Of a stretch of 35,780 nucleotides of DNA, positions 1-35,780 are shown one piece after another. Numbering within the stretch: position 1 is the first letter of the stretch; every line of letters begins with the position of its first letter. Both the position numbers and the translations under genes were made by a program. The notes under the pieces are model-generated. The model was not told where the DNA came from. It did not search any database and was given only the letters and a program-made list of their open reading frames with translations. Source of the stretch: Euzebyales bacterium (GTDB lineage: Bacteria > Actinomycetota > Nitriliruptoria > Euzebyales > JAHELV01); contig DATHVN010000207.1 of NCBI GenBank assembly GCA_035461305.1, forward strand, positions 1 to 35,780. Direction: 5' to 3'.

Positions 1-45
1 TGGACCTCGGCGACGGGCGCACCGAGCCGCTGGATGCGGCGCCGC
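1..45. other. unassigned window edge
   Basis: These 45 bases lie beyond the hutG stop codon. Several frames are open, but none has a visible start or stop that would define a gene. They could be the end of a converging gene or the 5' part of a further minus-strand gene. Confidence 0.3.
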
Positions 46-987
46 TCAGGGAACCGTCTTGCGACGGGGACGGCCGGCCAGCCCGGCCGCCGCGTGCAGC
101 AGGCACTGCGCGGCGACGTCGACCGTGCGGCCAGCGCGGTCGGCGGCGGCGTCGACCTCCACGATGTCGATGCCGGCGACGGCGGGGTGACGCCCCGCGA
201 CGAAGGCGGCGGCGTGCAGCTCCCAGGGCAGGAGCCCGCCGGGCCGGGCGCCCGGGCACGCGGGCGCGAACGCCGCGTCGAGCACGTCGACGTCCAGGTC
301 GACCCAGATGGTCGCACAGCGTTGCGCCAGACGGTCGAGCTGGCGTAGCACGCACGCACCTACCCCCTCGGCTCGCGCGGTCTCCGCCGTGATGACGGTG
401 ATGCCCGCGTCGAGTGCCATCCGCCGGTGGACCCGCGAGTTGGTGAACCTGCCGAGTCCGATCTGGGTGACGTGTCCGCCCGGCAGGCCGTCGTCGAGCA
501 GGCCCCGGACGGGTGTGCCGTTGGTGATGCCGGCGTGGAAGCCACGCAGGTCGTGGTGGGCGTCGAGCGTCAACAGGCCGGCGGACGCCAGGTCGGCGCA
601 CCGACCGCGCACCGCCGGTCGCGTCACCGCGTTGTCACCACCGAGCACGACCACGAGGTCGGCGGTGACACGCGCGAGCGCATCGACGATCACCGTGTGG
701 ACCTCGTCGACGGGTCGGTCGTGCAGCTCCAGATCGCCGAGGTCTCGCACCGCGACGGCGTCCAGGTCGGCGTCGTCGACGGGATCGGCAGCGGCGTAGG
801 CGGTCGAGAACCGTGCCAGTGCACGGCGGACCGCCTCCGGCGTCGTGTGCGCCTGCGACGGCGAGAGCGACGTGACCGACAAGGGCGCACCGAGCACCAC
901 CAGCGTCGGCGCGTCCGGTGCGGTCGACCCCCCGCCGGACAGCCACGCCGAGGCCCGGGGCCACTCCGGGTCGTCCGGCACCATCAC
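46..987 (-). CDS. hutG: formimidoylglutamase/arginase-family hydrolase HutG
   Basis: This ureohydrolase-family enzyme of 313 residues should hydrolyse N-formimidoyl-glutamate to glutamate and formamide, the last step of histidine degradation; the assignment rests mainly on its place at the end of a hut operon. Metal-ligand motifs are visible: Asp142-Ala-His144-His-Asp146 and Asp232-x-Asp234 followed by LDAAFAP. The first ligand motif, normally GGDH, reads GGDN here (residues 116-119), so the usual first Mn-binding His is Asn119. The start is GTG at 987 or ATG at 984; the hutI stop (986-984) overlaps both, so translation is probably coupled to hutI. Agmatinase or another ureohydrolase activity is the alternative. 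Confidence 0.85.
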
Positions 988-2162
988 CAGATCACCCCAC
1001 CTCTGAAGCGCACGATCCGTGCACGTCGGATCACCGCGTGCACCTGCGGCAGGCCCGGACGGTAGGCGAGGTACGCGGGGTCGGGTGCGTCGAGCACCAC
1101 GAGGTCGGCCACCGCCCCGATCCCGAGGTGGCCGACCTCGTCACGGGCCAGCGCGCGGGCGCCTCCGAGCGTGGCCGCGCGGACCGCCTCGTCGGGGGTC
1201 AGCCCGTACCGGTGGCACGCCAGCGCAACGACGAACGCCATGCTCGTCGTGTAGCTCGACCCGGGGTTGCAGTCGGACGCCAGCGCGACCTGCACGCCGG
1301 CGTCCAGCAGCGTGCGCGCCGGAGCGGGCGGGGTCCGCGTCGAGAACTCCACCGCGGGCAGCAGGGTCGCGACGGTCGATGACGCGGCGAGCGCGTCAAC
1401 GTCGGCATCGTCGACGAACGTGCAGTGGTCGACGGCGGCCGCGCCCATCTCCACCCCGAGCCGGATCCCAGGTCCCGGCCCCAGCTGGTTGGCGTGCACG
1501 CGCAGGCCGAGGCCGTGCGCGCGCCCGGCCTCGAGGACCACACGGCTCTGGTCGGCGTCGAACGCGCCGGCCTCGCAGAACACGTCGCACCAGCGGGCCA
1601 GCGGGGCACAACGGCGCAGCATCGGCCCACGCACGAGGTCGACGTAGCGGTCGGGATCGTCGGTGTGCTCAGGTGGCACCACGTGGGCACCGAGGAACGT
1701 CACATCCGCGTCGTCGACCTGACCGGCAACCTCGAGCAGCCGGCGCTCGTCGTCGACGGTCAGGCCGTAGCCGGACTTGATCTCCAGCGTGGTCGTGCCA
1801 CCGTCGAGTGCCTCGGCCGACAGCCGGTGGACCGTGTCCTCGAGCGCGGTCACGTCGGCCGCGCGGGTCGCCGTCACGGTGGTCGCGATGCCGCCGGTCT
1901 CGTACGGCTCACCGGCCAGCCGCGCCGTGAACTCCGCAATGCGGTCGCCGGCGAACACGAGGTGGGTGTGACTGTCGACGAAGCCCGGGATCACACAGCG
2001 GCCACCGACGTCGACGTGGCGGTCGCCCGCCTGCTGCGGTGGGGCGCCCTGCCCGACCCATGCCACGCGCCCACCGTCGCACACGAGCGCCAGCGGGCCG
2101 CCGCTCGGCAGGCCAGGATCGTGGCTGACGAGCCGTCCGATGCCGGTGAGCACCACGCTCAC
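984..2162 (-). CDS. hutI: imidazolonepropionase HutI
   Basis: This amidohydrolase of 392 residues opens the imidazolone ring to give N-formimidoyl-glutamate, the third step of histidine degradation. The metal-binding HTH motif sits at residues 65-67 ([14 protein letters not shown]), and [14 protein letters not shown] and [11 protein letters not shown] are conserved in the family. GTG at 2162 is chosen because the protein then begins just before the first beta strand, has the family's usual length of about 400, and has a G-rich Shine-Dalgarno (GGGGGGTGG) upstream; longer versions add only low-complexity sequence. About 100 bases separate it from hutU. Its stop overlaps the hutG start. Confidence 0.93.
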
Positions 2163-2262
2163 CTCGAGCCACCCCCCACGGCATGCGAGACGTCGTGGCG
2201 CCATCCGTGGTGGGCCGGCCGACGATCTGAGCGCACGCCGGCGGGGCCATCGACTCGCGCGC

Positions 2263-3876
<1,614 letters not shown>

Positions 3877-3886
3877 GGCCGTCCTT

Positions 3887-5404
3887 TCAGATCGCGACCG
3901 CGTCCGCGGCCGTCAGCAGCACGCCGTCGTGCACCAGCTGGCACGCCACCTCGAGGTCGGGGGCGAGGAAGCGGTCGGTCGGCATCGGTGGGATGTACTC
4001 GCGCAGCCGGGCGATCGCAGCACCGGTGCGTGGGCCCGGCGCGATCGGCGACCTCGCCTCGACGCCGGCGGACGCGACCAGCGTCTCGATGGCCAGGATC
4101 CGTTCGAGGTTGGCCACGGACCGCCGCAGCTTGCGCCCCGCTGACCAGCCGAGCGACACGTGGTCCTCCTGCATCCCCGAGGTCGGGATCGAGTCGGTGC
4201 TCGCCGGCACCGCCAGCCGTCGGTTCTCGGCGACCATCGACGCCGCCGTGTACTGGGCGAGCATGAAGCCTGACTCCACGCCGGCCTGGTTCGCCAGGAA
4301 CGGCTGGAGCCCGTGGGAGCGCGAGCGGTCCAGGATGCGGTCGGTGCGACGCTCGCTGATCGCGCCGAGCTCCGCGGACGCCAGCGCCAGCATGTCGAGC
4401 GCGAACGCCAGCGGCTGGCCGTGGAAGTTGCCGCACGACTCGATGTGGCCGTCGTCGAGCACGACCGGGTTGTCGACGGACGCGCCCAGCTCGACGTCGC
4501 GGGTCCGGGCGGCGAACGCGATCAGGTCGCGCGCGGCGCCGTGGACCTGGGGGGCGCACCGCAGGGCGTACGCGTCCTGCACCGCGTGCCGCGAGTCGCG
4601 GTGGGAGGCCAGGATCGGGCTGCCGGCAAGCCACCACCGGAGGTTGCCGGCGGCGGCCTGCTGGCCGGCGTGCGGCCGGAGGTCCTGCAGGCGCTGGGCA
4701 TAGGGCCCGTCGGTCGCCAACAGCGCCTCGACCGACAGCGCGCAGGCCAGGTCGGCTGCGTCCGCGAGGCGGTGGAGGTCGACGATGGCCAGGACGAGCA
4801 TCCCGAGCATGCCCTCGGTCGCGTTCAGGAGGGCAAGGCCGTCCTTGACCCGCAACCGCAGCGGCGTCAGGCCGGCCGCCGCCAGCGCGGCCGTCGCATC
4901 CACAGGTCGGTCGTGGTCGTCGCGGAGCCAGCCCTCGCCGATGAGCACCGCGCCGACGTGCGCCATCGGCGCCAGGTCGCCGCTGGCACCCAGCGAGCCG
5001 TGTTCGGGGACGTACACGCGGATGCCCGCGTTCAGCATGTCCACGAGCGCGGTGACGAGGTCGAACCGGGCGCCGGTGTGGCCGGCAGCCAGCGTCCGTG
5101 CGCGCAGCAGCGCCATGGCGCGGACGACCTCGTCCTCGACGGGAGGACCCAAGCCCGCCGCGTGGCTGCGGACCAGCGCGTGCTGGAGGCGGTCGGCGTC
5201 CTCGGGCGGGATGACCGTGTCCGCGAGCGCCCCGAAGCCGGTCGTCACGCCGTAGACGACGTCGCGGTCCGCCAGCGCACGCTCCACGGCATGGCGCGCC
5301 GGCGCCATGACGGCACGCACCCGCGGGTCGACCTCGACCCGCTCCCCGCCACGCGCGACGGCCACGACCTGTTCCGGCCGCGCCGGCGCGGACGACAGCA
5401 GCAT
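3887..5404 (-). CDS. hutH: histidine ammonia-lyase HutH
   Basis: This enzyme of 505 residues deaminates L-histidine to trans-urocanate, the first and committed step of the pathway. The Ala140-Ser-Gly142 triad within [14 protein letters not shown] forms the MIO electrophile, and the Tyr51 region (YGVTTGFG) is conserved in the family. It is the first gene of hutH-hutU-hutI-hutG. The start at 5404 is supported by a TATACT -10 box 6 bases upstream, which predicts a leaderless mRNA. Phenylalanine or tyrosine ammonia-lyase is unlikely given the hut neighbours. Confidence 0.97.
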
Positions 5405-5410
5405 GGCCGG

Positions 5411-5429
5411 AGTATACGGATGGCATCCG
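5411..5429 (-). promoter_or_regulatory. hut operon promoter with palindromic operator candidate
   Basis: On the minus strand TATACT (5411-5416) lies 6 bases before the hutH ATG, the arrangement of a leaderless actinobacterial promoter. Immediately upstream, in the -10/-35 spacer, is the perfect palindrome CGGATGGCATCCG (5417-5429). A repressor bound there would block RNA polymerase. No regulator gene is adjacent, so the binding protein is unknown. Confidence 0.55.
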
Positions 5430-5583
5430 CTGCCACGGACCGGCGGCTCGCTCAGCTGCTGGTGCGCCGACTCGGTGATCAGGCCATCGTGTGGGTGCAG
5501 AAGCCCGCTGCGGCGTCGGTTACCATTCGCAGCCGCAGCCCGACCTTATGGTCGACCGGCGTCCCAGTGCGCGGATCCGCTGG

Positions 5584-6414
5584 TCAGGCGCTGCCGTCGG
5601 CGAGCAGGGCGTCGACGTCGTCGCCGGACGCGGCGTCTGCGAGTCCGGAGAAGTCGCCGTCGCCGCACAGCGCCCGGGTCACATCGCGCACGACCGCGTG
5701 CGTGACGCGCGCGAGCCGTGAGCCGATGCTGACGCGTCGCACACCCATGGCTGCGAAGTCGCTCAGTGACAGGCCCGCCAGCGCGCCGGCGGACAGCGCG
5801 TTGACCGGGCGCGCCACCGCCTCGACGATCCGCCGCTGGTCCAGGGGAGACGGCGGGGACGGCGCGTACAGCAGGGCGGCGCCGACGCGCTCGAACGCCT
5901 GGATGCGCCGGACGGCCTCGTCGACGTCGTAGGCGCCGGTCAGCATGCCGTCGGCGCGGGCGCACAGCACGAATGGATGTGGGAGCGAGCGCGTGGCATC
6001 CACGGCCGCCGCGATGCGCTCGACCGCCGCGTCGAACCCGTACGGCGGATGGCCGTCGACCATCCGCGTGTCCTCGATCGAGCAGCCCGACAGCCCGGCC
6101 TCCGCGGCGAGGCGGACGGTCTCGGCCACGCCGTCGGGTTCGTCGACGAAGCCGTTCTCCAGGTCACCGGTCACCGGCAACGGCGTCGCCCGCACGATCG
6201 ACTCGGCGTGTGCCAGCGCCTCGTCGCGCGTGACGTGGCCCATGTCGGGTCGTCCGAGCGTGAAGGCGAACCCCCCGCTCGTCGTGGCCAGGGCCTGCGC
6301 ACCGCACGCGGCCATCACCCGTGCCGTGCCGACATCCCACGGGTTGGGGATCACGAAGCACCCCTGCCGATGCAGCGCCGCGAACGTCCGGTGCCGGTCA
6401 GTGATCGTGTCCAT
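5584..6414 (-). CDS. isocitrate lyase/PEP mutase-family protein
   Basis: This TIM-barrel enzyme of 276 residues belongs to the isocitrate lyase/phosphoenolpyruvate mutase superfamily, whose members cleave or form C-C or C-P bonds of small 2-oxo or 2-hydroxy acids using Mg2+. It has the superfamily's early motif (residues 22-50, ending ATTSGGFAFTLG), the metal-site segment GDLENGF (Asp84, Glu86) and IEDT (114-117). It lacks the KKCGH loop of true isocitrate lyase, so oxaloacetate decarboxylase-like or 2-methylisocitrate lyase-like activity is more likely; the substrate cannot be read from the sequence. It is 179 bases upstream of hutH on the same strand, but hutH has its own promoter. Confidence 0.85.
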   Translation of the reverse strand: MDTITDRHRTFAALHRQGCFVIPNPWDVGTARVMAACGAQALATTSGGFAFTLGRPDMGHVTRDEALAHAESIVRATPLPVTGDLENGFVDEPDGVAETVRLAAEAGLSGCSIEDTRMVDGHPPYGFDAAVERIAAAVDATRSLPHPFVLCARADGMLTGAYDVDEAVRRIQAFERVGAALLYAPSPPSPLDQRRIVEAVARPVNALSAGALAGLSLSDFAAMGVRRVSIGSRLARVTHAVVRDVTRALCGDGDFSGLADAASGDDVDALLADGSA

Positions 6415-6420
6415 GCCGGG

Positions 6421-6426
6421 AAGATA
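6421..6426 (-). promoter_or_regulatory. -10 box of the PEP mutase-family gene
   Basis: TATCTT on the minus strand lies 6 bases before the ATG at 6414, the same spacing as at hutH. It suggests a leaderless transcript. No clear -35 box was recognised. Confidence 0.45.
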
Positions 6427-6604
6427 GCGGCCGCTCGCCAGGAGCCGTCGTCCTCGACTCGGTCGAGGAGCTCACCGACCTGCGGCCTGAGGGAGCTCAC
6501 CGCCGAGGGTGACTCTGCAGTCACGGTTGAGGGCACACCCTTACCCTCTACTTCATCTTCATCTTCGCCTGTCGAGGGGCCGGCGGAGGTGACTCGGTGC
6601 CTGA

Positions 6605-6647
6605 GCCTCCCGGTGAGGGGCGGGGTCCCCCACCCTCGCCTGGAGGC
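6605..6647 (-). terminator. long GC-rich hairpin after the carboxypeptidase gene
   Basis: GCCTCC (6605-6610) pairs with GGAGGC (6642-6647). Inside, GGTGAGGG (6612-6619) pairs with CCCTCGCC (6633-6640) with one G-U pair, and GGG/CCC closes a 4-base loop. It lies 35 bases beyond the stop of the minus-strand carboxypeptidase gene. There is no T-run, so this is a hairpin-only terminator candidate, or an mRNA 3'-end stabiliser. Confidence 0.45.
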
Positions 6648-6681
6648 GGAGCCGGTTGCATGTCGGCTTCGCACGCGAGTG

Positions 6682-9600
6682 CTACGGCGAGCCGATCAGA
6701 TAACGCATCGAGCGCCGCATCACTTCCTCGCGCTGCTCGGCGGCATCGATGCCCTCGAAGCCGAAGCCGTGCAGGATCGTGTCCTCGGTCGTGACCGCTG
6801 CACCGACCTCGTAGAGCACGCCGACCCGCTCCCAGTCACCCGGGTTCGGGGCGCTGCCCTCTGGTGCGCCGATGACCTCCCAGCCACCGAGGTCTTCCTC
6901 GAACGATGTCTCGGCGATGGTGCTGCCGTCGACCGTCACCGACAGGTCGTCGACGAACACACCGAGGTCACCGGTCCCCCAGTCCGTGGCGTAGGTGAGC
7001 GACACCTCGACCTGCTGTCCCGCATAGGCGGACAGGTCGATCGACCACTGCTCCACGCCGTCGGACGGTCCAGTGGCGGCGTGCCACTCGCCGGTGGTGC
7101 CTGTCGGCGAGCAGGTGCCGTCTGCGTTGAGCGTCTGGTAGTGATCGAGGAACGGATGCAGCTGCGCGGCCCAACCGCTGGTGCACGACTGACCGGTGCC
7201 CTGCGCAGTGTGCCCGTTCTCGTCGGACAACGTCGTCCAGTCATCCGAGCCGACGGGGTGCACCTCGACGAAGAAGTAGTCCCAGTCGGTCTCGATGCGG
7301 TACGACGTCGTGAAGTCGACCGACGCCGTCGACGCCCCGGTCAGGTCGATCGTCCGTGCGAGCCTCTTGTACGCCTGGTCGTCGTGGTCCGTGGCGACCT
7401 GCCACTCGCCGGCGACGGGCTCGAACGGCGCGGCGCCTTCGGTGGTCCAGGTGGCCGACCGCCACGACTCGAACTGCGGGAACTCCTCGACGGGCAGCAC
7501 GCTGCTGGTCGTCACCCACGACGCGGTGCCGGTGCCGACGTCGCCCGCACCCGGGAGTCCCTGGTTGTCGGCGCTGTCGCCGCCGTCGAGGCCCCACGTG
7601 GAGCCGTCGTACGGTGTGTCGATCCCGATGACGTCCAGCGCCTGCTGATCAGCGTCCAGCCCACCCCGACGGATGCGGACGTAGCCGCCGAAGTAGTACT
7701 GGTAGGTGTCGTTGGACAGCAGCAGGCACGTGATGCCGGTCGGGTCCGTGCAGGTCTCCGCCGGGTCGGCGTTGTCGCCGTACTGGAGCGGGAAGAACTC
7801 CTCGAACCCGTGGTTCTTGCCCGTCGCGAGGATCTTGCCGCCCTCGTTGAGGTAGTCGCGCATGTTCATGTTGACCCGGTGCGCGAGCAGGGTGGTGTCC
7901 AGGCCGCCCTGGTAGTCCGTGACCAGCTTGTCGCCCTCGTACCAGACCACTCCGTCGAAGTGGTTCAGCACGCCCAGCGGGTGAGGTGCCGGCCCCTGTG
8001 CACCGACGTCATAGACGTCCCACGTGTAGCCGCTGGCGTCCAGCGCCTCGGTGTAGTACTCGAGGTACTCGAGCTCTCCTGAGCCGCCCAGCGGCGTACC
8101 GGGGCTGTTGTCCGCGACGATGAGTACATCGGCGTCGCCGTCGCTGGCGACCGTGAAGGTGAAGCGCTCGCTCTCCACGGTGCGTGCGCCGTTGCCGGCC
8201 GTGCCGGTCCCCTCCGTCGTCTCCCTGCTCTCGGGCAGGTCCCTGGCGGTGAACCACACCTCCACCTCGTCGCCCTCGCCGATGCCCCGCACATCACCCC
8301 GGTACTCGGCGTACCAGACGTCGTTGCTGTCGCCGTAGCGTTCGCCGCCGTGCCACTCGTCGACCCGATGGACGCGCTCGCGGCCACCGTTGACCGAGTA
8401 GTGCATGCGCAGCCGAGCGTGCTCGCGCTTGGTCCAGACCGCGACCTCCTGCGGCGAGCCGTAGCTCGTCTCGAACTCGTCGACCATGAAGTCCGGCGCC
8501 GGCGTGCCGACCGGCGACTCGGGGTCCGCCGGGTCGTCGGCGGAGTCGGCGATCGCCAGCGCGAAGTCGAGGTTCTTCTCGAACTCGAACTGCACGAGCT
8601 GCTCGGAGTCGGGGAACTCGAAGCCCGACCGTCCCTGTTCGCTGCAGTAGGTCTCGCCGAACTCGTCGTCGTCGAAGTACGTCGTTGCCGTCTGGCAGGT
8701 GGCCAGCTCGGGCGTGTACGCCAACGTCCCGTACGCGGTGTGTGCGTGATCGGTGGTGTCGCCGTTGGTGATGTACAGCTCGGCCGAGAGGTCCGGGTCG
8801 TACCCCTCGATCGCGGGGTTCGCGTCGGTCCCCGAGAGCGCGATGTTGACCGCATCGTCTGGGGTCGGCGTGTCGACCTGCCACCCGACGCCGTACAGGA
8901 TCAGCTCGGCCGCGGAGTGGTAGTTGACGAGGAACTCGAAGCCGACCGATGACATCAGCCCGTCGAGCGCTTGCGTCTCCGGCTCGGACGCCGGGCCGGC
9001 GCCGCGGTACGTCTGGCTCGAGAAGTCCGACGACGAGCCCTCGTTGTCGTACCCCCAGTTGGTCGGGAAGTTGCGGTTCAGGTCGACCCCGTCGTTGGTG
9101 GTGATCTCACCGTCGCCGTCGTTGTCCCGCAGGTTCTTGCGCCACAGGCGCTGGCCCTCCTCGAAGGTCCAGTCGTAGCCGTCGGGGTTGGCGACCAGCA
9201 CGAACCACAGCTCCCGGTTGTCGACCAGGCGCGTGACGCGCTCGTCGTCGCCGTAGCTCTCCAGGAAGTGGCGCAGCAGCCGGCGGTTCACCTCCGTGCT
9301 GATCCACTCGCGGGCATGCTGGGTGGAGACATACAGGACGGCCGGACGCCGGCCGTCCGCGACGCGGTCGGCATCGGCCGTCACGCGCATCGCGCGGATC
9401 GGCTGGCCGTTGATGGTCTCGCCGATGGTGACGAGCTCCGTCAGGCCGTCATACTGCCGGGCGAGCAGCTGCATCTCGTCGGCGATGCCGCCGGGCTCGC
9501 TGTACGTGCGCCACACCTCGAACCCGTTGTCGGCCGCGAGTGCGGCGGCCTCCGCCGTGCTCTGCCCATTGGCGTTGCGCACCTTGCCGACCTGCAGGCC

Positions 9601-9861
9601 GCGTTGCTGGCGCAGCGCCCTGGCCTGCCCGTCGGTGAGCACCATCTCGATGCGGACCCTGCCCTCGCCGCGCGCCGCCTCGAGGTCGACGACGTCGTAG
9701 CCCTCGGCCCGCAGCTGGACGTCGGTCCCGATGTCGGCCGTGGTCTCGTAGAGGTCAAGGCGACCGTCGCCCTTCTGGCCTCCTCCTGCGCCCGGCGTCG
9801 CCGACGCCGACACGGGCACCAGCAACGACAGCACTGCGAGTACGACGACGAGCTTGCGCAC
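6682..9861 (-). CDS. secreted M14 zinc carboxypeptidase with long C-terminal region
   Basis: This exported metallopeptidase of 1059 residues should remove C-terminal residues from peptides outside the cell. A signal peptide occupies roughly residues 1-21 (hydrophobic run, then SASA). The M14 catalytic domain follows, with zinc ligands His182 and Glu185 in HAREW, substrate-binding VDLNRNFPTNWG, third ligand His315 in NYHSAAE, and the probable catalytic Glu385 in YTPELA. About 650 further residues include a segment near 570-750 (VLIVADNSPGT...) and a beta-rich C-terminus like that of immune inhibitor A-type peptidases. GTG at 9861 is chosen because AGGGGTGG lies just upstream and the signal peptide starts there. 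The length is more than twice that of a simple carboxypeptidase. Confidence 0.88.
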   Translation of the reverse strand: MRKLVVVLAVLSLLVPVSASATPGAGGGQKGDGRLDLYETTADIGTDVQLRAEGYDVVDLEAARGEGRVRIEMVLTDGQARALRQQRGLQVGKVRNANGQSTAEAAALAADNGFEVWRTYSEPGGIADEMQLLARQYDGLTELVTIGETINGQPIRAMRVTADADRVADGRRPAVLYVSTQHAREWISTEVNRRLLRHFLESYGDDERVTRLVDNRELWFVLVANPDGYDWTFEEGQRLWRKNLRDNDGDGEITTNDGVDLNRNFPTNWGYDNEGSSSDFSSQTYRGAGPASEPETQALDGLMSSVGFEFLVNYHSAAELILYGVGWQVDTPTPDDAVNIALSGTDANPAIEGYDPDLSAELYITNGDTTDHAHTAYGTLAYTPELATCQTATTYFDDDEFGETYCSEQGRSGFEFPDSEQLVQFEFEKNLDFALAIADSADDPADPESPVGTPAPDFMVDEFETSYGSPQEVAVWTKREHARLRMHYSVNGGRERVHRVDEWHGGERYGDSNDVWYAEYRGDVRGIGEGDEVEVWFTARDLPESRETTEGTGTAGNGARTVESERFTFTVASDGDADVLIVADNSPGTPLGGSGELEYLEYYTEALDASGYTWDVYDVGAQGPAPHPLGVLNHFDGVVWYEGDKLVTDYQGGLDTTLLAHRVNMNMRDYLNEGGKILATGKNHGFEEFFPLQYGDNADPAETCTDPTGITCLLLSNDTYQYYFGGYVRIRRGGLDADQQALDVIGIDTPYDGSTWGLDGGDSADNQGLPGAGDVGTGTASWVTTSSVLPVEEFPQFESWRSATWTTEGAAPFEPVAGEWQVATDHDDQAYKRLARTIDLTGASTASVDFTTSYRIETDWDYFFVEVHPVGSDDWTTLSDENGHTAQGTGQSCTSGWAAQLHPFLDHYQTLNADGTCSPTGTTGEWHAATGPSDGVEQWSIDLSAYAGQQVEVSLTYATDWGTGDLGVFVDDLSVTVDGSTIAETSFEEDLGGWEVIGAPEGSAPNPGDWERVGVLYEVGAAVTTEDTILHGFGFEGIDAAEQREEVMRRSMRYLIGSP

Positions 9862-9952
9862 TGATCCACCCCTGCTTCGGCCCCCGCGCGCAGCGCCTAC
9901 GCGCGTTGTTGCGGCGGCATTGTGCACATGAGATGCCACGGTAGGCAAGCCT

Positions 9953-9976
9953 TGCATCACCAGACGATGTGATGCA
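9953..9976. promoter_or_regulatory. inverted repeat upstream of the carboxypeptidase gene
   Basis: TGCATCAC (9953-9960) and GTGATGCA (9969-9976) form a perfect 8-bp inverted repeat with an 8-base spacer, about 90 bases upstream of the carboxypeptidase start. The size and symmetry fit a dimeric regulator site. No promoter elements could be assigned with confidence. Confidence 0.4.
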
Positions 9977-10025
9977 CAACAACCACATCGCGTTCTGCAA
10001 CGGTGAAGACAGCTGAACACGCTGG

Positions 10026-11645
10026 TCAGGGGCGTGCACAGGTGCTGTCGCCGACGCCGTACACGTTGATCTGGTCGTCGTTGGTGACCAGCAGGACACG
10101 CCACGAGCTGGGCGGCCGCCGCAGGTAGTCCGGGATCGGCAGGCCCTCGAGGCGGCGCCGCCGCAGCGCGATCCGCGAGCGGACCAGGGCGCCGGTGCCG
10201 AGGTCCCCGATCTCGACGAAGTCGTCGCCCTCGTTGAGGTGGCGGACCTCGCCCTCCCACACGGGCGTGCCCCAGAAGGTGCGCAGGTACATCGGCACCC
10301 AGCGCGACGACGCACGCCACTGGTCCGCGTCGACCCACAGCGTCGTGCAGGTCTGCCCGTTGGTCGCCGCCCACGCCCGAAGCTCGAGCATCTGGTTGCT
10401 GCCGGTGCGCGTGTAGCCGCCGACGTCGTCGAGGTCGTTGCCGGTCAGCGCCAGGCTCACGACGGTCAGCATGATCGCGACGACGATGGCGGCCCGTCGC
10501 CCCGAGTCACCGCCCCGGCGACGCCCCAGCGCGAGGATTGCGATCACACCCCCGACGACGAGCGGTGGCAGGACCGGCAGCCAGTAACGCAGCTTCTCGG
10601 CGCGCAGGATCCGGTTGTCGAACAGCCACGCGAACTGGATCGCGGCCATCAGCAGCCCCATCGGCACGGCCGTCCACAGCGCGAGCAGGCGCAACCCGGG
10701 GGCGCGCAACCTGATCGCTGCGGCGACCAGCACGACGAACAGCGCGATGAGGATCCAGCCGGCGCGGAACTCGACCACGGACCTGGGCGGTGCCGTCAGC
10801 ATCTCGATGTGGGTGTCCGGGATCACGCCGCGCCCGATCAGGCCCGTGCGCTGCGCCACGCGCCAGGGCTCCGAGGCAGGTTGGTTCAGCGCCGCCCAGA
10901 TCCGCGCGAAGGGATTGCCGAGGAAGACCAGGCCCCACAGCAGCTCGAACGCGAACGCACCCCCGAGCCCCGCCGCGATCCGCAGCCACCATGAGCGCGG
11001 CAGGCGCAGGACCATGATGACCAGCGCGACCACCGGGTACCAGAACACGATGAACTCACGGACCAGGTACGCCCAGCCCAGCAGTACGCCGACGCCGACC
11101 AGCACCGAGCGGTCCACGGCCCTCAGCCGGCGCGAGACGCCGGTGCGCCGCCATTGCCACAGCAGCAGCGTCACCGCCGCCATGACCAGCGTCGCGGCCG
11201 GCAGGTCGGGCAGCAGCTGGCTGGTCTCGTCGAGCACCAGCGGGTTGGCGATGACCAGCACGCCCGACATGACGCCCGCGGTGCGCGAGTCGACAAGGCG
11301 GCCGAGCCAGTAGGTGGACGCGACCAGGGCGGCACCGGTCAGGTACGGCACGCCGTAGTAGGCCGCTTCGCTGTAGCCGAACAGGCGCGTGAGGATCCAC
11401 ACGGGGATGGTCAGGCCGATGCGCAGCGCCTGATGCGCCGGCCACGTGACCTGCGGCAGGTTCGCCGCGTCGACCAGGTAGTGCAGCTGGTCGGAGACCT
11501 GAGGTGGGTGCACGAACGCGCTCTGCAGCGCGGCGTAGCACGCCACGAGCGCGACGACGATGAGCCAGTCGTGCACCACGCGGGGGTGCGCCGGCTCCTG
11601 CGGTGCCGTGCGCCGCAGGCGAAGCGGTTCGAGCAGCGTTGTCAC
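10026..11645 (-). CDS. GT39/ArnT-like membrane glycosyltransferase
   Basis: This integral membrane protein of 539 residues has about ten hydrophobic segments and the organisation of lipid-linked-sugar-dependent (GT-C) glycosyltransferases such as PMT/ArnT. The early loop VHPPQVSDQLHYL carries an Asp at the position of the catalytic acidic residue of this fold. A soluble C-terminal tail of about 110 residues follows the last membrane helix. GTG at 11645 overlaps the stop of the upstream glycosyltransferase reading frame (GTGA), so the two were translationally coupled. Together with the GT2 and LCP genes it suggests surface glycan assembly or protein glycosylation; donor and acceptor are unknown. 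Confidence 0.75.
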   Translation of the reverse strand: MTTLLEPLRLRRTAPQEPAHPRVVHDWLIVVALVACYAALQSAFVHPPQVSDQLHYLVDAANLPQVTWPAHQALRIGLTIPVWILTRLFGYSEAAYYGVPYLTGAALVASTYWLGRLVDSRTAGVMSGVLVIANPLVLDETSQLLPDLPAATLVMAAVTLLLWQWRRTGVSRRLRAVDRSVLVGVGVLLGWAYLVREFIVFWYPVVALVIMVLRLPRSWWLRIAAGLGGAFAFELLWGLVFLGNPFARIWAALNQPASEPWRVAQRTGLIGRGVIPDTHIEMLTAPPRSVVEFRAGWILIALFVVLVAAAIRLRAPGLRLLALWTAVPMGLLMAAIQFAWLFDNRILRAEKLRYWLPVLPPLVVGGVIAILALGRRRGGDSGRRAAIVVAIMLTVVSLALTGNDLDDVGGYTRTGSNQMLELRAWAATNGQTCTTLWVDADQWRASSRWVPMYLRTFWGTPVWEGEVRHLNEGDDFVEIGDLGTGALVRSRIALRRRRLEGLPIPDYLRRPPSSWRVLLVTNDDQINVYGVGDSTCARP

Positions 11646-12481
11646 GGCGCGGCCCGCCCACCCAGGACGAGGCCGGCCCACGCGCCGACGACCGGCTCCA
11701 GCGGGGAGTGCCGGCAGACGTCGGCCTGTGCGAGCCGGCGCTCGGTGTCGCAGTCCGTCGATGCGACGCGCTCCGCGGCGTCCGCGGCGTCGCCGCGCAG
11801 CCACCGCTGCCCGTACACGCCCGCGGCGGTCTCCCGCGGCGAGATCGCCGGCACGGCACCCGACGCCATGCCCTCTGCCGGCGCCGGGTGGAACGACTCG
11901 TCGTCACACCACACGGCGTTGCCGACCGCCCACTCGCAGATCACGACGTGGGCCCGTTCCGAGCGCACCTTGCTGACCACCTCGTCGTGACGGGCGTGGC
12001 CCTGCCAGTCGTCGAGACGAGCGTGGTCAGCGCTGCGCACCGCAGGTGGTCGCTGGCCTCGGCGAGCGTGGTCAGCTCGAAGCGATCCGCCGTCACGGCC
12101 GCCGGATCCTGCTCGATGTCGGTCAGGCACACCGACCGGCGACCGGCCAGCTGCGGTCGCCGCGCGGCCTGCCGTGCGAGCGCGTACCCCCGCAGCACGA
12201 GCAGGTCGAACGGTTCGCCGCGGTAGAGGCGCTCGAGCTCGTCGCATGCCTGCGCGGGTGCGTGCGACCGCCCGGTCGTGGCGCCGACGAGGCGCAGGCG
12301 GGATGGCGCCGCGAGCTCGGTCGTCACGAGATCGCGGCGCTCGGGAGCCTTGCGCAGCACAGTCAGGCGGGCGCGCTCGTGGGGCGTGCAGGACCTGGGC
12401 GAGGGAGGCGAGCCAGATCGCGGAGCCGTCGATGAGGTTGACGTTGACGTCCCCGTACAGCGCGATCCTGATCGGCCGCAC
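11642..12481 (-). pseudogene. glycosyltransferase (GT4-like), disrupted by two frameshifts
   Basis: The start is GTG 12481, preceded by GGGAGG. The first frame gives IALYGDVNVNLIDGSAIWLASLAQVLHA. The protein then continues one frame over (RLTVLRKAPERRDLVTT, then YALARQAARRPQLAGR and LTDIEQDPAAVTADRFELTTLAEASDHL), and returns to the first frame for VVSKVRSERAHVV and PAEGMASGAVPAISP, the donor-binding end of a GT4 enzyme. The shifts map near the four-base run at 12381-12384 and near 12005-12020, and they are compensating. The joined product would be about 280 residues, short for GT4, and the middle of the Rossmann region seems missing, so an internal deletion is likely as well. The stop overlaps the next gene's GTG. 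Sequencing error cannot be excluded for the single-base shifts. Confidence 0.65.
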
Positions 12482-12596
12482 GCATCCTCCCTGGCCCGCT
12501 GTGCCGTCAGCGCGATCATCCCCGCGCAGTGTTCCATAGGAAGGTGGGTGACACAGCGGTGGTGCGCCCGCCGCGCAGCGAATCGCCTCCGTTAGG

Positions 12597-13682
12597 TCAT
12601 TGCCCATCGTGTGGTGCGTATCGGGAGATAGCCTCGGTCCGCGAACCGAGTTGTCGGGGGCTCGTAAGAAAGCCCACGCCCCACGCACCATGCATGGTCA
12701 CAAACACTGCAGGCAACCTTGCCGTCACGTTCAGTGGTAGCGTCCGACCGACCACCGCGGTCGCGAGCAGCACGCCGCAGCCGTAGCCGACCGCGGGCAG
12801 CCACCCCCACGGGCGGCCCGCCAGTGCCACGACCGTCCCCGCCGCGCAGGCGACGCCGGTGGCCGGCGCCACGACCTGGCGTGACCGCAGCGACCCGGGA
12901 TGCCGGCGCGCCACCACACGACGCCAGCGTCCGTACTCGAAGTACTGCCGCGAGAGCGCGCGCAGCGATCCACGTGGCCGGTACCGCACCCGCAGCTCCG
13001 GCGAGAACCACACGGTCCCGCCGGTCTGGCGGATGCGCACGTTCAGCTCGCTGTCCTGGGTGCGTACGAGCGTCTCGTCGAAGCCGCCCACACGTTCGAG
13101 CGCCGACCGACGGAACACGCCCAGGTAGACCGTGTCGACCGCCCCGGCCGGACCACCGTAGTGGAACCGCGCGTCGCCGGTGCCGAAGCGAGACGACATT
13201 GCCGCCGCGACCGCCTGCTCGAACGGCGTCACACCCTCGGCCGCCATGATCCCGCCGACGTTGTCGGCGCCGGTCTCGACGAGCAGCTCCACCGCTCGCC
13301 GCAGGTAGCCGGGCGGCAGCACCGCATGTCCGTCGACGCGCGCCACGACCGTGCCCGACGACGCCGCGATCGCGGCGTTGAGCCCGGCGGCGGTCAGGCC
13401 CGAGGGGTTGTCGACGGCCGCGACGCGCGCATCACGGCCGAGCTCGGCGAGGATCTCGCCGGTGCCGTCCTGTGAGGGTCCCAGCGCCACCGTGAGGTCG
13501 AGCCGACCCGGGTACTGCTGGGCCAGCACCGAGCCAACCGCGTGCTGCAGGTGGCGGGCCTCGTTGCGCACCGCCATCACGACGGACACGTGCGGCCATG
13601 CACCGTCGCCGGCGCCGGCCGCCGACCGTCCCGCGATCTCGTCGTCGCGCGGCGGCGTCATCGGCTCGCGCGCGGCCGGCAT
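12597..13682 (-). CDS. ExoA-like family 2 glycosyltransferase
   Basis: This 361-residue GT-A fold enzyme transfers a sugar from an NDP-sugar to a growing polysaccharide. The N-terminal segment PHVSVVMAVRNE begins the nucleotide-binding fold, and RVDGHA around Asp117 is the metal-binding (DxD-like) motif. GGFDETLVRTQDSELNVRIRQTGG contains the acceptor and catalytic-base region typical of succinoglycan-type ExoA proteins. Two or three hydrophobic segments near the C-terminus (residues about 270-340) probably anchor it in the membrane. ATG 13682 has GAGG 5 bases upstream; the longer open frame upstream is low-complexity arginine-rich sequence. It lies between the LCP gene and the broken GT4-like gene on the same strand. 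Confidence 0.88.
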   Translation of the reverse strand: MPAAREPMTPPRDDEIAGRSAAGAGDGAWPHVSVVMAVRNEARHLQHAVGSVLAQQYPGRLDLTVALGPSQDGTGEILAELGRDARVAAVDNPSGLTAAGLNAAIAASSGTVVARVDGHAVLPPGYLRRAVELLVETGADNVGGIMAAEGVTPFEQAVAAAMSSRFGTGDARFHYGGPAGAVDTVYLGVFRRSALERVGGFDETLVRTQDSELNVRIRQTGGTVWFSPELRVRYRPRGSLRALSRQYFEYGRWRRVVARRHPGSLRSRQVVAPATGVACAAGTVVALAGRPWGWLPAVGYGCGVLLATAVVGRTLPLNVTARLPAVFVTMHGAWGVGFLTSPRQLGSRTEAISRYAPHDGQ

Positions 13683-14031
13683 GGTGTCCTCGTCTGCATG
13701 TGTGTGTCGGATCTGCGTGGGCCCCACCGCTCGCTGACGCTCGGCTCGGGGCAACCCCCGGAGGGGTGCACTGGCCCTCAATCTAGCGATGGCGGTCGTG
13801 CGGGTCGCCACGACCCTTGGACGTGACGACCCGCGACCGCGCGCCCTGCCGCGCCAGGCGGGACTGCCCCTTCGGGCCCCAGAGCGCCTAGGGCACGGCG
13901 ACCAGGACAGCCGCGCCCGGCCCGCACGGCGCGGTGAACGACGACACCGGGCTCGTGTCGGGCGCGAGCCGCAACGCCGCGAGCGGGGATGCAGATGCGA
14001 CCGAATGCCGGCCGGGACCGGGAGCCAGACC
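13683..14031. other. 349-base intergenic region with two hairpins
   Basis: No convincing gene was found between the LCP stop and the GT2 start. The stretch holds a long imperfect dyad, GCGGTCGTGCGGGTCG (13792-13807) against CGACCCGCGACCGC (13827-13840), and a smaller hairpin at 13751-13769 (GCAACCCC against GGGGTGC). On the minus strand both lie downstream of the LCP gene and upstream of the GT2 gene. They could act as a terminator or as part of the GT2 leader. A short minus-strand frame ending about 13890 looks faintly protein-like but has no start. Confidence 0.4.
13792..13840 (-). terminator. dyad downstream of the LCP gene
   Basis: The arms of 16 and 14 bases pair with a 2-base bulge around a 19-base loop. 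It is about 190 bases past the LCP stop and has no T-run, so this is a weak call; a structured GT2 leader is the alternative. Confidence 0.3.
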
Positions 14032-15597
14032 CTAGCACTTGCCCTGGTCGTCGGGGTCGGCGTTGATGTACTCCGGGCGGGGCGGAACCTTCTTCTGTCG
14101 TGCCGGCTCGGACTGCTCGACACCGGCGACGTCGATCAGGTCGGGGTCGACATCGCGGTTGAGGATGACCGACACCGCGTCGACCGACTCGTCGAGCTCG
14201 AGGACCGCGTCGGGGAAGGCCGCGACCTTCAGTGACTGGGCCTCCGTGAGCCTGCCGGGCGGGTAGGCGATGACCACACCGTCGGGCTCGGGGCGGACGG
14301 TGTCGGTCGCGGTCCTGATCGCGACGCCCGCGTTGGCCAGCACGTCGGCGGTGTTCGTCGCGAGCCCCGTGACGTTCGACGCGTTGAGCATTGACACCGG
14401 CGCCAGCTCGTCGGCGGGGATCTTCGGCTCCGGGTCGGGCGAAGCCGACTCGGTCGGCTCGTCCGCCGACGCCTCCCCCAGGTATTGCGCGAGCGTGCCC
14501 TGCTTGAAGGCGCGCAGCAGGTCCTCGGTGCCGCTCCTGACCGGGATCTCGTAGAAGACGCCGGTCGAGCTGTCGGTGACAGTTGGGATCGTCCCGAGCG
14601 TGATGTCGTCGGACTCGACGCTGCGCAAGGTCAGCGCGAACTCCCGCATCGTGCCGACGCCCAGGCTGTCGTCGACCGTCAGCAGCTCGCCGATGCTGTC
14701 GACCAGCTGGAAGAGCCGGACCGGGTTGGCGAGCACGCTCAAGCTCGTGGCGCGGTCCGCGAGCTCCTTGAGGAAGCGCTGCTGGCGCGCGATGCGGCCG
14801 AAGTCGCTGTCGACGCGCGTGCGCACGAAGCCGAGGGCGTTGCGGCCATCGAGCTCGACGCAGCCCTTGGGCAGGTCGACGTGCGCCTTGGGGTCTGTCA
14901 TCGGCTTCTCGAGGTACATCGGCACGCCGCCGACGGCGTCGACGATCTTGACGAAGCCCTCGAAGTTGACCTGGACGTAGTGGTCGATCCGGATGCCCGC
15001 GACGTCGCGGACGGTCTCGACCAGGCAGTCCGCGCCCCCGTTGTACCAGGCGGCGTTGATGCGCTGGCGCGAGCCGTCGCAGATCGTCACGAGCAGGTCG
15101 CGGGGAAAGTTGATCCCGGTGATCTTGTTGCCCTGTGGGTCGATGCGCAGGACCATGATCGTGTCGGTGCGGTGTCCCTCGCGGTCACCGGTGCCGAGGT
15201 CCCGGAACTGCTTGCTCAGGTCGTCGCCGGAGTCGTCGCCGACCACGAGCACCGTCTGGGCCTTACTGAGGCCCTGCGGCTCGGACGCGCCCTCGGACAC
15301 CGGCGGTTGACCGAGGGTGTCCAGGGCGATCCTGGTGCCCATCAGCTCGTGGCGCCCCTGCCAGACGAGCGCGCCGACGGCGAGCGCGACGCCGACCGCG
15401 AAGCACAGGACGACGGTGACCACGCGCCGCAGGATCGCCCCGATGCGACGTCGACGAGGCGGTGGGCCGGCCGCAGGCAGCCACCCACCGTCACGTCGCA
15501 TGTCAAAGAAGTCGGACAGCCCTTCGCCTTCCGTCCGGGGACCGTCCATGGGAGGTCCGGCCGCCCCCGGGCCCGCCCGACCGGACGGGATCGTCAC
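14032..15597 (-). CDS. LCP (LytR-CpsA-Psr) family glycopolymer ligase
   Basis: This membrane-anchored enzyme of 521 residues should attach lipid-linked glycopolymers (teichoic-acid-like or arabinogalactan-like) to peptidoglycan on the outer face of the membrane. A short cytoplasmic arginine-rich region precedes one transmembrane helix (VVTVVLCFAVGVALAVGALV). The LCP domain follows, with RTDTIMVLRIDP, NFPRDLLV, DHYVQVNFEGFVKIVDAVGG and the Arg-rich FVRTRVDSDFGRIARQQRFL. An Asp/Glu/Pro linker leads to a LytR_C domain (SMLNASNVTGLA...). GTG 15597 is chosen because TAGCTT lies 7 bases upstream, a leaderless promoter; ATG 15549 is an alternative start without a clear ribosome site. It is divergent from the TIGR03089 gene. 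Confidence 0.9.
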   Translation of the reverse strand: MTIPSGRAGPGAAGPPMDGPRTEGEGLSDFFDMRRDGGWLPAAGPPPRRRRIGAILRRVVTVVLCFAVGVALAVGALVWQGRHELMGTRIALDTLGQPPVSEGASEPQGLSKAQTVLVVGDDSGDDLSKQFRDLGTGDREGHRTDTIMVLRIDPQGNKITGINFPRDLLVTICDGSRQRINAAWYNGGADCLVETVRDVAGIRIDHYVQVNFEGFVKIVDAVGGVPMYLEKPMTDPKAHVDLPKGCVELDGRNALGFVRTRVDSDFGRIARQQRFLKELADRATSLSVLANPVRLFQLVDSIGELLTVDDSLGVGTMREFALTLRSVESDDITLGTIPTVTDSSTGVFYEIPVRSGTEDLLRAFKQGTLAQYLGEASADEPTESASPDPEPKIPADELAPVSMLNASNVTGLATNTADVLANAGVAIRTATDTVRPEPDGVVIAYPPGRLTEAQSLKVAAFPDAVLELDESVDAVSVILNRDVDPDLIDVAGVEQSEPARQKKVPPRPEYINADPDDQGKC

Positions 15598-15604
15598 TGG
15601 TAGG

Positions 15605-15610
15605 AAGCTA
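15605..15610 (-). promoter_or_regulatory. -10 box of the LCP gene
   Basis: TAGCTT on the minus strand is 7 bases before GTG 15597. It decides the choice of that start over the internal ATG at 15549. The site lies in the 44-base gap between divergent genes. Confidence 0.4.
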
Positions 15611-15641
15611 GCACGTCCCAACCAGCACCAAGGGGAGACAC

Positions 15642-16445
15642 ATGGACCATTCACCCACCACCACGCTGGCCGACGTCATCCGAACAGAGACCCGCGAGCG
15701 CCAGGACCGTCCGTTGTTGACCGTCTACGACGACACGGTCGGCGCGCGCACGGAGCTGTCCTACGCGACGGCCGACAACTGGGCGGCCAAATCGGCCAAC
15801 CTGCTGGTCGAGGGGCTCGACCTTGGCGCCGGCACCATCGTCGCGCTGGACCTCGACGGGCACTGGACCGCGGGTGTATTGACCCTGGCCTGCTGGAAGG
15901 CGGGCATCGCCGTCACCGGCCATGATGCCGCCACGACCGCCGACGTCGTGTGCTGTCACACGTCGCGGCTGGCGGCGCATCCGTCCGGACCGCTGCTCGT
16001 CGTGGGCGACGGACTGCGCGCCGAGCCGTTGGAGCCCATCGCGCCACGCGGCGACATCGTTCTGCTCGGCGAGGACGTCCACGCGTTCGCCGACGACCAC
16101 GACGGCCCGGACGTGCGAGCCACGACGCCGGCGCTGGTGACCGCGACGGCGACGCTTGATCACGCCGCGGTGCTCGAGCGCGCGGCGGCGTGGCGGGACG
16201 CTGTGGGCGGCGGCACGCGCGTCGGGCTGGCGGGCGCGCTCGACGGCGTCGTAGGCCAGCTGCTGCTGGCCGGCGTCGTGACGGCCGGCGGCAGTGTGGT
16301 CGCCGATCGCCCGGTCCCCGACAGGCCGCGCTGGCAACGGTGGGCGACCGAGCGGGTCACTGTTGCGGCCGGCGCACCCGCGGCGCTGGCCGACGCCCCG
16401 GCCGGGGTGGCCACGATCGCGCTCGAGGCCATGGACGGTGTCTGA
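15642..16445 (+). CDS. TIGR03089 family protein (AMP-binding-like)
   Basis: This protein of 267 residues matches the actinobacterial TIGR03089 family, which resembles the N-terminal part of acyl-CoA synthetases/AMP-binding enzymes but lacks the C-terminal domain. Recognisable parts are the opening LADVIRTETRERQDRPLLTVYDD, the WAAKSANLLVEGLDLGAG segment and the GTIVALDLDGHWTAGVLTLACWKAGI helix-strand. The adenylation P-loop and catalytic lysine are not evident, so it is probably not an active ligase. The ribosome site AAGGGGAG lies just before ATG 15642. Members are often found next to LCP-family genes, as here. Function unknown. Confidence 0.85.
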   Translation: MDHSPTTTLADVIRTETRERQDRPLLTVYDDTVGARTELSYATADNWAAKSANLLVEGLDLGAGTIVALDLDGHWTAGVLTLACWKAGIAVTGHDAATTADVVCCHTSRLAAHPSGPLLVVGDGLRAEPLEPIAPRGDIVLLGEDVHAFADDHDGPDVRATTPALVTATATLDHAAVLERAAAWRDAVGGGTRVGLAGALDGVVGQLLLAGVVTAGGSVVADRPVPDRPRWQRWATERVTVAAGAPAALADAPAGVATIALEAMDGV

Positions 16446-16468
16446 CCGCGGCGCACGGGACGGCCGGG

Positions 16469-16987
16469 TCAGGGCATCGCCGCATCGTGGGGAGCCTGCT
16501 GCCCGTGTGCGTTGAGCCGGCGGAGCCGCTCGGAGCGCAGCTCCCTGCGGATGCGCGCGTGCTCCTGGCGCCTGCGGTCCTCGTCGGTCTCAGGGTGCAG
16601 CGCGGGTACCGCCGTCGACCGCCCGTCGTCGTCGAGCGCGACCATCAACAGGTAGGCGCTGGTCGTGTGCCGGCGGTCGCCGCCGCGCCACGACTCGGCC
16701 TCGACGCGCACACCCACCTCAAGCGACGACCGGCCGACGCCGTTGACCCGCGCCATGACGATCAGGACGTCGCCGACGTCGACCGGCTCGAGGAACGACA
16801 GGCCGTCGATCGCGGCGGTCACGCACACCTTGCCGCTGTGGCGCGCAGCGGCGATGCCGGCGGCCGAGTCGACCGCCCGCATGACCACGCCGCCGTGGAC
16901 CTTGCCGAGCTGGTTCGAGTCGGTGACCTCCATGGTCCGCGCCAGGACGACCTCGCTGGCCCGCGGTGTCCTCGTCGGCCGCGTCAC
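16469..16987 (-). CDS. acyl-CoA thioesterase, hotdog fold
   Basis: This 172-residue protein of the BACH/YciA-type thioesterase group should hydrolyse acyl-CoA to free acid and CoA in the cytoplasm. The hotdog catalytic signature is visible: Asn25, then [12 protein letters not shown] with His31 and Asp40. A charged tail rich in Arg and Glu follows the single hotdog domain. GTG 16987 overlaps the stop of the acyl-CoA dehydrogenase gene (GTGA), indicating coupled translation and a shared role in acyl-CoA turnover. It converges on the TIGR03089 gene with a 23-base gap, in which no terminator is evident. Confidence 0.9.
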
Positions 16988-18138
16988 GACAGGCGGCCCA
17001 GCAGCTGGCGTGCGATCACGACTCGTTGGATCTCCTGTGTGCCCTCGTAGATCTGTGTGATCTTGGCGTCCCGCATGAAGCGCTCCACGGGATAGTCCTT
17101 CGTGTAGCCGTAGCCACCGTGCAGCTGAACGGCGTCGGTCGTGACCCTCATCGCGACGTCGCCTGCCTTGAGCTTGGCCATCGAGCTGTACAGCGTGAGG
17201 TCGTCGTCGCCGCGGTCCGCCTTCGCCGCGGCCGAGTAGACAAGCTGTCGCGCCGCCGAGGTCTCGGTGACCATGTCGGCCACTATGAACTGCACCCCCT
17301 GGAACGCGCCGACCGGCCTGCCGAACTGCCGCCGTTCGGCCACGTACGCGGTCGCTGCGTCGATCGCACCCTGCGCGATGCCGACAGCCTGGGCACCCAC
17401 CACCAGGCGCGTGTGGTCGAACGCCTGCATGGCGTACGTGAACCCGCGGTCCTGCTCGCCGAGGAGGCGGTCGGCGGGGATCCGGCAGTCGTCGAAGTGC
17501 ACCTGGCAGGTCGGCGAGCCCTTGATGCCCAGCTTGTCCTCGGCCTTGCCGACCGAGAAGCCGGGGTCGTCGTGGCGCACATAGAAGGCGCTGACGCCGC
17601 GCGCGCCCGCGTCGGGGTCGGTCTTGGCGAGCACGGCGAAGGCCGACGACGCGCTGGCCATCGAGATCCACGTCTTCGTGCCGGACAGTACCCACTCGTC
17701 GCCGTCCCGCACGGCGCTGGTGCGCATCGCCGCCGGGTCGGAGCCGGCCTCGGCCTCAGAGATGCAGTACGAGATCAGGTCCTCACCCGACGCGATCGCG
17801 GGGAACCAGCGCTTCTTCTGCTCGTGGCTGGCCGCCATCAGCAGCGGCATGCTGCCCAGCTTCTGGACCAGAGGGATCACCGAGGACGAGGCACACACGC
17901 GTGCGATCTCCTCGACCATCAGGCAGAACGTCAGCGTGTCGGCGCCCGACCCCCCGTACTCCTCCGGGATGTGCAACCCGAGCAGACCGTTCTCGGCGAG
18001 CGTGCGGGCCACGTCCCACGGGAACTCGCCGGTCGCATCGATCTCGGCGGCGCGTGGCGCGATCCTGTCGGTGCAGATGGCACGGACCACCTCGCGGAAC
18101 GCGAGGTGCTCCTCGGTCAGTACGAAGCCGTCAGGCAT
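16984..18138 (-). CDS. acyl-CoA dehydrogenase
   Basis: This flavoenzyme of 384 residues oxidises an acyl-CoA to the 2-enoyl-CoA, passing electrons to ETF. Family signatures include [38 protein letters not shown] and, near the end, [19 protein letters not shown], where Glu365 is the catalytic base position of short/medium- and branched-chain enzymes. The length is typical. ATG 18138 has GAGGGAAGGG about 8 bases upstream. The exact chain length cannot be read. It forms a two-gene operon with the thioesterase and is divergent from the MgtE-like gene. Confidence 0.95.
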
Positions 18139-18303
18139 GGTCGCCGCCCTTCCCTCGGGACTGCCCGCAGGCTACCCGTCCAGCCGGTGTCGCAGGGTCG
18201 CGAGCGACCCGCGGACGCGCGGGATGCAGGTTGCGGCGCGCCGGCGGACCGTGCGGTGGCGTGCCCCGCGCACGCGCCGCGTCCGCGACCCGAGCGGCTG
18301 GCC

Positions 18304-18309
18304 TAGACT
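18304..18309 (+). promoter_or_regulatory. -10 box of the MgtE-like operon
   Basis: TAGACT lies 8 bases before GTG 18318. No Shine-Dalgarno is present, so a leaderless start is likely. It supports GTG 18318 over the ATG at 18333. Confidence 0.4.
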
Positions 18310-18317
18310 GCGCCATC

Positions 18318-19556
18318 GTGGGCCGCCTGCGGATGCTCGGACCTGCCGTGCGTCGCATGCTGGCGCACTGGTCGAACGAGCGCGCCACCCTGCGCCAGGG
18401 AGTGACCGCCCTGACGATCTGCGTCACGGTCACCCTGTTCGCCGGCATCATCCTCGGTGCGATGGAGGGCGTGCTCGAGGAGACGCCCGGCCTGCTGGTG
18501 CTCGTGCCGTCCGCAATCGGGATGCGCGGCGCGATCTTCGGTGCGCTGGCGGCCCGGCTGGGCACGGGCATGCTGACCGGCCAGTTCACGACGAGCCTGC
18601 GCCGCGGCAGCTTCACCGCGGCCAACGTCGAGGCGGCGCTGCTGCTGTCGATGATCACGGCGGTCGCTACGGCCGCGCTGGCATGGGGGACGTCGGGGCT
18701 GTTCGGGCTCGAGACGATCGACGTACTCCAGCTGGTGATCGTGTCGTCGGTCGGCGCCGCCGTCGCCAGCGTCGTGGTGCTGGCGGTCACGCTGCTGCTC
18801 GCCCGCACTGCGCAGGCGCGCAGCTGGGACATGGATGCGATCGGCACCCCCGCGATCACGGCGACCGCCGACATCTCGACGCTGCCGGCGTTGCTGCTCG
18901 GCGTGCTGCTGCTTGGCAACCCCGCCCTCCACGTCGTGCTCGGCGGCCTCCTGCTGGGCGCCGCCGTAGGCGCACTCGTGTTGGGGTTGCGCAGCCCCAG
19001 CCAGCTGACACGCCGGGTGATGCACGAGAGCCTGCCCGTGCTCGGCTACGCGGCGCTCATGGGCGTCCTGGCGGGCACCGTGCTGGAGACACGACTGGAG
19101 ACGCTGGTCACCGACCCGGCCCTGCTCGTGGCCGTGCCGCCGTTCATCGCCTCGTCGGGGGCGCTGGGCGGCATCCTGTCGGCGCGCCTGTCGTCGCACC
19201 TGCACGTCGGCCTGATCGAGCCGGCGCGCGCGCCGGATGCGCCGGCCGCGCTGGAGGGCAGCCTGACGCTGGTGCTCGCGGTCGTGGGGTTCACCGTCGT
19301 GGGCGTGGCCACCTGGATCGGCGCGTCGGTGTTCGGCATCACTGCACCGCCCGCGTGGCAGCTCGTCGCCGGGCTGGTCAGTGGTGGGCTGCTCGCGGCG
19401 GTGCTGCTGTTCTTCGTCGGGTACTACGCCGCCACGGCGTCGTACAGGTTCGGGCTGGACCCGGACAACTCGTCGATCCCGATCGTGACGTCGAGCATGG
19501 ATTTTCTCGGAATCCTGTGCCTCGTGGTCGGTATATCTCTGGTAGGACTCGGATGA
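18318..19556 (+). CDS. MgtE/SLC41-like divalent cation transporter
   Basis: This integral membrane protein of 412 residues has two homologous halves of about 180 residues, each resembling the MgtE pore domain. Half one has LVPSAIGMRGAIFGALAARLGTGM; half two has VPPFIASSGALGGILSARLSSHL. Near the end, LDPDNSSIPIVTSSMDFLG is the SLC41/MgtE motif that contributes carboxylates to the ion path. It lacks the cytoplasmic N and CBS domains of classical MgtE. It probably moves Mg2+ or another divalent cation. The next gene encodes a PhoU-RCK_C protein 97 bases downstream, likely its regulatory subunit. Confidence 0.85.
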   Translation: MGRLRMLGPAVRRMLAHWSNERATLRQGVTALTICVTVTLFAGIILGAMEGVLEETPGLLVLVPSAIGMRGAIFGALAARLGTGMLTGQFTTSLRRGSFTAANVEAALLLSMITAVATAALAWGTSGLFGLETIDVLQLVIVSSVGAAVASVVVLAVTLLLARTAQARSWDMDAIGTPAITATADISTLPALLLGVLLLGNPALHVVLGGLLLGAAVGALVLGLRSPSQLTRRVMHESLPVLGYAALMGVLAGTVLETRLETLVTDPALLVAVPPFIASSGALGGILSARLSSHLHVGLIEPARAPDAPAALEGSLTLVLAVVGFTVVGVATWIGASVFGITAPPAWQLVAGLVSGGLLAAVLLFFVGYYAATASYRFGLDPDNSSIPIVTSSMDFLGILCLVVGISLVGLG

Positions 19557-19653
19557 CGATCTCAGGTAACGATGCGGCGGGTCACCCCCTCGCCGCGAGA
19601 CGTGCGGCGTCAGCCGCGAGGCTCGGCCACGAAGCGGTGGGTCACGGATAGGC

Positions 19654-20856
19654 ATGCGCAACCTCAAGGATCTGCTTACTGACGCCAAGGACGCGTCGGA
19701 GCTCATGGTCGACCTGGCCTACGCCGCGGTCTTCTTCGACGACGACGACCTGGCCCGTGAGGTCATCCACCTCGAGGAGCGGATGGACGAGGCCGTCCAC
19801 GAGATGCGCATCGTGTGCATGCTCGCCAGCCGGTCGCCCGACGACGCCGAACACATGGCCGCGATCCTAGCGATGGCCAACTCGATGGAGGAGATCGCCG
19901 ACGCGGCCGAGGACGTCGCGCGCGTCGTGCTCAAGGACCTCGGTGTCCCGAGTGAGCTGCGGGACGACCTGCGCCACGCGGAGGAGGTCATGGCTCGCGT
20001 CAAGCTGCGCGACGGCAACGTGCTGTCGAACCGCACGCTGGCCGACGCCATGCTGCCCAGCGAGACCGGCATGTGGATCATCGCGCTGCGCCGCGACGTC
20101 GACTTCATCTACGGGCCCGACGGCGACTTCGTCCTCGCCGACGGCGACGTGCTGATCCTCCAGGGACCCCCTGAGGGCGTCGACCTCGTGCGGGAGCTCG
20201 CCGGCGGCGATGCCTTCGGGCTGCGCCCACCGGCCCAGGAGGGCCGGCTGACCAACCTCGACCGCGCCGTCGACCTGCTGATCGAACTCAAGAACGTCGC
20301 CGAGGTCGCGGTCGGCATGGCCTACTCGGCCATCCTGTTCCGCGACGCGGGGCTGGCGGCCGAGGTCGGCCGGCTCGAAGACCGTTGCGACGACCTGTAC
20401 TACGACCTGCAGCGCTGGGTGCTCCGAGCCGCCGGCGACCTCGACGACGACGAGATCGACGAGCTGCGCGGGCTCATGGAGATCGGGCTGTCCAGCGAGC
20501 GCATCGCCGACGCGGCGCAGGAGATGACCCGCATCGCCGAGTCCGACGACGACCCCCACCCGGTGATCGCAGCCGCCCTCGCCGCCGCTGACGAGATCGT
20601 CACCGACGCCGTGGTCCACCAGGGCTCCGCAGCCGAGGGCTCCAGCCTGCGCGAGCTGTCGATCGAGACCGAGTCCGGCATGTACGTCCTGGCGATCAAC
20701 CGCGACGGGCGTTGGATCTACCGGCCGCGTGGCTACCGGGCCCTGGTCGTCGGCGACCGCCTGTTGGCGACCGGCCCGGAGGAGGGCGTCGAACTCCTGC
20801 GAGGGCTCACCGGTGACCCGCGCCCCGCGGTCCCCGAGGACGGCTACGGCGTGTGA
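19654..20856 (+). CDS. tandem PhoU-RCK_C (TrkA_C) regulatory protein
   Basis: This soluble 400-residue protein consists of two copies of the same pair: a PhoU-like helical bundle (about 1-110 and 200-305) and an RCK_C/TrkA_C ligand-binding domain (about 116-190 and 310-390). The RCK_C copies align at SETGMWIIALRRDVDFIYGPDGD and TESGMYVLAINRDGRWIYRPRG. PhoU/TrkA_C proteins accompany membrane ion transporters and sense ions or nucleotides, so this is most likely the gate or sensor for the MgtE-like protein upstream. The ATG is preceded by GGATAGG. It is strongly acidic with no membrane segment. A role in phosphate signalling is unlikely because no Pst genes are near. Confidence 0.88.
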   Translation: MRNLKDLLTDAKDASELMVDLAYAAVFFDDDDLAREVIHLEERMDEAVHEMRIVCMLASRSPDDAEHMAAILAMANSMEEIADAAEDVARVVLKDLGVPSELRDDLRHAEEVMARVKLRDGNVLSNRTLADAMLPSETGMWIIALRRDVDFIYGPDGDFVLADGDVLILQGPPEGVDLVRELAGGDAFGLRPPAQEGRLTNLDRAVDLLIELKNVAEVAVGMAYSAILFRDAGLAAEVGRLEDRCDDLYYDLQRWVLRAAGDLDDDEIDELRGLMEIGLSSERIADAAQEMTRIAESDDDPHPVIAAALAAADEIVTDAVVHQGSAAEGSSLRELSIETESGMYVLAINRDGRWIYRPRGYRALVVGDRLLATGPEEGVELLRGLTGDPRPAVPEDGYGV

Positions 20857-20920
20857 TGTCCCCGCTCGCCCGACACGGTGGCGTGAAGTCGTGCATCCGG
20901 CGAGCCGCCTGCGGACGAAG

Positions 20921-21105
20921 CACCTTGTCGGCGCGCTGAACAAGACCAAGAGATCACCGTCCGGGCGCCGAACGACCGCGCGTTCACACGCCTCGCCCGC
21001 GACCTCGGCTGGAAAGGCTCGCGCGAGCGCGGTGCGTTCAGGTTCCTGGCCGAGGCCGCCGGGGTGGAACTGGTCAGCACGTCCCCTCCCACCAGCAGTC
21101 CGTAG
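20921..21105 (+). pseudogene. fasciclin-domain protein remnant
   Basis: A short coding-like stretch resembles the beginning of a fasciclin domain. One frame reads HLVGALNKTK from 20921. After a shift near 20941-20952 the next frame reads EITVRAPNDRAFTRLARDLGW and GAFRFLAEAAGVELVS up to a TAG at 21103-21105. Fasciclin domains have a TVFAPTDAAF-type motif, here TVRAPNDRAF. There is no start codon or signal peptide in frame, and the second half of the domain is absent. The remnant lies between the PhoU-RCK_C gene and birA. Confidence 0.5.
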
Positions 21106-21138
21106 CTCGCGGATGAGCACCGACATCTTCCGAACGGA

Positions 21139-21924
21139 TCAACGGTGGCGCAGGTGGTGAACCTCGCCGGCATGCAGTTCGACGGTCGTGCCGGCATCCG
21201 TCTCGACGATCAGCGCCCCGCCGTCGGTGACCGCGATCGCCGTGCCGAGGATCGCCTTCCCGTCCGCCTGCTCGACACGCACCGGCCGGCCCAAGGTGGC
21301 GCAGCGCTCGCGGTAGGCGGGCAGGAAGGCGACCGGGTCCTCGGACCACCCGGTGTGGCGGCGGTCGACCCGCTCGACGAGCGCCGGGAGCACGCGCCAG
21401 CGGTCGACCGGCCGTCGGCCGACCTCCGACAGCGACGTGGCGGCCGCCAGGTGCTCCGGGCGGCCGACGCTGCGCCAGTCCACGTTGACGCCGATCCCCA
21501 CGACCACGACCCCCGGTGCAGGCGACTCGACCAGGATCCCGGCGCACTTGCGGCCGTCGGCCAGCAGGTCGTTGGGCCACTTCAGGCTCAGCTCGGCACC
21601 CGGGACCAACGGTTCGCACGCCTCCGCGAGCGCCAGTCCGACCAGCAGGGGCAGCAGCGCGAGCAGGGCCAGGTCCCGGTCGGTGCGCAGGAGCAGCGAG
21701 CCCATGAGCGACGACCCCGGCGGTGCGCTCCAGCTGCGACCCTGGCGCCCGCGCCCCGCAGTCTGCTGGTCGGCGAGCACCAGCAGCCCAGCCTCGGCTC
21801 CCGCAGCGGCTCTCCTGGCGACCTCGGCGTTCGTCGAGCCGATGTGGTCGAACCAGGACACGCGTGACACCAGCGTCGGCCCCGTGACCAGGCGTTGCAG
21901 CACGCGGCCGCTGGGCTGGGTCAT
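21139..21924 (-). CDS. birA: biotin--[acetyl-CoA-carboxylase] ligase BirA (no HTH)
   Basis: This 261-residue monofunctional ligase adenylates biotin and attaches it to the BCCP lysine of acyl-CoA carboxylases. Catalytic motifs are GSTNAE (29-34), the biotinyl-AMP loop GRGRQGR (57-63), KWPNDL (115-120) and GIGVNVD. There is no N-terminal DNA-binding domain, so it is not a repressor as in E. coli. The likely substrate, the BCCP domain of the carboxylase alpha subunit, is encoded about 3 kb away. ATG 21924 lacks a good Shine-Dalgarno; an upstream 20-codon frame with one (21983) ends in a 4-base overlap with this ATG and may feed ribosomes to it. Confidence 0.94.
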   Translation of the reverse strand: MTQPSGRVLQRLVTGPTLVSRVSWFDHIGSTNAEVARRAAAGAEAGLLVLADQQTAGRGRQGRSWSAPPGSSLMGSLLLRTDRDLALLALLPLLVGLALAEACEPLVPGAELSLKWPNDLLADGRKCAGILVESPAPGVVVVGIGVNVDWRSVGRPEHLAAATSLSEVGRRPVDRWRVLPALVERVDRRHTGWSEDPVAFLPAYRERCATLGRPVRVEQADGKAILGTAIAVTDGGALIVETDAGTTVELHAGEVHHLRHR

Positions 21925-21983
21925 GGCAGGACCGGGTCCCGCAGCGACGGCGCCACGTGGCAGTGCTCGGGTCGTCGGCTCAT
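21921..21983 (-). CDS. possible 20-residue leader peptide coupled to birA
   Basis: ATG 21983 has GGAG 5 bases upstream and opens a 20-codon frame whose TGA (21923-21921) overlaps the birA ATG (ATGA). The birA start itself has no clear ribosome site. Translational coupling is therefore plausible. The peptide has no recognised similarity, and chance occurrence is possible. Confidence 0.35.
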   Translation of the reverse strand: MSRRPEHCHVAPSLRDPVLP

Positions 21984-22059
21984 GGTGACTCCGGACGGCA
22001 CGGGTCGGCTGGGTGCCGCCGTGCAAGGATGACCTGATCGTGTGGCGTTGCACGGACCG

Positions 22060-22070
22060 ACACAATGTGT
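22060..22070. promoter_or_regulatory. palindrome between birA and carboxylase gene
   Basis: ACACA-A-TGTGT is a perfect 5-bp dyad about 80 bases before the carboxyltransferase start, close to a TTGCAC at 22049-22054. It may be an operator for the divergent pair. Evidence is limited to symmetry and position. Confidence 0.25.
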
Positions 22071-22151
22071 GGGTCGTCACACGGGCGGACCGCCGTCGGC
22101 CGCCGCGCACCGGGTCATGCCCGGACCGCGAACCCACGACCGAAAGGCTCG

Positions 22152-23711
22152 GTGTTGACTGACACGACCGCTGAGAAGCTGGCCGAGCTGCGGCGTCGCA
22201 TCTTCGAGGCCGAGCATGCGGGCAGCGAGCGTGCCGTCGCCAAGCAGCACGCCAAGGGCAAGCTCACGGCGCGGGAGCGGCTCGACCTGCTGCTCGACGA
22301 GGGCTCGTTCGTCGAGCTCGACAGCCTCGCGGTGCACCGCGCGCGGGGCTTCGGCGTCGAGGATCGCCGGATCTACGGCGACGGCGTTGTCACCGGCTAC
22401 GGCACGGTCGACGGCCGGGAGGTCGGCGTGTTCTCGCAGGACTTCACCGTGTTCGGTGGCTCGCTGGGGGAGGTGTTCGCCGAGAAGATCTGCAAGGTGA
22501 TGGACATGTGCGTGCGCATGGGCGTGCCGATGATCGGGATCAACGACTCGGGCGGCGCACGGATCCAGGAGGGCGTGGTCGCGCTCGGCGGGTACGGCGA
22601 CATCTTCTTCCGCAACGTTCAGGCCTCAGGGGTGATCCCGCAGATCTCGGCCGTCATGGGGCCGTGCGCCGGCGGCGCCGTATACAGCCCGGCGATGACC
22701 GACTTCGTGCTGATGGTGCGCGAGACGTCGCACATGTTCATCACCGGCCCCGAGGTCATCAAGACCGTCACCGGTGAGGACGTGTCGTTCGAGGAGCTCG
22801 GCGGCGCGATGGCGCACTCGACGCGTTCGGGGGTCGCCCACGTGGCGGCCGACGACGAGGAGACATGCCTGTCAGACATCCAGTTCCTGCTGGGGTACCT
22901 GCCACAGAACAACCTCGAGGACCCCCCGCGGCTGGTGTCCGTGGACGACCCCCAGCGCACCGACGCGTCGCTGGACGCGTTCATGCCGGACTCGGCCAGC
23001 GTGCCCTACGACGTGCGGAAGATCGTCGCCACGGTCGTCGACGAGCGCGAGTTCTTCGAGGTGCACCCGAACTGGGCGCCCAACATCGTCGTCGGCTTCG
23101 CCAGGTTGGACGGCACCTCGGTCGGCGTCGTGGCCAACCAGCCGATGCACCTGGCCGGCGTGCTCGATTCCGAGTCGTCACAGAAGGGCGCGCGGTTCGT
23201 GCGGACCTGCGACGCGTTCAACATCCCGATCGTGACGTTCGTCGACGTGCCAGGGTTCATGCCGGGCACCGACCAGGAGTGGGGTGGGATCATCCGGCAC
23301 GGAGCGAAGCTGCTGTACGCATACTGCGAGGCGACGGTCCCCAAGCTGACGGTCATCCTGCGCAAGGCCTACGGCGGCGCCTACGACGTGATGGGCTCAA
23401 AGCACGCCGGCGCCGACATCAACTACGCGTGGCCGACCGCCGAGATCGCCGTCATGGGCGCGCAGGGCGCGGTCAACATCCTGCACCGCCGCGAGCTGGC
23501 CGCCGCCGACGATGTCGAGTCGGCCCGCGCCGCGTTCATCGACCAGTACGAGCACGAGCTGGCCAACCCGTGGCGCGCGGCCGAGCGCGGCTACCTCGAC
23601 GCCGTGATCGAGCCGTCCGAGACCCGCCCAAAGCTCGTCAAGGCCCTGCACCTGGCACGCACCAAACGCGTGCAGCGACCACCCCGCAAGCACGGCAACA
23701 TCCCGTTGTGA
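22152..23711 (+). CDS. acyl-CoA carboxylase beta (carboxyltransferase) subunit
   Basis: This 519-residue carboxyltransferase moves CO2 from carboxybiotin to acetyl-CoA or propionyl-CoA, making malonyl-CoA or methylmalonyl-CoA. Both crotonase-like halves are complete: oxyanion-hole glycines in [12 protein letters not shown] (near 130-141) and [13 protein letters not shown] (near 405-417). The opening [19 protein letters not shown] and [23 protein letters not shown] are typical of PccB/AccD5-type subunits. GTG 22152 follows AAAGG by 4 bases; TTG 22155 is an alternative. The partner alpha subunit lies at 25110 and the epsilon subunit at 24197. Substrate preference cannot be read with confidence. 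Confidence 0.95.
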
Positions 23712-23718
23712 GCGGGTG

Positions 23719-24083
23719 TCAGCCCCCTCCCGCCGAGCACCTCGGCACCCACCGGTCGAAGTCCGGCTGGTCGACCTCCTGGAGCTCGACGAGCCACTCG
23801 TAGGACCGGCCGGGCGCCAGCAGGAGCGGGTTGTAGCTTGCACCGATGACAAGCTCCGCATCACGACCGCGACCACGCCACAGCGACCCTGCCCCTCATG
23901 GGTGCCGCTGGCCTCGGCCCGCAGGACGAAGCACTGCCCGGCGTCGGAGCCGTCCGGACAGCGACCTCGTCGAACGCGGTCCACTCCAGCGTCGGGTCGT
24001 CCGACCGCGCCGCGCAGCCGGCGAGGGCGAGCGCGGCGAGCAGCGGCACCTGCCACCGGGGTGCGCGCGACCCATCGAGCCAT
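23719..24083 (-). pseudogene. small lipoprotein gene, frameshifted
   Basis: One protein can be followed through three frames. ATG 24083 (MARWVART) leads, after a shift at the four-base run 24058-24061, to the lipoprotein signal VPLLAALALAGC and then SDDPTLEWTAFDEVAV. A second shift near 23951-23958 gives GSDAGQCFVLRAEASGTHEG. A third near 23861-23875 gives RDAELVIGASYNPLL and SYEWLVELQEVDQPDF, with TGA at 23721-23719. The repaired protein would have about 121 residues. The family is not recognised. TAGGCT lies 9 bases before the ATG. It reads into the end of the carboxyltransferase gene from the opposite strand. Three indels in 365 bases suggest either decay or a poorly sequenced spot. Confidence 0.55.
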
Positions 24084-24196
24084 CGTCGGGCAAGCCTACA
24101 CAGGCCCCTCCGGCGGCGACAGCCCCTCGATGCACGCTCGACGGCAACAGCACGACGCCGTCGACGCCGTCGGAAGCGCCGTGCCAGACTCGGGTC

Positions 24197-24409
24197 ATGG
24201 AGTCCGAGCGCATCGTGGTGACCGGGGGTCACCCCACCGATGCCGAGTTGGCCGCGGTCACCGCCGCCCTGGCCGAGCACCGGCAGACCGCCCGGTCGGG
24301 GGTGAGGACCGTCCGGTCGCGCTGGATCCACGCCGCCCGGCTCGAGGCCTGTGGTCACCCGCCGATCGACAGCCCCATGGCCATCGACCGCGTGGTGCCG
24401 ACCGGCTGA
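24197..24409 (+). CDS. accE: acyl-CoA carboxylase epsilon subunit
   Basis: This small protein of 70 residues matches actinobacterial acyl-CoA carboxylase epsilon subunits, which bind the alpha-beta complex and raise its activity. The core is VVTGGHPTDAELAAVTAAL, followed by a linker and SRWIHAARLEACGHPPI, the usual C-terminal motif. It sits between the beta and alpha subunit genes, which supports the call. ATG 24197 is preceded by CAGACT at 24185-24190, 6 bases away, resembling the leaderless promoters elsewhere in the window; no Shine-Dalgarno is seen. Confidence 0.85.
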   Translation: MESERIVVTGGHPTDAELAAVTAALAEHRQTARSGVRTVRSRWIHAARLEACGHPPIDSPMAIDRVVPTG

Positions 24410-24415
24410 CGAGGC

Positions 24416-24859
24416 CTACTCGGTGACGGTCAGGGTGCCCTCCATGCCGGCCGCCCGGTGGCCGGCCACGTCGCAGTAGTACGTGTAGGTGCCGGGCTCC
24501 AGCTCGACGGTGCCCGAGTCCGACTCGCCGCCCGCCGCGTCGAGGATCTTGCGGTTGTCGAGCTCCTCGAGCACGACGTTGTGCTCGTTCGCCCCCTGGT
24601 TGTCGAGCTCGACGTCGACCGTCCCGGCCGCCACCTCCTGGGGTGCCTCCTGGTAGTCGATGTCGATGGCGACCCAGGTCGCGGGTCCGCCACCGCCCGC
24701 CTCGGCCTCGCCACCACCGGCGGACTCGGTCGCCTGCAGCTCGGCGCGCTGCTCGGCCGAGACCTGTTGGATCTCAGCGACCTTGGGCTCCGAGCTGAGG
24801 CAGCCGGTCAGCAGCAGGCCGGTCACGACGGCGACGATGATGCGCAGTGGTCGGCCCAT
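24416..24859 (-). CDS. cupredoxin lipoprotein
   Basis: This exported lipoprotein of 147 residues has a signal peptide ending in LLLTGC (acylated Cys20), a Gly/Glu/Ala-rich linker (about 25-60), and a cupredoxin domain. Type 1 copper ligands are His93 (NEHNVV), Cys129 (YYCDVAGH), His134 and Met139. Such plastocyanin-like proteins carry electrons on the outer face of the membrane. ATG 24859 has AGGAC about 8 bases upstream. It converges on the accE gene with 6 bases between stops and is divergent from the carboxylase alpha gene. No oxidase genes are nearby, so the partner is unknown. Confidence 0.9.
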   Translation of the reverse strand: MGRPLRIIVAVVTGLLLTGCLSSEPKVAEIQQVSAEQRAELQATESAGGGEAEAGGGGPATWVAIDIDYQEAPQEVAAGTVDVELDNQGANEHNVVLEELDNRKILDAAGGESDSGTVELEPGTYTYYCDVAGHRAAGMEGTLTVTE

Positions 24860-25109
24860 CGGTGCAGTCCTCGCTAGGTCGCTGGGTGGGTGTCGTGGTC
24901 CGCCTTGGCATGGGCACGGCGGTGATGGCGTCAGCCGAACGACTGCGGCATTGTAGCGACCAGCGCCTCCGGTCCGGCGCGGCACGGCCGCCGACGTGGC
25001 CGCACGGCACCGGCCCGCCGCCGCAGCGCACAGCCAATCCCGCTCACGGACCGGCAGCGGCCCAAGTAGCATGCGTTCCGCCCCCATCGACGCAGGAGGA
25101 TGTGCACGC

Positions 25110-26867
25110 GTGCCTGGTTCCACGCCGCCGGTGGCGTCCGTGCTGGTCGCCAACCGTGGCGAGATCGCGTGGCGGATCTTCCGGGCGTGCCGCGAGCTTG
25201 GCATCCGCGCGATCGGTGTGTTCTCGGAGGCGGACCGTGGCGCGCCGTGGCTTGCCGCCGCCGACGACGCGTTCCTGCTGGGGCCGGCGTCGCCCGCTGA
25301 GAGCTACCTGCACGTCGAGCGGCTGATCGGCGTGGCACGACGTGCGGACGCCGAGGCGGTGCATCCCGGGTACGGGTTTCTGTCGGAGAACGCCGACTTC
25401 GCCCGCGCCGTGACCGACGCGGGGCTGGTGTGGGTCGGCCCCCCGCCGGATGCGATCACCGCGATGGGCGACAAGTTGTCGGCGCGGGCCACCGCCGAGG
25501 CGGCCGGCGTGCCGGTCGTGCCGGGCACGGCGGAGCCGACCGACGACGCCGGTCAGGTCGCGGCCTTCGCTGAGACCCACGGCTATCCGCTCGCGATCAA
25601 GGCGGCGTTCGGTGGCGGAGGACGCGGCCTGCGGGTCGTGCGCTCGGCCGACCGCCTCGCCGCGGCACTGGAGGGGGCGCAGCGCGAGGCCATGGCGTCC
25701 TTCGGCCGGGGCGAGGTCTACCTCGAGCGGTACCTGGCCCGGCCCCGCCACATCGAGGCACAGGTCCTGGGCGACGTCCACGGGACATGCCTGTTCCTGG
25801 GCGAGCGGGACTGCTCGACGCAGCGGCGCCACCAGAAGCTGATCGAGGAGGCACCGGCACCCGGGCTCGCCCAGGAGGTGCGTGACGGGCTGGGGGCCGC
25901 GGCGGTCGCGGTCAGCCGGCAGGTCGGCTACGCGGGCGCTGGGACGGTTGAGTTCCTCGTCGCCGACGACCGGTTCTACTTCCTGGAGATGAACACCCGC
26001 CTGCAGGTCGAGCATCCGGTGACCGAGCTGGTGACCGGCATCGACCTGGTGCACTGGCAGCTGCGGACCGCGGCCGGCGAGGCGGTCCCGTGGTCCCAGG
26101 ACGACATCGTCCCGCGTGGGCATGCGATCGAGGTCCGCATCAACGCCGAGCGTCCGACAGCCGACTTTGCGCCGGCGGCCGGACGGATCACGCGGTGGGA
26201 CCAGCCAGCAGGCCCCGGTGTGCGGGTCGATGCCGGCGTGGTCGCCGGGTGGGAGGTGCCCACGACCTACGATTCGCTGCTCGCGAAGCTGATCTGCTGG
26301 GGTGCCGACCGCGAGCACGCGCGCCGTGTGCTGGTCCGGGCGATCGACGAGTTCGAGGTCGAGGGGGTGCCGACCACCCTGTCGTTCCATCGCTTCGCGC
26401 TCACCCACCCCGACACGATCGCCGGGCGTGTCTCGACGATCAGCGTCGAGCAGGACTGGGACCTGTCGGCGCTGCCACCCGAGGCCGACACGACGCCTGC
26501 CGAGGGACCGGCGGCGCCGTCACGGACCTACACGGTGGAAGTGGAGGGGCGCGCCCTGCAGGTCGCCGTGTTCGATCCCGATGCCGGCGAACGCAGGCCG
26601 CGGCGCAGCCGGCGCAGCGGATGGACCGGGGCGCGTGGCGGCGATGCCACGCTGACCGCCCCCATGCAGGGCACGGTCGTCAAGCTCGCCGTCGACGTCG
26701 GCGAGACCGTGGCCGCCGGCGACCTCGTGGTCGTGCTCGAGGCGATGAAGATGGAGAACCACGTCGTCGCCCACCGCGACGGCACCGTCAGCGCACTGCT
26801 CGTCGACGCGGGCGCGGTGGTCCAGCAGGGCGAGCCGCTGTTCACGATCGACGCGGCCGACGCCTGA
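25110..26867 (+). CDS. acyl-CoA carboxylase alpha subunit (biotin carboxylase + BCCP)
   Basis: This 585-residue protein carboxylates its own biotin using ATP and bicarbonate. The biotin carboxylase domain (about 8-450) starts with SVLVANRGEIAWRIFRACRELGI, has the ATP-grasp glycine loop FGGGGRGLRVV, and the FLEMNTRLQVEHPVTE catalytic segment. After a poorly conserved linker, the BCCP domain ends the protein with EAMKMENH, Lys547 being the biotin site. No transcarboxylase is fused, as expected for an actinobacterial AccA-type subunit. GTG 25110 has AGGAGG 10 bases upstream. BirA, the beta subunit and the epsilon subunit lie within 4 kb. Confidence 0.95.
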   Translation: MPGSTPPVASVLVANRGEIAWRIFRACRELGIRAIGVFSEADRGAPWLAAADDAFLLGPASPAESYLHVERLIGVARRADAEAVHPGYGFLSENADFARAVTDAGLVWVGPPPDAITAMGDKLSARATAEAAGVPVVPGTAEPTDDAGQVAAFAETHGYPLAIKAAFGGGGRGLRVVRSADRLAAALEGAQREAMASFGRGEVYLERYLARPRHIEAQVLGDVHGTCLFLGERDCSTQRRHQKLIEEAPAPGLAQEVRDGLGAAAVAVSRQVGYAGAGTVEFLVADDRFYFLEMNTRLQVEHPVTELVTGIDLVHWQLRTAAGEAVPWSQDDIVPRGHAIEVRINAERPTADFAPAAGRITRWDQPAGPGVRVDAGVVAGWEVPTTYDSLLAKLICWGADREHARRVLVRAIDEFEVEGVPTTLSFHRFALTHPDTIAGRVSTISVEQDWDLSALPPEADTTPAEGPAAPSRTYTVEVEGRALQVAVFDPDAGERRPRRSRRSGWTGARGGDATLTAPMQGTVVKLAVDVGETVAAGDLVVVLEAMKMENHVVAHRDGTVSALLVDAGAVVQQGEPLFTIDAADA

Positions 26868-26875
26868 CCGCCTGC

Positions 26876-26903
26876 GGGGCGTGGTTGACCGACGCCCCAT
26901 TCT
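26876..26903 (+). terminator. hairpin after the carboxylase alpha gene
   Basis: GGGGCGT (26876-26882) pairs perfectly with ACGCCCC (26892-26898) around a 9-base loop and is followed by ATTCT. It starts 9 bases after the stop codon. The tail is only weakly T-rich. Confidence 0.5.
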
Positions 26904-26953
26904 GGGGAGCCTGGGCGGCGCCGTGTGCCTGGTGAGATCCCTCCCCGGATGGG

Positions 26954-27707
26954 CTACTTCGCGCCGATCACGACGAAGCCGACCTTCCCCCTCGTGTGGC
27001 CGGTCTCCCGATCGTAGGACGTCTCCTCCTGCACCCGGATCTGCGCCGACCGCTGCTTGAGGTTGCGGCAGGAGCACCGGTGTGACGGGTGCGCGATCCT
27101 CCCGGCCTCCGTGCACCAGGATCTCGCCGTTCGGCAGCGTCGTGACGGTCGGGTACCACCGGCCCGGGCGGTCGAGTCCGCCAGGCGCGTCACCGTCTGG
27201 CTGTCCGGGTCGAACAGGTTCACATCGCTGACCGCGTCGAACTGCGAGCCGCCCGGGAAGCCATACTCATCGCCTCCGGTGATCAGGACCTGGCCGCTCC
27301 ACGGGAGGATCGTCTGGGCACTGCAGAACAGGTTCGTGCTGGTCGGCACCGGCAGCGTCGTGTGGCTGGAAGGTGCCAGGCCCTTGGCAGGGTCCCAGAT
27401 GTCGTAGCTGAACGCCTTCAGCTCCAGGCCCTGACGGTCGGTGCCGTAGGTCATCACCTTGCCGTCCGGCAGCACCACGGCGCGGATCGCGCTCAGCGGC
27501 CACTCGGCGGCACCGGTCCAGGTGCCGTCGACGTGCGCGCTGGCGTCGCCGGCGACCGACTCGGCGTCGCGCGCCTCGGCGCCGGTGTCGGCGCCCCTCG
27601 ATGACCGGCCCGGCCGGGCCGTCCTCGTCGGGCGTCTGTGCAGCGGCTGGCGCCGCCAGGATGAGCAACATCACGATCGCGATCGCGGTGATCCTGATCG
27701 CGGCCAT
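26954..27707 (-). pseudogene. galactose oxidase/glyoxal oxidase-like protein, decayed
   Basis: ATG 27707 begins a signal peptide (ITAIAIVMLLILAAPAAAQ). The frame breaks at the four-base C run 27594-27597 and resumes as ARDAESVAGDASAHVDG, TWTGAAEWPLSAIRAVVLPDG and the kelch-like GQVLITGGDEYG. A second shift near 27158-27168 is needed to read RWYPTVTTLPNGEILVHGGRED. The sequence then jumps near 27070-27085 to a C-terminal stretch, SAQIRVQEETSYDRETGHT...VGFVVIGAK. Intact members are secreted copper-radical-oxidase-like proteins of 600 residues or more, so several hundred residues are missing. It lies between the carboxylase gene and the PucR gene. Confidence 0.6.
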
Positions 27708-27976
27708 TCCAACGCGAACGAGCACCACGAAGTCGTCAACCTCCGTCGTTCAGGTCGCCGCGACCGCTGCGTAGCAAGGGTCAGACGGTGCGTGTCACCA
27801 CGCCCGTTCACGCACGTTCCCGCCCGGCGACGCCGGTCCTGCTGCCTTCGTAGGACCACGTCCGACGAAGAATCACAACCAGTGCGCGACGACACTACGA
27901 CACGATGCTCCTCCGCAACGAAGCAGAGGTCTACCAGGAGACACTCAGCGAAATGCTGCTGATGGAGAAACCACGA

Positions 27977-29539
27977 TTACAGAGTGTTATTGCGGATCGA
28001 CGACGCCCCGCTGATCCCCGGCATCGTGAGAAGCTCGAGGGCCACGCCGTACGACACCAGGTGCGCCCCGTCCCGGGGGTCGCGGCCCGTCAGCGTGGCG
28101 ACACGGTCCAAACGGTACGCCAGGGTGTGGCGGTGGATGCGCAGCTCCGCCGCCGCCGGCCCGGGACGGCACCCGTGCGCGAGGTAGGCACGCAGGCTCG
28201 CGATCAGTGCCGGCGAGCCGTCGTCCCGATCCAGCAGCGGACCGAGCATCCGGCTGACGAAGGCATCCGATGCCTCCGTTGCGCCCGTCCCGGCCAGGAA
28301 GCCCGACACACCCAGCGTGTCGACGGTGACCTCGATGCCCTCGCCGGCCTGCACCACGGCGGCGGCGGCCTCGCGCAGCGCGGTCGCCAGGCCGCCGATG
28401 TCGCGCTGCACGTTGCTGCGTCCCACCCGCAGCGGGCCGAGCACACGTGCGCGCGCCGCATCCATGACGTCCCGGCCCACCCGTGCCGCGGCAGGCTGCA
28501 CGACGAGGTGCACCATGTCGTCGATCATGCCCGCGGCCACGGAGTCGCCACCGACTGCATCCTCGACCACACGGCACACGGTCGCCGTCGGCGTGCCCGG
28601 CGGAGCAGCCACAGCCAGCACGTGGTACGGCGCCCCCGGATCGAGGCCGAGCCCCGCGAGGCGATCGGCGAGCTGGTTGGTGCCCGCCCGCCCGGTGCGC
28701 GCGTCATCGAGCATCGCGCCGACCGTCGCGCGCCGCTGCGCTCTGGCCGACACACCCCGCGACAGCGCGACCGCGGCCGCCGAGACCGCCTGCTCGAGCA
28801 GCAACATCTGGCTGTCGTCGAGCTCGACCCGCGACACGACCGCGAGCACGGCCTCGATCTCGTCGGCGGCCCGCACCGGCGCAGCGGTCACGATCCGGTC
28901 GCCCAGCATGAACCGCACCCTCGCCCGTGGACGCGGCGGCAGCACCGCCCACAGCCGGCCGGGGTCGACGGCGCCGTCGGCGACCCCGTGCCGTGCGAGC
29001 ACGTGGCCGAACGCGTCGAACAACGCCACGTCGACGCCGGCGATCGCCCGGGCAGTGACCGCCAACACCTCGTCGATCCCGCCACCCGACGTGACGGCGG
29101 CAAGCATCCGGCGGTGCAGGTCCAGGGCCCGGCGCAGGCCGAGGTCATGGGCCTCGAACACGCGCCGAGACACGTACCGGGTCACGGCGATGAACGGCAC
29201 CTCGTAGGGCACCGTGAACAGGGGGAGCCCACGACGGTCCGCCTCGGCGAGCATCGCCGGCGGTACCGCGTCCAGCCAGATGCCGACACCGAAGCCGACG
29301 GCGGGGCACCCGACACGGTCGAGGCCTGCGATCAGGTCCCGCTGGAGATCAGCGTCGTCCTTGACGGCCAGCCCGGTGGTGAGCAGCAGCTCGCCACCCT
29401 CCAGCCATGGCGTCGGATCGGGGGTCTCGCTGATGTGCGCCCAGCGGATCGGGTCGGTGCGCCCGACGCCGGCGGCGCCGGCCACGAGCTCGAGCCCGAG
29501 ATCCGCGTCGGCCAGCAGCTGACGCACCCCGATGCTCAC
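27977..29539 (-). CDS. PucR-family transcriptional regulator
   Basis: This 520-residue regulator has the N-terminal PucR domain (about 5-120, with WLEGGELLLTTGLA and LPLFTVPYEVPF), a central degenerate nucleotidyl-cyclase-like domain (about 280-400), and a C-terminal helix-turn-helix of the CdaR/PucR type (AYLAHGCRPGPAAAELRIHRHTLAYRLDRV). It is divergent from an aminobutyraldehyde dehydrogenase gene; in Streptomyces a PucR-like protein (EpuRI) represses polyamine catabolism genes, so a similar role is likely. GTG 29539 has no clear ribosome site, but an 11-codon leader frame from a leaderless promoter ends in a GTGA overlap with it. Confidence 0.88.
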   Translation of the reverse strand: MSIGVRQLLADADLGLELVAGAAGVGRTDPIRWAHISETPDPTPWLEGGELLLTTGLAVKDDADLQRDLIAGLDRVGCPAVGFGVGIWLDAVPPAMLAEADRRGLPLFTVPYEVPFIAVTRYVSRRVFEAHDLGLRRALDLHRRMLAAVTSGGGIDEVLAVTARAIAGVDVALFDAFGHVLARHGVADGAVDPGRLWAVLPPRPRARVRFMLGDRIVTAAPVRAADEIEAVLAVVSRVELDDSQMLLLEQAVSAAAVALSRGVSARAQRRATVGAMLDDARTGRAGTNQLADRLAGLGLDPGAPYHVLAVAAPPGTPTATVCRVVEDAVGGDSVAAGMIDDMVHLVVQPAAARVGRDVMDAARARVLGPLRVGRSNVQRDIGGLATALREAAAAVVQAGEGIEVTVDTLGVSGFLAGTGATEASDAFVSRMLGPLLDRDDGSPALIASLRAYLAHGCRPGPAAAELRIHRHTLAYRLDRVATLTGRDPRDGAHLVSYGVALELLTMPGISGASSIRNNTL

Positions 29540-29571
29540 GGGACGAGCCGGAACACCCGACTGTGCGCCAT
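29536..29571 (-). CDS. possible 11-residue leader peptide before the PucR gene
   Basis: ATG 29571 lies 7 bases after a TATGAT -10 box, so the transcript should begin at this ATG. The 11-codon frame ends with TGA (29538-29536) inside the GTG of the regulator gene (GTGA). It could supply ribosomes by coupling. No similarity is recognised. Confidence 0.4.
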   Translation of the reverse strand: MAHSRVFRLVP

Positions 29572-29578
29572 GTGTCCA

Positions 29579-29626
29579 ATCATATCGGAGCACAACGCCC
29601 GATCGTTGTGGAAGTCTTCGACAACG
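29579..29626. promoter_or_regulatory. pucR promoter and operator candidate
   Basis: On the minus strand TATGAT (29579-29584) is a good -10 box for the regulator gene. Just upstream is a perfect 7-bp dyad, CACAACG (29591-29597) N6 CGTTGTG (29604-29610), overlapping the -35 position, with a further half site ACAACG at 29621-29626. The placement fits autoregulation and control of the divergent dehydrogenase gene, probably by the PucR-type protein itself. Confidence 0.55.
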
Positions 29627-29776
29627 CTTGGCCACATGGCTGAGGACGCGGAGTGGGACCGCTTCGTAAGCTGACGTCCTCATCGCGCACGCCACCACAA
29701 CGTCGCGGAGCCGTCCCGCACGAACGACGTCATCGGCGGCTCCGTCGGACAGGACACTGAGGCAAAGGAGCTCGTC

Positions 29777-31213
29777 GTGGCCGACCGGACCGTCCAGAAC
29801 TTCATCGATGGCGAACTGCGGCCGATCAGCGACGGCAGGATGGCCCCGCTGACCGACCCCGCGACCGGGACCGAGTTCGCCCAGGCACCCATCTCGGGCC
29901 CCGCCGACATCGACGCGGCGTGCAGGGCCGCCGCCCGTGCGTTCGAGACCTGGCGGCGCTTCACACCCGCTGAGCGCAGCCTCGCGCTGCTGCGCATCGC
30001 CGATGCGTTCGAGGAGCACGGCGAGGAGCTGATCCGGGCCGAGTGCGACAACACCGGCAAGCCGTACCAGCTCACGCTCGACGAGGAGCTGCCACCAGCC
30101 TGCGACCAGATCCGCTTCTTCGCGGGAGCCGCGCGGGTGCTCGAGGGCCGGGCGGCCGCGGAGTACATGGCCGGGCACACGTCGATGGTCCGCCGCGAGC
30201 CGGTGGGCGTCTGCGCGCAGGTCACGCCGTGGAACTATCCGCTGATGATGGCGGTCTGGAAGTTCGCCCCCGCGATCGCCGCCGGCAACACCGTCGTGCT
30301 CAAGCCGTCCGACACCACCCCGGTCAGCACGGTGATGATGGCCGAGATCATGGCCGAGTTTCTGCCCCCCGGCGTGTTCAACGTGGTCTGCGGCGACCGC
30401 GACACGGGGCGTGCCCTCGTGGCCCACGACATCCCCGACATGGTGTCCGTGACCGGCAGCGTCCGGGCCGGCCGGCAGGTCGCCGAGGCGGCAGCCGCCG
30501 ACCTCAAGCGCGTGCACCTGGAGCTGGGCGGCAAGGCCCCCGTCATCGTGTTCGACGACGCCGACCTCGAGGGCGCCGCCGAGATGATCGCCGGCGCCGG
30601 GTACTTCAACGCCGGGCAGGACTGCACCGCCGCCACCCGCGTGCTCGCGGGGCCGGGCATCCACGACGACTTCGTGTCCGCGCTCGCCGACCAGGCGAAG
30701 GCGACCACCACGGGTGGGCCCTACGACGAGGGCGTCGACTACGGCCCGCTCAACAACGCCGACCAGCTCGCGCGCGTCTCCGGCTTCTTCGAGCGCCGTC
30801 CCGACCACGCACAGATCGTCACGGGCGGCAACCGCGCAGGTGTCGGCGACGGGTTCTTCTGGCAGCCCACCGTGGTCGCCGACCTGCGCCAGGACGACGA
30901 GATGATCCAGACCGAGATCTTCGGGCCGGTGATCACCGTCCAGCGCTTCGACGACGAGGAGAAGGCGCTGGCCTGGGGCAACGACGTGGAGTACGGCCTC
31001 GCCGCCAGCGTCTGGACGAAGGACCACGGCCGCGCGATGCGCATGGCGGCCGGCCTCGACTTCGGCTGCGTGTGGATCAACACCCATATCCCGATCGTCG
31101 CCGAGATGCCTCACGGCGGGTTCAAGCACACCGGCCACGGCAAGGACCTGTCGATGTACGGGTTTGAGGAGTACACACGGATCAAGCACGTAATGAGCAA
31201 CATCGAGGTGTGA
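29777..31213 (+). CDS. gamma-aminobutyraldehyde dehydrogenase
   Basis: This NAD(P)+-dependent aldehyde dehydrogenase of 478 residues should oxidise 4-aminobutyraldehyde or related aminoaldehydes to GABA-type amino acids. The catalytic set is complete: Asn153 in PWNYP, Glu249 in LELGGK and Cys283 in GQDCTAATR. The N-terminus [24 protein letters not shown] and the late [25 protein letters not shown] resemble PatD-type enzymes. GTG 29777 has AAAGGAG 6 bases upstream. It is divergent from the PucR-type regulator and heads an operon with the aminotransferases and alanine dehydrogenase. Betaine-aldehyde dehydrogenase activity is a less likely alternative. Confidence 0.9.
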
Positions 31214-31235
31214 ACGGGATGACTGAGGCCTTGCG

Positions 31236-31381
31236 CAGCGACAGGTCACTTGGAGACCTCGACCAGCGACAGCGACAGGTCACGTGGAGACCTCGAGCAG
31301 CGACAGCGACAGGTCACGTGGAGACCTCGAGCAGCGACAGCGACAGGTCCCTCGAGCAGCGACCGCGATAGGTCACGTGGA
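31236..31381 (+). repeat. 34-bp tandem repeat array ending at the aminotransferase ATG
   Basis: Five adjoining copies: a variant first copy (31236-31263), two identical 34-bp copies (31264-31297, 31298-31331), a 25-bp copy lacking 9 central bases (31332-31356) and a last diverged copy (31357-31381) that runs directly into ATG 31382. The unit begins CAGCGACAGCGACAGGTCAC and continues GTGGAGACCTCGAG. Each contains AGGT placed like a Shine-Dalgarno and, in full copies, the dyad AGGTC-N7-GACCT. A 50-codon frame from ATG 31219 crosses the array, but the repeat length is not a multiple of 3, so it is not a peptide repeat. Confidence 0.9.
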
Positions 31382-32788
31382 ATGACGGCACACAACACCC
31401 TGGCCGACGGCCACCTCTGGCTGCACTTCACCCGCACGCACGACTGGATGGGCCCCGAGCCGTCCGTCCCGGTGCTCGACCGCGGCGAGGGCTGCTATGT
31501 CTGGGATGTCGCCGGCCGGCGCTACCTCGACGGGTTGTCGGCGCTGTTCTGCGTGCAGGTCGGCTACGGGCGGTCCGAAATGGTCGAGGCGGCGGCGACG
31601 CAGATGGCCCGGCTGCCGTTCGCGACCAACTGGGCGACCGCGCACCAGCCGGCGATCGACCTCGCCGCCCAGCTCGCAGAGCGCTTCCCGGGCGACCTGA
31701 ACCACGCGTTCTTCGTAAACTCCGGCTCGGAAGCGGTCGAGTCGGCGATCAAGCTCGCCCGCCAGTACCACAGCGCCCGAGGCGAGCACCAGCGGCAGAA
31801 GATCATCAGCCGGGTCTACGCCTACCACGGCACCACGCTCGGAGCGTTGGGCGTCACCGGGCTCGAGGCGCTGTCCGACCCATTCCAGCCGCTGGTCCCG
31901 GGCCACATCCACGTGCCCAACACCAACGCGTACCGACCGCAGGTCGAGGACCCCGCCGGCGCGATCGAGGAGGCGATCGTCGACGCCGGGCCCGAGACCG
32001 TGTCGGCGGTGTTCCTCGAACCGGTCCAGAACGCCGGCGGCTGTTTCGTGCCGCCCGCGGGCTACTTCCAGCGCGTGCGGGAGATCTGCGACCGGCACGG
32101 GGTGCTGCTGGTCTCCGACGAGGTCATCTGTGCGTTCGGCCGGCTCGGCAGCTGGACCGGCGCCGAGAGGTACGAGTACCTGCCCGACATCATCACGTTC
32201 GCCAAGGGCGTCACGTCGGCCTACGCCCCGCTGGGCGGCATGGTGTTCCGCTCCGAGCTGGCCCGCGCGCTCAACAAGGAGCCGACCGATATGTTCCTGC
32301 ACGGGTCGACGTGGGGCGGCCATCCGGTCGCGTGCGCCGTCGCGTCGGCGAACATCGGTGTGTTCGAGTCCGACGACGTGCTCGGCAACGTGCAGCGCAA
32401 CGAGCAGTGGTTCAGCGACCAGCTCCACGAGCTGCAGGCGCGTCACGACATCGTGGGCGACGTCCGCGGCACCGGCTACTTCTGGGCACTGGAGCTGGTC
32501 AAGGACCGGGACCGCAAGATCGGCTTCGACGCCGGCGAGACCGAGGAGCTGCTGCGCGGCTTCCTGTCACGCCGCCTGCTGGAGCTCGGCCTGATCTGCC
32601 GCGCGGACGACCGCGACGAGCCGGTGATCCAGATCTCGCCGCCGCTGGTGGCCGACCGGGTCGTGCTCGGCGAGCTGGTCGGCACGCTCGACACGGTGCT
32701 CGGCGAGGCACGAGCGCGGCTCGAGCCCGGGCGAACCGCGCCGGCCCCCGACCGGGCACCCGGCGGACCTGGCACGACCAGTCCCTGA
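31382..32788 (+). CDS. class III aminotransferase (putrescine/omega-amino acid type)
   Basis: This PLP enzyme of 468 residues belongs to the class III (subgroup II) aminotransferases that take omega-amino groups from polyamines or beta-amino acids, usually with pyruvate as acceptor. PLP motifs: NSGSEAVESAIKLAR (113-127), YHGTTLGALGVTG (149-161), SDEVICAFGR (245-254, Asp246) and TFAKGVTSAY with Lys275 as the Schiff-base lysine. The start at 31382 coincides with the end of a tandem repeat that supplies the AGGT; a longer open frame only reads through the repeat. The C-terminal Pro/Gly-rich tail is unusual. It follows the aminobutyraldehyde dehydrogenase gene and precedes alanine dehydrogenase. 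Confidence 0.9.
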   Translation: MTAHNTLADGHLWLHFTRTHDWMGPEPSVPVLDRGEGCYVWDVAGRRYLDGLSALFCVQVGYGRSEMVEAAATQMARLPFATNWATAHQPAIDLAAQLAERFPGDLNHAFFVNSGSEAVESAIKLARQYHSARGEHQRQKIISRVYAYHGTTLGALGVTGLEALSDPFQPLVPGHIHVPNTNAYRPQVEDPAGAIEEAIVDAGPETVSAVFLEPVQNAGGCFVPPAGYFQRVREICDRHGVLLVSDEVICAFGRLGSWTGAERYEYLPDIITFAKGVTSAYAPLGGMVFRSELARALNKEPTDMFLHGSTWGGHPVACAVASANIGVFESDDVLGNVQRNEQWFSDQLHELQARHDIVGDVRGTGYFWALELVKDRDRKIGFDAGETEELLRGFLSRRLLELGLICRADDRDEPVIQISPPLVADRVVLGELVGTLDTVLGEARARLEPGRTAPAPDRAPGGPGTTSP

Positions 32789-32816
32789 CCACGACCGGTT
32801 CCGGACAGGAGCGCAC

Positions 32817-33872
32817 ATGCTGATCGGCCTTCCCACCGAGATCAAGGACCGCGAGCGCCGCGTGGCGCTCGATCCGAACGCCGTCGCCGCTGCGGTCAAG
32901 GCCGGTCACCCCGTGGTCGTGCAGGCCGGAGCCGGTGTGGGAGCGGGCTTCGACGACACCGAGTACGAGAAGGCCGGTGCCCAGATCGTCGAGGGCGCGG
33001 ACGATGCCTGGGCCGCCGACCTGGTCGTCAAGGTCAAGGAGCCACAGCCCAGCGAGTTCGCGTACTTCCGCGACGATCTGACGCTGTTCACCTACCTGCA
33101 CCTGGCGGCCGAGCCCGATCTGGCGCACGCCCTGGCGTCCGCCGGCGTCGCCGCCTACGCGTACGAGACCCTGACCGAAAAGGGCAAGCTGCCGCTGCTG
33201 GCACCGATGAGCGAGATCGCCGGGCGGACCGCACCGATCGCAGGCGCCACGTACCTGGCCGCCCACCTTGGCGGCTCCGGTGTGCTGATCGGTGGCGCGG
33301 CCGGCGTGCCACAGGCGCGGGTGGTCGTGGTCGGGCTCGGCGTCGCCGGTGGGCTCGCCGCGCGTGGCGCGAGGGGCCTCGACGCGGTCGTGATCGGCGT
33401 CGACGTCGACCTCGCAAGGCTCGGCGAGGCCGCCCACGACGGCGACGTGACCACAACGGTCGCGTCCAACGAGCGCGCGGTCGGCGAGGTCGTCCACGAC
33501 GCGGACATGGTCATCGGTGCGGCGCTGGTCCCCGGTGCCCGGGCACCGGTCGTGGTCACCGAGGAGCACGTCGCGTCGATGCGACCGGGATCGGTCATCG
33601 TGGACCTCGCGATCGACCAGGGCGGGTGCATCGAGACCGGGCGCCCGACCACGCTGTCGGACCCCATCTACGTCGCGCACGAGGTCGTGCACTACTGCGT
33701 GACGAACGTGCCCGGTCAGTACCCGCGCACCGCGAGCCGCGCGCTGTCGGCCGCCGTGACGCCGCGCCTGCTGGCGCTGCTCGACGACCCCGAGTCCCCC
33801 AGGCTCACCGGTGCGCTCAACGTCCACCGCGGCGAGATCATCCACCCGGCCGTGGCGGAGGCGCTCGCATGA
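32817..33872 (+). CDS. ald: alanine dehydrogenase
   Basis: This 351-residue enzyme interconverts L-alanine and pyruvate plus ammonia with NAD+. The N-terminal MLIGLPTEIKDRERRVALDP carries the conserved Arg15. LVVKVKEP with the catalytic Lys (about 74) and YLHLA with His95 match alanine dehydrogenase. The NAD-binding loop is VVGLGVAGGLAARGA (172-186). The length is slightly below the usual 370. Between two transaminase genes its likely job is to turn alanine back into pyruvate, keeping the amino acceptor available. A transhydrogenase alpha subunit was considered, but the active-site set and lack of a beta-subunit gene argue against it. ATG 32817 is preceded by AGGAG. Confidence 0.92.
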   Translation: MLIGLPTEIKDRERRVALDPNAVAAAVKAGHPVVVQAGAGVGAGFDDTEYEKAGAQIVEGADDAWAADLVVKVKEPQPSEFAYFRDDLTLFTYLHLAAEPDLAHALASAGVAAYAYETLTEKGKLPLLAPMSEIAGRTAPIAGATYLAAHLGGSGVLIGGAAGVPQARVVVVGLGVAGGLAARGARGLDAVVIGVDVDLARLGEAAHDGDVTTTVASNERAVGEVVHDADMVIGAALVPGARAPVVVTEEHVASMRPGSVIVDLAIDQGGCIETGRPTTLSDPIYVAHEVVHYCVTNVPGQYPRTASRALSAAVTPRLLALLDDPESPRLTGALNVHRGEIIHPAVAEALA

Positions 33873-33893
33873 GGCCCCGGCGCGGCACCGTCC

Positions 33894-33963
33894 TGACCTC
33901 AGACAGCGTCAGCGACAGGTCACATCCATGACCTCAGACAGCGTCAGCGACAGGTCGCATCAA
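33894..33963 (+). repeat. 35-bp tandem duplication ending at the second aminotransferase ATG
   Basis: Two 35-bp copies (33894-33928 and 33929-33963) differ at a few bases near their ends. The unit contains TGACCTCAGACAGCGTCAGC followed by GACAGGTCAC or GACAGGTCGC. Each copy ends with the A of an ATG followed by AC: ATG 33928 and the real start ATG 33963. The core CAGCGACAGGTC is shared with the array at 31236-31381. Confidence 0.88.
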
Positions 33964-33966
33964 TGA
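33928..33966 (+). CDS. possible 12-residue leader peptide created by the duplication
   Basis: ATG 33928, at the end of the first repeat copy and with its own AGGT, opens a 12-codon frame whose TGA (33964-33966) overlaps the aminotransferase ATG 33963. Ribosomes starting at the upstream copy would terminate on the real start. It may be coupling or simply a by-product of the duplication. Confidence 0.35.
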   Translation: MTSDSVSDRSHQ

Positions 33967-35213
33967 CGGCGACTCCGGCGTTCCTGCATCCCTTCGCGCG
34001 GCCCGCGGCCGGCGTCGACGAGTTCCTCACGATCACGCGCGGCGAGGGCGCCACGCTGTGGGACGACCATGGCAACGACTACGTCGACGCCATGGCGGGG
34101 CTGTGGTACTGCAACGTGGGCTACGGACGGGACGAGATCGCCGAGGCGGTCGCCGGTCGGCTGCGGGACCTGGGCGCGTACCACGCGTTCGAGCGCTTCA
34201 CGCCGCCGGTCGCCGACGCGCTGGCCGACCGCATCAGCGGGCTGGCGCCCGAGCCGGGCTCGCGGGTGTTCTTCACCAGCAGCGGTTCGGAGGCGGTGGA
34301 CTCGGCCATGAAGATCGCGCGGCTGACCCACGCCCTGGCTGGCGAGCCGCGACGCACGGTGATCGTAAGTCGCCGGCCGAGCTACCACGGTGTCACCTAC
34401 GGTGGGGTCACGGCGACGGGGCTCCCGGCCAACCAGGAGGGGTTCGGGCCGTTGCTGCCCGACGTCGTCCAGGTCGACAAGGACGACCTCGACGCGCTTC
34501 GGGCCCTGTTCGTGGCCCAGGGCGATCGCGTCGCCGCCGTCATCGCCGAACCCGTGATCGGTGCCCCCGGCGTCTACCCGCCCGCATCGGGCTACCTCGA
34601 GAGCATCCGCGGTCTGTGCGACGAGCACGGCGCGCTGCTCATCTGCGACGAGGTCATCTGTGGGTTCGGACGGCTGGGCACGTGGTGGGGGTCCCAGCAC
34701 TACGGCGTCCGCCCCGACATGACGACCTTCGCCAAGGCCGTAACGTCGGGCTACCAACCGCTGGGTGGGGTCGTGATCGCGCCGTCGGTGGCCGACGTGC
34801 TCGCCAAGGACCCTCAGACCGTGCTGCGGCACGGCCACACCTACAGCGGCCACCCCGCCGCGTGCGCCGCGGCGATGGCCGCGCTCACGATCACAGAGCG
34901 CGAGGATCTGTTGTCTCGGGCGGTGATGGTCGGTGAGCGGCTGGGGGCGGGCCTGCGTGGCCTGCTCGACGCAGGACTCGTGGCCGAGGTCCGGGGCGCC
35001 GGCGCCGTGTTCGGCGTCGGCCTTCATCCACACACCGCTGCGTTCGATGTGCGCGAAGCACTGCTCGCCGAGGGCGTCATCGTGCGTCCGATCGGCACGT
35101 CGACCCTGGCGTTGTGCCCGCCGCTCGTCATCACCGACGCCCAGATCGACGACTGCGTCGCCGCCCTGGTGCGGGTGCTCGACGCGCTCGGCGGGGCGGC
35201 TGGCCCGTCATAG
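33963..35213 (+). CDS. class III aminotransferase (second copy in cluster)
   Basis: This PLP enzyme of 416 residues is in the same class as the first aminotransferase but clearly diverged. Motifs: SSGSEAVDSAMKIAR (106-120), YHGVTYGGVTATG (141-153), CDEVICGFGRLG (228-239, Asp229) and TFAKAVTSGYQPLGG with Lys258 bound to PLP. LWYCNVGYGRDEIAEA is typical of omega-amino acid:pyruvate transaminases. It may act on GABA or beta-alanine made by the dehydrogenase, whereas the other copy acts on the diamine, but this division is inference. The start sits exactly at the end of a 35-bp duplication. Confidence 0.9.
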   Translation: MTATPAFLHPFARPAAGVDEFLTITRGEGATLWDDHGNDYVDAMAGLWYCNVGYGRDEIAEAVAGRLRDLGAYHAFERFTPPVADALADRISGLAPEPGSRVFFTSSGSEAVDSAMKIARLTHALAGEPRRTVIVSRRPSYHGVTYGGVTATGLPANQEGFGPLLPDVVQVDKDDLDALRALFVAQGDRVAAVIAEPVIGAPGVYPPASGYLESIRGLCDEHGALLICDEVICGFGRLGTWWGSQHYGVRPDMTTFAKAVTSGYQPLGGVVIAPSVADVLAKDPQTVLRHGHTYSGHPAACAAAMAALTITEREDLLSRAVMVGERLGAGLRGLLDAGLVAEVRGAGAVFGVGLHPHTAAFDVREALLAEGVIVRPIGTSTLALCPPLVITDAQIDDCVAALVRVLDALGGAAGPS

Positions 35214-35244
35214 CGTCCGCCCGGAGACGGGGCACAGCCGGTTC

Positions 35245-35266
35245 CCGCCGGCACCGACGCCGGCGG
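35245..35266 (+). other. hairpin between aminotransferase and PotD-like gene
   Basis: CCGCCGGC (35245-35252) and GCCGGCGG (35259-35266) form a perfect 8-bp stem with a 6-base loop, 31 bases after the aminotransferase stop and just before the PotD-like ribosome site. It could be a terminator or an mRNA processing and stability element. There is no T-run. Confidence 0.4.
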
Positions 35267-35291
35267 AGCGATGAACGAAGGAGCAAGCACC

Positions 35292-35780
35292 ATGGCCGTT
35301 GTGTTCCCAGGAAGCCCCGACCGCCGTGACTTCCTGCGCGGCTCGGCGTATCTCACCGGCGGTGCCTTCCTGGCGGCCGCGGCGGGATCTCCGCCGAGTC
35401 GGCGCAGAACGCCGGGGCCTCCGAGGGTGTGTCGGCGGCCCGTCGGCCGCGGCGCAGGGGCGGTGACGTGCTGAACGTCTCCAACTGGCCGCTGTACATG
35501 GACACCGGCGATGAGGACGAGCTGTCGCACCCGACGCTGGACGCCTTCACCGGCGCATTCGCTGCCATGGCAGTCCGGCATGACGGGCATCGGCGTCAAC
35601 CCGACGGCCGTCGACATGCGGATCACGAGTGTCAACGACCTCTTCGACGAGTCGCTCGCCGGTCGCGTCACGATGCTCACCGAGACGCGCGACACGATGG
35701 GCCTGGTCATGTCCGGCATGGGCATCGACCCGCTCGACCACACCGTGGAGGAGTACGAGGAGGCGATCGCCAGGCTCCAG
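35292..35780 (+). pseudogene. PotD-like spermidine/putrescine-binding protein, disrupted and cut by window end
   Basis: ATG 35292, with AAGGAG 8 bases upstream, starts a Tat-type signal (RRDFLRG). The frame breaks around 35375-35386 and continues in another as GISAESAQNAGASEG and then LNVSNWPLYMDTGDEDELSH with TLDAFTG, the N-terminal strand of PotD. Near 35552-35556 it returns to the first frame at HSLPWQSGMTGIGVNP, which in intact PotD lies about 90 residues further on. The remainder (LFDESLAGRVTMLTETRDTMG...) is normal up to the window end. Thus one frameshift and one internal deletion are seen. Intact proteins deliver polyamines to an ABC importer. Confidence 0.7.

What the first reader, a model, noticed from the sequence alone, without database searches (positions are those of the whole stretch)
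31236..31381. Tandem repeats that duplicate a translation-initiation region before an aminotransferase
Five adjoining copies of a 34-bp unit end exactly at the ATG. Each copy has AGGT spaced like a Shine-Dalgarno, and full copies contain the dyad AGGTC-N7-GACCT around CACGTG. Identical neighbouring copies imply recent duplication, and the fourth copy already has a 9-base deletion, so copy number probably varies. Copy number could tune expression by changing ribosome loading, regulator binding or spacing. I know of no described element of this form, but I could not search.
Basis: partly seen in the sequence, partly recalled or inferred. Interest (0 to 1): 0.6.

Follow-up and report, generated by a model that had tools for sequence, protein, structure and literature searches.

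The report
Repeats that insert at gene starts
The repeats before this aminotransferase belong to an apparently undescribed family of ~35-base elements (at least 70 copies in this genome) that sit exactly at the start codons of genes, bring their own start codon, and are built so that translation can pass through them into the gene, much like the MIRU repeats of tuberculosis bacteria.

Summary
The array is real: five AGGTC motifs (spacing 34/34/34/25 nt) end 7 nt before the aminotransferase ATG at 31382. It is not a local oddity but one site of a dispersed family of 33-36-nt units: 77 matches in about 47 places in this genome, 34-84 in each of three genus mates, patchy in the order (Nitriliruptorales), virtually absent elsewhere in the phylum. 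A second array lies in the window (33894-33967) before another aminotransferase.

Intact units carry their own start codon (ATGACCTC...), pairing arms (GACCT...AGGTC, covarying in at least six complementary versions) and an AGG 6-7 nt before the next start. 69 of 72 arrays point the same way as the downstream gene. In the unit's own frame 30 arrays end in an exact -4 (ATGA) overlap with the gene start and 23 run in frame into the gene (8 and 7 of 69 in the other frames). Orthologous starts in sister species are empty, hold remnants, or differ in copy number.

Best explanation: a MIRU-like element that spreads into start codons and survives because translational coupling or in-frame fusion keeps the gene expressed. 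Coupling, expression effects and the mobilising enzyme are inferred, not shown.

The parts
31236..31381 (+). Tandem array (site 1): five units ending at the aminotransferase start
31220..31254 (+). Unit 1, degenerate (no GACCT arm; AGGTC at 31243)
31255..31288 (+). Unit 2, complete GACCT...AGGTC, 34 nt
31289..31322 (+). Unit 3, complete, 34 nt
31323..31349 (+). Unit 4, core only; the following 9 nt (ACGTGGAGA) are deleted
31350..31381 (+). Unit 5; its AGGTC (31370-31374) is the Shine-Dalgarno-like site 7 nt before the ATG at 31382
31219..31371 (+). 50-codon upstream ORF through the array, from ATGA 5 nt after the aldehyde dehydrogenase stop to a TAG 10 nt before the aminotransferase ATG
29777..31213 (+). 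Aldehyde dehydrogenase (PF00171), upstream gene
31382..32788 (+). Class-III aminotransferase 1 (PF00202; NF005102), the gene behind the array
32817..33872 (+). Alanine dehydrogenase (PF05222/PF01262); its stop overlaps the ATGA at 33869
33894..33967 (+). Second array (site 2): two 35-nt units of the same family
33869..33931 (+). Mini-ORF A (20 codons), -4 overlap with the alanine dehydrogenase stop and with mini-ORF B
   Evidence: frame read directly from the sequence
33928..33966 (+). Mini-ORF B (12 codons, MTSDSVSDRSHQ), -4 overlap with aminotransferase 2
33963..35213 (+). Class-III aminotransferase 2 (PF00202)

Best explanation
The array is one copy-number-expanded insertion of a dispersed, apparently mobile 33-36-nt element that targets, or survives only at, start codons. 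Each intact unit begins with a start codon (ATGACCTC...), so it captures the host gene's native Shine-Dalgarno or its stop-start overlap, and ends with AGG plus 6-7 nt before the next start. A ribosome that translates the unit therefore either runs in frame into the gene (33- or 36-nt units) or terminates at an ATGA that overlaps the next start by 4 nt and re-initiates (35-nt units). Added copies repeat the same step, so copy number can change without cutting the gene off. The unit's arms pair (GACCT/AGGTC) and would hold the AGG closed until translation of the unit opens them. Shown: sequence family, position, orientation, frame bias, covariation, empty sites, copy-number differences between species. 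Inferred: mobility, actual coupling, hairpin opening. At the window's own array the units have lost their ATGs, and coupling would run through a 50-codon leader ORF that stops 10 nt before the gene.
For: Family size: 77 matches at E<=1e-3 in the own genome, 84/84/34 in genus mates. Orientation 69 same strand vs 3 opposite (p=3e-17). Frame: 30 exact -4 overlaps + 23 in-frame fusions of 69 arrays, against 8 and 7 in the two shifted frames. For last units with NTG and a start within 12 nt: spacing 35 in 23, 33/36 in 7, 34 in 1, with 35 reached both as 27-nt core + 6 and 26-nt core + 7. First unit start overlaps the upstream gene's stop by exactly -4 in 22 of 35 cases; SD-like motif upstream in 21 of 45 vs 4.0 expected from shifted positions. 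Empty orthologous sites with conserved flanks: lepA, secD, ABC ATPase, aminotransferase 2. Arm covariation GACCT/AGGTC 142, GTCCT/AGGAC 20, GGCCT/AGGCC 11, TGCCT/AGGCA 11, GACAT/ATGTC 5, GCCCT/AGGGC 4. Precedent: MIRUs insert at start codons with -4 coupling (PMC12548453).
Against: No transcript, ribosome-profiling or reporter data. Only AGG(T) of the unit matches the anti-Shine-Dalgarno, so unaided initiation would be weak. The predicted stem is weak in RNA (mean pairing probability 0.36; whole-leader folding no better than shuffled), so the covariation could serve DNA-level mobility instead. About a quarter of arrays (16 of 69) show neither coupling mode. The window's site-1 units have no start codon. 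No mobilising enzyme was identified; RAYT transposases are absent.
Confidence: 0.75

Rival explanations
1. Adaptive expression tuning: arrays are kept because changing copy number adjusts the translation of the downstream gene (contingency-locus-like), and are not merely tolerated.
For: Copy number differs between sister species at every gene compared; a MIRU-VNTR array before M. tuberculosis fpg was reported to correlate with expression level (PMC2734929).
Against: No expression data. Downstream genes are functionally mixed, many of them core genes. Unit lengths of 35 and 36 keep the frame relation constant, so copy change may be neutral.
Confidence: 0.3
2. Binding sites of a DNA-binding regulator: AGGTC-N7-GACCT or GACCT-N17-AGGTC dyads form a regulon before many genes.
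For: Perfect inverted repeats in most units.
Against: Strict reading-frame relation to the gene and -4 overlaps, placement downstream of native SDs and inside coding N-termini, arms that change but together, unrelated target genes.
Confidence: 0.05
3. REP/BIME-type palindromes mobilised by RAYT (Y1 tyrosine) transposases.
For: 20-40 nt size, high copy number, paired arms and a GTAG near the 3' arm, as in GTAG-type REPs (PMC3733652).
Against: No PF01797 protein in any of the four genus genomes while the same search rings in five control genomes. REPs lie mainly downstream of coding regions and often in inverted pairs; these lie at starts, head-to-tail. GTAG here straddles loop and stem and is not an unpaired end tag.
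Confidence: 0.07
4. Peptide-coding repeats: the 12-residue unit (MTSxSxSGRSRD) is a functional N-terminal tag of the fused proteins.
For: 23 of 69 arrays are in frame with the gene.
Against: In intact units the most variable site is a second codon position and variation is not concentrated at third positions; 30 arrays are not fused but overlap by -4; orthologues lack the extension.
Confidence: 0.05
5. Purely local replication slippage at one gene, with no dispersed family.
For: Units 3 and 4 of the array have identical cores, so local duplication does happen.
Against: The same unit occurs at about 47 places in this genome and in its relatives.
Confidence: 0.01

Closest known systems
MIRU (mycobacterial interspersed repetitive units), Mycobacterium
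   Same: Short repeats, dispersed and tandem, in intercistronic positions; insert at start codons so that an ORF in the repeat is coupled to the gene with -4 spacing (PMC12548453); copy number polymorphic (PMC2734929); an orthologous gene lacks the leader in another species (PMC4128351).
   Different: Units are 33-36 nt, not 40-100; a different actinobacterial class; two modes (-4 overlap and in-frame fusion); covarying pentanucleotide arms; no direct sequence comparison with MIRUs was made.
TAACTGA direct repeats of Beggiatoaceae, Cyanobacteria and Bacteroidetes (PMC4679880)
   Same: Direct repeats in many arrays (169 sets in one genome), mostly a few nucleotides upstream of start codons of functionally mixed genes.
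   Different: Heptamers with no described start codon of their own, arms or coupling geometry; [quoted passage not shown]
REP/BIME palindromes with RAYT transposases (PMC3733652)
   Same: Size, high copy number, paired arms, apparent mobility.
   Different: No RAYT found; located at starts, head-to-tail; no unpaired GTAG or CGTC end tag.
Rickettsia palindromic elements (general knowledge; not examined here)
   Same: Small palindromic repeats inserted in frame into protein genes.
   Different: Those are much longer (roughly 100-150 nt) and lie inside genes rather than at start codons.

Membership tests
MIRU | Short element repeated at many chromosomal sites, single or in tandem | tested here: met
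MIRU | Insertion at start codons with a repeat ORF coupled to the gene by -4 overlap | tested here: met
   Geometry only: 30 of 69 arrays exact -4, a further 23 fused in frame; empty sites. Coupling itself not testable here
MIRU | Copy number varies between genomes | tested here: met
   Between species only; strains of one species not available
MIRU | Unit length 40-100 bp (PMC2734929) | tested here: not met
   Periods 33-36 nt
MIRU | Sequence homology to mycobacterial MIRUs | not tested
   No MIRU sequence was at hand; the model found nothing outside the genus at E<=1e-6 among 296 phylum genomes, which are unnamed
REP/RAYT | RAYT (Y1_Tnp, PF01797) in the genome | tested here: not met
   0 of 4 genomes, controls positive
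REP/RAYT | Palindrome with unpaired GTAG or CGTC tag at one end | tested here: not met
   5-bp arms around a 16-17-nt loop; GTAG straddles loop and arm
Known RNA element (Rfam) | Match above the gathering score in the window | tested here: not met
   no match

The most novel reading that the evidence does not exclude
A self-spreading relay cistron: a mobile cassette consisting of a start codon, a hairpin that hides the next ribosome site, and an ATGA stop-start, which threads itself into operons genome-wide and, by copy number, sets how many ribosomes reach each gene; it is moved by an enzyme or RNA-based route not yet known.
Probability: 0.25. Interest if true: 0.82.

Novelty: new variant of a known kind. 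Interest (0 to 1): 0.62.

Why it matters
Start-codon-inserting, translationally coupled repeats are documented in mycobacteria (MIRUs). An element that follows the same logic in another actinobacterial class, found before unrelated core genes including gyrA, lepA, secD and secF, suggests that repeats can exploit stop-start coupling as a safe landing place more than once. The frame rule (35 or 36 nt, hardly ever 34) is a genomic signature that mini-ORFs in leaders are translated, and sister species supply natural presence/absence pairs for direct tests. It also warns that annotated N-termini in these genomes may be repeat insertions.

Tried and rejected
The core pattern CAGCGACAGGTC alone is uninformative: most of its other exact matches lie in coding sequence on either strand and look like chance. 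RAYT transposases: none. Rfam: no match. The exact-pattern scan of named genomes gave one hit, a Nitriliruptorales MAG; this is the only basis for the order name. RNA folding of the leaders is no more stable than shuffles. The regulator-dyad idea was rejected because arms vary jointly while the frame relation stays fixed. Papers: no hit describing repeats in Nitriliruptoria. One gene first taken for typA (notebook, label) is lepA.

Full report
Observation. Tandem Repeats Finder reports 31236-31349 with period 34 and 97% match. Five AGGTC motifs at 31243, 31277, 31311, 31345 and 31370 end 7 nt before the ATG at 31382 of a class-III aminotransferase. The 9-base deletion after the fourth core is real. 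Three copies have both arms; the first has lost its GACCT arm. Only the last AGGT is at Shine-Dalgarno distance from an ATG.

It is a family, not a local oddity. BLAST of the array against its own genome found related units at other places, nearly all at gene starts. Tandem Repeats Finder had already listed a second array in the window, 33894-33967, directly before a second aminotransferase. A profile built from 14 units gave 77 matches at E<=1e-3 in the own genome, in about 47 places, and 84, 84 and 34 in three genus mates; only the best candidates are scored, so these are lower bounds. In the order, 15 of 30 genomes have at least one match at E<=1e-3, many of these few and weak; two genomes of one other genus have 30 and 54, and half have none. 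In the class only one weak match lies outside the order. At E<=1e-6 none of 296 genomes sampled from the phylum has a match outside the genus. The one named relative is a Nitriliruptorales MAG.

Anatomy of a unit. The consensus is (A)TGACCTCARGYAGCGNCAGCGGTAGGTCACRTGAC followed by the next start codon, with periods of 33 (11), 34 (10), 35 (12) and 36 (43) nt. The triplet before ACCTC is most often ATG or another NTG. The two pentanucleotide arms covary: with a search pattern that fixes only the loop, the frequent combinations are all fully complementary (GACCT/AGGTC 142, GTCCT/AGGAC 20, GGCCT/AGGCC 11, TGCCT/AGGCA 11, GACAT/ATGTC 5, GCCCT/AGGGC 4), while mismatched combinations are mostly background singletons. 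Copies within one array are not independent, but the alternative arms recur in different arrays and genomes and in single-copy units. The pairing is therefore within the unit, not between AGGTC and the next unit's GACCT. As RNA the stem is weak (mean pairing probability 0.36, against 0.002 when one arm is shuffled), and whole leaders fold no better than shuffles. In intact units the most variable site is a second codon position, so the peptide is not what is conserved.

Position and frame. Of 72 arrays with a clear downstream coding call, 69 point the same way as the gene and 3 do not, while random points give about equal numbers. Reading the last unit from its own start-codon position, 30 arrays stop in an exact -4 overlap with the gene start and 23 run in frame into the gene; in the other two frames the sums are 8 and 7 of 69. 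When the unit starts with NTG and the gene start is close, the distance is 35 nt in 23 cases, 33 or 36 in 7, and 34 once; 35 is reached both as a 27-nt core with a 6-nt spacer and as a 26-nt core with a 7-nt spacer. At the other end, the first unit's start overlaps the stop of the upstream gene by exactly 4 nt in 22 of 35 cases with a same-strand neighbour, and an SD-like motif precedes it in 21 of 45 against 4.0 expected. Gene calling here is by codon usage, and arrays were picked by a pattern that requires near-canonical arms, so the percentages are approximate. A few CTG cases counted as -4 may only share the TGA stop.

Sister species show insertions. At the window's array the other genus members have 0, 0 and 1 units; in the last the single unit forms the protein's N-terminus. 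At the second site G002 is empty and has the alanine dehydrogenase stop overlapping the aminotransferase start (GTGA), whereas the window has a chain of three -4 overlaps: alanine dehydrogenase, a 20-codon ORF, a 12-codon ORF, aminotransferase 2. Of ten further genes chosen for having arrays, nine could be compared, and presence or copy number differed at all nine; selA had no orthologue displayed. The cleanest are lepA (G002 AAGGACCTCCGCGTACGC-ATGGTG against G000 AAGGACCCCGGCTACGC-ATGACCTC...array...ATGACA; labelled typA, identified as lepA) and secD (stop codon and short SD region kept, array between SD and ATG). The array thus sits between the native SD and the native start codon. With the window's two arrays that makes eleven genes, all differing.

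How it most likely works. The native SD or native stop-start overlap now serves the unit's start codon, and the unit's AGG, 6-7 nt before the next start, serves the gene. A ribosome either reads through in frame or stops at ATGA and re-initiates. Translation of the unit would also open its arms and expose the AGG. Copy number can then change with little penalty. Position, frame and covariation are shown; coupling, mobility and any effect on expression are inferred. The window's own array is a worn example: its units have lost their start codons, and the leader now holds a 50-codon ORF (31219-31371) that stops 10 nt before the gene.

Comparison. The closest known kind is the MIRU, described as apparently mobile and inserting at start codons with -4 coupling (PMC12548453), with variable copy number (PMC2734929) and an orthologue that lacks the leader (PMC4128351). 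The present element works like a MIRU as far as its geometry shows; it fails the MIRU length criterion, and sequence homology was not tested. Beggiatoaceae TAACTGA repeats (PMC4679880) share the position only. REP/RAYT elements are excluded as far as tested. The class's consensus anti-SD is reported as CCUCCUU (PMC10783764), so the unit's AGG(T) is a weak SD.

Caveats. The genomes compared are drafts in many contigs; several arrays abut runs of N in G001 and G002, so copy numbers may be collapsed or duplicated. Comparison is between species, not strains. Absence of a described family rests on a library of open-access papers only.

Noticed in passing
   Followed up: yes
L048 and L063 (own genome, contig C174 near 15056 and 16644): Neighbouring secD and secF each carry their own array of the family.
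   Followed up: partly
L105, L106, L118, L180: A subfamily with TGCCT/AGGCA arms, several copies beginning ATGAGTGCCTC; different arms recur as subfamilies within one genome.
   Followed up: partly
L077, L086, L170, L174, L191, L193: Runs of N next to arrays with a similar array on both sides, suggesting assembly breaks at repeats in G001 and G002.
   Followed up: no
window 27977-29560, minus strand: Translation resembling a PucR-type regulator (by eye only), facing away from the aldehyde dehydrogenase / aminotransferase cluster.
   Followed up: no
window 14773-14831 and 16178-16239: Two weak short tandem repeats (27 and 19 nt) unrelated to this family.
   Followed up: no
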